This document shows, in pieces, positions 1-64,000 of a stretch of DNA of 64,000 nucleotides. The notes below the pieces were generated by a model. That model saw nothing but the letters and a program-made list of their open reading frames with translations, was not told where the DNA came from and ran no database searches. The stretch is from Methylomarinovum caldicuralii (GTDB lineage: Bacteria > Pseudomonadota > Gammaproteobacteria > Methylococcales > Methylothermaceae), in contig NZ_AP024714.1 in the NCBI RefSeq assembly GCF_033126985.1, positions 1,876,990 through 1,940,989 on the forward strand. The letters are read 5' to 3'. How positions within the stretch are numbered: position 1 is the first letter of the stretch; each line of letters begins with the position of its first letter. The translations under genes and the position numbers were made by a program.

Positions 1-536
1 GAAATGGTCGAGACCACCTGGCAACGGCGCAGCAGAAAACGTTCCATCCCCAGCACGGCACGCCCCAGTTTTCCTGGATTCAACATACCCAGACCCAGGG
101 CTGCGTCGATTTCGAAATCCTGAATATGCAACCAACACCGCCCCCGCCCCAGCCGCGCGGCCAGCAAAGCCACCGGCAACGACAGAAAGGCTGGCGCTAT
201 AGCAATCACCCAGTCCGGCCACCAGCGCGACCACCACAACGCCGGCGGCACGCTGCTGGCGGCGAAACTGGCCAGATGAACGATCCGCTTCCAGGCGGAA
301 GGCCGCCCGGGCACCCACAGGGGGCAGCGCCAGACTTCAACCCCCTGCTGGGACTCCCGCCGATAGCGCCAGCCCGAATAGCCTTCACCCACCCGCCAGG
401 AGGGATAATAAGGCGGTGCGGTGATAACCCGCACCTGATGGCCACGCGCCGCCAGCCAGGCAGCCATCTCACCGGAGTAGCGGCCGATGCCGGTGAGTTC
501 AGGGGTGAAATTGAGTCCTAACAGGAGAAGTTTCAC
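1..536 (-). CDS. WcaI-like GT4 glycosyltransferase, N-terminal part (cut by window edge)
   Basis: Reading leftwards from a GTG at 536 the protein begins MKLLLLGLNFTPELTGIGRY and runs open to base 1, about 178 residues. The opening 'GLNFTPELTGIGRYSGEM', the 'VITAPPYYPSW' stretch and a later 'IQDFEIDAALGLGM' are hallmarks of the WcaI family of colanic-acid glycosyltransferases (GT4, GT-B fold N-terminal half, acceptor-binding side). It lies 22 bp downstream of the WcaF-like gene, in the same direction, so it is most likely the next gene of the EPS operon. The sugar and linkage transferred cannot be read from sequence. The C-terminal nucleotide-sugar-binding half is outside the window. Confidence 0.85.
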   Translation of the reverse strand, partial: MKLLLLGLNFTPELTGIGRYSGEMAAWLAARGHQVRVITAPPYYPSWRVGEGYSGWRYRRESQQGVEVWRCPLWVPGRPSAWKRIVHLASFAASSVPPALWWSRWWPDWVIAIAPAFLSLPVALLAARLGRGRCWLHIQDFEIDAALGLGMLNPGKLGRAVLGMERFLLRRCQVVSTI

Positions 537-558
537 TAAACTCGAACGCTGGCAAATT

Positions 559-1125
559 TTAGGTCTGAGATTGCCTCAAGCGCGGCTTTACAGGGCGCGC
601 AGGGCAACCAAAACAGATCATGCCTTCCGGCATCTCTGAAAAAACACTGCTTCGGGCGCCTATCAAAGCGCCTCTGCCAATTTTCACCCCCGGAGCGATA
701 AATACGTCCGTGGCGATCCATGCCTGATCTTCTATTTTGATCTTATTCGCAATCATATCAAATGACACTTTCTTATAATCATGGGTTGCGGAGCAAAGAT
801 ACGAGCGTTGGCTTATAACCACATCCCGGCCGATTTCAATCTCGCCAAGGCTGTAGATTTCAACGTGATCGCCAACCCATGAGCGATCACCGATCTTAAC
901 CTTCCAAGGATAAGTAACTCTTACAGAAGGGCGGATTAGAACCCTGTCCCCAATTTCCGCGCCAAAAAGCCTGAGCAGAAATCTGCGCCACCCGTACATG
1001 AATTGTGGCGACATTGCAAACAGCGTGGATTGCACGATCCACCAGATTTGCACATACCATCCAGGCCTGCCACGAAATCCAGAAGGCAGCCGGAACAATC
1101 CGAGATTCTGAAATTCAGGATGCAT
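559..1125 (-). CDS. WcaF-like hexapeptide-repeat acetyltransferase
   Basis: 188 residues. After an N-terminal hydrophobic helix region, left-handed beta-helix hexapeptide repeats run from about residue 55 to 175 (for example 'IGDRVLIRPSVRV', 'IGDRSWVGDHVEIYSLGEIEIG', 'IAPGVKIGRGALIGARS'), with a catalytic-type histidine in 'CSATHDY'. This is the pattern of the colanic-acid acetyltransferase WcaF, which O-acetylates a sugar residue of the polysaccharide repeat from acetyl-CoA. The IS4-like element ends 14 bp upstream of the ATG, so the native promoter or upstream gene has been separated from it and expression probably depends on the element or on read-through. Exact sugar target unknown. Confidence 0.85.
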   Translation of the reverse strand: MHPEFQNLGLFRLPSGFRGRPGWYVQIWWIVQSTLFAMSPQFMYGWRRFLLRLFGAEIGDRVLIRPSVRVTYPWKVKIGDRSWVGDHVEIYSLGEIEIGRDVVISQRSYLCSATHDYKKVSFDMIANKIKIEDQAWIATDVFIAPGVKIGRGALIGARSSVFSEMPEGMICFGCPARPVKPRLRQSQT

Positions 1126-1139
1126 TACAGTTTTATTCC

Positions 1140-1158
1140 CACCCTATTACCCACATCT
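1140..1158 (+). repeat. left terminal inverted repeat of IS copy 1
   Basis: CACCCTATTACCCACATCT, complementary to 2577-2595 with a single mismatch and identical to the left end of copy 2 at 20823-20841. Confidence 0.9.
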
Positions 1159-1203
1159 CTCGCCCCTGTAGTAAGATATTGATTTCTTTGGATAGGCGTT
1201 GAC

Positions 1204-2558
1204 ATGAGCTGGGCTGAACAAGAATTTTTTCCCTGGCGCTGGGCGATGCCCGCCTGAACCGGCGGCTGTGCCGGGTGATAGAAGCGATGGCAAGCGATCC
1301 GATGGCGAGCGTTCCCAACGTCTGCGGGGGTGGCTGGGCGGAGACCAAGGCGGCCTACCGGCTGCTGGACAATGCCAGGCTGGATTTTCGGGAGGTGTTG
1401 CGGGCCCACAGTGTGCCGACCCTGGAACGGATCCGGCAGCAGTCGCGGGTGCTGTGCCTGCAGGACACCACCGAGCTGGATTATTCCGGGCGGCCGTCGA
1501 TGGCGGGGTTGGGACGGCTGAATTACGAGCAGCGTCAGGGGTTGTACCTGCATCCGACGCTGGTGATCAGTGAGGCGGGCGTGGCCCTGGGGGTGACCGA
1601 CTGCTGGCACTGGGCGCGTTTGCCCAAGGGGGAACCGGACCTGGCCGAAAGCCTGCGTTGGGTGGAAGGTTATGAGCGGGTGGCCGAGATGGCCGCCCTG
1701 GCGCCCGAGACCCGGCTGGTGTATGTCGCCGACCGCGAAGGTGACCTTCGGGCCCTGATCGACCGGGCCGAACAGCTGGGCTTTGCCGCCGATTACCTGA
1801 TCCGGGTGCAGCACGACCGTAAGCTCAATGACCCCCTCGATGGCAAACTGCGGGCCGCGGTCGAAGCCCAGCCGGTGTTGGGGACGATCGCCTTTGACCT
1901 GCCGGCCGGCGGCAACCGCCCGGCCCGGCAGGTCACACAAACAATCCGGCTCGCCCGGGTCGAACTGAAGACCCGAAGCGGCCCGGGTCCCCAAGTCACC
2001 GTCATCCTGGCCCGGGAAGAGGCGCCCCCCGAAGGCCAGGAAGCGGTCGAATGGTGCCTGATCACCAACGAAGAAATCACCACCCTGGAACAGGCCAGAG
2101 CGCGCATCGAATGGTACCGCAAACGGTGGTGGATCGAGGTCTACTTCCGCATCCTCAAAAGCGGCTGCCGCATCGAAGCCCTGCAACTTCGCACCCGGGA
2201 ACGCCTGGAACGGGCCCTGGTGCTGTATCTGATCGTCGCCTGGCGCATCCTGATGCTGATGACGCTCGGGCGGGAACATCCCGAGTGGTGCTGTGAAGTG
2301 GTGTTCTCTGTCGAAGAATGGCAGACCGCCTAGGCCATCCACCATCGCACCCCGCCGCCCGCGACGCCGCCGGATTTGGGCGCCATCGTCCGCATCGTGG
2401 CCGGCTTTGGCGGCTGGCTGGGGCGCAAGAACGATCCCCCACCCGGCCCCAAAGCCCTGTGGCAGGGCATGACCAAACTGAGCGCCTACGTGGAGGCCGT
2501 GACCGCCATCCGGGCGGCTGAGATCAAGTTCCCTCAGAGAAAACGGATAAGACATTGA
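1204..2558 (+). pseudogene. IS4/IS50-type transposase, frameshifted and with a premature stop
   Basis: DDE transposase related to that of Tn5: first Asp in 'LCLQDTTELDYSG', second in 'VYVADREGDL', and the YREK-type signature 'WYRKRWWIEVYFRILKSG' holding the Glu. The ATG at 1204 opens 'MSWAEQEFF', which stops at 1255-1257; the homologous continuation 'LGDARLNRRLCR' is in the -1 frame, with the switch needed near a T6 run at 1225-1230. A GTG at 1275 could start a product lacking about 25 N-terminal residues. The main frame then hits TAG at 2331-2333 where copy 2 has TGG, removing 75 C-terminal residues. Unlikely to be active. Confidence 0.88.
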
Positions 2559-2576
2559 TTCCTATGAGAAGGGGGA

Positions 2577-2595
2577 AGATATGGGTAATAGGGTG
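2577..2595 (-). repeat. right terminal inverted repeat of IS copy 1
   Basis: AGATATGGGTAATAGGGTG; differs by one base from the right end of copy 2 at 22260-22278 (AGATGTGGG...). Confidence 0.9.
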
Positions 2596-2792
2596 ACCAC
2601 TGCCCCCAATGATTCAGAAATGTCAATGGTATTATCCGTGGAAAAGGAATCGACGACAAAGATTTGTCGGGCCAGCCCTTTAACAGAACGAATGCAACGT
2701 TCTATATGAATCGCTTCGTTGATGGTAAGAATGATAACCGTAAGGTCCATCGCCTCTTTGTCGGCACGAGCATGGAGTGTCATTTGTTTCAC
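2596..2792 (-). pseudogene. GT2 glycosyltransferase, 5' fragment truncated by the IS
   Basis: The frame starts at GTG 2792 or, more likely, at an ATG at 2750 giving 'MDLTVIILTINEAIHIERCI'. The following 'QIFVVDSFSTDNT' is the nucleotide-binding DxSSxDxT-type motif of GT2 (GT-A) enzymes. The homology stops at the IS boundary after 'SESLGAVV', about 50 residues in, where a full enzyme would be about 250 residues. The remainder is not found on the other side of the IS (that side is wcaF), so sequence was lost. Its start overlaps the stop of the upstream GT4 gene. Confidence 0.85.
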
Positions 2793-3946
2793 TATTTACA
2801 CGCAATCACACTTTCATACAACGATTTAAATTGCAGGGCAATTTTGGGACAGGCATATTCAGACTCAATCCAGCGCCTGCCGGACTCACCCATTACCGCC
2901 AGTTCCATCTTGGAAATTTTTTGCATGGCTCTGGCTAAAGATTCGGAATCGTTTGGCGCCACCAATCCACACCCTACCTCTTCAACTTTCTCCCAGGCCA
3001 ACCGGTCACTGACAATCACCGGAACCCCATGTACCAAGGCCTCTGCGACCACGATGCAAAAATTTTCGGAATAGGATGGCACCACACACACGTCCGCCTC
3101 AAAAAATGCCTGTGACTTTGCCTCGCCGTCCACATGTCCCATGAACACTGCCCGCTCAGTGATGCCGAGCGTTTGCGCCAGTGCCTTGAGGCGGCGCACA
3201 TAGTCGGCATCCCCCGTACCGTAAATCTTCAGGCTCACATCGGGTCCAAGACGCGCCATGGCCTGCAGCAGGTTCTCCACGCCTTTCACCGGTGCAAGAC
3301 GCCCCAGGTACATCAGTCTTAGACAGCCATCCGGTTTCCAAGCCCGGTCTGGTATTCGAGAGGGCAAGTCGACTCCATTGGGGATGACGGCAAAATTGGC
3401 CTGAGGGAAAAACCTTTTCGATGCCTCACGTTCCTGCTCCGTGGTGACATGGATCGCCACATCATCACGCTCCGCCAGTCTGCGGCAGACGGACAACCAA
3501 GCTTGCTTCACAGCCCGCCAGTACCAGGGCTGGAAATCAAACTGATGGCGGTTAAAATCATGCAACAACGCGCCATGCAGGGACCACACCAGAGGCTTTT
3601 TCAGTAAGCGACAAAGCAATAACGTCGGAATCGTAGGAAAGCTGTAGGTTGCCGTTAGATGCACAGCGTCTGCCCAGCGAATATTCCGCCACAGTCGTAC
3701 GACAAGCCCCGGGGCCACGCTGTCTCCCATCAAGCGCCGGCTGAAAGTAACGGGGTAACCAAATCGCTGGGCTTTATCCGTTTCTTTTGCAGTCAGCCTT
3801 CGGGTTCCCGCAGTATCCGTCGTGAGCACCTGAAGCGAAACATCATGCAATTTCGCCAAGGCGTTGTTCATATTCAGAACACTAAAGATGGGACCGCCGT
3901 AAATAGTAGCAGGGTAGTGGTACGGTACGACATGAAGAATTTTCAA
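2792..3946 (-). CDS. GT4 family glycosyltransferase
   Basis: 384 residues from a TTG start at 3946 (MKILHVVPYHYPATIYGGP), 1 nt after the stop of the amidotransferase gene. An N-terminal GT-B half carries the 'GGPIFSVLNM' acceptor loop; the C-terminal half has 'RLMYLGRLAPVKGVENLL' and the E-x7-E region 'PSYSENFCIVVAEALVHGVPVIVSD', typical of GT4 retaining enzymes that use a nucleotide sugar on the cytoplasmic face. An upstream extension of the same frame reaches 4477 but overlaps the conserved end of the amidotransferase and is not credible. Sugar donor unknown. It is the last intact EPS gene before the IS. Confidence 0.85.
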   Translation of the reverse strand: MKILHVVPYHYPATIYGGPIFSVLNMNNALAKLHDVSLQVLTTDTAGTRRLTAKETDKAQRFGYPVTFSRRLMGDSVAPGLVVRLWRNIRWADAVHLTATYSFPTIPTLLLCRLLKKPLVWSLHGALLHDFNRHQFDFQPWYWRAVKQAWLSVCRRLAERDDVAIHVTTEQEREASKRFFPQANFAVIPNGVDLPSRIPDRAWKPDGCLRLMYLGRLAPVKGVENLLQAMARLGPDVSLKIYGTGDADYVRRLKALAQTLGITERAVFMGHVDGEAKSQAFFEADVCVVPSYSENFCIVVAEALVHGVPVIVSDRLAWEKVEEVGCGLVAPNDSESLARAMQKISKMELAVMGESGRRWIESEYACPKIALQFKSLYESVIACK

Positions 3947-3947
3947 T

Positions 3948-5732
3948 TCAAGCTCCCGGATATCCTGGACATTGCTGGTAAACAAACCGCGCCCACGACC
4001 GCAGCCCCCGTTCGCCGCTGCCGGTCTCCTTGCGCAGCCATTCTCGCACCGGAATCGAGAAGCCAGTCTTGGGACGGTTGACAAGCGCTTCCGGCACCTT
4101 GCCCTTCCACGCGCAGCCGGCCATCGCCTGCTTGTCCAATGGGCTTGGGGTGTGCATGAAAGGGACGACCGCGCGCAGCAGATCGAGGTCCACCAGCGGC
4201 ACACGGATTTCCAGGGAGTGGGCCATGCTGGCCCAGTCGGCATCTCGCAGCAGCATGTTGCGCATGTAACGGCTGCTTTCCAGGGCGGCGACCGCCGGAA
4301 ACGGTGCTGTTTCGGTTGGCAGTTGGCGATCGATCCGGGCGACGGGGTCGAGTTCCCGCCAACCCTGGCGGAGCAGATCCGGATCGAGCACGCCGGGCAG
4401 CTCCCAGGGCATGTACAAACCCCGCCGCAGCAGATAGGCACCGCCGTAGGAATGGCCGTACTCGAACAATCCGGCATATTTAGGGGAAGTGAATCGCCGG
4501 ATGACAGGCAGCGTGACGATTCTGAACGCTTTACCCAACCGGCGGAAAGGGCCGGCCAGACGCCTTATGGCCGGCACATGACGGAAGGACGGATAGCCGC
4601 CCAGCAGTTCATCTCCCCCCAACCCCGAGAGCGCCACTTTCAGGCCGCTTTCCGACGCCGCCTTGCTGACGAAATAGGTGTTGACCCCGTCGATGCTGGG
4701 TTGGTCCATGGCGTTCAGCACCGTTTCGAGTTCGTTCTCGAAATCGCCGCCCCGGACCCAGCGGGTGGTGTGGCTGGCGCCCAGGGAACGGGCCACGCTC
4801 TCCGCCAACGGTGTCTCATCGGCCTGGGTGCCCCGGTATTCCTCGAAACCCAGCGTAAAGGTCCGCAGATCCGCGCTGTGTTGCGAGGCCAGGGCGGCGA
4901 TGGCGGTGGAATCGAGCCCGGCCGAAAGGAACACACCAACAGGCACATCCGCCACGAGGTGGCGGCGAACGCTGTCCTCAAGCGCCTGCGCGAAGCTGTC
5001 CCGTGCTTCCTGCGAGCGCGTGGAAGGTGACGGGTGGATTATTTCACGGACAATGTCGCAAAAGATCGTATGTTGCGGTTTCTCGCCCCGTTGTACCCAT
5101 AACGTGGAACCTGGCGCCAAAGCGCGAATACCTTTGTACAAGGTGAAAGGCTCGGGCACGCAGCCCCAGAGGAAGAAGCCGACATGGCCGGCGGGCTCGG
5201 GGGAAGTATCCACACCACCTGCCGCCAGCAGCGCCTTCACCTGGCTGGCGGCGCGCAGGGTGCGGCCATCGTCGGCATAATACAGGGGCTTGATGCCGTA
5301 GGGATCACGGGCCAGAAGGAGCCCCCGGCGGGTTTCATCCCACAGCGCAAAGGCATACATGCCGCGCAGATGGGTACACATTTCCGTGCCGAATTCGCGG
5401 TACAGATGCAGCAGGACCTCGGTGTCGCTGTCGGAGTAGAAGCGGTGACCGCGCGCTTCCAGATCCCCGCGCAGCTCGCGGTGATTGTAGATCTCGCCAT
5501 TGAAGACGACACGCAGCTTCCCGTCTTCGCTCGCCATGGGCTGGGCGCCCCGTTCGCTGAGATCGATGATCGCCAGGCGGCGGTGACCGAGACCAATGGA
5601 CGCGTCTTGAGACATCCAGATACCTTCGCCATCGGGACCGCGGGGCTGCTGGCGCTGGTTGACCGATTGCAACCAATCATGGGTAACACTAGCCCCATTG
5701 TTGTAGTGAAATAATGCGGCGATTCCGCACAT
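3948..5732 (-). CDS. asparagine-synthase-like glutamine amidotransferase (AsnB family, EPS-linked)
   Basis: 594 residues beginning MCGIAALFHYNN, so that Cys2 is the class II glutaminase nucleophile (the Met at 5783 upstream would bury it and is rejected). Glutaminase-domain motifs 'RGPDGEG', 'LGHRRLAIIDLS' and 'FNGEIYNHRELR' are present; the synthetase domain carries the ATP-pyrophosphatase loop 'GVFLSAGLDSTAIAA' near residue 265 and 'SGLGGDELLGGY'. Members of this family inside polysaccharide clusters are thought to amidate sugar acids or other carbonyl groups rather than make free asparagine. Position between glycosyltransferases supports a role in modifying the EPS. The acceptor cannot be deduced. 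Confidence 0.85.
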   Translation of the reverse strand: MCGIAALFHYNNGASVTHDWLQSVNQRQQPRGPDGEGIWMSQDASIGLGHRRLAIIDLSERGAQPMASEDGKLRVVFNGEIYNHRELRGDLEARGHRFYSDSDTEVLLHLYREFGTEMCTHLRGMYAFALWDETRRGLLLARDPYGIKPLYYADDGRTLRAASQVKALLAAGGVDTSPEPAGHVGFFLWGCVPEPFTLYKGIRALAPGSTLWVQRGEKPQHTIFCDIVREIIHPSPSTRSQEARDSFAQALEDSVRRHLVADVPVGVFLSAGLDSTAIAALASQHSADLRTFTLGFEEYRGTQADETPLAESVARSLGASHTTRWVRGGDFENELETVLNAMDQPSIDGVNTYFVSKAASESGLKVALSGLGGDELLGGYPSFRHVPAIRRLAGPFRRLGKAFRIVTLPVIRRFTSPKYAGLFEYGHSYGGAYLLRRGLYMPWELPGVLDPDLLRQGWRELDPVARIDRQLPTETAPFPAVAALESSRYMRNMLLRDADWASMAHSLEIRVPLVDLDLLRAVVPFMHTPSPLDKQAMAGCAWKGKVPEALVNRPKTGFSIPVREWLRKETGSGERGLRSWARFVYQQCPGYPGA

Positions 5733-5789
5733 CTTAACCTCTTGAATTTTACAAGACGCCAATTCAAAGAATGGCGGTCTCAACCCCCA

Positions 5790-6953
5790 TTAACAGCGCC
5801 GGGCCAGCGCCATACGTGAACATGCTAGAATACATTCGGAGAAACGAGTGATCATTTTCTCCATAGTATATTCTTCCCGGATCATACGAAAGGCCCGATC
5901 ACCCATTTCTGAACAAAGATCCTCCTCAGCAAGCGCTTTCTTCAAAGCTTGAGTCAACGATTGGATCGAGCCTACCTCATAAGTCCATCCATTTATCCCA
6001 ACGCGCAACGCCTCAATCTCCGGCATGTGGTTATTAATATCATTATGGGTCAACACGGGCAATCCGTAGGCGAAGGCGTGCATCAGGCTAAGCCCAATAC
6101 TGCCAGGATAGACAAAAATTCTTGCCGACTTGTACCACCAGACCAGTTTTTTCTCTGATCTTATCTCGCCAACCCATAGAATGCTGTCATTAAGTCCTAA
6201 ATCTTCAGCAAGATTATAATAATATTCCTTATATGGACCATCCCCGATCACTACCAACTGAACATTAAACTCCTTTATTTGCGCCAGTGCTTCAAGCAGT
6301 AGATCCAGCCGAGCTTTCTCACGCAGGACACCACAGAATAGCAAGACATTTTCTCCAAGATCATGTTGACGTTTGAAATCCTGCAGATTACACGGCGTTA
6401 CTTCAGCCAGTGCATTATCTATCTGCGCCAGATCAAGGGTATTTCCCGTAAAGAAAACGCGATTATCAGGGAAGCCGTAATCAATATACAAATCCCTGCC
6501 AGTCCGCGTGTATAACAAGACACAATCCGCAATCATCCGCGTCAGTAGCAAGCGGACAGGATATAACCATTTATTAGTGGTTGCGGACCAGTGATGCCCC
6601 CACCAAATCAGACCTGCACCTAATTGCTTGGCTTTCCAAATCAACGGCCAATTGGAGATAAAATGAAGATCACCACATACAACCAGCACATCACCAGGCT
6701 TTTTAACCTTGATTAAACGAAGATTATCTTGCCACACAAAAGGCGTACCAGGGATGCTTTTAATAGGATTTTTAGGGTAGTAATCCGCTATATTCATAGC
6801 AACGGACCGATCACCCGGGGGCCATTCCGCCGCACACTGAATGCTAAGATCAAGATTATGCAGCCTCGACAAACCTTCAAACAACGGCGCGCGATAATGG
6901 GGCACTATGGGCTGAATAATATCTACCCCAATTTTTTGGTTTTCGCAGATCAT
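5790..6953 (-). CDS. GT4-like glycosyltransferase
   Basis: 387 residues. N-terminal 'VDIIQPIVPHYRAPLFEGL' matches GT4 enzymes of EPS clusters; the C-terminal donor half has 'LLFCGVLREKARLDLLLEAL', 'VVIGDGPYKEYY' and 'ARIFVYPGSIGLSLMHAFAYGLPVLTH', a GT-B donor-binding motif with the usual second Glu position replaced. The stop of the preceding gene overlaps its start by 4 bp. Base composition is markedly more AT-rich than the flanking genes, a sign of recent acquisition together with the two genes upstream. Donor and acceptor unknown. Confidence 0.8.
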   Translation of the reverse strand: MICENQKIGVDIIQPIVPHYRAPLFEGLSRLHNLDLSIQCAAEWPPGDRSVAMNIADYYPKNPIKSIPGTPFVWQDNLRLIKVKKPGDVLVVCGDLHFISNWPLIWKAKQLGAGLIWWGHHWSATTNKWLYPVRLLLTRMIADCVLLYTRTGRDLYIDYGFPDNRVFFTGNTLDLAQIDNALAEVTPCNLQDFKRQHDLGENVLLFCGVLREKARLDLLLEALAQIKEFNVQLVVIGDGPYKEYYYNLAEDLGLNDSILWVGEIRSEKKLVWWYKSARIFVYPGSIGLSLMHAFAYGLPVLTHNDINNHMPEIEALRVGINGWTYEVGSIQSLTQALKKALAEEDLCSEMGDRAFRMIREEYTMEKMITRFSECILACSRMALARRC

Positions 6954-8329
6954 AGAACCCCATCATCTTTAAAAAAGTCGATCACATAAATTTGCCTTGT
7001 GCCCTCGTGTATGGAATCAAATGCCACCGCCTTGCCTTTAGGATGCCAACGAGGGTGAAGGTCGCAATGCAATCCGCTGCGTGTATAGATCAATTTTTTC
7101 TCCCCAAATGATTGGACTATCAATGGCTCAACACCAGGAAGTGCGTTGTTTTGATTCCATTTTCCCCAGTCAGGCGCTTTGGTTATCATCTGATAACGGC
7201 CCAGGTCCACAACATGATCCTCAAACATGTTATAAAGCATAAGCTTACGCCATCCCTCGTTGTCAGGATAAGTATCTATCACCATCCAATGCCGGTCCGC
7301 TGGACAAACCATCGGATGTCCATCTTCTTTAAGAAAACGGGCTCCAACGATTTGAAAATTAGGATTTTCGTTATCCTCAATGGCAAAGAATGCGGCATTG
7401 CCAGACTTTTTATCTGTACCAGGCTTTATAAATTGCTTAAGGATTTTTTTGGCCGTCCTCGCCAAAACATCCCCTCCTGGCAACCAAAATATGGGTAGCT
7501 CACGAAGATTACGAGTGGCTTCGTCAATACGACCCCAAATCAGGATACGACCGTCATCCAGCCAGTCGAAATGACTGAGAAAACCCTTTGCTAGAACGCG
7601 AAGATCATCACCGTCAACCCCTACAGTCATGAGGCGTGTAGTGAGTCCCCCATCCGGCAAAAGATAGCGATGTAAAAATGCCAGTCTATTACCAGAGGGA
7701 CTGAGCGACAAATGAGTCAGATAATGATGACGTCCTCCCTGCCTAGAACTTGGCGCACCTATTCTAGCGCACTCCAAGATAGAAACCAGCAACTCATATT
7801 TGTTAGTACGTATATCCCCCTTATATATGCCACAATCATTTGGAATGTTTTCTGAGCTTGTATGATCGTCAACGCCTACATAACCATACCCGCCCAAGCG
7901 ATGCAGGCGGCTATAATTAACAAAAAACCCATGATGCCCTTGGTTATCCAAACAATGTATTGGGAAATCCAAGACATTGATAACCTTTCTATCTCTTGCA
8001 TCAACAACATTAGCACCCCAATGATCTTGTCTTCTGATGTTGCAGACGAAAAGATCAGATGAACCAATCCACTGTTGGCGAGCCCCCTGGGGATAATTAA
8101 ATGCCGAAGTAACATGAATTGGAATAAATTCACGCTCAGGATACAAAATAACTCCTGAGTCAGCCTTTTGATCTGGTAGCGGCGGGTGATCAATACTATC
8201 CACACGCAAGGCCAGCATCATATCCCCGGCATGATTCCACTGAGGCAGGTCATGAAAACCAAAAAAATGATGAGCCGGTGGATTGGTAACTAAACTGGAT
8301 TTATAAATTTTATTCTCAATTTTCATCAT
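6950..8329 (-). CDS. uncharacterised beta-propeller-like protein in EPS cluster
   Basis: About 459 residues (ATG at 8329; a second ATG follows directly). Repeated short motifs with Trp/Asp-Gly turns, such as 'HLSLSPSGNRLAFLHRYL', 'SHFDWLDDGRILIWGRID' and 'LHPRWHPKGKAVAFDSIH', recall TolB/WD-type beta-propeller blades; the last two are classic 'SPDG...IAF' blade edges. No signal peptide or membrane segment is seen, so it is probably cytoplasmic. It overlaps both neighbours (14 bp with the GT2 gene upstream, 4 bp with the GT4 downstream) and shares their low GC. I do not recognise a named family; a polysaccharide-binding, lyase-like or regulatory role is only a guess. Confidence 0.7.
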   Translation of the reverse strand: MMKIENKIYKSSLVTNPPAHHFFGFHDLPQWNHAGDMMLALRVDSIDHPPLPDQKADSGVILYPEREFIPIHVTSAFNYPQGARQQWIGSSDLFVCNIRRQDHWGANVVDARDRKVINVLDFPIHCLDNQGHHGFFVNYSRLHRLGGYGYVGVDDHTSSENIPNDCGIYKGDIRTNKYELLVSILECARIGAPSSRQGGRHHYLTHLSLSPSGNRLAFLHRYLLPDGGLTTRLMTVGVDGDDLRVLAKGFLSHFDWLDDGRILIWGRIDEATRNLRELPIFWLPGGDVLARTAKKILKQFIKPGTDKKSGNAAFFAIEDNENPNFQIVGARFLKEDGHPMVCPADRHWMVIDTYPDNEGWRKLMLYNMFEDHVVDLGRYQMITKAPDWGKWNQNNALPGVEPLIVQSFGEKKLIYTRSGLHCDLHPRWHPKGKAVAFDSIHEGTRQIYVIDFFKDDGVL

Positions 8330-9161
8330 GTCCACCAAAATCAACTATGAGCCTTTTATTTATGCCAAACATTTTATACACATAGGCAGAAACAAGCCAG
8401 TATGCGATTACGGGATCCCTAAAGTACCTGAATAACCTATAAAAAATTGAAATTATATTATCTAGACTATTTCTACTCCTACCCATTACCATTCTAAAAT
8501 ATCTATCATGATTATATCTACTTTCATTTACCAATGATTGTGAACCTGTTATAGAACTGTCGTGAACCCTAAAAGCAGACAAAAACTCTTTGCTTTTCTT
8601 GAATTTGCACCCACTCAATGCCATTTTCAGAAATAACTCTCCATCCCAGCTTGTGCGATTATTGACATTGAATCCACCAGCCTTGTGGTATGCACTTCTT
8701 CTGAAAAATGTACTTTGCTGTGCCACATTTATCCCCCAATAAACATAAGAAACAGGAGAGATCTCATCACCCTGAATTGTTTTTATAATGTTCAGACCAT
8801 CATCAACCATATATAAACGCCCGGTCATAACATCAACGTCGAGATTTTTCTTGAAAAACTCAACAACACGGGATATGGCGCCAGGCAACAAAATATCATC
8901 CGAATTCAAAAAACCATAAATATCGCCAGTTGCATAGGAGAACCCTTTGCTTAACCCATCAGCCGGCCCATCGTCTGGTTCGAAAATTATGTGGTCGATG
9001 CAGTTCCGATATCGTTCAATGATTTGACGGCTGCCATCCGTCGATCCGGGATCGATGACAATGTATTCGATATCAGGATAATCCTGTTCTAGTACCGAAC
9101 GAATCGCATCTTCTAGAAATCTGGCCTGGTTGTAAGAGATCGTGACGATTGATACCTTCAT
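8316..9161 (-). CDS. GT2 family glycosyltransferase
   Basis: 281 residues, GT-A fold. Start 'MKVSIVTISYNQARFLEDAI', then 'YIVIDPGSTDGS' and 'GDIYGFLNSDDILLPGA' holding the metal-binding DxD-type motif (NSDD) near residue 100, and a catalytic-base region 'NRTSWDGELFLKMAL'. It would transfer a sugar from a nucleotide donor to the lipid-linked EPS intermediate. It is the AT-rich upstream member of a three-gene block transcribed leftwards and starts 9 bp after the stop of the polymerase/ligase gene. Sugar specificity not deducible. Confidence 0.88.
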   Translation of the reverse strand: MKVSIVTISYNQARFLEDAIRSVLEQDYPDIEYIVIDPGSTDGSRQIIERYRNCIDHIIFEPDDGPADGLSKGFSYATGDIYGFLNSDDILLPGAISRVVEFFKKNLDVDVMTGRLYMVDDGLNIIKTIQGDEISPVSYVYWGINVAQQSTFFRRSAYHKAGGFNVNNRTSWDGELFLKMALSGCKFKKSKEFLSAFRVHDSSITGSQSLVNESRYNHDRYFRMVMGRSRNSLDNIISIFYRLFRYFRDPVIAYWLVSAYVYKMFGINKRLIVDFGGHDEN

Positions 9162-9170
9162 GCCTGCCTC

Positions 9171-10493
9171 TCAAACGCATACAGAAGTCGCTGCAAGCGA
9201 CATGTACCGCTTCTCAGCCCTGACAAAGCGCCAGGAAATAAACAACACCGTCAACTTCAGGGCCCAAGCAAACCGAGTCATAGATCCAAAAGGAGAAAAT
9301 AACACATCCCAGATGCTCAGCAACGCCAAGAAAACCAAGGGGGCAAAAAGGACATTAGGCGTTCGGAATGAATGCCATGCTATCTTGACTACCCAGATCC
9401 ATACAAAAACCCAGAAGGCTGCCCCCAGAATGCCGGCCCATACCCAAGCCTGCAACAAGTGCGAGTGCGCAGGAATCAGATCCGAATGCTCAATGGCATA
9501 CTTGAGTTGCCCTTTATCCCGCTGATAACCGAGATCCAAAAGAAAGAGCAGGTATTTCCGATATTTCGGATCCTTCGGCCATGAACCGTGGCCAATAATC
9601 GGCGAATCCATCACGGCAAATAGCGCTGGAATCATCTCAATACGCCCACCGATGAGTAAGCCTAGCTTACCGGTGGCTTGAATTTCATATTTCATCCTTG
9701 CCTCTTCACCCAGCCACCCCTGTTCGGCTGCATGACCATAGAGCTGCTTCAACCCCGTTACGGAAACGCCCAGAATGATCACAAAGGCCACCATCTTCCC
9801 GAAGGAGATGCGCTGGCGCAACTGCTCGCCAAAGCGCGATGCGCGTAACCCAATGAGCACCGCAGCCAAGATCGTAAAACCTCCCAGCGACCGTGCATGC
9901 AGATAGATGGAAAGTAATCCAAGAAGCAGAAGAAACGGGACATATCGCCGCATCCTACGTATATCCGCACCGCACCGCCAGCCAATCCAAGTGAACACCA
10001 GTAGGGTAAACGGATATCCGAAGCCGAACTTCCAAGGCTCTCCAGAAAAATATATGGAGGGTTGCACGATCGGCTGAACGAGCCATCCCAGCGCATAGCC
10101 AAACAGCAGCAGATAGACCCGCCGGGGCCGTTCGGATACCAGCATGTAAATCACGGCAAAATCCACAAAAAACACGGTAATAGCCGCCCATCCGCGTGCC
10201 ATATCCATGGCAGGTGTATGGCGGATCAGATCCGTGCATATTTGGGCAAACAACCAAACACCTAACATCAGGAGCAGTGTGGAAACCGGTCTTGCAGCTA
10301 ACCACCGCCGCTTCTCCAGCCAAATAACCGGCCCCAGAGCCGCAAGCGCAAGCTCGGTAGGATACAGCTCGCCGACGAGGTTGATGTGGTAAAAGGAGCC
10401 CAGCCCTATAAAGAAAAGCAACCCATCGATCCAGCTTGAGTACCGGACCCGATATACGGGTACTTGGGCTTGCACTGCCATCCCGCGGTCCAT
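9171..10493 (-). CDS. O-antigen ligase/Wzy polymerase-like membrane protein
   Basis: Up to 440 residues (an ATG at 10481 is an alternative start). At least ten hydrophobic segments are visible, with a periplasmic loop ending 'EHSDLIPAHSHLLQAWVWAG' before the last helices; this H-x-H-region loop is the signature of the Wzy_C/O-antigen-ligase superfamily. In a cluster with a Wzx flippase it is most likely the EPS polymerase (Wzy), which joins undecaprenyl-linked repeat units in the periplasm; a ligase role cannot be excluded. It lies directly after the flippase gene. Confidence 0.8.
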   Translation of the reverse strand: MDRGMAVQAQVPVYRVRYSSWIDGLLFFIGLGSFYHINLVGELYPTELALAALGPVIWLEKRRWLAARPVSTLLLMLGVWLFAQICTDLIRHTPAMDMARGWAAITVFFVDFAVIYMLVSERPRRVYLLLFGYALGWLVQPIVQPSIYFSGEPWKFGFGYPFTLLVFTWIGWRCGADIRRMRRYVPFLLLLGLLSIYLHARSLGGFTILAAVLIGLRASRFGEQLRQRISFGKMVAFVIILGVSVTGLKQLYGHAAEQGWLGEEARMKYEIQATGKLGLLIGGRIEMIPALFAVMDSPIIGHGSWPKDPKYRKYLLFLLDLGYQRDKGQLKYAIEHSDLIPAHSHLLQAWVWAGILGAAFWVFVWIWVVKIAWHSFRTPNVLFAPLVFLALLSIWDVLFSPFGSMTRFAWALKLTVLFISWRFVRAEKRYMSLAATSVCV

Positions 10494-11981
10494 CTATAAC
10501 TCCCGAATCGCCCTAGCCGGCGCGAACCGGCGCCACAGAAAGCCCCGAACTGGATGCCGCCAGGCAACCGCCGTCAAAAGCAGGGAAGCTGCAAGCAGGA
10601 CCGAGAACCGCACCCAGACATCGTCCGTTCTGTTCCAAGCCAGATGCGCCGCAGCAACTGCGATCAGACCCGCACCGGCTAGCCCACCGCTGCCTTCGAA
10701 CCCCATGCTGTGCAACCTGATACCGGCCCGTATTTGATAGGCGAACACCAACAGCCAACTCCCCAACACCAATGCAGTCGCATACGCCAAGGCCACGCCT
10801 GCCGCACCATACCACAGTCCCAACCACCAGCCAAGCAGGCCGTTCAATATTCCCATAGTCACATGGGAAACCGTATTCCAGCCGACCCGCCCGCTGCCAA
10901 GATTGGCAAAATAGGCCGGCCCATTGAACAGATTGGCGAACCAACCTCCGATGCTTACCTGGAGTAGGAGCAGGAACTGCGGCTCCAACCGGCCCAGCAG
11001 CAGCCAACTCACCCCGCCACTCCAGACATCGAGCAAGGCAAAGACCGGAATGGCGACGAAGGCAAGGGCCCGCATGTTCTGCCGGTAGAATTCCCGCATG
11101 TGTTCCGGCGACCGTTCCACGATCTCGGCGACCTTCGGCACCACTGCCCGATTGGCTGCCATGATCAGCGAACGGACTTTCAACACCACCTGATTAGCCA
11201 TTTCGAAATAGCCCACCGCCTCGGACCCGCCGAAACGGACCATCAGCGCCTTGGTCAAGGGATCGAAAAGCAATATGAACACACCCGCGATTTGGACGTT
11301 GACTCCGTAAGCGAGCATCCCCCGCAACTGGCGCCAGGACCAACGGCAGGGTATCCAGGGTGTCTTTGGTAGTGTCCGCCGTAACAAGAGCCAGCCAATT
11401 ACAAGCAGGAACAGCCCCTGGCCGATCTGGGCCCACGCCAGCCCCATCAAACCGTACCGGGGAATCAACCAGACAGCGAGCCCAACCATCAGCCCTTGCC
11501 CAAGAATCACCATGCCAGCACGCAGGTCCATCCGCTGACATCCATCAAGGCCGGACTGGAACACCGCAGCCAGCATCGCCAGCCCAAGGGAAACTAAGCC
11601 ATAGGGCATAAGGGCCCTAGCCTGCAGCAAATGCGCATCTTCAAAAAGATGCTGCATCAGCCAGAAAAGGGGCTGATAAAGCGACGGAAGCAACAGGGTC
11701 AGCACCGCTAAAAGGCTCAGAAACGCCACCTCAACCACCTGAGCCGCCTCATCAAGCTCCGCCCGGGCCAGTGACCGAGCGACAAAGCGCGTCACTGCCG
11801 CGCTCAACCCCAGATCGCTCAGACGAGTGGCGGATGCCGTAGCGATTACAACCGACCATACTCCGAGTGCTGCAATCCCTAGACGATCACTGATATACCG
11901 ATAGAGCGCAAAGAGCAGCACTGCGCTAATGACCATTTGCAGGACATTGGCGGTGGCGTTGCGGGCAAGGGTAGCGCTCAT
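10494..11981 (-). CDS. Wzx-type oligosaccharide flippase
   Basis: 495 residues from the ATG at 11981, which overlaps the stop of the methyltransferase by ATGA (a longer frame to 12026 is less likely). About 12-14 predicted membrane helices; the N-terminal 'LARNATANVLQMVISAVLLFALYRYI' and 'RLSDLGLSAAVTRFVARSLA' resemble the MATE-like polysaccharide transporter superfamily. It should flip the undecaprenyl-pyrophosphate-linked repeat unit across the inner membrane, feeding the adjacent Wzy-like protein. Confidence 0.85.
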   Translation of the reverse strand: MSATLARNATANVLQMVISAVLLFALYRYISDRLGIAALGVWSVVIATASATRLSDLGLSAAVTRFVARSLARAELDEAAQVVEVAFLSLLAVLTLLLPSLYQPLFWLMQHLFEDAHLLQARALMPYGLVSLGLAMLAAVFQSGLDGCQRMDLRAGMVILGQGLMVGLAVWLIPRYGLMGLAWAQIGQGLFLLVIGWLLLRRTLPKTPWIPCRWSWRQLRGMLAYGVNVQIAGVFILLFDPLTKALMVRFGGSEAVGYFEMANQVVLKVRSLIMAANRAVVPKVAEIVERSPEHMREFYRQNMRALAFVAIPVFALLDVWSGGVSWLLLGRLEPQFLLLLQVSIGGWFANLFNGPAYFANLGSGRVGWNTVSHVTMGILNGLLGWWLGLWYGAAGVALAYATALVLGSWLLVFAYQIRAGIRLHSMGFEGSGGLAGAGLIAVAAAHLAWNRTDDVWVRFSVLLAASLLLTAVAWRHPVRGFLWRRFAPARAIREL

Positions 11982-12940
11982 GGTTTGCGTAACACCACGA
12001 GGAAGTGATCCTTCGCTCCTGGCCATGGGGGAGGATAATCGGCCAACTCAGGGAAGCGCTGCGCATCATGGCCGCCCAAACCTTTTTTTCGGAGATGCCG
12101 TATGACACCTGGCAGAAAACGGTAGACGAGATTGATGGCAAAGCCCCTAAGAAACTGAGTCCAGCGATAGTCTGCATGCGCAAAGAAGGAAAGATGCTCG
12201 ATCTCAAGCCCATACCGTTCTGCCTGAAGCTTGGCCCACATTGGAGAGATGAAGGCCATGTTTTCGGCGCATGTGCAATATAGATAGCGTCCGCCCATCA
12301 GGCGCCAAGTCCAGGCATCCAGATTGCCCGTCGAAATCAGAACCCTTCCTCCATTTCCAACATGATCAAGCATTTGCTTCAGAAAAAGGCGGGGGTTCTC
12401 GACGTGCTCGATGACATCGATCGCCGTGATACAATCGAATGTGCCGCGAATTTCAAAAAAATCCGCTCCAATGATTTTTATGCCTCTACTCTCGCCCCTT
12501 TTTCTCGCGCTGGGATGGATCTCGATGCCATAACACTGAAAACGCCCTACCAAGGGAGCTAAAAAGGCACCGTCAAAACATCCTACATCAAGAATGCTGG
12601 CGCCTTCGGGAAAATTTTGTAGTAGAAACTCGCGCGTGCTTCTCCAGTCTTGCCGACCTTCTTGCTTCTGCGACCACGTATCCTCACGACCTTCAGCATA
12701 AAGGCGATCCAGTTCTCCCTTTCCAAGCCTGGGACAACGAAATCCAAGGTGGCACTCGGAACACCGATAAAGTCTGCCTCCGTCCAATGGGCTCGGTAGC
12801 ACCCTGCCCGCAAATCCATCTGCAGCAGGAATCGGTCCAATCATTAGACTACTAGCGCCGCAGTCTGGGAAGCACGGAGCCTCAAACTCCAATCCGGATT
12901 GCGTCCTTACCTGCTTGGTTTCGGCCATCTTCCTCGTCAC
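11978..12940 (-). CDS. class I SAM-dependent methyltransferase
   Basis: 320 residues. An N-terminal cysteine pair region ('CFPDCG', '[13 protein letters not shown]') looks like a zinc ribbon; the catalytic domain starts near residue 110 with motif I '[17 protein letters not shown]', then '[13 protein letters not shown]' and '[20 protein letters not shown]'. This is the Methyltransf_23 type often found in EPS and LPS loci, methylating a sugar. Both ends overlap neighbours by 4 bp (fcl upstream, flippase downstream), so it is translationally coupled inside the EPS operon. Substrate unknown. Confidence 0.82.
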
Positions 12941-13905
12941 TTCCTGAACTCATTCTGGTGTTTCAAAAACCATTCGTAGGTATCTTTCAATCCTGCCTTC
13001 AGCGGGATGGTGGCTTTCCATCCCAGGCGATGAAGCTTCGATACATCCAACAGCTTCCGGGGTGTACCATCGGGCTTGTTCGCATCCCAGACGATCTCGC
13101 CCTGAAAACCGACCACCTCCTTCATGGCTTCGGCCAGCTCTCGAATCGTGCAGTCCACGCCGGTCCCCACGTTGATATGCGAAAGCATCGGCTCGGTGTG
13201 GGCGTGATAGGTTTCCTCATCCAGATTCATCACGAACACCGCAGCGTCGGCCAGGTCGTCCACATGCAGAAACTCGCGCCTCGGGGTTCCAGTCCCCCAG
13301 ACGACCACTTGCCGGTCCCCCCGCAGCTTCGCCTCGTGAAAGCGCCGCATCAGCGCCGGGATCACATGCGAGTTTTCAGGATGGAAGTTGTCGTTCGGCC
13401 CATAGAGATTCGTCGGCATGACCGAGCGGTAATCCCTACCATATTGGCGATTGTAGCTCTCGCACAGCTTGATGCCGGCAATCTTGGCAACGGCATAAGG
13501 CTCGTTGGTCGGCTCAAGCGGCCCCGTCAACAGGGCCTCTTCCCTCATCGGCTGCTCGGCCAGTTTGGGATAGATGCAGGAAGAGCCGAGAAACAGCAGC
13601 TTCTGCACATCGTTTAGGTGCGCCGCATGAATGACGTTCGCCTCGATCATCAGGTTCTGATAGATGAACTCGGCTGGATAGGTATTGTTGGCATGGATGC
13701 CGCCCACCTTCGCGGCCGCGAGATAGACCTGATCGATCTTCTCGCCGGCGAAAAAGGCGTTGACCGCAGCCTGGTCCGTCAGGTCCAGCTCGGCATGGGT
13801 GCGGGTGACGATTTCAACGTTATCTTCCCGCTGCAGCCTCCGCACGATCGCCGAACCCACCATGCCCCGATGGCCGGCGACATAGATCTTAGTATTCTGC
13901 TCCAT
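12937..13905 (-). CDS. fcl: GDP-L-fucose synthase
   Basis: 322 residues from ATG 13905 ([20 protein letters not shown]); upstream in-frame codons overlap gmd and are rejected. SDR fold with the NADP-binding '[14 protein letters not shown]', active-site '[20 protein letters not shown]', catalytic Ser in '[11 protein letters not shown]' and YxxxK in '[10 protein letters not shown]'. Converts GDP-4-keto-6-deoxymannose to GDP-L-fucose by epimerisation and NADPH reduction. Lies 5 bp after gmd, which makes its substrate, so the EPS very probably contains L-fucose or a derivative. Confidence 0.95.
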
Positions 13906-13910
13906 CGGCC

Positions 13911-15017
13911 TCACTCGTGGTAATTGAACACCCGATACCCGCGGCTGCGGCACAGCTCGTCGCGCTCGGCCGCCTTCAAGTCCTCCCGAACCATTTCCCG
14001 AACCAGCTCCTTGAAAGTGATCCGAGGCCGCCAGCCGAGTTTTTCCCGGGCCTTGGCGGGATCCCCCAGAAGGGTATCAACTTCGGCGGGGCGGAAATAG
14101 CGCGGATCCACCGCCACGATGCACTCCCCTGTCTCGCGGTCGTAACCTTTCTCCGCCTCGCCCTGTCCGCGCCATTCAATCTGCCCGCCCAATTCCTGCC
14201 AGGCGAGCTCGACGAATTCACGCACGGAATGCTGCTCGCCGGTGGCAATGACGAAATCCTCCGGCTCCGGCTGCTGCAGGATTAACCATTGGGCCTCCAC
14301 GTAGTCCTTTGCATGCCCCCAGTCACGGCGGGCATCGAGATTACCCAGATACAGGCGGGCCTGCAACCCGAGCTTGATGCGGGCCAATCCCCTGGTGATC
14401 TTGCGAGTGACGAAGGTTTCCCCCCGGATGGGGCTTTCATGATTGAACAGAATACCATTGCAGGCATACAGGCCGTAGGCCTCACGGTAGTTGACGGTGA
14501 TCCAGTAACCGTAAAGCTTGGCGACTCCATAGGGACTGCGCGGATAGAACGGGGTGGTTTCCGTCTGCGGAATTTCCTGGACCTTACCGTACAGTTCGGA
14601 AGTCGAGGCCTGGTAAAAGCGGGTTTTCTTCTCGATCCCCAGGATGCGGATAGCCTCCAGTAGGCGCAGCGTGCCGATGGCGTCGGCATTGGCGGTGTAC
14701 TCCGGGGATTCGAAGGAAACCGCCACGTGGCTTTGGGCCGCCAGATTGTAAATTTCATCCGGCTGAATCTTCTGCACCAAACGGATGAGATTGGTGGAAT
14801 CGGTCAGGTCGCCGTAGTGGAGAATGAAATGACGATCCGCCTCGTGGGGATCCTGGTACAAATGATCGATGCGGTCAGTGTTGAACAGGGAGGCCCGACG
14901 CTTGATACCGTGGACGGTATAACCCCTGGAAAGCAGAAATTCTGCCAGATAAGCGCCATCCTGACCGGTGATGCCGGTGATCAGGGCGACCTTTTTGCCA
15001 TTTTCTTCAGCCGTCAC
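13911..15017 (-). CDS. gmd: GDP-mannose 4,6-dehydratase
   Basis: 368 residues. Rossmann motif '[19 protein letters not shown]' near residue 13, '[20 protein letters not shown]', catalytic region '[19 protein letters not shown]' and '[20 protein letters not shown]' (YxxxK). Dehydrates GDP-D-mannose to GDP-4-keto-6-deoxy-D-mannose in the cytoplasm, first committed step to GDP-L-fucose. Followed by fcl in the same operon. It starts 23 bp after the stop of wcaJ. Confidence 0.96.
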
Positions 15018-15040
15018 AGTAGACTCCTTGGTTTTTCAAT

Positions 15041-16456
15041 TCAATAGGCATTGGGCGAACGGAATCCCTTGAAGATCGTCAGAAAGATAATCTTCAGATC
15101 CAGCCACAAGGACCAGTGGCGGATATATTCGATATCGTGGCGCACCCGCATGGCCATTTTTTCCAACGTATCGGTTTCTCCCCGGAAGCCGTTGATCTGT
15201 GCCAACCCGGTGATGCCGGGTTTGACTTTGTGGCGCAGCATGTACCCTGGAATCAGTCTGCGATACTGTTCGTTGTGGGCCACCGCATGGGGTCGGGGTC
15301 CGACGATGGACATGGTGCCCTGGAGGACGTTGATGAACTGGGGCAGCTCGTCCAGCGAAGTGCGGCGCAGAAAGGCCCCGAAGGGGGTCACCCGCGCGTC
15401 GTTCTTTTTGGCCTGTTTCACGTCTTCACCGTCTTCGCACACCGTCATGGTACGGAATTTCCACACGATAATTTCCTGGCCATTGAAACCGTAGCGGCGC
15501 TGCTTGAAGATAACCGGCCCGGGAGACGACAGCTTCACCCCAATGGCAATGATCAACATGGGCAGGCTGATCAGCAGCAGAATCAAACTGCCCAGAACCA
15601 GGTCTTCCGCCCGTTTGAGCATACCATCCACGCCGCGGAAGGGGGTGTCATAGACACTGATCACCGGAATTCCCTGCAGCATATCCCAACGGGAATAGAG
15701 CAGATTGAAAACGAAAAAGTTGGGCACGTAGAAAACCGATAGGGTGCTGTCGCCCAGATGGGCAAGGATACTGCGGATGCGCTTCTCGGCGCTCATGGGC
15801 AACGTGATGAAGAGGCAGGCGATCCGGTGATGGCGGGCATCCTCATAGAGCTTCTTCAAGTCACCCAGCAAGGGAGTGCACGACTGCAACAACCGGCCCG
15901 GTTCCCGGTCGTCATAGTACCCGACAAACTGGTATCCCAGCCAGGGCATTTCCACAATCGCCACCTGCAAACGCTTTCCCAAGGCATTCGCCCCGACGAT
16001 CGCTACGGTTTTCCTGTTCCTACCCCGGTTGCGGAAGAAGGCAAGCAGCAGACGCCGCCCGCCGTATAATCCGACGAGCAATACCAGTACGGTTACGAAC
16101 CATACAAGAATGATCTTACGGGAAAACAGAGTGGCAGTTTTAGTAAGAAACAAGACAGCAACCAGGACTACAATGGCACAGACCCAGGCAAAGGCCAGCC
16201 TGCGCGCCTCCCTAGAGAAAGGGGATCCTCGCCAAGATTGATACACTTCCAGAGCTTCGGCAAAAAAACCGAAAAAAACGCTTCCGCCAAGTCCAAGCCA
16301 GAGGTAGGGAAGCGAAACCGGCATTCCTGTCCATTCCAAAAGAAAAACCAAAGACAAGAATATGGCGGCATTATCCAACAACCGAACCAGTGCAGTCAGC
16401 TTGGAATGGTGCGGACGAATGACACGGCTTACTGAGCTTTCTTCGTTACCGTTCAC
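15041..16456 (-). CDS. wcaJ: undecaprenyl-phosphate glucose phosphotransferase (WcaJ-type initiating sugar transferase)
   Basis: 471 residues. Four N-terminal membrane helices, a CoA_binding_3-like domain ('VAIVGANALGKRLQVAIV'), a fifth helix and the cytoplasmic transferase domain with 'KRAEDLVLGSLILL', 'GPVIFKQRRYGFNGQ', 'KFRTM', 'RRTSLDELPQFINVLQG' and 'MSIVGPRPHA'. It puts the first sugar-1-phosphate on undecaprenyl phosphate, starting each EPS repeat. The start codon is unusual: GTG 16454-16456 lies within the IS66-like terminus and overlaps the transposase stop (GTGA). The undisturbed version at 22540-22542 is GTGAATGAAGAA. The next ~258 bp are duplicated there. Confidence 0.92.
   Translation of the reverse strand: MNGNEESSVSRVIRPHHSKLTALVRLLDNAAIFLSLVFLLEWTGMPVSLPYLWLGLGGSVFFGFFAEALEVYQSWRGSPFSREARRLAFAWVCAIVVLVAVLFLTKTATLFSRKIILVWFVTVLVLLVGLYGGRRLLLAFFRNRGRNRKTVAIVGANALGKRLQVAIVEMPWLGYQFVGYYDDREPGRLLQSCTPLLGDLKKLYEDARHHRIACLFITLPMSAEKRIRSILAHLGDSTLSVFYVPNFFVFNLLYSRWDMLQGIPVISVYDTPFRGVDGMLKRAEDLVLGSLILLLISLPMLIIAIGVKLSSPGPVIFKQRRYGFNGQEIIVWKFRTMTVCEDGEDVKQAKKNDARVTPFGAFLRRTSLDELPQFINVLQGTMSIVGPRPHAVAHNEQYRRLIPGYMLRHKVKPGITGLAQINGFRGETDTLEKMAMRVRHDIEYIRHWSLWLDLKIIFLTIFKGFRSPNAY
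16187..16444 (+). repeat. 258-bp direct repeat, copy in intact wcaJ
   Basis: Identical to 22279-22536 except for one base (AAAGACAAG here, AAAGAAAAG there, changing Leu to Phe in the encoded protein), with no indels. It covers codons ~5-90 of wcaJ and ends exactly at the IS66-like terminus with CTTTCTTC. Confidence 0.95.
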
Positions 16457-17913
16457 GGGCTTGCCACTGGAAGTGGTTGAGGTTCCAGCAGGGGCAGGCG
16501 GAAGGTGACCTCGCCCTCTGCCATGCCCTGGGCGCAGATGGTCCGCAGGGTCTGATAGACGCCGATCTTGAGGCGCTTGCAGGTTTCGACCAGCGACAGG
16601 ATCATGGGTCGGAAGCAGTCACCGCGATGCGACTGGCTGAAGAAACGGGTCTTGCGCCAGATGACATAGGGGCGTAGGGCACGCTCTGCCGTGTTGTTGG
16701 TCATCGGTACGCCGGGATGGTCCAGGAAGGTCCAGAACCTGGGAAAATCGTCCAACAACTTGCGGCAGCTGCGACCGGTTTTGTTGTCGCCATGTCTTTG
16801 GGCGGCCTGTTCCAGTTCGCGCCGGAAGAGGGCTTTGAGGCGTTCCAATCGCCTTCGGTAGCGGTCGGATGGGTAATGGCTCTGTTGCCAGAGCTTGCCG
16901 CAGTGAACCGTCAGGCGGGCGGCCCGGAGCAGGCGTTCGCCATCTTCGCCGGCCTGTCCCTTGCGCCCGGCGATCCGTTCCAGGTTGCGGATGAGATGCG
17001 CCCAGCAGTATTGGTGTGAGTCCTGGGGATGGTCGTTGTAGGCCCCGTGGCGGTCGGTCACCAGGATTCCCTGGAAATCCCCCAACAGCTCACCGGCCGC
17101 ACCCTTGCCGCGGGAATAATGGGTCAGGAAATACGCCATCTGACCGGTCGTCAGCGCCCACAGCCAATAGATGCTGCGGCCCCGGTAGTGGCGGGTCTCG
17201 TCGGCATGGGCGATCAGCGCTTTTCTGACCGCCTCGCCAATCTGGTTGTAGACCGGACCCAGCCACGCCTGCAGCGGGATCTGGCTCTGGCTGATCGCCC
17301 CCAGGCTGAATTTCAGACCCCATTGTTCTTCCAGCAGCGCTTCGACTTCCCGCAGCGACAGGTGATAGCGCCCCGTCATCAAGCCAATCCACGCCACCAG
17401 CCCAGGTCCCATCTGGCCGCGGGGCACCTCATCCGGTAGCCGCCCCTGGTGCTTCTCACCACAACACCCACAGCGGCCTTCATACACCCGGTGTTCGACC
17501 ACCCGGTAACGAATCTCGGGCAGGTCGAACACCTGATGGGGACGGAATCCCCGCACCGCCACCGACCCACCGCACTCGCAGCGGCCATGGGGAAAGTAAT
17601 GCCGGACCTCGTCCACTGCTTCTGCCGGAACCAGAGCCCGCTCGTGCCTGGGATGTCCCACCTGCGCCCCTTTCTTGCGTCCCGTCGGTCGCTTGCCCTT
17701 GCGCTCGGCGCGCTTCTTCGTGCTGTCCTGGGAAGGTGGTTGGGAGGAATTGTCGGACCCCAAGGCCAACTGTTCCTCCAGTTCTTCCACTCGCGCCTGG
17801 ATCTGCTGAAATTCTCCCAGCGCCCGCCAAAGCGCTTCGATCACCCGGTGGCATTCCTCCACCGTCCCGGGCAAGGGAGGTGGGCGGCTCAGGTCCAGAT
17901 CAAATCCTTCCAT
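16453..17913 (-). CDS. tnpC: IS66-family transposase (TnpC)
   Basis: 486 residues. N-terminal coiled-coil/leucine-rich stretch ('RVEELEEQLALGSDNSSQPPSQD'), a zinc-binding region ('RCECGG', 'GRCGCCGEKH') near residues 120-155, then the DDE core: 'AHADETRHYRGRSIYWLWAL', 'LVTDRHGAYN', and the C-terminal 'MTNNTAERALRPYVIWRKT' with the acidic residue. No tnpA or tnpB accompanies it. The stop codon falls inside the left inverted repeat and overlaps the wcaJ start by 4 bp. The frame is intact, so the protein could be made. Confidence 0.93.
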   Translation of the reverse strand: MEGFDLDLSRPPPLPGTVEECHRVIEALWRALGEFQQIQARVEELEEQLALGSDNSSQPPSQDSTKKRAERKGKRPTGRKKGAQVGHPRHERALVPAEAVDEVRHYFPHGRCECGGSVAVRGFRPHQVFDLPEIRYRVVEHRVYEGRCGCCGEKHQGRLPDEVPRGQMGPGLVAWIGLMTGRYHLSLREVEALLEEQWGLKFSLGAISQSQIPLQAWLGPVYNQIGEAVRKALIAHADETRHYRGRSIYWLWALTTGQMAYFLTHYSRGKGAAGELLGDFQGILVTDRHGAYNDHPQDSHQYCWAHLIRNLERIAGRKGQAGEDGERLLRAARLTVHCGKLWQQSHYPSDRYRRRLERLKALFRRELEQAAQRHGDNKTGRSCRKLLDDFPRFWTFLDHPGVPMTNNTAERALRPYVIWRKTRFFSQSHRGDCFRPMILSLVETCKRLKIGVYQTLRTICAQGMAEGEVTFRLPLLEPQPLPVASP

Positions 17914-17958
17914 GCCCGCATTCTCCTGAATCTTCAGGCACTTGGCAAGACCGGCCGG

Positions 17959-19940
17959 GTGACCGCGGGCGATTGCTCACCCGCGGTTCCCACAGATCCG
18001 GACGTGCCCGATTAAGGCATCCGGCTCCTCGGACTATGGCGTCGCTACGCAACGGGCAATTCCGTGAACCACGCGCGGTGGGGGGAGTGGGTATCGTTTG
18101 TACAGCCGCCCAAAATGGTCCCAGTTCATCCGTTCCCGGTTGCGGCGGGACAACCATTTGTACCAGCGCCGTCTGACCTCGTACAGGAAGCGGGCCAGCG
18201 ATTGGCTGTTGCCGACGATCCCATAGTAGGCATAATGCCCCTTGAGTTTGCGGCTCAGGGCCGCTTGTTGGTCTGCAACCGGCCAGTGGCGGTGCATCCG
18301 GCACCAGTGGTTGATCGCCTGCAGGGAGCGGCTGAGCCGGGCTTGGGCGGTCTTGCGTTTGACGACCCAGCGCCCTTTCCCTGAGCGTCCCCAGTAGTGG
18401 GTGAATCCCAGGTATTGGAAGCTCTGGCCTTTCCGTCCGGGTTTTCTGAAGTCGAGCAGGCGGGTTTTGTCCGGGTGCAGGCGCAGGCCGTATTTGGCCA
18501 GGCGCTTGCCCGGAACGGCCAATACCCGCCGGGCGTCTTCTTCCCGTTCGAACACCAGGACCGCATCGTCGGCGAACCGGACTTCGAAGGCGCTGCCCTG
18601 CAGTCGCGGTTTGACCGTCTGCTCGAACCACAGGTCGAGCACGTGATGCAGGTAGAGGTTGGCCAGCAGTGGGGAGATCACCCCACCTTGCGGTGTCCCT
18701 TGTTCGGGGTAGTGAAGCTGTCCGCCTTCCATGACGCCGGCATTCAGCCATTTACCGATCACGCGGCAGATCACGCCGTCGCGCACCCTCTGCCCCAGAA
18801 AGTTCCGCAGCCGGTCCCGGTCCACGTCGTCGAAGAAGTTTTGGATGTCCAGGTCGATGACCCAGCCACCGCCCATGGCCATCAGCCCGCCCCATAGCCT
18901 CTCCAGGGCCTGGTGGGCACTGCGTCCGGGCCGGAACCCGTAGGCGCAGTCGAGAAAGTCCTGCTCGAAGATGGGTTCCAGCGCCATCAGCACCGCCCGT
19001 TGCAGCACCTTGTCTTCCAGCGTGGGAATGCCGATCGGGCGGGTCTTTCCCGTTCCCGGCTTGGGAAGGTGGACGCGCCGTACCGCAGGCGCCCGATACC
19101 GGCCGGTCTTGAACCGTTCCAGCAGGCGCGTCAGGTTCTCCTCTAAGTCGGCTGCGTATTGGGATGCAGTCACGCCGTCCACCCCGGCGGCCCCGTCCTT
19201 GCGGGTGCGCCGCCAGGCTTCTTCCAGCCACACCACGTCGATGTGGTGGGCAATCGTGGTCAGTTCCAGCTTCGGTTCGATCCGGGCCAGTTCCGCTAGC
19301 TTCCGTTGTCGTGTTGAGATGTTCTCCTGGCTCGATGTCCCGGCCATCTGTCCCTCCGAAAGCCCCATCGTCCGACCTGCCGCTTCCCTCCATCGGGTCC
19401 CTTGGGGCAGGTTCCCCGACTTCCCAGGTACTATCGGCAGGCTCCGATTGCTCGATCACCTTCCCAGCGCGCTTCGTCGCCTTCGCGCGCCGGTACCCTG
19501 CTTCGTGTCCCGTTCGCTCCCATCGGCCGGACACCGCTCCGATGGGCCTGGACCTTTTCTCACACGGCGCCCGCACCGCTCTTCCCGCAGGGAGTGTTCG
19601 GGCCCTCCCAGGTTCCTGGGCGACCCTTGCCCTGCATGCCCCGCTCTTCGACCCCGGCGGAGGGATGATGCCAGGCCAGTACAGCACCACCCCTGTTGCC
19701 TTCCGTCCGTTCAACAACGTCGGCTCCGCATTCCGTACTTTCGAGGCTCCATCACGCGGCCTACAGGCCCCCTGTGTACGCTTCGCAGTCGGGATCGCTC
19801 CTCGACCACGCAACACTCGGTTCCGGCTGGTGGCCAGCCTTGGCCGGACAGGACTTGCACCTGTCAGGTCGCTCTGAAGGTTTCAGCGATGTCTTTCCTT
19901 CTACATAACTTCCTCCTTCTCCAGGCTTGGCCTGGCGCAA
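17959..19940 (-). mobile_element. group II intron inserted in the IS66 terminal repeat
   Basis: About 1.98 kb. The 5' end (minus strand) is placed at TTGCGCCAGGCC, directly after the outer IS repeat GTTACCGTTCA; bacterial introns usually start GTGYG, so this end is a variant or off by a few bases. Domain I-like sequence with 'GACAGGTGCAAGTCCTGTC' follows. Domain V-like hairpin: GAGCCGGATGCC...GGGCACGTCCGG just after the maturase gene; a domain VI-like stem CCGCGGGTGAGCAATCGCCC and the 3' end GGTCAC come before the resumed IS sequence. Same orientation as tnpC, so splicing would rejoin the IS leader. Boundaries inferred by eye. Confidence 0.75.
18034..19368 (-). CDS. ltrA: group II intron reverse transcriptase/maturase (LtrA-like)
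   Basis: 444 residues (an internal Met at 19347 is an alternative start). Reverse-transcriptase blocks: 'DGAAGVDGVTASQY', 'RRVHLPKPGTGKTRPIGIPT', 'DCAYGFRPGRSAHQAL', 'GWVIDLDIQNFFDDVD', 'GTPQGGVISPLLANLYLH' and the catalytic 'VRFADDAVLVF' (FADD form of YADD). The X/maturase domain follows ('LGFTHYWGRSGKGRWVVKRK') and the protein ends soon after 'PPPRVVHG', without an HNH endonuclease domain. It assists splicing of its own intron and copies it into DNA at new sites. Confidence 0.93.
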   Translation of the reverse strand: MGLSEGQMAGTSSQENISTRQRKLAELARIEPKLELTTIAHHIDVVWLEEAWRRTRKDGAAGVDGVTASQYAADLEENLTRLLERFKTGRYRAPAVRRVHLPKPGTGKTRPIGIPTLEDKVLQRAVLMALEPIFEQDFLDCAYGFRPGRSAHQALERLWGGLMAMGGGWVIDLDIQNFFDDVDRDRLRNFLGQRVRDGVICRVIGKWLNAGVMEGGQLHYPEQGTPQGGVISPLLANLYLHHVLDLWFEQTVKPRLQGSAFEVRFADDAVLVFEREEDARRVLAVPGKRLAKYGLRLHPDKTRLLDFRKPGRKGQSFQYLGFTHYWGRSGKGRWVVKRKTAQARLSRSLQAINHWCRMHRHWPVADQQAALSRKLKGHYAYYGIVGNSQSLARFLYEVRRRWYKWLSRRNRERMNWDHFGRLYKRYPLPPPRVVHGIARCVATP

Positions 19941-20007
19941 TGAACGGTAACAGCATCCCTCCGATTGAAATTAGACAAGGAACGGGCTTCGATCCTTGTT
20001 TTCGAGG

Positions 20008-20712
20008 TTACTCGTCGGCCACGCGGGTCAGAATTGCCGTTTCCACAGGATCTTTGAAATCCTGGGGTTTTCCTTCGTTGTCAGTGCCTTCGCTGAACAG
20101 CCCTATGATGAGATTGTCGCCACTCTGTCTCAGTCCGATCAATTCGTTCTCCTCCCAATTAATCGAAATATCCTGACCAAATCCTCGGTTGGAAATAACA
20201 CCGTAGACGTACTGATCGCTTAAAAATGGCACAATTTCTCGTGCGCCAATATCCGGATGTCCGGAAGCAGCACCGGAGACGATCTGAGCCGTCAGTCTTC
20301 CGCCGAAACAACCCGGTATCGATGACTGCGGTGTCAAGGTATAGAGGGACCTTGCGCCGATCTGTGTCGGCCCCTTCAATTCAAAACACTGATTATCCGT
20401 CGTTTTGTATAACCCTGTCACCAAATTGGTGACCGCCAACGGTGGCGACAGGATTGCCGATGAAATCTGCTCGAATTCAAAACCGGCGCCGGGCACAAAA
20501 GTAAACTTGAAGGCAGCATCGTAAAAAGTGGTCTGTCCGGTTTTCACGTTGATCACCGGTACCCGCAACATGTTGATATGTCGGCCTGAACCGATAATCT
20601 GGCCTGATTCGAAATGGACACTTAAATCGGTGCCGGGAACCACTTCGGAAACGGCCGGCGTTGCTACGGCGGCCAGCAACAGCACGCCTAGGGTTGGAGC
20701 ATTTTTGTTCAT
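20008..20712 (-). CDS. hypothetical secreted protein stranded between mobile elements
   Basis: 234 residues from ATG 20712 (an upstream frame to 20775 has no supporting signal). The N-terminus 'MNKNAPTLGVLLLAAVATPAVSEVV' is a clear signal peptide with a cleavage site near residue 22. The mature part has beta-rich character ('AAFKFTFVPGAGFEFEQ') and two cysteines ('DNQCFEL', 'IPGCFGG') that may form a disulfide. No membrane anchor or sorting signal at the C-terminus. I do not recognise the family. It is the only non-mobile gene in the 5.8 kb between the two wcaJ repeats and was presumably carried here by rearrangement. Confidence 0.65.
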   Translation of the reverse strand: MNKNAPTLGVLLLAAVATPAVSEVVPGTDLSVHFESGQIIGSGRHINMLRVPVINVKTGQTTFYDAAFKFTFVPGAGFEFEQISSAILSPPLAVTNLVTGLYKTTDNQCFELKGPTQIGARSLYTLTPQSSIPGCFGGRLTAQIVSGAASGHPDIGAREIVPFLSDQYVYGVISNRGFGQDISINWEENELIGLRQSGDNLIIGLFSEGTDNEGKPQDFKDPVETAILTRVADE

Positions 20713-20822
20713 TTTATTTCCCCATGAGCTTAAGTACGGAAAAATCAGGCTACTTATTGTGTAGCTTGAAGGCAATCCAATCTAATTGAAAGATGTGAAA
20801 CCTGTCAACCATCACCTCTTCT

Positions 20823-22278
20823 CACCCTATTACCCACATCTCCCTCTTCGGTAGTAAGATATTGATTTCTTTGGATAGACGTTGACATGAGCTGGGCTGA
20901 ACAAGAATTTTTTCCCTGGCGCTGGGCGATGCCCGCCTGAACCGGCGGCTGTGCCGGGTGATAGAAGCGATGGCAAGCGATCCGATGGCGAGCGTTCCCA
21001 ACGTTTGCGGGGGTGGCTGGGCGGAGACCAAGGCGGCCTACCGGCTGCTGGACAATGCCAGGCTGGATTTTCGGGAGGTGTTGCGGGCCCACAGTGTGCC
21101 GACCCTGGAACGGATCCGGCAGCAGTCGCGGGTGCTGTGCCTGCAGGACACCACCGAGCTGGATTATTCCGGGCGGCCGTCGATGGCGGGGTTGGGACGG
21201 CTGAATTACGAGCAGCGTCAGGGGTTGTACCTGCATCCGACGCTGGTGATCAGTGAGGCGGGCGTGGCCCTGGGGGTGACCGATTGCTGGCACTGGGCGC
21301 GTTTGCCCAAGGGGGAACCGGACCTGGCCGAAAGCCTGCGTTGGGTGGAAGGTTATGAGCGGGTGGCCGAGATGGCCGCCCTGGCGCCCGACACCCGTCT
21401 GGTGTATGTCGCCGACCGCGAAGGTGACCTTCGGGCCCTGATCGACCGGGCCGAACAGCTGGGCTTTGCCGCCGATTACCTGATCCGGGTACGACACGAC
21501 CGCAAGCTCAACGACCCTCTCGATGGCAAACTGCGGGCCGCAGTCGAAGCCCAGCCGGTGCTGGGGACGATCGCCTTTGACCTGCCGGCCAGCGGCAACC
21601 GCCCGGCCCGGCAGGTCACACAAACAATCCGTCTCGCCCGGGTCGAACTGAAGACCCGCAGCGGCCCGGGTCCCCAAGTCACCGTCATCCTGGCCCGGGA
21701 AGAGGCGCCCCCCGAAGGCCAGGAAGCGGTCGAATGGTGCCTGATCACCAACGAAAAGATCACCACCCTGGAACAGGCCAGAGCGCGCATCGAATGGTAC
21801 CGCAAACGGTGGTGGATCGAGGTCTACTTCCGCATCCTCAAAAGCGGCTGCCGCATCGAAGCCCTGCAACTTCGCACCCGGGAACGCCTGGAACGGGCCC
21901 TGGTGCTGTATCTGATCGTCGCTTGGCGCATCCTGATGCTGATGACGCTCGGGCGGGAACATCCCGAGTGGTGCTGTGAAGTGGTGTTCTCTGTCGAAGA
22001 ATGGCAGACCGCCTGGGCCATCCACCATCGCACCCCGCCGCCCGCGACGCCGCCGGATTTGGGCGCCATCGTCCGCATCGTGGCCGGCTTTGGCGGCTGG
22101 CTGGGGCGCAAAAACGATCCCCCGCCCGGTCCCAAAGCCCTGTGGCAGGGCATGACCAAACTGAGCGCCTACGTGGAGGCCGTGACCGCCATCCGGGCGG
22201 CCGAGATCAAGTTCCCTCAGAGAAAACGGATAAGACATTGATTCCTATGAGAAGGGGGAAGATGTGGGTAATAGGGTG
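20823..22278 (+). mobile_element. IS4-family (IS50/Tn5-like) insertion sequence, copy 2
   Basis: 1456 bp, nearly identical to copy 1 with the same 19-bp ends (20823-20841 and 22260-22278). Flanks ACCTCTTCT and GGCAAAGGC do not match each other or those of copy 1, so no target duplication is seen. The right end abuts, without spacer, the truncated second copy of the wcaJ 5' end. It keeps TGG (22014-22016) where copy 1 has a stop. Confidence 0.92.
20958..22241 (+). CDS. IS4/IS50-type transposase, main frame (N-terminus frameshifted)
   Basis: 427 residues from a GTG (MIEAMASDPMASVPNVCGGG). DDE residues in 'LCLQDTTELDYSG', 'VYVADREGDL' and 'WYRKRWWIEVYFRILKSG'. The ATG at 20887 starts 'MSWAEQEFFP', but that frame ends at 20938-20940; the matching N-terminal homology 'LGDARLNRRLCR' is in the -1 frame, so joining them needs a -1 shift near the T6 run at 20908-20913. 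In Tn5 the N-terminus binds the end repeats and a protein lacking it is an inhibitor; the GTG product here could behave likewise. Activity therefore hinges on the frameshift. Confidence 0.85.
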   Translation: MIEAMASDPMASVPNVCGGGWAETKAAYRLLDNARLDFREVLRAHSVPTLERIRQQSRVLCLQDTTELDYSGRPSMAGLGRLNYEQRQGLYLHPTLVISEAGVALGVTDCWHWARLPKGEPDLAESLRWVEGYERVAEMAALAPDTRLVYVADREGDLRALIDRAEQLGFAADYLIRVRHDRKLNDPLDGKLRAAVEAQPVLGTIAFDLPASGNRPARQVTQTIRLARVELKTRSGPGPQVTVILAREEAPPEGQEAVEWCLITNEKITTLEQARARIEWYRKRWWIEVYFRILKSGCRIEALQLRTRERLERALVLYLIVAWRILMLMTLGREHPEWCCEVVFSVEEWQTAWAIHHRTPPPATPPDLGAIVRIVAGFGGWLGRKNDPPPGPKALWQGMTKLSAYVEAVTAIRAAEIKFPQRKRIRH

Positions 22279-22536
22279 GGCAAAGGCCAGCCTGCGCGCC
22301 TCCCTAGAGAAAGGGGATCCTCGCCAAGATTGATACACTTCCAGAGCTTCGGCAAAAAAACCGAAAAAAACGCTTCCGCCAAGTCCAAGCCAGAGGTAGG
22401 GAAGCGAAACCGGCATTCCTGTCCATTCCAAAAGAAAAACCAAAGAAAAGAATATGGCGGCATTATCCAACAACCGAACCAGTGCAGTCAGCTTGGAATG
22501 GTGCGGACGAATGACACGGCTTACTGAGCTTTCTTC
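22279..22536 (+). repeat. 258-bp direct repeat, copy beside tatD
   Basis: Second copy of 16187-16444, offset exactly 6092 bp, one mismatch, no indels. Confidence 0.95.
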
Positions 22537-22542
22537 ATTCAC
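22279..22542 (-). pseudogene. wcaJ 5' fragment (second copy)
   Basis: Starts at GTG 22542 (MNEESSVSRVIRPHHSKL) and follows the wcaJ protein for about 88 residues to 'SREARRLAFA', where the IS4-like element begins; the frame then reads into the IS end and stops at 22207. The start overlaps the tatD stop by 8 bp (GTGAATGA), which looks like the ancestral tatD-wcaJ junction. One amino acid differs from the intact gene. Confidence 0.93.
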
Positions 22543-23341
22543 TGGAGTTCTTGTGTTTTTTATTCAATGCGAGTGAAAACAAGCGATAAAAATTCTCCCC
22601 GCTGGTTTCACCCACCCGTTCCAAAGTCGTCCCCCGCAGCTCGGCGATCTTCTCCGCCACCTTGCGGACGTAGAAGGGATAGTTGGGCTTGCCGCGGTAG
22701 GGAACCGGCGCCAGATAGGGGGAATCGGTTTCGATCAGGAAGCGGTCCTCCGGCACCTTGCGCGCCGCTTCCTGAATGGCCTGGGCGTTCTTGAAGGTGA
22801 CGATGCCGGAAAAGGAAATGTAGAGGTTCAGGTCCAGGGCGCGGCGGGCCATGTCCCAGTCCTCGGCGAAGCAGTGAAGCACGCCGCCGACATCCATCGC
22901 CCCCTCCTCCCGCCAGATCCTGAGGGTGTCCTCCTTGGCGGCGCGGCTGTGGACGATGAGGGGTTTGTGCAGCGTTTTGGCGACCTGGATGTGCTGGCGG
23001 AAACGTTCCTGCTGCCAGCTCAGGTCCCCCTCGCTGCGGAAATAGTCGAGACCGGTCTCGCCGATGGCCACCACCTGCTGACGGCGCCCGTATTCCAATA
23101 ACTGCTCCACGTCGAGGGGCTGACCCTTGCTGTCGTTGGGATGCTCCCCGGCGGAAAGGGAGATTTCCTCCGGATAGCGGGCCGCCAGCGCGGCGCAGCG
23201 CTCGAAGGTAGGCAGGTTGATGCCGACGCAGAGCATGTGGGAGATCCCTTCCTCCCGGGCCTTGGCCATGAAGCGGTCGAAATCGCCCTCGAAAGGCTTG
23301 AGGTCGAGACGGTCGAGATGGCAGTGGGAATCGATCAGCAT
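22535..23341 (-). CDS. tatD: TatD family metal-dependent hydrolase
   Basis: 268 residues. 'MLIDSHCHLDRL' supplies the metal-binding HxH, followed by 'AIGETGLDYFRSE' (metal Glu), 'KPLIVHSRAAKEDT', 'GVLHCFAED' and 'LIETDSPYLAPVPYRGK' (catalytic Asp). TatD/YcfH/YjjV proteins are TIM-barrel enzymes with 3'-5' exonuclease or D-aminoacyl-tRNA-related activities; here the position after holB-pilZ matches E. coli ycfH. It ends the conserved fab-holB operon, and its stop overlaps the start of the truncated wcaJ copy. Confidence 0.93.
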   Translation of the reverse strand: MLIDSHCHLDRLDLKPFEGDFDRFMAKAREEGISHMLCVGINLPTFERCAALAARYPEEISLSAGEHPNDSKGQPLDVEQLLEYGRRQQVVAIGETGLDYFRSEGDLSWQQERFRQHIQVAKTLHKPLIVHSRAAKEDTLRIWREEGAMDVGGVLHCFAEDWDMARRALDLNLYISFSGIVTFKNAQAIQEAARKVPEDRFLIETDSPYLAPVPYRGKPNYPFYVRKVAEKIAELRGTTLERVGETSGENFYRLFSLALNKKHKNSSE

Positions 23342-23367
23342 CGGCCTGTTTCAGGTATCCAAAAAGG

Positions 23368-23718
23368 CTACATGGTATGGGTCGGCTTCTCCGATTGCAA
23401 GGTGCCGGCGAGATGGGTTTCGATCTTGCCGCGGGTTTTGCCCTGGTCCTCATCGCTGAATTCCACCCCCACCCCGGCGCTGCGGTAGCCTTCCGCCCCT
23501 TTGGGAGTGATCCACACCACCCGGCCGGCCACGGGGATCCGTTCCGGTTCGTCGAGCAGGCTCAAGAGCATGAAGACTTCGTCCCCAAGCTGGTACTCGC
23601 GGCTGGTGGGTATGAACAGGCCGCCGTTGTTCAGGAACGCCATGTAGGCGGCGTACAGGGCGTTCTTGTCCTTGATGGCGAGCGACAGGATGCCTTGTTT
23701 GGGTTTCGGTTTGGTCAT
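23368..23718 (-). CDS. PilZ domain protein
   Basis: 116 residues from ATG 23718, overlapping the holB stop by ATGA. 'ILSLAIKDKNALYAAYMAFLNNGGLFIPTSREYQLGDEVFMLLSLL' and 'VAGRVVWITPKGAEGYRSAGVGVEF' match PilZ proteins encoded next to holB in gammaproteobacteria, which are needed for type IV pilus assembly in Pseudomonas and Xanthomonas. The RxxxR and D/NxSxxG motifs of c-di-GMP-binding PilZ proteins are not visible, as is usual for this subgroup; it probably acts through protein contacts. Confidence 0.9.
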   Translation of the reverse strand: MTKPKPKQGILSLAIKDKNALYAAYMAFLNNGGLFIPTSREYQLGDEVFMLLSLLDEPERIPVAGRVVWITPKGAEGYRSAGVGVEFSDEDQGKTRGKIETHLAGTLQSEKPTHTM

Positions 23719-24680
23719 GATCGGAGCCGATGGATTTCCAGAAACAGCGCTTCCACCTGCAGGGGCTGGTTGAGCGGCGCCTCTACCCCTTGGCGCAAGG
23801 TCACCAACCGCCGCCAGAAAGCGAACATCTGCTCTAAGTCTAGTCGCTGCGCCCAGGTCTGCAACCAGTCGCGGTAGTCGGGATTGCGCAGCCTTTCGCC
23901 GACGCCCTGGCGCAGGCAGATCCAGTCGGCGGCGATCGCCGTCAGGTGCAGGAGCAGGGCATCGAGCGGGCTCTCCTGCCAGGCGGCCGCCAGCAGTACC
24001 GGATCGCGGCGGCCACCAAGCAGCGCTTCCAGGGTTTTGAACAGCCGTTGGCGCAGCTCGAAGGCCCCGCTTTGAAGCCAGGCCAGCGCCGCCAGCGGGG
24101 CGTCGGCGTTGAGAGCCAGGGCCAGTTCGGCCCGGACCCGGTCGATCCCCTGCGTTTCCAGCCAGGCGATTCCCACCGGTGGCGGAGGCGGGCGCAGGCG
24201 GAAATGCTGACACCGGCTGACGATCGTCGCCGGCAGGCGGGCGGGCTGCTGGCACAGCAGCCACAGACTGGTATCGGGAGCCGGTTCCTCCAGCGTCTTG
24301 AGAAAGGCGTTGGCGGCGGCCGGATTCATGCGCTCCGCCGCCTCGACGATCACCAGCCGCCCGCGGTCGTATTGGGGGGTCAGGGTCAACTGCTCGCTGA
24401 GCTGGCGGATCCGGTCGATGGTCAACGGCTTGCCCGGCTCCGGGGCGATGCGGCACAGATCCGGGTGGCTGTCGGCGGCCAGCAGGCGGCAGGCGGCACA
24501 GGTCCCGCAGGCGGTGCGCGCCTCACACAGCAGCTTCGCGGCAAAATCATGGGCCAGCTGCCCCTTGCCCAAGCCGCGGGGGCCGCTGAGCAGCACGGCC
24601 GGCGGCACCCGCCCCTGCCTCAGCCCCGCCATCAGCCGGTGCCAGACCGGCTCGTGCCAGGGATAGCTCGGCAGGCTCAT
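23715..24680 (-). CDS. holB: DNA polymerase III subunit delta'
   Basis: 321 residues from ATG 24680 (MSLPSYPWHEPVWHRLMAGL), overlapping the tmk stop by ATGA. AAA+ fold with a P-loop-like 'LLSGPRGLGKGQLAHDFA', a four-cysteine zinc module ('LCEARTACGTCAACRLL'), 'RGRLVIVEAAERMNPAAANAFLKTLEEP' and the SRC motif 'IVSRCQHFRL'. It is part of the clamp-loader complex that opens and loads the beta clamp. Longer upstream frame overlaps tmk and is rejected. Confidence 0.95.
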   Translation of the reverse strand: MSLPSYPWHEPVWHRLMAGLRQGRVPPAVLLSGPRGLGKGQLAHDFAAKLLCEARTACGTCAACRLLAADSHPDLCRIAPEPGKPLTIDRIRQLSEQLTLTPQYDRGRLVIVEAAERMNPAAANAFLKTLEEPAPDTSLWLLCQQPARLPATIVSRCQHFRLRPPPPPVGIAWLETQGIDRVRAELALALNADAPLAALAWLQSGAFELRQRLFKTLEALLGGRRDPVLLAAAWQESPLDALLLHLTAIAADWICLRQGVGERLRNPDYRDWLQTWAQRLDLEQMFAFWRRLVTLRQGVEAPLNQPLQVEALFLEIHRLRS

Positions 24681-25294
24681 CGCTCCAGCAACCGTTGCAG
24701 TTCCGCCGCGATCGCCTGCCGGACCTGGGCCAGCGGCAGGGTGGCATCCACCCGGCGGATACGTTGCGGCGCCTGACGCCAACGGCGCAGATAGGCCTGG
24801 CGCACCCGTTCCAGAAAGCCCACGGTTTCCTCCTCGAAGCGGTTGGTGTCCCCCCGGGCCCGGGCCCTGGCCAGCCCCACCTCCACCGGGGCGTCGAGCA
24901 GCAGCGTCAGGTCCGGCTGGCGGCTTACCAGCCAGCGCTCCAGATATTCAATCCGCTCCCAGTCCAATCCCCTGCCGCCTCCCTGATAGGCATAACTGGC
25001 ATCGACGAAGCGGTCGCACACCACCCAGCGCCCGGAGGCCAGGGCCGGTTCGATGAGATCGCGCAAATGCTGGACCCTGCCGGCGAAAATCAACAGCAGC
25101 TCCGCCTCCGCCGCCAGCCCCTGCGTCTCCAATACCAGCGTCCGCAGGGTTTCGGCCACCGGTACCCCGCCGGGCTCGCGGGTGACCACCACCTCGATTC
25201 CCTGCTGCTGGAGGAAATCCCGGATGAAGGCCAGATTGGTGGTCTTCCCCACGCCCTCGCCTCCCTCCAGGGTGATGAAACGGCCGCGCTTCAT
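24677..25294 (-). CDS. tmk: thymidylate kinase
   Basis: 205 residues. P-loop 'FITLEGGEGVGKTTNLAFI', DRX motif 'VVCDRFVDASYAYQGGGRGL' and lid region 'RARGDTNRFEEE'. Phosphorylates dTMP to dTDP for DNA synthesis. 4-bp overlaps with mltG upstream and holB downstream indicate translational coupling. Confidence 0.96.
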   Translation of the reverse strand: MKRGRFITLEGGEGVGKTTNLAFIRDFLQQQGIEVVVTREPGGVPVAETLRTLVLETQGLAAEAELLLIFAGRVQHLRDLIEPALASGRWVVCDRFVDASYAYQGGGRGLDWERIEYLERWLVSRQPDLTLLLDAPVEVGLARARARGDTNRFEEETVGFLERVRQAYLRRWRQAPQRIRRVDATLPLAQVRQAIAAELQRLLER

Positions 25295-26295
25295 CGGCGC
25301 CCCAGCTGGTAACGGGCCACGGCGCGGTTGTGCTGGCGCAAGGTGGCGGAAAAATAATGACTGCCGTCTCCCTTGGCGACGAAATACAGCGCCTTCCCCG
25401 CCGCCGGATGCAGGGCCGCCTCGATGGCGGCGCGTCCCGGCAGGGCGATGGGCGTCGGCGGCAAACCGGGATGGACGTAGGTGTTGTAAGGCGTGTTGGT
25501 CTCGAGATCACGACGCCGCAGATTGCCGCCGAACTTGGCTCCCAGACCGTAGATCACGGTGGGATCGGTCTGCAGTTTCATGCCTTTCTCGAGGCGGCGG
25601 ATGAAGACCCCGGCGATCTTCGGCATTTCGTCACGGCGGGCGGTCTCCTTCTCGACGATGGAAGCCAGAATCAAAGCCTCGTAAGGGGTCTTGAGCGGCA
25701 GCCCGGAGGCCCGGCCGGCCCAGGCCTCGGCCAGCACCTGTTCCATGCGCCGGTAGGCGCGGCGCAGGATGTCGCGGTCGCTGGCGCCGCGGGTGAAAAA
25801 GTAGGTATCCGGAAAGAAGCGGCCTTCCGGATGTCCCGGCGGCAGCCCCAGTTCCGCCAGCAGTCGCGAGAGGGGAACGTCATTCAGGGTATGGCGCAGG
25901 GCCGGTTCCGCCACCAGGGCCTGCAGCGCCTGCTGAACCGTCCAGCCCTCCACCAGGGTGACGCGGTGCTGGACGACCCTGCCGGATACCAGCAGCGCCA
26001 GCAGGGACTTGGGCGTCAGCCCCGGAGTCAGGCGGTATTCGCCGGCACGGACGGCGGCCGCCTCCCCCCGCTGGCGGGCCCACCACAGCAGCCAGCGGGG
26101 CTGGGGCAGAACACCCTCACGGTGCAGTCGCTCGGCCACCGAGCGCAGGGATTCCCCATGTCGCACCTCGAAACGCAGCGGCCGCTCCAAGGCTAGGGGA
26201 CGGTCCAGGGCCTGACGGTAGCTGTGCCATACCCAGGCAGCCCCGCCGGCCGTCACCAGGCCCAACAGCGCCAGTCCCAACATCAGCCGTTTCAT
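25291..26295 (-). CDS. mltG: endolytic murein transglycosylase
   Basis: 334 residues from ATG 26295 (MKRLMLGLALLGLVTAGGAA), overlapping the pabC stop by ATGA. A single N-terminal membrane anchor, a LysM-like region near residues 40-90 and the YceG domain with the catalytic Glu in 'ASIVEKETARRDEMPKIAGVFIRRL', then 'LQTDPTVIYGLG' and 'NTPYNTYVHPGLPPTPIALP'. Cleaves nascent glycan strands at the periplasmic face of the inner membrane and so sets strand length. Confidence 0.95.
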   Translation of the reverse strand: MKRLMLGLALLGLVTAGGAAWVWHSYRQALDRPLALERPLRFEVRHGESLRSVAERLHREGVLPQPRWLLWWARQRGEAAAVRAGEYRLTPGLTPKSLLALLVSGRVVQHRVTLVEGWTVQQALQALVAEPALRHTLNDVPLSRLLAELGLPPGHPEGRFFPDTYFFTRGASDRDILRRAYRRMEQVLAEAWAGRASGLPLKTPYEALILASIVEKETARRDEMPKIAGVFIRRLEKGMKLQTDPTVIYGLGAKFGGNLRRRDLETNTPYNTYVHPGLPPTPIALPGRAAIEAALHPAAGKALYFVAKGDGSHYFSATLRQHNRAVARYQLGRR

Positions 26296-27107
26296 GACGA
26301 CCACGCCATTTGCAGTCTGCGTGTCGTTTCCCCCACCGGCCAGTCCCGTGCATCCTGCCAGCGGATCACCGGGACGATGCCGATGACGCTGTTGGTCAAA
26401 AACGCCTCCTGCGCCTGCAGCAGAGCCTGCGGATGCGCACGCACTTCCAGGACCTGGACGCCCCAGTCCCGCAGGCGATCCATCACCCAGCGCCGCACAA
26501 CACCGGCCACCCCGCAGCGGTCGAGGCGGGGGGTCAGGACACGTTCTCCTTCACGCCAGAACAGGTTGGTCATCACCCCCTCCACCAGCCGGCCCTCGGT
26601 GTCGCACATCAGGCCCTCGTAAATGTCCGGATCGCTCCACTCCCGCCGGGCCAGAACCTGTTCCAGGCGGTTGCAGTGTTTGAGCCCGGCAAGCGCCGGA
26701 TTGATCCCCAACGGGGTGCGACAGAGACGCACCGCCACGCCCAGGCGGCGTCTCTCTTCCAGGCCGGTGGGAAGCGGGTGCAGGCTGAACACCCGGGTGG
26801 GACGGGGATCGGCAGGCGGGGCATAACCACGGCCGCCGCAGCCGCGGGTCAATTGCAGCTTGAGCACGCCGGCAGCAACGCCACGGCAGGCGGCCAGGGC
26901 CTCCCGCCACAGGGTTGCCGGCGCCGGCAGGGGGATTCCCAGGCGTTCGCACCCCAGGCGCAGCCGCGCCAGGTGACCCTCCCAGAGGCAGGGGCGTTGA
27001 TCCCGGATCAGGAAGGTCTCGAACAGGCCGTCGCCGTACTGGAAACCGCGGTCGCAGACGGAGACGCTGCCCCCCCTGCGACCGTCGATCCAGACCGGAC
27101 CGGCCAT
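26292..27107 (-). CDS. pabC: aminodeoxychorismate lyase
   Basis: 271 residues, fold-type IV PLP enzyme. 'VCDRGFQYGDGLFETFLI' near the start, PLP-binding Lys in 'GLKHCNRLEQVLARREW' near residue 140, 'DTEGRLVEGVMTNLFWREG' and 'LTNSVIGIVPVI'. Releases pyruvate from 4-amino-4-deoxychorismate to give p-aminobenzoate for folate. Position between fabF and mltG is the standard one. Confidence 0.94.
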   Translation of the reverse strand: MAGPVWIDGRRGGSVSVCDRGFQYGDGLFETFLIRDQRPCLWEGHLARLRLGCERLGIPLPAPATLWREALAACRGVAAGVLKLQLTRGCGGRGYAPPADPRPTRVFSLHPLPTGLEERRRLGVAVRLCRTPLGINPALAGLKHCNRLEQVLARREWSDPDIYEGLMCDTEGRLVEGVMTNLFWREGERVLTPRLDRCGVAGVVRRWVMDRLRDWGVQVLEVRAHPQALLQAQEAFLTNSVIGIVPVIRWQDARDWPVGETTRRLQMAWSS

Positions 27108-27117
27108 GGCGGAAGTC

Positions 27118-28371
<1,254 letters not shown>

Positions 28372-28410
28372 CTGGATATGAAAGCCCCCAGGAGACCTGC
28401 GGGCGGAGAC

Positions 28411-28647
28411 TCACTGATTCAGATGCTTTTCGATGTAGTCGATGGCTTCCTGAACCGTGGTGATCTTTTCGGCTTCCTCGTCGGGGATTTCGCAGTCGAA
28501 CTCCTCCTCCAGCGCCATCACCAGCTCTACGGTATCGAGGGAATCGGCCCCCAGATCGTCGACAAAGGAGGCGTCGTTGGAGATTTCTTCCTTCACGCCC
28601 AGCTGTTCCGCCACGATCTTCTTCACACGTTCTGCCACATCGCTCAT
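28411..28647 (-). CDS. acpP: acyl carrier protein
   Basis: 78 residues, strongly acidic, four-helix ACP. Ser36 in '[21 protein letters not shown]' takes the 4'-phosphopantetheine arm. Own promoter upstream (28703-28731), as expected for a gene needed in much greater amount than its fab neighbours. Confidence 0.98.
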
Positions 28648-28702
28648 GAATGGTTACCTCGGTCGGTTTTGTTGTCGTTGATCCAAAAACCAGGAAGCGG
28701 GC

Positions 28703-28731
28703 ATTTTAATGGCCGCCTCCGGCAAACACAA
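28703..28731 (-). promoter_or_regulatory. sigma70-type promoter of acpP
   Basis: Minus strand: -35 TTGTGT (28726-28731), 17-bp spacer, -10 TAAAAT (28703-28708), about 55 bp upstream of the acpP ATG. The spacing is ideal and the -10 differs from consensus by one base. Confidence 0.65.
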
Positions 28732-28775
28732 TGTTTATGGGCCGCAGTCTTGGCACCTCTCAATTTGCACTTCCG

Positions 28776-28869
28776 GGGGGCCGGGAAGGGTCTGCCGGGC
28801 CGAAATTCGTCCGTAAATTTAGGCCCGGCGCGGCCTTCCCTGGCCGCTGACAGACCCTTCCCGGCCCCC
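28776..28869. repeat. 94-bp palindromic intergenic element (19-bp perfect arms)
   Basis: Arms GGGGGCCGGGAAGGGTCTG (28776-28794) and its perfect complement at 28851-28869. Inside are two further stems: CCGGGCC (28795-28801) with GGCCCGG (28822-28828), and GCGGCC TTCCCT GGCCGC just after it. It lies in the fabG-acpP gap, upstream of the acpP promoter. Resembles REP/MITE-like non-autonomous palindromes; could also act as an attenuator between fabG and acpP. Confidence 0.75.
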
Positions 28870-28906
28870 TCCGATAGAGGGAAAACCGGTGCTACAGGCC
28901 GCGGTC

Positions 28907-29641
28907 TCAAGGCATGTACATGCCGCCGTTCACATGCAGGGTCTCGCCGGTGATGTAGCCGGCCCGGTCGCTGCACAGGAAGGAAACCGCATGGGCGATC
29001 TCCTCGGCCTCGCCCAGGCGCCCCAGGGGAATCGCGCCCAGCAACGCCTCGCGCTGGGCTTCGGGCAACGCCCGCGTCATGTCGGTGTCGATGAAGCCGG
29101 GCGCGACGGTGTTGACGGTGATGCCCCGCGACCCCACCTCCTTCGCCAGGGACTTGGTGAAGCCGACCATGCCGGCCTTGGCAGCGGCGTAGTTGGTCTG
29201 ACCGGCGTTGCCGGTCGCCCCCACCACCGAACCGATGTTGACGATGCGCCCCCAGCGCGCCTTCATCATGCCGCGCAGGCAGGCCTTGCTGAGGCGGTAG
29301 ACCGAAGTCAGGTTGGTGTCGAGGATCGACTGCCATTCCTCGTCCTTCATCCGCATCAGCAGATTGTCCTGGGTGATGCCGGCATTGTTCACCAGCACCA
29401 AAGGGGCGCCGAATTCCTTGTTGATACGATCGACAACCTGCTGCACCTGAGCGGCGTCGGTCACATCCAGCACCATGCCCGTCCCTTCCCCCACCTCACG
29501 GATGGCGGCGGCGATGCGCTCGGCACCGGCATCGCTGGTGGCGGTTCCCACCACGGTGAACCCGTCCCGGGCCAGTTGCAGGGCGATGTCGCTGCCGATG
29601 CCGCGGCTGGCGCCGGTCACGAGGGCGATTTTGGCGGTCAT
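28907..29641 (-). CDS. fabG: 3-oxoacyl-ACP reductase
   Basis: 244 residues from ATG 29641 (MTAKIALVTGASRGIG), overlapping the fabD stop by ATGA. SDR enzyme: 'VTGASRGIGSDIALQL', 'VNNAGITQDNLLMRMK', catalytic Ser in 'NIGSVVGATGNAGQ' and YxxxK in 'NYAAAKAG'. NADPH-dependent reduction of 3-ketoacyl-ACP in fatty-acid elongation. Confidence 0.96.
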   Translation of the reverse strand: MTAKIALVTGASRGIGSDIALQLARDGFTVVGTATSDAGAERIAAAIREVGEGTGMVLDVTDAAQVQQVVDRINKEFGAPLVLVNNAGITQDNLLMRMKDEEWQSILDTNLTSVYRLSKACLRGMMKARWGRIVNIGSVVGATGNAGQTNYAAAKAGMVGFTKSLAKEVGSRGITVNTVAPGFIDTDMTRALPEAQREALLGAIPLGRLGEAEEIAHAVSFLCSDRAGYITGETLHVNGGMYMP

Positions 29642-30597
29642 AGGATTTCCTCCAGGCTTGCGGCCAGCGTGGCCGGATCGAACACCGGCAACGTCCGGCA
29701 TTCCTTGACGATACGTTTGTTCAGGCCGGTGAGCACCTTGCCCGGCCCGGCCTCGACGAAGCGGCTGACCCCCTGATCGCGCAGGAAACGGATGGTGTCG
29801 CTCCAGCGCACCGGTGAATACAGCTGTTGGGCCAGCAGGGCGCGGATGACTTCCGGGGCCGCATGAGTACCCACGTCCACGTTGTGGATCACGGCGATCT
29901 TCGGTGTCTCCACCGGAACCGCCTCCAGCAGCGCCGCGAAGCGTTCGGCCGCGGGCTTCATCAGCTCACAGTGGGACGGCACGCTGACGGCCAGCTTGAG
30001 GGCGCGCTTGGCCCCCGCTTCCCTGGCGGCCTCACAGGCACGCTCCACCGCGGCCGTTTCTCCTGCGATCACCACCTGGCCGGGGGCGTTGAAATTGGCC
30101 GCCGCCACCCGCTGTCCGGTTTCCTCGCTCACCCTGCGGCACAGCCCGACCACCACGTGGTCCTCGAGCCCGAGAACCGCCGCCATCGCCCCCTTGCCTT
30201 CGGGAACGGCGGTCTGCATCAGGCGGCCGCGCTCGGCCACCAGTTTGACCGTGTCCGCAAACGGCAGCGAGCCGGCGCAGACCAGGGCAGTGTATTCCCC
30301 CAGGCTGTGGCCCGCCATCCAGGCAGGACAGATGTCCGTCTGCGACCGCCACACCCGCCACACGGCGACGCCGGCCGCCAGCAGCGCCGGCTGGGTGTTG
30401 ACGGTCTGATCGAGTTCTTCCGCGGGCCCTTCCTGGACCAGGCGCCAGAGATCGAAGCCCAGCGCCTCGGAAGCCTCGGCAAAGGTTTCCCGGACCTGCG
30501 GGAAGGCGGCGGCCAGATCCTGCAGCATGCCGACCGCCTGCGACCCCTGGCCGGGGAACAGGAATGCCAGATCGGGACGTTGTCTTTCTTCTTCCAT
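29638..30597 (-). CDS. fabD: malonyl-CoA:ACP transacylase
   Basis: 319 residues. 'FLFPGQGSQAVGM' at the N-terminus, nucleophile Ser in 'AGHSLGEYTALVCAGSL' near residue 100, and catalytic His in 'VSVPSHCELMKPAAE'. Transfers malonyl from CoA to ACP. Starts 3 bp after fabH and overlaps fabG. Confidence 0.96.
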   Translation of the reverse strand: MEEERQRPDLAFLFPGQGSQAVGMLQDLAAAFPQVRETFAEASEALGFDLWRLVQEGPAEELDQTVNTQPALLAAGVAVWRVWRSQTDICPAWMAGHSLGEYTALVCAGSLPFADTVKLVAERGRLMQTAVPEGKGAMAAVLGLEDHVVVGLCRRVSEETGQRVAAANFNAPGQVVIAGETAAVERACEAAREAGAKRALKLAVSVPSHCELMKPAAERFAALLEAVPVETPKIAVIHNVDVGTHAAPEVIRALLAQQLYSPVRWSDTIRFLRDQGVSRFVEAGPGKVLTGLNKRIVKECRTLPVFDPATLAASLEEIL

Positions 30598-30600
30598 CGT

Positions 30601-31560
30601 TCAATACCTGATCAAAGCGGAACCCCAGGTGAACCCCCCGCCGAAAGCCTCCATCAGCAACACCTGCCCCCGCTGGATGCGGCCGTCGCTGACCGCCTCG
30701 TGCAGTGCCAGCGGCACCGAGGCCGAGGAGGTGTTACCCTGCCGCTCTATGGTGACCACCACCCGTTCCATGGGCATCTTGAGCTTGCGGGCGGTGGCGG
30801 CGATGATGCGGATGTTGGCCTGGTGGGGCACCAGCCAGTCCACGTCGGACTTCTCCAGACCGTTGGCCGCCAAAGTCTCGTCCACGATCCGCCCCAGGGT
30901 GTTGACGGCAATCTTGAACACGTCGTTGCCCTGCATCCTGATGTAGGGCGGCTCGCCGCTGATCCCCATCTCCGGGTTGGGAAGATAGAGCAGGTCGTGG
31001 AAATGGCCGTCGGCGTGGATGTGGGTGGAGAGGATGCCGGGGGAATCAACGGCCTCCAGCGTCACCGCCCCGGCGCCGTCACCGAACAGGATACAGGTGG
31101 TGCGGTCGCTCCAGTCCACCAGGCGGGAGTTGATCTCGCTGCCGACCACCAGGGCCCGGCGCGCGCTTCCGGCGCGGATGAACTGGTCGGCGATGCTGAG
31201 GGCGTAGATAAAGCCGGCGCAGGCGGCCTGGACGTCGAAGGCGGGACAGCCGCGGATTCCCAGCCGCTGCTGCAGCAGACACGCGGCGCTGGGAAAGATC
31301 CGGTCCGGGGTGCTGGTGGCCATGATCACCAGATCGACCGTCTCCGGTTCCCAGCCGGCGGCCTCGATGGCCTGGCGGGCGGCGATCTCACCCATGCTGG
31401 AGGCGGTTTCCTCCGGGGCGGCGATGCGACGCTCGCGGATTCCGGTGCGTTCCACGATCCAGGCGTCGGCGGTATCCACCATGCGGGAGATGTCGTCGTT
31501 GGTGCGGACCGTGGCGGGCAGATAGCTACCGGTGCCAGCGATGCGGGCGTAACGGTTCAT
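30601..31560 (-). CDS. fabH: beta-ketoacyl-ACP synthase III
   Basis: 319 residues. Catalytic Cys in '[15 protein letters not shown]' near residue 115, His in '[13 protein letters not shown]' and Asn in '[15 protein letters not shown]'. Starts fatty-acid synthesis by condensing acetyl-CoA with malonyl-ACP. Overlaps the plsX stop by 4 bp. Confidence 0.96.
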
Positions 31561-32627
31561 GCGCGATTTATCCGGGTGGTAAGGGAAAGGTCTTCGTGAA
31601 TGCCGGCCCCATTGGCGAAAATGGTGGCCACCCGCTCACCGATCCGTTCGGGAACAGCCTTGTCGATCTCCAAAAGCGCCATGCGGATGGCGTTGGCGAA
31701 GGCGGCGCGGTCGGCGTTGCCGTGGCTCTTGATCACGATGCCTTGCAGCCCCAGCAGGGTGGCGCCGTTGTAACGCCGCGGATCGAAACGCTGTTTGAAA
31801 CCGCGCAGCACCGGCAGGGCCATCAGCCCCACCAGCCGGGCGTAGAGGTTCTTCTGAAACCCTTCCCTGAGCGCCTGGCCCAGCAGCCGCGCCAGCCCCT
31901 CGATGGTCTTGAGGGCGACGTTGCCGACGAAGCCGTCGGTCACCACGATGTCCACCTCGCCGATGAAGATGTCGTCGCCCTCCACGTAACCGATGAAGTT
32001 GAGGTAGGAACTGGAAAGCAGACGGGCAGCCTGCTTGACCTGTTCGTTTCCCTTGATCTCCTCCTCGCCGATGTTGAGGAGTCCGACCCGGGGGGAATCG
32101 ACGTTCTCCACCGCCCGCACCAACTCGTAGCCCATGACGGCGAACTGGTACAGATGTTCGGCGCTGCAATCGACGTTCGCCCCCATGTCAAGGATATGGG
32201 TACAACCCTTGGCCGCCGGCAGGGTGACGATGATGGCGGGGCGGTCGATGCCGGGAATCGTCTTCAGCACGAACCGCGCCGTGGCCATCAGGGCGCCGGT
32301 GTTGCCGGCGCTGACACAGGCGTCGGCCTCGCCGTCGCGCACCAGGTTGAGGGCGACGCGCATGGAGGAATCCCGCTTGTTGCGAAGCGCCCGGGAGGGA
32401 AGATCGTCCATCGCCACCACCTCGGAGGCATGGTGAATCCGCAGGCGGGGGTGGTCCGGCTGGCCGTGGGCGGCCAGGCTTTCCCGCAACACCGACTCCT
32501 GACCGACGAGGATCAGCTGCAGCTGCGGGTACTGACGCAGGCAGTCGAGCGCCGCGGGCACGGTTACTTCCGGACCGTGATCGCCGCCCATGGCGTCGAT
32601 GGCGATCACCGGCGTCTGTTTAGGCAT
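31557..32627 (-). CDS. plsX: phosphate acyltransferase
   Basis: 356 residues. '[20 protein letters not shown]' at the start, '[17 protein letters not shown]', '[17 protein letters not shown]' and '[17 protein letters not shown]' are PlsX signatures. Makes acyl-phosphate from acyl-ACP for phospholipid synthesis by PlsY/PlsC. The rpmF-plsX-fabH order is the usual gammaproteobacterial one. Confidence 0.96.
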
Positions 32628-32682
32628 GGATAAACGCCCTCCCTGAGCGCTTCATCATCGTGACCGTGTTTCCCCGCCGAGC

Positions 32683-32880
32683 TTATTCTTCTTCCACCTC
32701 TTCTTCCTGCTTGACCGCGATCACCTGGCGGCCGCGGTAGTAGCCATCGGGACTGACGTGATGGCGCCGGTGGGTTTCCCCGGTCAGCGGATCCTGGGAC
32801 AGGGCCGGGTTTTTCAGGCTGTCGTGGGCGCGGCGCATGCCGCGCTTGGAACGGGTCTTACGATTCTGTGGTACCGCCAT
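32683..32880 (-). CDS. rpmF: 50S ribosomal protein L32
   Basis: 65 residues. '[20 protein letters not shown]' is the near-invariant bL32 N-terminus; '[20 protein letters not shown]' follows. The zinc cysteines of some bL32 proteins are absent. C-terminus is unusually acidic (EEEVEEE). Two bp downstream of yceD. Confidence 0.96.
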
Positions 32881-32882
32881 CT

Positions 32883-33407
32883 CTAACCTCTCTGTCGGTC
32901 TGGTTTTGTCTTCAACTGGGCCAATGCCGCGAACGGGTTGTCAGCCGCCGCCGCTTCCTCCACGCCGGCATCCGCCGACGAGGTCTTGGCAGGCCGGCAA
33001 TGCGCGTGCTTGGGAATGTCGGGAATCGCCAGGATCAGCTCATCCTCGACGATGTCGGAGAAGGGAATCCGATCTTCCTCCAGCAACAGCGGCTCGAACG
33101 CATCCGGAAGCCGGTCACCCTCTTCGATGGAAGTGACCACGCCCAGACTGACCGGACTGTCCACGGCGATCCGAAGCGGCGCCAGACAGCGCTGGCAAGT
33201 CACCTCCAGCTCGCCACGCACGGAACCGGTGACGGCCGCCACCCGGTCCCGGCGCTCGAAGCGCAGATCCACCGTCACCGCCTCGTCGGGATTGGTGATC
33301 ATGTCCACCAGCCGGGGCAACCGGGCCAGCGGCAACCTACCCACCCAGTGACGCCCTTTGGCGACACACTGAAGCGGGTCGATCAATTCCGGCAAACGCA
33401 TTGGCAT
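32883..33407 (-). CDS. yceD: DUF177/YceD family protein (23S rRNA accumulation)
   Basis: 174 residues from ATG 33407 ([18 protein letters not shown]); upstream in-frame codons run into the promoter. Two-cysteine motif '[16 protein letters not shown]' near residue 75 and the acidic '[16 protein letters not shown]' followed by a Cys-free end region are typical of YceD. The family is linked to 23S rRNA accumulation and is always near rpmF. First gene of the leftward operon. Confidence 0.93.
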
Positions 33408-33416
33408 AATTCGGGA

Positions 33417-33446
33417 ATGATACCGATTTTGGCAAAAACCTGTCAA
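33417..33446 (-). promoter_or_regulatory. sigma70-type promoter of the yceD-rpmF-plsX-fab operon
   Basis: Minus strand -35 TTGACA (33441-33446, perfect consensus), 18-bp spacer, -10 TATCAT (33417-33422). Overlaps the opposite promoter for yceF. Confidence 0.7.
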
Positions 33447-33457
33447 AATAATATCTT
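33429..33457 (+). promoter_or_regulatory. sigma70-type promoter of yceF-smr
   Basis: -35 TTGGCA (33429-33434), 17-bp spacer, -10 TATCTT (33452-33457), 22 bp before the yceF ATG. Interleaved with the divergent fab-operon promoter, so the two probably compete for polymerase. Confidence 0.65.
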
Positions 33458-33478
33458 TAGGTCCATTTGGATGAAACG

Positions 33479-34063
33479 ATGCTTCCGCTGGTCCTTGCCT
33501 CCGGTTCCCCCTATCGCCGCACCCTGCTGGCCAGGCTCGGGCTGCCCTTCGAATGGGCCGCCCCGGAAATCGACGAAACCCCGCACTTCAACGAGGCCCC
33601 GGAGCAGCTGGCGAGCCGGTTGGCGGCGGCCAAGGCCCGGGCCCTGGCGGCGCAGTTTCCCGAACACCTCATCATCGGTTCCGACCAGGTCGGCCTGCTC
33701 GGGGGCCGCAAACTCAGCAAACCCGGCGATTTCGAAACCGCCCGGGAACAGCTGCTGGCCGCCGCCGGCCGGACCCTGAGCTTTCACACCGGCGTCAGCG
33801 TCCTCAACAGCCGCAGCGGCCGCCAGTTGAGTGCGGTGGACACCTGCCGGGTCCACCTGCGGCCGCTGACCGCCGCCCAGATCGAAAATTACCTGCGCCG
33901 CGAGCAGCCTTACGACTGCGTCGGCGCTTTCAAGTCCGAAGGACTCGGCATCGCGCTGATCGCCCGCATCGAAGGCGATGACCCCAATACCCTGGTAGGA
34001 CTGCCGCTAATCCAGCTGGTCTCCCTGCTGAAACGCTTCGGCATCGACGTGCTGGCGGCATGA
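33479..34063 (+). CDS. yceF: Maf-like nucleotide pyrophosphatase, YceF subfamily
   Basis: 194 residues from ATG 33479 (MLPLVLASGSPYRRTLLARL); a TTG 12 bp upstream lies closer to the promoter and is less likely. 'LASGSPYRRTLL', 'IIGSDQVGLLGG', 'LSFHTGVSVL' and 'YDCVGAFKSEGLGIALI' are Maf motifs, and the form 'GAFKSEGLG' and the position opposite yceD-rpmF indicate YceF, which hydrolyses m7GTP in E. coli (house-cleaning). Confidence 0.93.
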   Translation: MLPLVLASGSPYRRTLLARLGLPFEWAAPEIDETPHFNEAPEQLASRLAAAKARALAAQFPEHLIIGSDQVGLLGGRKLSKPGDFETAREQLLAAAGRTLSFHTGVSVLNSRSGRQLSAVDTCRVHLRPLTAAQIENYLRREQPYDCVGAFKSEGLGIALIARIEGDDPNTLVGLPLIQLVSLLKRFGIDVLAA

Positions 34064-34569
34064 ATATCGACGACGAAGACATCGAACTGTTCCGCCGGGC
34101 CGTGGCCGGCATCGAGCCGCTGCCATCCGGCAAGCGGCGCCGGGCGGTGCCGGCGGCCAAACCGGCACCCCGCCGGCAGCCGCCTCCCGAAACGGGGACA
34201 GAGGCGCAGCCGACCCTGTCCCTGGGCGACACCCTGCGCTACCTGCGCCCCGGCAGCGACCAGCGACTGCTGAAGCGCCTGCAGCAGGGGCGCATCCCCC
34301 CGCGGGCCGAACTGGATCTCCACGGCTGCACCCGCGCCCAGGCCAAACCGCTGCTGGATCATTTCCTGGCCGAATGCCTGGCGGACCGCATTCGCTGCGC
34401 CCTCATCGTCCACGGCAAGGGCTGGCGCTCGCCGGACTTCAAACCGGTGCTGAAAAGCGCCCTCGACCAGTGGCTGCGCCGGCATCCCCAGGTGACCGCC
34501 TTCTGCAGCGCCAGGCCGAAAGACGGCGGCAGCGGCGCCCTCTACGTGCTGCTGGGCCAGAAGAAATAG
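34060..34569 (+). CDS. Smr-domain protein
   Basis: 169 residues overlapping the yceF stop by ATGA. A Pro/Arg-rich linker (residues ~25-55) precedes the Smr domain with 'AELDLHGCTRAQAKPLLDHFL' (LDLHG motif) and 'RCALIVHGKGWRSPDF' (HGKG). SmrA/SmrB-type proteins are nucleases; SmrB cleaves mRNA at collided ribosomes. Which paralogue this is cannot be settled. Its 3' end overlaps the convergent uppP gene by 28 bp. Confidence 0.9.
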   Translation: MNIDDEDIELFRRAVAGIEPLPSGKRRRAVPAAKPAPRRQPPPETGTEAQPTLSLGDTLRYLRPGSDQRLLKRLQQGRIPPRAELDLHGCTRAQAKPLLDHFLAECLADRIRCALIVHGKGWRSPDFKPVLKSALDQWLRRHPQVTAFCSARPKDGGSGALYVLLGQKK

Positions 34570-35351
34570 AGCAGCGCACCGCCGAGCAGCAGCCGGTAGA
34601 AGACAAACGGCATCATGCCGACCCGCTCGAGCAGGCGCAGAAACCAGCCGATGCAACCGTAGGCCGCCAGCGCCGAGGTGGCGACCCCGAGCAACAGCAG
34701 ATCCCAGTTCACCGCCCCACCGGACTGGAGAAGATCCAGCGTTTTCACCCCACCGGCCAGGAGGATGACCGGAATCGACAGCAGAAAGGAGAAACGCGCG
34801 GCACTGAGACGGTCGTAGCCCAGAAACAGCGCGCCGGTGATGGTGATGCCGGAACGGGAGGTGCCGGGGATCAGAGCGACCGCCTGGAACACACCGACGA
34901 TCATGGCGTCGCGCCAGGTCAGCTGCTCCAGACTGCGCCGCCCCCGGTGCCAGCGTTCGGCGATTCCCAAAAGCAGCCCGAAGACGATGGTGGCGGCGGC
35001 GATCACCTGCGGGGTGCGCAGATACGCCTCGATCCAGTCTTTGAGCAGCAGCCCCGCCAGCCCGACCGGCACGGTGCCGATGAGAACGCCCCACCCCACC
35101 ACCGCATTGGGGTTGGAACGGCGCGTCTTCAGCGCCTGCAGCCAGTCCAGGGCGATGACCGCGACCTCGTGCCGGAAATAGGCCAGCACCGCGATCAGGG
35201 TGCCCACGTGTACCGCCACATCGAAGGCCAGTCCCTGATCGGCCCATCCCAGCAGGCGGGGCACGAGAATCAGATGGGCCGAACTGGAAATCGGCAGAAA
35301 TTCGGTCAGCCCCTGCAACAGGGCCAGCCAGAAGGCATGGGCACAGGTCAC
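34542..35351 (-). CDS. uppP: undecaprenyl-diphosphatase
   Basis: 269 residues, eight hydrophobic helices. 'LQGLTEFLPISSSAHLILVP' and 'GTSRSGITITGALFLG' are the two BacA/UppP active-site motifs. Recycles undecaprenyl pyrophosphate to the monophosphate carrier at the periplasmic side; the carrier is used for peptidoglycan and for the EPS starting at WcaJ. Overlaps the truD stop by 4 bp, taking the place surE has in E. coli. Confidence 0.95.
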   Translation of the reverse strand: MTCAHAFWLALLQGLTEFLPISSSAHLILVPRLLGWADQGLAFDVAVHVGTLIAVLAYFRHEVAVIALDWLQALKTRRSNPNAVVGWGVLIGTVPVGLAGLLLKDWIEAYLRTPQVIAAATIVFGLLLGIAERWHRGRRSLEQLTWRDAMIVGVFQAVALIPGTSRSGITITGALFLGYDRLSAARFSFLLSIPVILLAGGVKTLDLLQSGGAVNWDLLLLGVATSALAAYGCIGWFLRLLERVGMMPFVFYRLLLGGALLYFFWPSST

Positions 35352-36373
35352 GGTGTCTCCTCCCCGGTTTCGATCAGTTCATGAACCAGCCCGGTGGCGT
35401 AACTGCCGGCCGGCAGGGTGAACGACAGCCGCAGCGCCGCCGGTTCCTCCCATCCCCAGTGCAGCGCCTTCACCCACACCCGCAGGGGCCGCCGCTGCAT
35501 TCCGGCCTCCCGCGCCAACGCCGCGGCCAGCTCCGGCCACAGGGAAACGGCCCGGCGCTCCCAGGCTCCCGCCTCTCCAGCGGCACCCTCCCCCTCACCC
35601 CACAGGGGGCCTGTGGGATGCAGCGCCAGCCGGGCCACGCGCGTTTCGATTTCGGCATCGATGCCGCCTGCCCGGAAAAAGGTGCCGCCGTCGTCGAACA
35701 TGAGCAGGTCGCCGGGCAGCGCCCGCTCCCAGCAGCCGGCCTCGACCCGCAGCGCCAGCACCTGATTGAAGATCGCCGCCCGCGCCGCTGACAGGTACAG
35801 GCCACGGTGGTGGCGGCTGCGGACCTTTTCGCCCTGCAGCATCGCCGCCGCCTTCGCCAAGTTGCCGCCCGCGTGACCGAAGCGCTGGGGACCGAAGTAA
35901 TTGGGCATTCCCCGACCGGCGATCTGCTGCAGCCGGGCTTCGAGCGCCGCCCTGTCGCCGTCGAAATCCCGCAGCCGCAGCCGAAACCGGTTGCCCTGCA
36001 AAGCGCCTTTGCGCAGCCGCCGGCGGTTGCGGGCCCAGCGCAGCACCGCAAAGCCGTCCCCCCGGAAGTCGTGCCACGGCCATTCCCGCCTGCCCGGCAA
36101 GTGGACGCAGAACCACTGCCAGGTCAGCGCGTGACGGTCCTTGAGGCCGGCATAGGACACCTGCCGCCGTGGAACCCCGGCGAAACGGGCCAGTTCCGCG
36201 GCCACATCCTCGGTGTTGCGGCCGCGTTTTTCCACCCACAGGAAAACGTGTTCCCCTTCCCCTGAAGGCGTAAAGCCGAGGATTTCCTCCACTTGGAAAT
36301 CCTCCGCCACCTGCTTGAGCCGGGCCCGGCCCAAAGGCGGCCCGAAGGCGCGGGGACAGGCGGGCGGTTTCAA
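35348..36373 (-). CDS. truD: tRNA pseudouridine synthase D
   Basis: 341 residues from TTG 36373, overlapping the ispF stop (TTGA). '[20 protein letters not shown]', catalytic Asp in '[21 protein letters not shown]' near residue 75, and '[15 protein letters not shown]' are TruD signatures. Makes pseudouridine 13 in tRNA-Glu. Length fits the ~350-residue family; a frame continuing far upstream overlaps ispF and is rejected. Confidence 0.93.
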
Positions 36374-36849
36374 CGGCCTGCCAGCAACGCCACCGCCTGG
36401 GCGGAGATGCCCTCCCCGCGGCCCTCGAAGCCCATCTTCTCGGTGGTGGTGGCCTTGACGTTGACCGCCTCCGCCTCCAGCCCCAGATCGGCGGCGATGT
36501 TGGCCTGCATCTCGGGAATGTGGGGCGCCAGCCTGGGGGCCTGGCAGACGATAGTGAGATCCACGTTGACCGGCCGCCAGCCTTTTTCCGCCAGTAGCGC
36601 GCGCACCCGCCGCAACAACAGGCGGCTGTCCACCCCCTTGTAAGCGGCGTCGGTATCGGGAAAGTGACGGCCGATGTCGCCCAGGGCCGCCGCCCCCAGC
36701 AGGGCGTCGCACAGGGCGTGGAGGGCCACGTCGCCGTCGGAATGGGCCGCCAGCCCCTTGTCGAAGGGGATTTTGACCCCACCGAGGATGACGTGATCGC
36801 CAGGCTGAAAGCGGTGGGCGTCGTAGCCTTGTCCGACTCGGAAGTTCAT
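36370..36849 (-). CDS. ispF: 2-C-methyl-D-erythritol 2,4-cyclodiphosphate synthase
   Basis: 159 residues from ATG 36849. Metal-binding 'GYDAHRF' and '[26 protein letters not shown]', '[10 protein letters not shown]' and '[24 protein letters not shown]'. Fifth enzyme of the MEP isoprenoid pathway, following IspD, whose gene is 2 bp upstream. Confidence 0.96.
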
Positions 36850-36851
36850 CT

Positions 36852-37538
36852 CTATTGCCTCAGATAGAACTCGGCCAGAGGCAGATCCTCCGGCCGGGTG
36901 ATCTTGATGTTGCCCGGATGGCCCTCGACGATCTTCGGACGGCGCCCGGCCCATTCCACCGCGCTGGCCTCGTCGGTGATCGTCGCCCCGGCCGCAAGCG
37001 CCCGTTCCAGTGCCTCGGTCAGCAGCCGATAGCGGAACAGTTGCGGCGTCAGGGCGCGCCAGATGCGGCTGCGGTCCACGGTGGCGACGATGTCGCGACC
37101 CTCGACTTCCTTCAGGGTATCCACCGACGGCAACGCCAGGATGCCGCCGACCGGATCGCCTTTCAGCTCCGCCAGCAGCTTTTCCACATCGTCCGGGCGC
37201 AGGCAGGGACGGGCGGCGTCGTGGACCATGACCCAGTCGTCGGGACCGGCTTCCGCCGCCAACGCCCGCAACCCGGCCAGCACCGAGTCGCCCCGCTCGG
37301 CCCCGCCGATCGTGGTCATCACCCGGGGATCGGACGCCGCCAGCAAGGCGGGCCAGCGCGGGTCATCCGCCGCCAGAGCGACGACGACACGCTCGACCGC
37401 CGCCACCGCCAGGAGGCGCTCCAGGGTATGTTGCAGCACCGGCCTGCCGAGCAGTTCCAGATACTGCTTCGGCACGGCCGCCCCCATGCGTTTGCCGCTG
37501 CCGGCGGCGGGAACGACGGCGAAACAGCGAACCTTCAT
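36852..37538 (-). CDS. ispD: 2-C-methyl-D-erythritol 4-phosphate cytidylyltransferase
   Basis: 228 residues. CTP-binding '[19 protein letters not shown]' at residue 9, '[16 protein letters not shown]', '[11 protein letters not shown]' and '[12 protein letters not shown]'. Third enzyme of the MEP pathway. Preceded by a palindromic repeat that separates it from ftsB. Confidence 0.96.
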
Positions 37539-37584
37539 GTCTCTTTCACGAATCTGTTGCTATGGGCGCCGTGGCGATTTCGCG

Positions 37585-37690
37585 ATGGTCGTGGGAAACG
37601 GATTCAGGGGACGCCGTGAACCCATCCCTGGGGGCTCGGTACTCGGCCATCCAGGCTGAGTACGCCCCTCCATCCGTTTCCCACGACCAT
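37585..37690. repeat. 106-bp palindromic intergenic element (19-bp perfect arms)
   Basis: Arms ATGGTCGTGGGAAACGGAT (37585-37603) and perfect complement at 37672-37690, with an inner stem GTACTC (37639-37644)/GAGTAC (37657-37662). Sits in the ftsB-ispD gap. Same design (19-bp arms, nested stems) as the element at 28776-28869 although the arms differ in sequence. Confidence 0.75.
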
Positions 37691-37703
37691 CCTCCCGGAA
37701 GGC

Positions 37704-39271
<1,568 letters not shown>

Positions 39272-39279
39272 TTAGTTTG

Positions 39280-42472
<3,193 letters not shown>

Positions 42473-42483
<11 letters not shown>

Positions 42484-43396
42484 GGCCAGAAATCTTTACC
42501 GCTTCTACGGCAACACCTGCGCCGTGGCCGACCTGTCCCTGACCCTGGAGAAGGGGGAGATCCTCGGCTTCCTCGGCCCCAACGGCGCCGGCAAGTCCAC
42601 CACCATGCAGATGCTGTGCGGCACCCTGGCCCCCAGCGCCGGGGAGATCCGCATCAACAGCATCGACCTGCTCGAGCGCCCCAAGGAGGCCAAGCGCCAC
42701 CTGGGCTACCTGCCGGAGATCCCGCCCCTGTACCGGGAGCTGACGGTGGACGAATACCTGAACTACTGCGGCCGTCTCCACGGTCTGCGCGGCGCCGCGC
42801 TGATCCGCGCCCGGGACGAAGCCAAGGCCCGCTGCGGCCTGGCGGCGGTGGGCGGGCGCCTGATCGGCAACCTGTCCAAGGGTTACCAGCAGCGGGTCGG
42901 CATCGCCCAGGCGATCCTGCATGCGCCGCCGGTGGTGGTGCTGGACGAACCCACCGTCGGCCTCGACCCGATCCAGATCCGCGAGATCCGCAGCCTGATC
43001 CGTGACCTGGGGCGCGAGCACGCGGTGCTGCTGTCCACCCACATCCTCCCGGAGGTGCAGGCGGTTTGCAGCCGGGTGATGATCGTCCATCAGGGCAAGG
43101 TGGCCCTCAACGCCCCCATCGACGAACTGGAACGCCACATGCGCGCCTCCAGCCTCATCCTGGTGACCGCGGACCCGGCGGACCCGGCCGCCCTGCAGGC
43201 TGTCAACGGCGTCCACGACGTCCGCCCCCTGGAAGGCGGCCACCGTTACGAAGTCTTCCACGACAAGGACCGCAATCCCGCCCCGGCCCTTGCCGCTTTG
43301 GTGGTGGAAAAGGGCTGGGGGCTTTTGGAACTGACGCCGGTGCGCCATTCCATCGAGGAAATCTTCGTGGACATCACCCGCCAGGAGGCCGCATGA
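42473..43396 (+). CDS. ABC transporter ATP-binding protein (GldA-like)
   Basis: 307 residues. Walker A 'GFLGPNGAGKSTTMQML' near residue 35, signature 'LSKGYQQRVGIAQAIL', Walker B 'VVVLDEPTVGLDPIQI' and H-loop 'LLSTHILPEV'. With the next two genes it forms a GldAFG-like (DrrA-class) export ATPase; substrate unknown. Overlaps the permease gene by ATGA. Confidence 0.92.
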
Positions 43397-44148
43397 GCAC
43401 TCTGGTCATCGCCGCCCGCGAACTGCGCAGCCTGTTCCTGTCGCCGCTGGCCTGGTCTATCCTGGCGGTGGTGCAGTTCCTGCTCGCCTACCTGTTCCTG
43501 GCCCAGCTGGAATATTTCCAGCAACTCCAGCCCCGCCTAGCGATGTTGCACGAGGCCCCGGGCGTCACTGACCTGGTGGTCGTCCCCCTCTACGGCAACG
43601 CCGGGGTGATCCTGCTGCTGGTCACCCCCCTGCTGACCATGCGCCTGATCGCCGAGGAACGCCGCAACCGCACCTTGAGCCTGCTGCTGGGCGCCCCGGT
43701 CTCGGTCACCGAGATCATTCTCGGCAAATATCTGGGAATCCTTGGCCTTTTGGGCGTCATGGTCCTGCTGATCACGCTGATGCCGCTGTCGCTGGCCTTC
43801 GGTACCCATCTGGACTGGGGCAAGCTGGCCGCCTGTATCCTGGCTCTCAGCCTGCTGCTGGCCACCTTCGCCGCCAGCGGCCTGTATCTGTCCACCCTGG
43901 CGAGCCAGCCCACGGTGGCGGCGGTGGGCAGTTTCGGCGCCCTGCTGCTGCTGTGGATCATCGACTGGAGCGCCGCCATCGGCACCGAAAAGGGTGAACT
44001 GCTCAGCGCCCTGTCGCTGCTGCACCACTACGAAAACCTGCTCAAGGGGCTGGTGAGCAGCGCCGACCTCAGCTACTTCGTGCTGTTGATCGCCGCTTTC
44101 CTGACCCTCAGCGTCCGCCGTCTCGACTACGACCGGCTGCAGAAATGA
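43393..44148 (+). CDS. ABC-2 type permease (GldF-like)
   Basis: 251 residues, six membrane helices. 'AARELRSLFLSPLAWSILAV' and 'LLTMRLIAEERRNRTLSLLLGAPVSVTEIILGKY' are typical of ABC-2 permeases of the GldF/Yhh type. Partner of the ATPase upstream and the GldG-like protein downstream, all linked by 4-bp overlaps. Confidence 0.9.
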   Translation: MSTLVIAARELRSLFLSPLAWSILAVVQFLLAYLFLAQLEYFQQLQPRLAMLHEAPGVTDLVVVPLYGNAGVILLLVTPLLTMRLIAEERRNRTLSLLLGAPVSVTEIILGKYLGILGLLGVMVLLITLMPLSLAFGTHLDWGKLAACILALSLLLATFAASGLYLSTLASQPTVAAVGSFGALLLLWIIDWSAAIGTEKGELLSALSLLHHYENLLKGLVSSADLSYFVLLIAAFLTLSVRRLDYDRLQK

Positions 44149-45512
44149 AGCTCGACCGCCATCTCCACCAGCAAATCCGCCTGCAGAACTGGCTGTTCAC
44201 GATTTTGTTCCTGGGGTTGATCGGCCTGCTGGGCTGGCTGTCGCAGCATTACGCGACCGCATGGGACTGGACCGCCAGCGGCCGCCACACCCTGTCCGAG
44301 GCCAGCCGCAAGGTACTCGACACCCTGAAGGAACCGGTGACCATCACCGCCTACGCCCGGGAGGAGAACCAGGAAGTGCGCGAGCGTATCCGCGACCTAG
44401 TCACCCCCTATCAGCGCCACAAACCGGATCTGACACTGGTGTTCGTCAATCCGGACCTTCACCCCGACAAGGTGCGGGAGCTGGGCATCACCATGGACGG
44501 TGAGCTGGTGATCGAATATCAGGGCCGCCGGGAAAAACTCACCGATCTCAGCGAAGCCGGTCTCACCAACGCCCTGCTGCGCCTGGCCAGCAGCGAGCAG
44601 CGCACCCTGGTGTTCGTCACCGGCCACGGCGAGCGCGATCCCCTGGGGGACGCCAACTTCGACCTGGGCCAGTTCGGCCACGCCCTGCAGCAGCGCGGCT
44701 TCAAGATCGAAACCTGGAATCCGGTCCAGCATCCTAAGCTACCGGAGGGTGTCACCGCCCTGGTCATCGCCAGCCCCCAGACCACCTACCTGCCCGGCGA
44801 GGTAAAGCTGCTGCGCGCTTACCTGGAACAGGGCGGCAACCTCTGGTGGCTGCTGGAACCCGGCGACCTCAAGGGGCTCAAACCCCTCGCCGAACAACTG
44901 GGGATCGAGCCCCTGCCCGGCACCATCGTCGATCCCAGCGGGCAGATCCTGGGCATCGCCGACCCCACCTTCGTGCTGGTGGCCCAGTATCCGCCGCATC
45001 CGATCACCCGCAACCTGCGCAATCTCAGCCTGTTCCCGGGGGCGCGGGCGCTGGAGAGCGGCGGCGAATCCCCGTTCCACCCCACCCCCTTCCTCGAGAC
45101 GCTGCCGCGCACCTGGACCGAAACCGGCCCCCTGGAAGGGGAGATCCGCCTCGATCCCGACCAGGGCGAGCGCGAAGGGCCCCTGACCCTGGGCCTGACC
45201 CTGACCCGTGAATTCCAGCGCGAGGGCGAGAAGGAACCGGTGCGCCAGCGTATCGTGGTCGTCGGCGACGGGGACTTTCTCACCAACACCTATCTGGGCA
45301 ACGGCGCCAATCAGGACCTGGGGCTGAACGCGGTCCAATGGCTGACCCACCAGGACCGTTTCATCGACATCCCCGCCCACACCGCCCCGGACACCCAGCT
45401 CAACCTCTCGCCCCTGGCGCTGACCCTGATCGCCTTCGGCTTCCTGCTCCTGCTGCCGGCGGGGCTGCTGGCCTGCGGCGGCATTCTCTGGTGGCGGCGC
45501 AGGAGGGCCTGA
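44145..45512 (+). CDS. GldG-like ABC transporter auxiliary protein
   Basis: 455 residues. One N-terminal helix, a periplasmic region with 'TASGRHTLSEASRKVLDTLKEPVTITAYARE' and 'VFVTGHGERDPLGDANFDLGQFGHAL' (GldG/ABC_transp_aux domain), and a C-terminal helix followed by 'WWRRRRA'. In Bacteroidetes GldG works with GldF in gliding; in Proteobacteria the set is widespread and its substrate is not known. Confidence 0.88.
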   Translation: MKLDRHLHQQIRLQNWLFTILFLGLIGLLGWLSQHYATAWDWTASGRHTLSEASRKVLDTLKEPVTITAYAREENQEVRERIRDLVTPYQRHKPDLTLVFVNPDLHPDKVRELGITMDGELVIEYQGRREKLTDLSEAGLTNALLRLASSEQRTLVFVTGHGERDPLGDANFDLGQFGHALQQRGFKIETWNPVQHPKLPEGVTALVIASPQTTYLPGEVKLLRAYLEQGGNLWWLLEPGDLKGLKPLAEQLGIEPLPGTIVDPSGQILGIADPTFVLVAQYPPHPITRNLRNLSLFPGARALESGGESPFHPTPFLETLPRTWTETGPLEGEIRLDPDQGEREGPLTLGLTLTREFQREGEKEPVRQRIVVVGDGDFLTNTYLGNGANQDLGLNAVQWLTHQDRFIDIPAHTAPDTQLNLSPLALTLIAFGFLLLLPAGLLACGGILWWRRRRA

Positions 45513-46354
45513 TGCGTCACGGCTGGCTCACCATCGCGGTGCTGTTCCTGCTCGTCGCCGGGCTCGGCGGCTGGGTGTGGTGGCTGCAGCGCCAGCCGCA
45601 GGAGGCGCGCAAACCGGCGCTGGCCGACATCGATCCTAAAACCGTCCGCCACATCACCGTGCGTCACGACGCCACCCGGATCGTATTCGAACGCAGCGAC
45701 GGCGGCTGGCGGATGCGCCAGCCCTACGAGGCCCGGGCCGACAGCTACCGTATCGAGCAGGTGCTGGCGCTGCCCAAGACCGAAAGTCAGGCCAGCTACC
45801 AGGTCAGCGGGGATGAACTGCGCAAGTTCGGCCTTGAGCCCCCGCGGGCGGAAGTGGTGCTGGAAAAGACGCCTTTCCGCTTCGGCAATCAGAATCCCAT
45901 CGACTTCCGCCGCTACGTCCAGACTGCCGACGGCCGGGTCCATCTGATCGAAGACACCCTGTTCCACCTGTTGACCTCGCCCCCCACCGACTGGATCGAC
46001 ACCCGACTGCTGCCCGAAGACGAGCTGCAGGAACTCGCGCTGCCCGGCTGGCATCTGTCCCGGACCGAAAAAGGCGGCTGGCGCGCCGAGCCGGAACTGG
46101 CCCCGGAGCGCCTGCAGCGCTGGGTCGACGCATGGCGGCTGGCCCGCGCCATCCAGATCGGCCCCTTCGAAGGCCCGGTCCCGACAGGCAAACCCGAAAT
46201 CCGAATCCGGGTGGACGGGCGGGAAATCCGCTTCCTGGTGCTGCAACGGGAGCCGGAACTGATCCTGCTGCGCCCGGAGCGGAAGCTCCGTTATCACTTC
46301 TACGGCCAGAGCGGCCGCCGGCTGCTGCAGCCGCCTCAAGCGGCTGGGGACTGA
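45512..46354 (+). CDS. DUF4340 domain protein
   Basis: 280 residues. N-terminal signal-anchor 'WLTIAVLFLLVAGLGGWVWW', then a periplasmic DUF4340 domain ('IVFERSDGGWRMRQPYEARADSYRIEQVL'). DUF4340 proteins regularly follow GldG-like genes and probably form the periplasmic part of the same system. TGATG overlap with both neighbours. Confidence 0.85.
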   Translation: MRHGWLTIAVLFLLVAGLGGWVWWLQRQPQEARKPALADIDPKTVRHITVRHDATRIVFERSDGGWRMRQPYEARADSYRIEQVLALPKTESQASYQVSGDELRKFGLEPPRAEVVLEKTPFRFGNQNPIDFRRYVQTADGRVHLIEDTLFHLLTSPPTDWIDTRLLPEDELQELALPGWHLSRTEKGGWRAEPELAPERLQRWVDAWRLARAIQIGPFEGPVPTGKPEIRIRVDGREIRFLVLQREPELILLRPERKLRYHFYGQSGRRLLQPPQAAGD

Positions 46355-47166
46355 TGCCGGAACTGCCGGAGGTCGAGACCACCCGGCGCGGTCTCGAGCC
46401 GCACCTGCGCGGGCGCCGCATCGTTTCCGTCCGGGTGCGCCAGCCCCGGCTGCGCTGGCCGGTTGCGGACGGTCTGGCCGGACAGGTCTGCGGCCAGACC
46501 ATCCGGGCGCTGCAGCGACGGGGCAAATACCTGCTGTTGCAACTGGAAACCGGTCACCTGATCGTTCACCTGGGAATGTCCGGCAGCCTGCGCCTGACCG
46601 ACACCGCCACCTTCGGCAAACACGATCACGTCATCTTCACCCTGGACGACGGCCGCAGTCTGGTGCTGCGCGATCCGCGCCGCTTCGGCGCGGTGCTGTG
46701 GTGGCCGGGCCCGGTTGAGGACCATCCGCTGCTGCGGGATCTGGGACCGGAACCGCTGTCCCCGGATTTCGACGGTGCCTGGCTATACCGCCGTTCCCGC
46801 GGCAGCCGGCGCGCGGTCAAGCAATTCCTCATGGATCAGCACGTGGTGGCAGGGATCGGCAACATCTACGCCAACGAGGCGCTGTTCGCCGCAGGCATCG
46901 ACCCCCGCCGCCCGGCCGGCCGCATCGGACGCCGGCGTTACGACTGTCTCGCCGCGGCGGTCAAGGCGGTCCTGGAACGGGCCATCGTCCAGGGGGGGAC
47001 GACCCTGCGCGACTTCGTCAACGACAAAGGCCAGCCGGGTTACTTCCAGCTGGCTCTGCAGGTGTACGGGCGCGAGGGGCAACCCTGCCCCCGTTGTCAC
47101 ACCCCCATCGAGCGCATCACGCTGGGGCAGCGGGCCACTTACCTGTGCCCGCGCTGCCAGCGTTAG
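46354..47166 (+). CDS. mutM: formamidopyrimidine-DNA glycosylase
   Basis: 270 residues from ATG 46354. Catalytic Pro2-Glu3 in 'MPELPEVETTRRGLEPHLRG', Lys in 'RRGKYLLLQL', H2TH region 'QHVVAGIGNIYANEALFAAGIDP', and zinc finger 'PCPRCHTPIERITLGQRATYLCPRCQR'. Removes oxidised purines such as 8-oxoguanine. The stop of DUF4340 overlaps its start; its end overlaps the convergent gene by 4 bp. Confidence 0.97.
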   Translation: MPELPEVETTRRGLEPHLRGRRIVSVRVRQPRLRWPVADGLAGQVCGQTIRALQRRGKYLLLQLETGHLIVHLGMSGSLRLTDTATFGKHDHVIFTLDDGRSLVLRDPRRFGAVLWWPGPVEDHPLLRDLGPEPLSPDFDGAWLYRRSRGSRRAVKQFLMDQHVVAGIGNIYANEALFAAGIDPRRPAGRIGRRRYDCLAAAVKAVLERAIVQGGTTLRDFVNDKGQPGYFQLALQVYGREGQPCPRCHTPIERITLGQRATYLCPRCQR

Positions 47167-48002
47167 AGGTTGAGCTCCTCTTCCAAATCGAGCGGTTCCT
47201 CTTCCCCGGACGGTACCGTCTCCTTGGGAAACTCGGCGCCCGGCACCTCGATGCCCTCCTCTATCTCCTCCAGCTTGTCCTCGAAGCGGGAGCCGGTATC
47301 GATGCTGACCGAGGCCCGCGGGGACAGGGTCAGCTTCTGGCCCACGGCGGCGAACTGAAAGCCCAGCCTGGCCTTGAGGGTCCGGGGACCGGCGATCAGA
47401 TACCGCTCCTTGGCCTTGTTGTCGAACAGGGCCGAGTCCATCGTCTCCCCCACCGTGTGCTCGAAAGGCTCGGCGATCGTATCCTCACCGCCGTCCTGGA
47501 TGAACAGGCCCTCGTAACGGAGCCGGCTGCCGGTGGCCACGCCGATTCCGTCGGCGGTGGCGAAGAAGCCGCCGATCTTGGCCCGCGCCATGATCCGTCC
47601 GTTGGGGCCCGGGGGGAAGGTGTGCTGGAATTCGATCACCACTTCCGGCTGCAGGGAGAGCGGTTTTTGCGCCTTGTCGCCGGATTCGGCGAGCGGCCGG
47701 GTTTCGACTTCCTGCACCGGCGATACCGCCGCTGCGGCGCCCGGTTGCGCCAAAGCCACGAAAGTCACGTTATGGATGCTGAGAATGTCCCGTTTGGCAT
47801 CGCTGTAGCAGACCTGCGGCACCTTGCCGGCCTCGCTGGCCTCGATCCTGACACCGGGATATTCACCGGCGATTTCGATACAGGTCTGGCTGTCTTCCTC
47901 CGGCACCAGACGCTGCCCTTGAATCACCACTTCGAAGCCGTTCCCGGCCAGGCTCCAGCCCAATACCAGCAGCGCCCCCGTACGGGCGACGAATCTCGAC
48001 AT
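47163..48002 (-). CDS. hypothetical secreted protein with acidic tail
   Basis: 279 residues. Signal peptide 'MSRFVARTGALLVLGWSLAGNGFE'; two cysteines ('SQTCIEI', 'PQVCYSD'); a central beta-rich part with 'EVVIEFQHTFPPGPNGRIMARAKIGG'; and a Glu-rich C-terminus ending 'LDLEEELNL'. No recognised family. It stands alone, facing mutM and following sqr in the same direction after 127 bp. Periplasmic location is inferred; function unknown. Confidence 0.7.
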   Translation of the reverse strand: MSRFVARTGALLVLGWSLAGNGFEVVIQGQRLVPEEDSQTCIEIAGEYPGVRIEASEAGKVPQVCYSDAKRDILSIHNVTFVALAQPGAAAAVSPVQEVETRPLAESGDKAQKPLSLQPEVVIEFQHTFPPGPNGRIMARAKIGGFFATADGIGVATGSRLRYEGLFIQDGGEDTIAEPFEHTVGETMDSALFDNKAKERYLIAGPRTLKARLGFQFAAVGQKLTLSPRASVSIDTGSRFEDKLEEIEEGIEVPGAEFPKETVPSGEEEPLDLEEELNL

Positions 48003-48129
48003 AGCGACAATCCCCCAACTTTACTCGTTAGTCCGTTTGAAAACTATAGCCGATGCCGCCCGGATCCGCATCCCCAAACGCAGCTTCCGGGATCGTTCCC
48101 GGCAGCTGCAGTCCCGACCTTGGGCCTTC

Positions 48130-49344
48130 TCAGCTCAGCGGCCACATCGGCGTGTCACCCCCCTTGAGGAGCACACTCCAGTAGTACCAGGGCAGGAAGT
48201 ACTTCTTGAACCAGTACATGCTGCGGCGTTCCTTGCTCTGGTCGATGGGGAAGGTCTCCTTGGGCTTGAGGTTGTAGTCGAACTCCGCCAGCACCAGCTT
48301 GCCGTAGCCGGTAATCAGCGGGCAAGAGGCGTAACCGTCGTAGGCGGCGATGCCCTGCCCGCCTTCGAGATCGGTGACCAGGTTGCTGACCACCACGTAG
48401 GTCTGACCGCGGGCGGCGGCGGCGGTCTTGGAGTTGGGGGTGTTGGTGCAGTCGCCCAGGCCGTAGACGTTGGCGTATTTGACATGGCGCAGGGTGTGTT
48501 TGTCCACATCGACCCAGCCGCCCTCGCCTGCCAGGGGCGATTCCTTCAGGAAGGCCGGCGCCCGCATCGGCGGGGTGACGTGGAGGAAGTCGAAAGCGTG
48601 GGTCTGGCGGTCGCCGGTGACCACGTGCTCGAAGGTCGCCTCCTTCTTCTCCGGATCGACGGCCACCAGATGGTGCTGGAAGTGGGTTTCGATCGCCTTG
48701 CGCTTCAGCACCTCGTTCAGGGTTTTGGAATAGCGCTTGACCGGGAAGATGCCGGGGGCGGCGGCGAAGAACATCAGCTTGGTCTTGCCACGCACGTTGC
48801 GCTTGCGCCAGGCGTCGTCGGCCAGATAGGTGATCTTCTGCGCTGCGCCGGGACACTTGAACGGCGGCTTCGGCTGGGTGAAGATGGCCGTCCCGCCGCC
48901 GAAGCCCTTGATCGCCTCCCACACCCGCGGCGCCAGGTCGAAGTCGTAGATGGACTGGGCCACGTTGGCGTTGAGGGCTTCCTGCAGTCCGGGAACCGCA
49001 TCCCAGGCGATCTCGATGCCGGCCGCAACCACCAGGTATTCGTAACCGACCGTCTTGCCCGTGGCGGTGGTCAGGCGGTTGTTGTCCGGATCAAAGCTGG
49101 ATACCGCCTCCTGAATCCAGACCACGCCGTCGGGCACGACCTCCTTCATCGGCCGCCAGGTGGCCTTGGGTTTCATCTCCCCGGCGCCGACCAGGGTCCA
49201 GCCGGGCTGATAGTAATGCACGTCCTTGGGTTCGAGGACGGCCACGTCCAGGGTTTCGTCGTATTTCTTTAGATGGGATGCGACCGCCAGCCCGGCGGTG
49301 CCGCCGCCGACGATCACGATTTTATGGGAAAGGGTATCCGCCAT
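48130..49344 (-). CDS. sqr: sulfide:quinone oxidoreductase, type II-like
   Basis: 404 residues from ATG 49344 (a TTG 6 bp upstream is rejected; GGAGG lies 5-10 bp before the ATG). FAD-binding 'HKIVIVGGGTAGLAVASHL'; redox-active cysteines in 'PPFKCPGAAQKITYL' and 'GYASCPLITGYGKLVLAEF', closely like those of mitochondrial SQOR (type II); FAD-contact 'NVYGLGDCTNTPNSKTAAAA'. Oxidises sulfide at the membrane and passes electrons to the quinone pool. It lies 122 bp downstream of regA in the same direction, linking it to quinone-sensing RegBA. Confidence 0.92.
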   Translation of the reverse strand: MADTLSHKIVIVGGGTAGLAVASHLKKYDETLDVAVLEPKDVHYYQPGWTLVGAGEMKPKATWRPMKEVVPDGVVWIQEAVSSFDPDNNRLTTATGKTVGYEYLVVAAGIEIAWDAVPGLQEALNANVAQSIYDFDLAPRVWEAIKGFGGGTAIFTQPKPPFKCPGAAQKITYLADDAWRKRNVRGKTKLMFFAAAPGIFPVKRYSKTLNEVLKRKAIETHFQHHLVAVDPEKKEATFEHVVTGDRQTHAFDFLHVTPPMRAPAFLKESPLAGEGGWVDVDKHTLRHVKYANVYGLGDCTNTPNSKTAAAARGQTYVVVSNLVTDLEGGQGIAAYDGYASCPLITGYGKLVLAEFDYNLKPKETFPIDQSKERRSMYWFKKYFLPWYYWSVLLKGGDTPMWPLS

Positions 49345-49466
49345 TTCCAAGCCTCCAGATTCTTGTTTTCGATACCGAAGCAGTCGGCCGTATTATCTAT
49401 GCTTATACGCTATCTGCATAGAACGATAAGCGATCAAAAACGACGCCGCTTATTCCGTTCCCATAG

Positions 49467-50003
49467 TCATTCCCGCACCGGACGCTTGTCAAGCTTGCGC
49501 TGCAGGGTGCGGCGGTGCATCCCCAGGGCCCGGGCGGCGGCGGAGATGTTGCCGCCGTGTTCCATCAGTACCTTCTGCAGGTATTCCCACTCCATACGCT
49601 TGACCGACAGCGGCTTTTCCTTGATCTCCACGTTGGGATCGCCGGATTCCTTGTACAGCGCAGCGACGATCTCGTCGGCATCCGCCGGCTTGGTCAGGTA
49701 ATGGACGGCGCCCAGCTTGATGGCCTCCACCGCGGTGGCGATGCTGGCATAGCCGGTGAGCATGACGATCCGGGTGTTGACGTCCAGCTCCTTGAGCTTC
49801 TGCACCAGGACCAGGCCGGAATCGTGGCCGATACGCAGGTCGATGACGGCGTATTCCGGCGTCAGGCGGGTCGCCTGGGCCAGCCCCTCCTCCAGGGTGC
49901 GGGCGACGATCACCTGGAAGCCGCGTTTGCCCAGGGCCCGTTCCAGCACCTGGCAGAACACCTCGTCGTCATCCACCAGCAGCAGTCGCGGCAGGTCAGT
50001 CAT
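49467..50003 (-). CDS. regA: RegA/PrrA-type response regulator
   Basis: 178 residues from ATG 50003. Receiver domain with 'LLLVDDDEVFCQVL', phospho-acceptor Asp in 'YAVIDLRIGHDSGL', and Lys in 'YLTKPAD'; C-terminal Fis-type helix-turn-helix 'HGGNISAAARALGMHRRTLQRKLDKRPV', the near-invariant DNA-binding end of the RegA/PrrA/ActR/RoxR family. Regulates genes of respiration and redox balance. Start overlaps the regB stop by 8 bp. Confidence 0.95.
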   Translation of the reverse strand: MTDLPRLLLVDDDEVFCQVLERALGKRGFQVIVARTLEEGLAQATRLTPEYAVIDLRIGHDSGLVLVQKLKELDVNTRIVMLTGYASIATAVEAIKLGAVHYLTKPADADEIVAALYKESGDPNVEIKEKPLSVKRMEWEYLQKVLMEHGGNISAAARALGMHRRTLQRKLDKRPVRE

Positions 50004-51324
50004 GGGAATCCTCCTCATCGGGAGTCAGCAAAGGCAGGCGGATCCGGGTACAGGTGCCCTGATCCGGCATGGGTTCCATCAGAATCTCGCCACCGAGCCG
50101 CTCGACCGTGGCATAGGCCAAAAAAAGCCCGACACCCAGGCCGCGTTTCTTCGAGGCCACCGGCCGCCGCCCCAGCACCTCCCGCAGATCGGGGGTGATG
50201 CCGGGGCCGCAGTCGATGATCGCCAGATCGAGCCAGGCGTGATTCCAGCGCGCCTGCAGCAGCACCGGTTCGGTCGAAACCTCGGCGGCGTTGTTGAGAA
50301 TGTTCAGCAGCGCATGGGTCAGGGTCTGCTCGGCGAGCAGCGCCGCCTCTTCGGGACCGCCGTTGAGCTGGAGTTTCAGGCGGGCGCCGGGACGCTGCTG
50401 ACGCCACTGGCCCACCAGGTATTCGAGATACCGGCGCACCTGCTCCCGGTGGCCCCCTTCGGCGCGGGCGTGGCCCGCCGAAGCGGACATGACCGCCAGG
50501 GCGTTCTTGCAGCGCTCGATCTGGTCCTTGAAGATCAGCAGCCGCTGGCGCAGGGAGCGGTCTTCCGGGCGGTCGTAGTCCTCCAGCAGCTCCTGCAGCA
50601 GGATCGCCATGGTCCCCAGCGGGGTGCCCATTTCGTGGGCGGCGCCGGCCGCCAGGGTCCCCAAAGCGATGACCTGTTCGTCCCGCAGCGCCTGCTCGCG
50701 GATCTCCGCCAGGCGCCGCTCCCGTTCCCGCAGGGTGTTGGCCATCTCCACCACGAAATAGGCCACCAGCCCGGCGCTGAAGACGAACCCCACCCAGGTG
50801 CCGAAGGCGTGCAGCTCGAACCGCCGGCCTTCGATCTCCTCCGGCGGCAGCAGCCGGGTGTCCTTGACCTCCATCACCGGCAGCGCCGGCAGCGGGTGGA
50901 AGTGGAAGATCAGCAGGGTATAGCAGCCACAGGTCAGCAGCATCATCAACCAGGTGAACTGCTGGGGCAGGACCGTGGCAGTGATGATCAACGGCAGCAG
51001 CAGAAACCAGGCCATGGGATTGGTGGCCCCGCCAGCGAAGTACAACAGGCTGGTGATGCCCACGGCATCGAGACACAGATGGCCGAAAAGCTCCCACTCG
51101 GTCACCGGCCTTTCGTGCTGGAGACGGAACCAGGTCAGGCAATTGAGCGCCACGGTCATGGCGATGATGCCCAAGAGCGGATCGGTTTCCAGGGGAACGC
51201 CGACACCGAAGAGGGTCACCAGAATGATGAGAAGCTCGGCGATGATCAGCAGATTGCGCAGCAGAAACAGGGAACGCAGGTTGCGGCGCGCGGCGTCGGC
51301 CGAATCAAGCGGCAGCTGAAACAT
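49996..51324 (-). CDS. regB: RegB/PrrB-type redox sensor histidine kinase
   Basis: 442 residues. Six N-terminal membrane helices with 'YFAGGATNPMAWFLLLP', matching the RegB quinone-site heptad GGxxNPx (Met in place of the usual Phe); H-box 'LGTLAAGAAHEMGTPLGTMA'; the redox-active Cys position in 'KDQIERCKNALAVMS'; and N/G boxes 'LLNILNNAAEVS', 'IDCGPGITPDL', 'KKRGLGVGLFLA'. Phosphorylates RegA when the quinone pool is reduced. A RegA-like box lies 42 bp upstream of its ATG (51366-51382), so autoregulation is possible. Confidence 0.95.
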   Translation of the reverse strand: MFQLPLDSADAARRNLRSLFLLRNLLIIAELLIILVTLFGVGVPLETDPLLGIIAMTVALNCLTWFRLQHERPVTEWELFGHLCLDAVGITSLLYFAGGATNPMAWFLLLPLIITATVLPQQFTWLMMLLTCGCYTLLIFHFHPLPALPVMEVKDTRLLPPEEIEGRRFELHAFGTWVGFVFSAGLVAYFVVEMANTLRERERRLAEIREQALRDEQVIALGTLAAGAAHEMGTPLGTMAILLQELLEDYDRPEDRSLRQRLLIFKDQIERCKNALAVMSASAGHARAEGGHREQVRRYLEYLVGQWRQQRPGARLKLQLNGGPEEAALLAEQTLTHALLNILNNAAEVSTEPVLLQARWNHAWLDLAIIDCGPGITPDLREVLGRRPVASKKRGLGVGLFLAYATVERLGGEILMEPMPDQGTCTRIRLPLLTPDEEDSHD

Positions 51325-51365
51325 GACAGGTCTCTTGGCTCATAAAGATGAGGGGGGCGAGGGGG

Positions 51366-51382
51366 TGCGACAATTTGTCACA
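51366..51382 (+). promoter_or_regulatory. inverted-repeat operator 1 (RegA-like box)
   Basis: TGCGACAATTTGTCACA: 8-bp arms around one central base, one mismatch. Followed by TTCCCA. The GCGAC/GTCGC half-sites resemble those reported for RegA/PrrA/RegR-type regulators. Centre 32 bp upstream of a -10 hexamer TATTCT on the + strand, and near regB on the - strand. Confidence 0.6.
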
Positions 51383-51405
51383 TTCCCAAACCCGCCCATA
51401 ACCAC

Positions 51406-51411
51406 TATTCT
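51406..51411 (+). promoter_or_regulatory. -10 hexamer of candidate sRNA 1
   Basis: TATTCT, starting 32 bp from the operator 1 centre, the same distance as in unit 2. No good -35; an activator-dependent promoter is inferred. Confidence 0.45.
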
Positions 51412-51417
51412 TTAACT

Positions 51418-51516
51418 CGACGGTAATGCTCATTACCTCCTGTCTCGCTTGTCTCGGCAGACAGTCTATTTCCTCCTCTTGATGCAGGGAGCTCGCTCCC
51501 TGCAGATTTCTTTTTT
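51418..51516 (+). ncRNA. candidate small RNA 1 (CCTCCTC type)
   Basis: About 99 nt predicted from the -10 to the terminator. Hairpin GTAAT-GCTC-ATTAC (51423-51436), a second stem CTGTC (51440-51444)/GACAG (51460-51464), CCTCCT at 51436-51441, exposed CCTCCTC at 51472-51478, then a 10-bp terminator stem. No open frame with a ribosome-binding site. CCUCCUC can pair with Shine-Dalgarno sequences, as known for CcsR-type sRNAs of Rhodobacter. Paralogous in layout to the next unit; expression not shown. Confidence 0.5.
51483..51516 (+). terminator. Rho-independent terminator of sRNA 1
   Basis: Perfect 10-bp stem TGCAGGGAGC/GCTCCCTGCA with a 2-nt loop, then GATTTCTTTTTT. T-tract only on the + strand, where no protein gene lies upstream. 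Confidence 0.7.
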
Positions 51517-51531
51517 CCGATGTTGTCTCCC

Positions 51532-51548
51532 TGCGACAATTTGTCGCA
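51532..51548 (+). promoter_or_regulatory. inverted-repeat operator 2 (RegA-like box)
   Basis: TGCGACAATTTGTCGCA: perfect 8-bp arms around a central T, again followed by TTCCCA. Centre 32 bp upstream of TATGAT. Confidence 0.65.
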
Positions 51549-51571
51549 TTCCCAGCGATTTCATGGGTTGC

Positions 51572-51577
51572 TATGAT
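51572..51577 (+). promoter_or_regulatory. -10 hexamer of candidate sRNA 2
   Basis: TATGAT, one base from consensus; operator 2 occupies the -35 region, centred near -44 relative to a start at about 51584. Confidence 0.55.
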
Positions 51578-51583
51578 GTAACC

Positions 51584-51673
51584 GTGTTCGGTTATGACCG
51601 AACCCACATTGCATGACAGTAGTGCAATACTCCTCCTCTTTGACAGCAGGGCGTTTCACCCTGCTGTTTTTTT
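51584..51673 (+). ncRNA. candidate small RNA 2 (CCTCCTC type)
   Basis: About 90 nt. First hairpin GTTCGGT-TATG-ACCGAAC (51586-51603), second ATTGCA/TGCAAT (51608-51613, 51623-51628), exposed CTCCTCCTC (51630-51638), then terminator. The CCTCCTCTT motif lies the same few bases before the terminator stem as in unit 1. No protein gene is transcribed in this direction here, so the strong + strand terminator argues for a short transcript. Confidence 0.58.
51643..51673 (+). terminator. Rho-independent terminator of sRNA 2
   Basis: 9-bp stem ACAGCAGGG/CCCTGCTGT, 7-nt loop, T7. No T-tract on the minus side, so it does not serve the leftward HbpS-like gene. Confidence 0.8.
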
Positions 51674-51679
51674 ATGCCT

Positions 51680-52159
51680 TCAGTCCCTGCCGCGCAGGAC
51701 CCGCAGCCCCGCCCGGGCGCAGGCCACGTCCAGCATCGCCCCCGGCGCCCCGCCGACTCCGATGGCACCGACCACTTCCCTGGCTTCGACAATCGGCAGG
51801 CCGCCGCCGAGCAGCAGAATCTTCTCGTTCATGTCGCCCAGCGCCTGGATCTTGGGATCCTTGACCACCCGTTCCACCAGTTTGTGGGTCGGATGGCGCA
51901 GGGTCAAGGCGGTATAGGCTTTGCGCCAGCTGCTGTCGATGGTATGGGGTCCGGCCTGCTCGTCCCGCAGCAGCGCCAACAGCTGGCCACTGCGGTCCAC
52001 CACCGCCACGGCATAGCCCTTTCCCTGGCAAGCCCGCTGCGCCGCCTGGGCGGCCTTTATCGCGCCTGCCAGGGTGATGGTTTTCTGTTCGACGGTCTCA
52101 ACTGCCTCAACGTTCACGAAAAACGCCACGCCCAAAAGTCCCAGCAACCACTTCTTCAT
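51680..52159 (-). CDS. HbpS/GlcG family (DUF336) exported protein
   Basis: 159 residues. Signal peptide 'MKKWLLGLLGVAFFVNVEA', then the GlcG/HbpS domain: 'GYAVAVVDRSGQLLALLRDEQAGPHTIDSSWRKAYTA' and 'LLGGGLPIVEAREVVGAIGVGGAPGAMLDVACARAG'. Members bind heme or small molecules extracytoplasmically; in Streptomyces HbpS is a redox/heme sensor acting with a two-component system. Next to regBA, a sensing role is tempting but unproven. Start overlaps the aldolase-family gene stop by ATGA. Confidence 0.85.
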   Translation of the reverse strand: MKKWLLGLLGVAFFVNVEAVETVEQKTITLAGAIKAAQAAQRACQGKGYAVAVVDRSGQLLALLRDEQAGPHTIDSSWRKAYTALTLRHPTHKLVERVVKDPKIQALGDMNEKILLLGGGLPIVEAREVVGAIGVGGAPGAMLDVACARAGLRVLRGRD

Positions 52160-52818
52160 CGCTCACCTCCTATTTCCAGTGTCAATGCCCGAGCCAGGAC
52201 CGTCGTCAGCAAGGTCCCGGCCCGGGACAACGAGATGCCATAGGCCAGAATACCATCCTCGTGGCCGGCCATCACGATGACCCCGGCTTGGGGCCGGCGC
52301 CGCACCTGGGCCATGACCGCCCGGGCCAGCGCCGGCGTTCCGTAACCGGCCGTCGGCGGGGTAAGCCCCAACCCCAACGCCTCACCGCAGCGCCAGATTT
52401 CGGGGCTGTGGCCGTGGAAGACCGCCGTCACCTGCGGGGCGGCCCGATACACGGCTGCATGGGTCAGGGCCTCCGAGGAAGGCGGATGGACACCGCAGGC
52501 GACGATGCGGTTGGCCTCGATCTCCGCCGCCGTGACCAGACAGTAATCCTCGGGGGCAAGACGCTCCCGGCCGCCGGTCTGGGTCGCGCTGATGACGAAG
52601 CCACCGGGAACCCGCTGGCTGACGTTGCCGAACGCCAGGCCGCCATAGCGCGCCGGGGCCCGGCCGATCATGCCGAGGCGGCGCAGGATCCGGCGCCAGG
52701 ATTCCAGCCGGGGATAATCAGGCCACCGCAGCGCCCGGCCGCGACTGAAGTCAAGGCGGTAGCGGATGACGCCTTCGCCCCGGGCTGCATCTGCCGCCGG
52801 TAAGGACTTGACTGGCAT
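52156..52818 (-). CDS. class II aldolase/adducin family protein
   Basis: 220 residues. 'NVSQRVPGGFVISATQTGG' matches the substrate-binding loop, and metal-ligand histidines are in 'VTAVFHGHSPEIW' (HxH) and 'VIVMAGHEDGILAYG'. Family enzymes are zinc-dependent fuculose-phosphate/ribulose-phosphate aldolases or epimerases, or methylthioribulose-phosphate dehydratases. No kinase or sugar transporter is adjacent, so the substrate is open. Operon with the exported HbpS-like protein, an unusual pairing. Confidence 0.82.
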   Translation of the reverse strand: MPVKSLPAADAARGEGVIRYRLDFSRGRALRWPDYPRLESWRRILRRLGMIGRAPARYGGLAFGNVSQRVPGGFVISATQTGGRERLAPEDYCLVTAAEIEANRIVACGVHPPSSEALTHAAVYRAAPQVTAVFHGHSPEIWRCGEALGLGLTPPTAGYGTPALARAVMAQVRRRPQAGVIVMAGHEDGILAYGISLSRAGTLLTTVLARALTLEIGGER

Positions 52819-52874
52819 GGGAAATCCGCTAAGCTAGCAGGCTGCCAGCCGGAAGCCGGACGGCACGTACCCTT

Positions 52875-52961
<87 letters not shown>

Positions 52962-53049
52962 ATCATCTGACAGCCTCTGATGCCCCGCAGCATTTCGAAT
53001 TTTCCACGCAATTTCCAACCAACCTGATCCATTCCGAGGTACATCCATT

Positions 53050-54360
53050 ATGCAGATTTCCGTCGAAAACACATCCGACATCGGCCGCAAACTGACCATC
53101 GAGGTCCCCGAGGAGAAAATTCAGGCCGAGGTCGACACCCGCCTGAAATCCCTGGCCCGGCGGGTGAAAGTGGACGGTTTTCGACCGGGCAAGGTCCCGC
53201 CCCGCATCGTCCGCCAGCGTTTCGGCAAACAGGTCCGCGAGGAAGTGGTCTACGATCTGATCAGCTCCGGCCTACGTGAAGCCATCGAGTCCCGGGAGCT
53301 CAAGATCGCCGGCGAACCCAAGATCACCCCCACGGAACTGGCCGAAGGCAAGGGCCTCAAATTCGAGGCCGAGCTGGAGGTCTATCCGGAAATCGAGCTG
53401 GCCGCCATTGAGGAACTGGAGATCGCCAAGCCAGTCTGCGAGGTCACCGAAGCCGACGTGGAGGCGATGATCGAAAAGCTGCGGGAGCAGAAGAAGACTT
53501 GGCAGACCGTGGACCGCCCGGCCCAGGAAGGCGACAAGGTCACCCTCACCTTCGAGGCTCTGCGCGACGGCGAACCGGTCGGCGAGGGCAAGGTCGAGCA
53601 CTTCGAGGTCGAACTGGGCGCCGGCAAGATGATTCCCGGCTTCGAGGACAAGCTGATCGGCGCCAGGGCCGGCGACCATCTGGAATTCGAACTGACCTTC
53701 CCGGAGGACTACCATGACGAGGATCTGGCCGGCAAAACCGTGCTGTTCAAGGTCGACGTGGAGAAGGTCGAGGAAGGCCGGCTGCCGCAGGTCGATGCCG
53801 AATTCGTCAAGGAATACGGAGTCGAAAGCGGCGATGTGGAGGAATTCCGCCGCGAGGTGCGCGCCAACCTGGAGCGGCAGCTGCACACCGCCCTGAAGGA
53901 AAGGATCAAGGAACGGGTGCTGGACGCCCTGTTCGAAAAGAACCCGATCCCGGTGCCGGAAGGATTGGTCAAACAGGAAATGCAGCGCGCCCTGCAACCG
54001 CTGGCCGAAGCCCTGAAGCAGAATCCGCAGCTGCTCGAGCAGCTGCCACTGGACAACCTCAAGGAAAGCGCCAGGAAACGGGTCGCCCTGGGGCTGCTGC
54101 TGGCGGAGGTGATCCGCGCCAACGATCTGAAAGCCGATCCGGACAAGGTCCGCGAGGCGGTCGAGGAACTGGCGCAGAATTACGAGGATCCGCAGGCGGT
54201 GGTCGAATGGGTTTACGACAACCCGGAACAATTGTCCCAGATCGAAAGTCAGGTACTGGAAGAACGTGCCATCGAATGGATTCTGGAACACGCCAAGGTC
54301 ACCGAAGAACCGGTGAAGTTCCAGGATCTCATCAATCAGCAACAACAACAGGCAGCCTGA
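53050..54360 (+). CDS. tig: trigger factor
   Basis: 436 residues. N-terminal ribosome-binding domain with '[16 protein letters not shown]' (GFRxGxxP signature), FKBP-like PPIase domain around residues 155-245 ('[20 protein letters not shown]'), and a helical C-terminal chaperone domain. Binds nascent chains at the tunnel exit. tig-clpP-clpX-lon order is the usual proteobacterial one. Confidence 0.97.
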
Positions 54361-54365
54361 TCTCC

Positions 54366-54992
54366 ATGCAACATCCATCCAATCCCATCCTCGACCAGCT
54401 CATCCCCATGGTGATCGAACAGACGCCGCGGGGCGAGCGGGCCTTCGACATCTATTCGCGTCTGCTCAAGGAACGGGTGATCTTCCTGGTCGGTCCAGTG
54501 GAGGACCACATGGCCAACCTGGTGGTCGCCCAGCTGCTGTTCCTGGAGTCGGAAAACCCCGACAAGGACATCCATCTCTACATCAACTCCCCGGGCGGGG
54601 TGGTCACCGCCGGGCTTGCCATCTACGACACCATGCAGTTCATCAAGCCCGACGTCAGCACCATGTGCATGGGCCAGGCCGCCAGCATGGGTGCCCTGCT
54701 CTTGGCGGGCGGCGCCGCAGGCAAGCGCTATGCCCTGCCCCATTCGCGGGTGATGATCCACCAGCCGCTGGGCGGCTTCCAGGGTCAAGCCAGCGACATC
54801 GACATCCACGCCCGCGAGATCCTGCAGACCCGCGACCGTCTCAACCGTATCCTGGCCAAACACACCGGCCAGCCGCTGGAGAAGATCCAGCAGGACACCG
54901 ACCGCGATTACTTCATGAGCGGCCAGGAAGCCTTGGAATACGGTCTGATCGACAGGGTGCTGACTTCGCGGACCAAGCTCCAGGAGGAATGA
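54366..54992 (+). CDS. clpP: ATP-dependent Clp protease proteolytic subunit
   Basis: 208 residues from ATG 54366. Catalytic Ser in '[16 protein letters not shown]', His in '[14 protein letters not shown]', Asp in the 'DTDRDYFMS' region. Forms the tetradecameric chamber fed by ClpX, encoded 106 bp downstream. Five bp after tig. Confidence 0.97.
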
Positions 54993-55098
54993 CGGCGGGG
55001 GTTTGGAAATTTCCCGCGTTCGGGTATATGCTGATACTATCCGACCCCAACGTGGCGTGCGAGGATTTCCGGTTTTTCATTCTTTTTCGAGGTAACCT

Positions 55099-56373
55099 AT
55101 GAGCGACGCCAAGCGCGGTAAAGATCGAGAGGGCAAGTTGCTGTACTGCTCCTTCTGCGGCAAGAGCCAGCACGAGGTCCGCAAACTGATCGCCGGTCCG
55201 TCCGTGTTCATCTGCGATGAATGCGTGGACCTGTGCAACGACATCATCCGCGAGGAACTGCAGGAGAATCCGGAGGACAGCGGCGACCGCCTGCCCAAGC
55301 CGAAGGAAATCAAGGCGGTGCTGGACGAATACGTGATCGGCCAGGAAGAGGCCAAGAAAGTCCTGTCGGTGGCGGTCTACAACCACTACAAGCGGTTGCG
55401 CACCCAGACCGGCCGCAAAGACGAGGTCGAGCTGTCCAAAAGCAACATCCTCCTCATCGGTCCCACCGGCTCCGGCAAGACCCTGCTGGCGGAAACCCTG
55501 GCGCGCCTGCTCGACGTCCCCTTCACCATCGCCGACGCCACCACCCTCACCGAGGCCGGCTACGTGGGCGAGGACGTGGAGAACATCATCCAGAAACTGC
55601 TGCAGAAATGCGATTACGACGTGGAACGGGCCGAGTCGGGCATCGTTTACATCGACGAGATCGACAAGATCTCCCGCAAGGCGGACAACCCCTCCATCAC
55701 CCGGGACGTGTCCGGGGAAGGGGTGCAGCAGGCGCTGTTGAAACTGATCGAGGGCACCGTCGCCTCGGTGCCGCCCCAGGGCGGGCGCAAGCACCCGCAG
55801 CAGGAGTTCCTCCAGGTCGATACCTCCAACATCCTGTTCATCTGCGGCGGCGCCTTCGCCGGGCTGGAGCGGATCATCCGCCAGCGCTCGGAAAAGGGCG
55901 GCATCGGCTTTTCCGCCGAGGTCAAGAGCAAGGAGGATTCCCGCAGTGTCGGCGAGATCCTTTCCGAGGTCGAGGCCGAGGACCTGATCCGTTACGGCCT
56001 GATCCCCGAGTTCGTCGGCCGCCTGCCGGTGGTCGCCACCCTCCGGGAACTGGACGAGGACGCCCTGGTGCGCATCCTCACCGAGCCCAAGAACGCCCTC
56101 GTCAAGCAGTACAAGAAGCTGTTCGAGATGGAAGGCTGCGAACTGGAGATCCGCGAGGACGCCCTGCGCGCCATCGCCCGCAAGGCCATGGAACGCAAGA
56201 CCGGCGCCCGCGGCCTGCGCACCATTCTCGAGGCGGTGCTGCTCGACATCATGTACGAGCTGCCCTCGAGCGACAACATCACCAAGGTGGTGATCGACGA
56301 GAGCGTCATCAACGGCGACTCCAAGCCCTACCTCATCTACGAAAACGACAAGCAGCGGGCCTCGGCTCAGTAA
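55099..56373 (+). CDS. clpX: Clp protease ATP-binding subunit ClpX
   Basis: 424 residues. Zinc-binding Cys17, 20, 39, 42; Walker A '[17 protein letters not shown]' near residue 120; Walker B '[14 protein letters not shown]'; pore loop region '[12 protein letters not shown]'; sensor 2 '[10 protein letters not shown]'. AAA+ unfoldase for ClpP. Confidence 0.97.
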
Positions 56374-56386
56374 ACGGTCATCCTGC

Positions 56387-56408
56387 GCCGGACCCGCCCG
56401 GGTCCGGC
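56387..56408 (+). terminator. possible clpX transcript-end hairpin
   Basis: Perfect 9-bp stem GCCGGACCC/GGGTCCGGC with a 4-nt loop right after clpX, but no T-run follows directly (TTTT only at 56435), so termination strength is doubtful. Confidence 0.35.
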
Positions 56409-56455
56409 CCCCACCCGCCGGAACCCGGCGCCGCTTTTCCCGATCTAAGCGGAAA

Positions 56456-56485
56456 CTTGTATTTCTCCGGCCGATTGCCCATATT
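56456..56485 (+). promoter_or_regulatory. sigma32-like heat-shock promoter of lon
   Basis: CTTGTAT (56456-56462), 15-bp spacer, CCCATATT (56478-56485), close to the sigma32 consensus CTTGAAA-N(11-16)-CCCCATNT. It lies 58 bp before lon, a known heat-shock gene. Confidence 0.6.
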
Positions 56486-56542
56486 TAACGTAGACGGCCC
56501 GATTTCTCCTCATCTTCCACTACCATTCGGAAACGTACCCGT

Positions 56543-58939
<2,397 letters not shown>

Positions 58940-59027
58940 GGGCCGACGCTCTGCCTGTCGCTTCCGGGCCAACAGCCCGCCTACGGCCAGGGAAGGCCGC
59001 TCAGGCGTTCTCCATGCGGGTCCATGC

Positions 59028-59056
59028 TTGACGGGCTATGGGCAGGCTGCTATAAA
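59028..59056 (+). promoter_or_regulatory. sigma70 promoter of hup
   Basis: -35 TTGACG (59028-59033), 17-bp spacer, -10 TATAAA (59051-59056), 71 bp before the HU start. The same gap carries ACGGCCAGGGAAGGCCGC at about 58983-59000, the reverse of a stem in the palindrome at 28776-28869. Confidence 0.7.
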
Positions 59057-59127
59057 TCCTCGGCAGCGCAAGCCCTACCGCTGATCGCACGCAATCGTTC
59101 GCTAAATTTTCATCTCAAGGGGGATCC

Positions 59128-59400
59128 ATGAACAAATCCGAATTGATCGACGCCGTTGCCGACAAGGCCAATCTGACCAAGGCCGACGCCGCCCGTGCCG
59201 TGGACGCCTTCATCGACACCGTCACCGAAGCGCTGAAGAAGGGGGACAGCGTCACCCTGATCGGCTTCGGCACCTTCACCATCAAGGAGCGGGCCGAGCG
59301 TCAGGGCCGCAATCCGCGCACCGGTGAGCCGATGGTCATCAAGGCGGCAAAAATTCCTGCATTTAAGCCTGGCAAAACGCTGAAAGATGCAGTACAATAA
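59128..59400 (+). CDS. hupB: DNA-binding protein HU-beta
   Basis: 90 residues. '[20 protein letters not shown]' and the DNA-grasping arm '[33 protein letters not shown]' are HU signatures. Nucleoid protein; GGGGG Shine-Dalgarno region just before the ATG. lon-hupB-ppiD order is conserved. Confidence 0.97.
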
Positions 59401-59414
59401 TTAACTCGTTGAGG

Positions 59415-59490
59415 GGGTGCTTAGCTCAGCTGGGAGAGCATCGCCCTTACAAGGCGAGGGTCGCAGGTTCAATCCCTGCAGCACCCACCA
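59415..59490 (+). tRNA. tRNA-Val (UAC)
   Basis: 76 nt with encoded CCA. Acceptor GGGTGCT/AGCACCC, anticodon stem TCGCC/GGCGA with loop CTTACAA (anticodon TAC), T-loop GTTCAAT. Confidence 0.96.
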
Positions 59491-59496
59491 GTTCCC

Positions 59497-59573
59497 GGAG
59501 CGGTAGTTCAGCTGGTTAGAATACCGGCCTGTCACGCCGGGGGTCGCGGGTTCGAGTCCCGTCCGCTCCGCCA
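59497..59573 (+). tRNA. tRNA-Asp (GUC)
   Basis: 77 nt with encoded CCA. Acceptor GGAGCGG/CCGCTCC, anticodon stem CCGGC/GCCGG with loop CTGTCAC (anticodon GTC). Six bp after tRNA-Val, clearly co-transcribed with it. Confidence 0.96.
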
Positions 59574-59584
59574 TATTCTTCAAG

Positions 59585-59608
59585 CCCCGCTTAACCGCGG
59601 GGTTTTTT
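59585..59608 (+). terminator. Rho-independent terminator after hupB-tRNA unit
   Basis: CCCCGC-TTAACC-GCGGGG followed by T6. Ends the tRNA transcript just before ppiD. Confidence 0.85.
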
Positions 59609-59639
59609 GTATCCGTCGTTTGGAACCAAGGATTCACCG

Positions 59640-61517
59640 ATGCTGCAAACGATCCGAGACCGCGCCCAGGGCATCTTTACCTGGATCATCCTGATTCTCA
59701 TCATCGTCCCCTTCGCCCTCTGGGGTATTCAGAACTACTTCGACACCGGCCGGGAGAAACCCATCGCCGTGGTCGGCGACCGGGAGTTCTTCGAGCGCGA
59801 CCTCCTGCGCCTGTACGAGAACCAGTACGCCCGCTTCGCCGATCAGTATCCGGAGGAAGAACTGAAAAAACAGGCCCTCGAACGCCTCATCGACGACGAG
59901 GTGCTGTTCCAGGCCGCGGTGGAGAAAAAACTGGCGGTCAGCGACGCCCAGGTGGCCCAGTTCATCCGCAACCTGCCCTTCTTCCAGACCGACGGCCGCT
60001 TTGACGAGGAAAAATACCAGCGCCTGCTGGCCGGCCAGGGCCTGACCACCACCGCCTTCGTCGCTCAGGTGCGCCGCACCCTGCTGATGGAACAGCTGCG
60101 CCGCAGCATCACCGACTCCGCCTTCGCCACCGAAGCCGAGGCGAAGCGCTTCTATCAGCTGCAGAATCAACAGCGCAAAATCGCCTATCTGATCCTGCCA
60201 TTGCCCGAGGAAGGGATCGAGGTCGGCGACGCCGAGATCCAGGCCTATTACAACGCCCACCGCGACCAGTTCCAAACCCCCGAGAAGGTGGCGGTCGAAT
60301 ACGTCAAGCTGTCCATCGACGACATCGCCAGGACCATCCAGCCCACAGAGGATGAACTGCGCCAGTACTACGAGGAGCAGCAACAGGCCTTCACCACCCC
60401 GGAAGAACGCCGCATCCGCCACATCCTGATCGCAGTCAAACAGGATGCTTCTCCGGAGGAGAAACAACAGGCCCTGGAGAAGGCCAAGGCCGTACGCCAA
60501 CGGTTGCTTCAGGGTGAGGATTTCGTGCACGTGGCCAAGGAAGTTTCCGATGATCCCGGCTCCAAGGCCAAAGGCGGGGATCTGGGCTTCGTGCGCAAGG
60601 GGCTGATGGAGAAGAATTTCGAGCAGGCCGCTTTCTCCCTGCCCAAGGGGGAGATTTCCGAACCGGTGGAAACCCCCTTCGGTTATCACCTGATCCAGGT
60701 GACTGAGATCAAGCTGGCCAGGGTCAAGCCCTTCGAAGTGGTCAAGGACGAAATCGCCCAGGCGATCAAGCGCCAGAAGGCGGAAGCCAAGTTCTATGAG
60801 TTGGGAGAGCAACTGGCCCAGCTCGCCTACGAGAACCCCCAGAGCCTGGAACCGGCCGCAGAAGCCCTGGGACTGAAGATCCAGACCACGCCCCCGTTCA
60901 CCCGCGATCAAGGGGAAGGCATCGCTGCCAATTCCAAAGTACGCGCCACCGCCTTCAGCGCGGAGGTGCTCGAAGGCAACAACAGCGAGCCTGTCGAACT
61001 GGACGACGGCACCGTCGTGGTCCTGCGGGTCAAGGAACACCAACCGGCCCAGTCACTGCCTTTGGAAAAGGTGCGCGACCGGATCGTCACCGAACTGAAA
61101 CGCCAAAAGGCCCGCCAGCAGCTGGCGCAGCAGGCCAAGGACTGGCTGGCGCGGCTGCAGCAGGGGGAAACCCTGGCGCAACTGGCCGCCCAGACCCAGA
61201 CGAAGGTGAAGACCGCCAGCCTTACCCGCAGCGCCCCACCGGCTGAGCTGGCCCCGGTCATGGAAACCGTGTTCAAAGCCCCCAAACCCGGCGACAGGCC
61301 CGTGTTCGTCAGCGCTGCCCTGCCCGACGGCCGCCAGGCGCTTATCCAGGTCGTCGAAGTGCAGCCGGGAAATTATGCCGCGCTGTCCCCGCAGGAGAAA
61401 AAGGCGCTGCGGACCAATCTGGCCCGCCTGTTCGGCCTTCTGACCTTCAAGGAATACCTGCAGCAGCTGCGCGACCAGACCAAGATCCGCATCCACTGGC
61501 CGCAAGACCAGGAATGA
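59640..61517 (+). CDS. ppiD: periplasmic folding chaperone PpiD
   Basis: 625 residues from ATG 59640. N-terminal anchor 'IFTWIILILIIVPFALWGIQNYF', SurA_N-like region, and a parvulin PPIase domain around residues 265-360 ('RIRHILIAVKQDASPEEKQ', 'DLGFVRKGLMEKNFEQAAFSLPKGEISEPVETPFGYHLIQV'). Anchored in the inner membrane near the Sec translocon. An upstream frame to 59607 overlaps the terminator and is rejected. Confidence 0.95.
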   Translation: MLQTIRDRAQGIFTWIILILIIVPFALWGIQNYFDTGREKPIAVVGDREFFERDLLRLYENQYARFADQYPEEELKKQALERLIDDEVLFQAAVEKKLAVSDAQVAQFIRNLPFFQTDGRFDEEKYQRLLAGQGLTTTAFVAQVRRTLLMEQLRRSITDSAFATEAEAKRFYQLQNQQRKIAYLILPLPEEGIEVGDAEIQAYYNAHRDQFQTPEKVAVEYVKLSIDDIARTIQPTEDELRQYYEEQQQAFTTPEERRIRHILIAVKQDASPEEKQQALEKAKAVRQRLLQGEDFVHVAKEVSDDPGSKAKGGDLGFVRKGLMEKNFEQAAFSLPKGEISEPVETPFGYHLIQVTEIKLARVKPFEVVKDEIAQAIKRQKAEAKFYELGEQLAQLAYENPQSLEPAAEALGLKIQTTPPFTRDQGEGIAANSKVRATAFSAEVLEGNNSEPVELDDGTVVVLRVKEHQPAQSLPLEKVRDRIVTELKRQKARQQLAQQAKDWLARLQQGETLAQLAAQTQTKVKTASLTRSAPPAELAPVMETVFKAPKPGDRPVFVSAALPDGRQALIQVVEVQPGNYAALSPQEKKALRTNLARLFGLLTFKEYLQQLRDQTKIRIHWPQDQE

Positions 61518-61524
61518 CTCCAGG

Positions 61525-62412
61525 CTAGCCCCGGGGATGGAAACGCTCGTGCAGCGCCTTCAGGCGCGCCTGGGCCACATGGGTATAGATCTGGGTGGTG
61601 GACAGGCTGCTGTGGCCCAACAGCAGCTGCACCACCCGCAGATCGGCTCCGTGGTCGAGCAGGTGGGTGGCGAAGGCATGGCGCAGGGTATGGGGTGACA
61701 AGGGTTTGTCGATGCCGGCCTTGCGGGCGTAGCGCTTGATCAGCTGCCAGAAGGCCTGGCGGGTCATGGCCCCGCCGCGGTGGGTGACGAATACCGCCTC
61801 CGCCGACCGCCCCCTGAGGATCAGCGGCCGCCCCTCCTGCAGATATCGCACCAGCCAGGCCAGCGCCTCCTCCCCCAGCGGCACCAGCCGCTCCTTGCTG
61901 CCCTTGCCGAAGACGCGCACCAGCCCCTGCTGCAGATCCATCTGCTCGAAACGCAGTCCGGTCAGTTCCGACACCCGCAGTCCCGTGGCATACAGGACTT
62001 CCAGCATACAGCGATCCCGAAGTCCCAGGGGATCGGTCACGTCCTGCGCCTCCAGCAGCCGCTCCACTTCAGCCTCGCTCAGGGAAGCCGGCAGGCTGCG
62101 CCCCAGATAGGGAGATTCGATCCCGGAACAGGGATCGGCCTCCAGCAGACGTTCGCGCACCAGATAGCGGTAGAACTTGCGCAGGCTCGACAACAGGCGG
62201 GCGCTGGTCCGGCGGCTGGCGCCGTCGTGGAGACGCTGGCCCAGATAGGCGGCGATGTCGCCCTGGCCCGCCTCGGGCAAGGGCTTGTCGAGCCAGGCGG
62301 CGAACCGCTTCAGGTCGCTGCGGTAGGCCGCCAGGGTGTTGGCGCTCAGCCCCTCCTCCAGCCACAGGGCATCGACGAAACGCTGGATCAGTGCCGCATT
62401 GTCTTCAGCCAT
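61525..62412 (-). CDS. xerD: site-specific tyrosine recombinase XerD
   Basis: 295 residues from ATG 62412. SAM-like N-terminal domain; catalytic Arg in '[13 protein letters not shown]', '[39 protein letters not shown]' region with the H-x-x-R, H and Tyr nucleophile. Resolves chromosome dimers at dif with XerC. The longer upstream frame overlaps ogt beyond the 8-bp junction and is rejected. Confidence 0.93.
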
Positions 62413-62875
62413 GCCAGCCCTCGTGTGCAAGCAACCATTTCTTGATTTTAAGGTGCGGACCCCGCGTGGCGCCACAATAGCCCCCCGGCCCGGTGGCGGC
62501 GACCACCCGGTGGCAGGGCACCACCACCGGACAGGGGTTGGCCCGGCAGGCGGCCGCCACCGCCCGGGGCGAAGTCCGCAGCTGCGCGGCCAACGCGCCG
62601 TAGGTGCGCACCTGGCCGGCGGGGATGCCCAGCAGCGTGCCCCAGACCCGGTGCTGAAAGGGGGTTCCGGTAAGCCGCAGGGGAAAGTCGAAACGGCAGG
62701 CGGGATCGGTTTCGAAATAATACCGCAGCCCCTGCAGGATGCGATGAACCGAAGCGGTATCCACCGCCCTTTCCCTGCAGTCCGCCTGCGGCCGCCACGA
62801 CAGGCCGGTCACGGCACCGCCCTCCACCTGGACTTGCAGCAGACCGCTGGGAGTCCGGAGAAGAAAGGCCGTCAC
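62405..62875 (-). CDS. ogt: methylated-DNA-[protein]-cysteine S-methyltransferase
   Basis: 156 residues. Helix-turn-helix '[30 protein letters not shown]' region and the suicide-acceptor motif '[23 protein letters not shown]' (PCHRV). Removes O6-methylguanine from DNA. The 8-bp overlap with xerD suggests co-expression. Confidence 0.94.
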
Positions 62876-62880
62876 TTACG

Positions 62881-62905
62881 AAAAACGGGCGCCTGAGGCA
62901 CCCGT
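62881..62905 (-). terminator. Rho-independent terminator of the trmD-rplS transcript
   Basis: Minus strand ACGGGTGCC-TCA-GGCGCCCGT (one G-T pair) followed by TTTT, 21 bp after the rplS stop. Confidence 0.75.
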
Positions 62906-62925
62906 TTTCACCTGCGAGCCGGCTT

Positions 62926-63282
62926 TCAGATCTTTTCCTTGATGCGGGCCGCCTTGCCGCGCCGTTCGCGCAGGTAGTACAGCTTGGCGCGGCGCACCTT
63001 ACCGCGGCGCTTGACGCTGATTTCCTGCACCAGCGGGCTGTAGAGCGGGAAGACCCGCTCGACCCCTTCGCCGTGGGAGACCTTGCGTACTGTGAAGGCA
63101 GAATTGAGGCCACGGTTGCGTTTGGCGATCACCACTCCTTCGAAGGCCTGCAGCCGCTCCCGGTTGCCTTCCTTCACCTTGACCTGCACCACCACGGTGT
63201 CGCCGGGACCGAATTCGGGAATCGGTTTGTTGCCCAGCTTCTCGCGCTGTTCCTGTTCCAGTTGTTCAATGATGTTGCTCAT
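62926..63282 (-). CDS. rplS: 50S ribosomal protein L19
   Basis: 118 residues. '[60 protein letters not shown]' region and '[23 protein letters not shown]' are bL19 signatures. Its start overlaps the trmD stop by 17 bp. Confidence 0.97.
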
Positions 63283-64000
63283 CGTCGTCCCCTTGAGTTG
63301 TCATCTCTGTCTTGAATTCTTCCAAAAGCTGCCGCCGGGTTTCGTCCAGTTCCAGGCGCGCCAGCAGGTCAGGCCGCCGCAGCCAGGTCCGGCCCAGGGC
63401 CTGCTTGAGACGCCAGCGGGCGATGGCCTGGTGGTCGCCGCTGAGCAATACCTGCGGCACCCGCCGGCCGTCGATCTCCTCCGGGCGGGTGTAGTGGGGA
63501 TGATCCAGCAACCCCGCCACGTGCGAATCCTGCCGCGCCGACTCCTCGTGGTGCAGCACCCCCGGCAGCAGGCGGGTCACCGCATCGATCACCACCAGCG
63601 CCGCCAGCTCGCCGCCGGAGAGGACATAGTCGCCGATCGACCATTCCTCGTCGATCTCGCTTTCCACCAGGCGCTCGTCTACTCCCTCGTACCGCCCGGC
63701 CACCAGGATCATCCGTGCCCGCCGGGAGAAGGTCTCGACGGCGGCCTGATCCAGCTTCCGCCCCTGAGGCGAAAGGTAGACCACCCGGGCTGGCCTGGCG
63801 TCGGCTTCCCGCGCCGCGCGGATGGCCGCCCGCAGCGGCTCGGCCTTCATCACCATCCCTGGACCGCCTCCGTAGGGACGGTCGTCCACGGTGCGGTGGC
63901 GGTCGCGGGTGAAATCGCGCGGATTCCAAGTCACCAGTTCCGCCTGGCCCCGCTCCAGCGCCCGCCCGGTCACCCCGTAGCGGCTCGCCTCCACGATCAT
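63266..64000 (-). CDS. trmD: tRNA (guanine-N1)-methyltransferase (5' end outside window)
   Basis: 244 residues visible. '[45 protein letters not shown]' region and the trefoil-knot SAM site '[12 protein letters not shown]', '[36 protein letters not shown]' are diagnostic. An ATG sits at the very edge, but the family normally has about 10 further residues ('...FPEMF') before this point, so the true start is most likely outside. Methylates G37 of tRNAs. Belongs to the rpsP-rimM-trmD-rplS operon. Confidence 0.95.

Follow-up and report, generated by a model that had tools for sequence, protein, structure and literature searches.

Just upstream of regB, the window (the whole stretch of 64,000 nucleotides analysed here) carries two short inverted repeats, and this raises the question which genes these sites serve and which regulator binds them. 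As the original prediction claimed, the core of operator 2, TGCGACAATTTGTCGCA, is a perfect 8+1+8 palindrome, and the core of operator 1, TGCGACAATTTGTCACA, differs from it by a single mismatch. Each 17-mer forms the core of a longer direct repeat of 23 nt, TGCGACAATTTGTCRCATTCCCA, whose two copies are 96% identical and offset by 166 nt. Two perfect 8+1+8 palindromes occur in the 64-kb window, and a lone one is weak evidence. Chance is excluded for the operator pair because of its duplication and conservation, not because of palindromy alone.

We scanned the complete genome of 2,694,844 bp for the 17-mer, as had been suggested. With at most one mismatch, the strict 17-mer occurred at just two places, while the reversed-pattern control gave no place at up to two mismatches. 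The loose RegA motif GCGNC-N5-GNCGC was uninformative, with 416 matches in the whole genome versus 413 for its control. Hence, the strict 17-mer is not scattered at random, whereas the loose motif is indistinguishable from its control. The sole extra place at two mismatches, position 1099732, was dropped as a third genomic operator because, by our own reading of the sequence, it sits within a terminator-type hairpin.

The sites appear to have a role that was overlooked earlier: they are predicted to drive small RNA genes. Two tandem sibling genes, sRNA-A and sRNA-B, are predicted divergent from regB, each behind one operator (Table 1). Each copy has the same predicted anatomy, i.e., operator, -10 box, a structured stretch of ~95 nt and an intrinsic terminator, and both sRNAs are predicted to have their own promoter and intrinsic terminator within the intergenic region. 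The predicted folds had z-scores of -3.64 (sRNA-A) and -4.79 (sRNA-B) compared with shuffled sequence, for slightly different ends than those tabulated. Both sequences matched an RNA model of whose training set they are members. In both RNAs, a stretch CCUCCUCUU(U)GA is predicted to be unpaired directly 5' of the terminator. The next gene (51680-52159) lies on the opposite strand and is convergent to the sRNAs; therefore, sRNA-A and sRNA-B are not its leaders.

Table 1. Features of the regB/regA locus and of the adjoining intergenic region (positions in the window).
Feature	Position	Strand	Basis or remark
regA, response regulator, Fis-type helix-turn-helix	49467..50018	-	NF033791 (ActR_PrrA_rreg) best match; proposed operator binder
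regB, redox histidine kinase	49996..51324	-	NCBIfam NF033792 (ActS_PrrB_HisK) best match
Operator 1	51366..51388	+	core 51366-51382, ATTCCCA flank; upstream element of sRNA-A
Predicted -10 box of sRNA-A, TATTCT	51406..51411	+	same 166-nt offset as copy 2
sRNA-A, predicted	51418..51516	+	terminator scan, fold, RNA model match; ends inferred
sRNA-A first CCTCC	51436-51440	+	
sRNA-A unpaired CCTCCTCTTGA	51472-51482	+	fold prediction
sRNA-A terminator stem	51483-51504	+	T-rich tail after stem
Operator 2	51532..51554	+	core 51532-51548, ATTCCCA flank; upstream element of sRNA-B
Predicted -10 box of sRNA-B, TATGAT	51572..51577	+	TGC precedes: extended -10
sRNA-B, predicted	51584..51674	+	terminator scan, fold, RNA model match; ends inferred
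sRNA-B unpaired CTCCTCCTCTTT	51630-51641	+	fold prediction
sRNA-B terminator	51642-51668	+	T run after it

The predicted promoters combine an extended -10 box with the lack of a clear -35 box; an extended -10 box of the TGnTA type is also common in the promoters of relatives. The promoter scan reported the -10 box of the second copy only, and the first box was taken from the 166-nt offset. In both copies, the gap between the 19-mer and the -10 box is 21 nt, as in relatives. Across the 53 sites with a recognised -10 box, this gap was 21 nt in 50 and 20 nt in the other three, which agrees with the activator-like position proposed earlier. Site 2 is centred at 51540 and the predicted start of sRNA-B lies at ~51584, so that the centre falls near -44 of the start. 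The sites had been placed near -44 of their -10 boxes; the value is about right, but the correct reference point is the predicted start.

Both genes of the two-component system were tentatively assigned by their best NCBIfam matches, at 213.6 bits for RegB (below the cut-off of 350) and 191.5 bits for RegA (below the cut-off of 250). RegA combines a receiver domain (PF00072) with a Fis-type helix-turn-helix (PF02954), according to Pfam. RegB contains a quinone-box GGxxNP and a redox cysteine near the H-box, and residues G98, G99, N102, P103, H230 and C272 were invariant in an alignment of 11 sequences. We take G98, G99, N102 and P103 to be the quinone site and C272 the redox site. Quinone-box and redox-cysteine roles of such RegB residues are described in the available text of PMC13274454 and PMC5506826. 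Downstream of regA on the same strand, the gene at 48130-49350 resembles NCBIfam NF049943, a type III sulfide:quinone reductase, with a score of 254 bits that falls short of the cut-off of 525. Through this neighbour, sulfide oxidation may be linked to the RegBA locus.

Site 1 starts 42 nt from the regB start (51324), and the regA start is ~1.35 kb off, as had been claimed. The closeness of site 1 would fit a role of the sites as mainly autoregulatory operators of regB, with the opposite-strand transcripts as by-products, and so would the adjacency of operator and regB in other genomes. RegB alone was the criterion for selecting 76 loci with 400 nt or more of upstream sequence; 50 of them had the operator within 450 nt at up to two mismatches, and it was absent within these limits in the other 26. 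However, the distance from operator to the start of the RegB match varied freely in these 50 loci, from 26 to 300 nt, while the gap to the -10 box was fixed. The fixed geometry therefore belongs to the RNA promoter, and the idea that one site serves both directions is unsupported. A terminator was found 60-150 nt beyond the operator in 49 of the 50 operator-bearing loci; these RegB-selected figures are less biased than a count of 123/163, which includes loci fetched for the RNA itself. Moreover, 208 nt and a terminator separate site 2 from regB. Together with the behaviour of the RNAs away from regB, this disfavours regB autoregulation, which we consider very unlikely as the main function of the sites.

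As an independent test, RNA loci away from regB were examined with RNA models that exclude the operator sequence. Forty regions were fetched and 36 matches were scored, with L210-L213 left out. Thirty-two of these matches either lay 28 kb or more away from RegA or sat on a different contig from RegA or RegB; the remaining four were 2.4 to 9.5 kb from RegA. The operator was present at up to two mismatches upstream of 34 of the 36 matches, exactly 31 nt before the match in 23 of them; L192 and L196 had no upstream operator at this threshold. Elsewhere in the same locus, the best operator match had at least four mismatches in all but one of the 34 loci. The operator thus travels with the RNA, also where regB is far away.

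The operator is conserved across the order Methylococcales. At up to one mismatch, YGCGRCAAWTTGYCRCATT was found in 138 of 151 genomes, including 126 of the 132 good ones, whereas its reversed control was found in 14 of 151 (our own count). Among sites preselected at up to two mismatches, 13 of the 19 operator columns held one base in at least 98% of the sequences. A DNA search of the 151 genomes gave matches in 40. Of the seven same-genus matches, including that of the window itself, six spanned most of the query and one (G018) its second half, and both operator-RNA copies were present in each of the seven genomes (loci L034-L040). The more distant matches were mostly concentrated on the two operators and at the 3' portions of the RNAs.

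Two sequence forms of the RNA were recognized. The first, CCUCCUCUUGA, occurs in Methylothermaceae, Methylococcaceae and some others, and the second, AACUUUU...AAAGUUGCGUUAUAUCCUUCCUAAU, in Methylobacter and kin. The corresponding models R1 and R2 matched 26 and 58 of the 151 genomes, respectively, in different families and with training sequences among the matches. The underlying set was reduced from 32 to 31 rows by dropping L045 (terminator energy -1.3, no fitting RNA), and L057 was trimmed to its second operator. Alignment A2 kept 21 of the 31 rows, leaving out near-identical rows and the longer, different RNAs of L041, L042 and L054, while alignment A4 kept 25 of 36 distinct rows and left out 11 near-identical or divergent ones.

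Double changes occurred in six of ten terminator pairs of the first form and in four of eight of the second. In the second form, 96.7% of the cells were paired, compared with at most 62.2% when the partner was slid. Of 500 shuffled alignments of this form, 24 reached four double-change pairs and 441 reached the observed number of further pair types; the latter control does not favour structure. In the 5' stem of the second form, changes are confined to one side, and hence the covariation supports the terminator only. The search of the window region against Rfam 15 returned five matches, all below gathering (the best with 22.6 versus 46 bits), and the sRNA places of 12 and 11 further loci gave no match (E to 0.5 and 0.3, respectively). 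A literature search that covered few subscription papers yielded no description of the sRNA family or its operator.

Not all operators precede such RNAs. In the Methylomonas group, a terminator was found behind 12 of 27 oriented operator sites; there was none behind the other 15, several of which precede protein genes. Loci L224, L225, L228 and L249 of this group contain further predicted operator-driven RNAs, which differ in sequence and have 5' ends of the CAACUCUU type. Before the terminator, these have UAUCCUUCCUC (L224, L225) or UACCCCACCUCU (L228, L249), and a single genome can bear several such kinds. In L043, L053 and L227 (family f6), in which no regB was found, the operator lies upstream of genes that we read as encoding CobW-type GTPase-like and outer-membrane or exported protein-like products; L043 and L053 also bear another short terminator-ended stretch.

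Outside the order, the exact operator was found in 19 of 365 genomes and its reversed control in none. In the fetched loci, the operator lay beside regB in six of these 19 genomes, and the downstream genes were mostly protein genes (partly our own reading). Only one of 31 out-of-order sites had a terminator at the RNA distance. These results suggest that the RegA operator is ancestral and that the RNAs were appended to it in Methylococcales. One out-of-order locus, L093 (G176), has CCUCC and a terminator-like hairpin behind the operator and is possibly an sRNA unit.

Which regulator binds the operators? The half-sites had been likened to those of the RegA family, and site 2 indeed has 0, 1 and 1 mismatches to the RegA, PrrA and RegR consensuses as quoted in the available text of PMC5506826, while site 1 has 1, 1 and 2. 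Since the loose RegA consensus fits perfectly at 164 places of the 64-kb window, this agreement is weak on its own. The distribution over genomes is more telling. At up to one mismatch, the operator was present in 136 of 141 genomes with RegA versus two of ten without (Fisher p ~1e-8, ignoring relatedness). The two exceptions were G132, in which RegB is cut at a contig edge and RegA probably falls in an assembly gap, and G070, which is 73% complete. Among genomes that are at least 90% complete, all five RegA-less ones, from three families, lacked the operator, compared with only one (G086) of the 127 others. This co-loss is partly expected, because one operator often adjoins regB. In three genomes of the window's genus (G026, G030, G042), neither RegA nor the operator nor an sRNA match was found at the thresholds used.

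Alternatively, the operators could serve the sRNAs but be bound by another regulator with a similar palindrome, e.g. of the CRP/FNR type, the proximity to regB being incidental. The operator ends, TGYGA and TCRCA, resemble CRP-type half-sites, and the RegA-negative G070 keeps two sites. CRP half-sites are usually six bases apart, however, whereas the spacing is seven bases here. A different binder is also at odds with the near match to the RegA, PrrA and RegR consensuses, the co-loss with RegA in the five near-complete genomes, and the adjacency of operator and regB in other orders. In favour of another binder, feo was the only one among three tested promoters to be enriched by RegA-ChIP in Methylomonas sp. 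DH-1 (available text of PMC13274454), and none of the feoA loci in ten Methylomonas-group genomes, which may not include DH-1, had the operator at up to three mismatches; one of these loci (L222) reaches just ~155 nt upstream. These data imply that RegA binds something else too in DH-1. In view of the spacing and the co-loss with RegA, we ranked a CRP/FNR-type operator lower, and a binder other than RegA seems unlikely. RegA as the putative binder of both operators is well supported by these comparisons.

The exposed stretch of the RNAs may act as an anti-Shine-Dalgarno sequence. In the window genome, the pattern AAGAGGAG-N4-11-ATG occurred at nine places versus five for the control. This is no clear excess of AAGAGGAG before ATG, and it weakens the anti-Shine-Dalgarno reading. 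The nine places include a gene of the PQQ methanol/ethanol dehydrogenase family, hrcA and, by our own reading, fructose-bisphosphatase; as targets, they were set aside for lack of a clear excess, and their duplex energies, which ignore folding, were not used. Upstream of hrcA in the window genome (L263), AAGAGGAGGAGT shortly before the start is complementary over 12 bases to ACUCCUCCUCUU of sRNA-B. In the Methylomonas group, L231, L229 and L243 (genomes G112 and G065) contain an operator-driven stretch with a long purine run, e.g. AAAAAGGGGGAGGAGG. Such a run is complementary to the anti-Shine-Dalgarno stretch of the sRNAs and is a possible co-regulated target or sponge.

The transcripts could also be real but function as RNA sponges, protein-binding decoys or small-peptide genes, instead of pairing with ribosome-binding sites. 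That the pyrimidine stretch differs between families, with CCUCCUCUUGA in one and UCCUUCCUAA in the other, would be compatible with such functions. Yet, each version is complementary to purine runs of the Shine-Dalgarno type and is predicted to lie unpaired, or within a loop, ahead of the terminator. As to a peptide, sRNA-A has a frame of 18 codons, but by our own reading L036 has TTG in place of its ATG and other codons thereafter. We regard these functions as improbable.

Our preferred explanation, which we hold to be probable, is that RegA bound at both operators activates sibling small RNAs that mask ribosome-binding sites. It builds on the repeats, fixed geometry, terminators, predicted structure, order-wide conservation, retention of the operator with distant RNAs and co-loss with RegA observed here. 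To these, the model adds the transcription of the RNAs, the binding of RegA, its action as an activator and not as a repressor, the redox signal and the targets of pairing. According to this model, an over-reduced quinone pool would cause RegB to phosphorylate RegA. Phosphorylated RegA would bind the operators at about -44, one per tandem sRNA gene, and would recruit RNA polymerase to extended -10 promoters that have no clear -35 box. Activation by contact with the polymerase would fit the operator centre at about -44, the extended -10 box and the lack of a clear -35 box. The sibling RNAs of ~95 nt would then form hairpins and an intrinsic terminator and leave exposed a CCUCCUCUU(U)GA stretch that would mimic the anti-Shine-Dalgarno sequence of 16S rRNA. 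Pairing with the ribosome-binding sites of selected mRNAs would lower their translation. The unit of switch and RNA is probably one route from redox signal to protein production in the order.

A sharp RegA motif has been elusive so far. Neither a ChIP-seq study of PrrA (PMC4263372) nor a study of RegA in Acidithiobacillus (PMC5506826) obtained a usable consensus. The 19-bp operator recurs with fixed promoter geometry across the order, and RegA binding is therefore directly testable. The analysis further adds a predicted sRNA family without an Rfam match. The sRNAs also offer candidates for the intermediaries of RegA control in a methanotroph of importance for methane removal and biotechnology (PMC13274454).

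Among the closest known systems is RegB/RegA of Methylomonas sp. DH-1, the same two-component system in the same order. The accessible text of PMC13274454 reports that DH-1 RegB/RegA is active in methanol-induced redox stress and that growth on methanol requires RegA; it also proposes that the system is active with a reduced quinone pool. Some regA-dependent genes of DH-1 were not bound by RegA, and according to the same text the intermediaries are still to be identified; none of the terms motif, small RNA and sRNA appears in the paper's main text. The operator-driven sRNAs are candidates for these intermediaries of RegA control. DH-1 differs in its direct target feo, which lacks the operator in the ten related genomes, DH-1 perhaps not among them. 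More speculatively, and with considerable doubt, RegA may have been rewired in gammaproteobacterial methanotrophs. In several lineages, it would have a strict high-affinity operator at few places beyond the promoters of fast-evolving sRNAs that mimic the anti-Shine-Dalgarno sequence, the redox signal would be turned largely into selective translational control, and the sRNAs would be the intermediaries of the Methylomonas RegA regulon.

Several known sRNAs share parts of this design. RoxS also has C-rich regions that block ribosome-binding sites (PMC8216469, available text), but RoxS/RsaE of Bacillus and Staphylococcus belong to Firmicutes, with another two-component system and additional control by Rex. 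In Neisseria meningitidis, NmsRA and NmsRB are likewise two tandem siblings that share an intergenic region, and their anti-Shine-Dalgarno motifs reduce translation, but the available text of PMC5362039 ties them to the stringent response and RelA and not to a redox two-component system. The Rfam family RF02869 (ncS025; NcS25 of Burkholderia) has a similar length and CUCC and CUUUG stretches before the terminator. Its score of 22.6 bits against a gathering threshold of 46 means that the window sRNA is not a member, and NcS25 has a porin target and the term RegA is absent from the available text of PMC10117139.

Small RNAs under control of the RegA family are already known from PcrZ of Rhodobacter sphaeroides; the family described here is a sibling family with its operator and, in the window region and the 23 further loci searched, without a match in Rfam 15. 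As described in the available text of PMC8139620, PcrZ is induced at low oxygen via a RegA-family regulator and has a PrrA consensus in its promoter. PcrZ, however, is one sRNA that acts on photosynthesis mRNAs, whereas here each locus is predicted to hold one or more sibling RNAs, which carry an anti-Shine-Dalgarno-like stretch and are spread across an order of methanotrophs.
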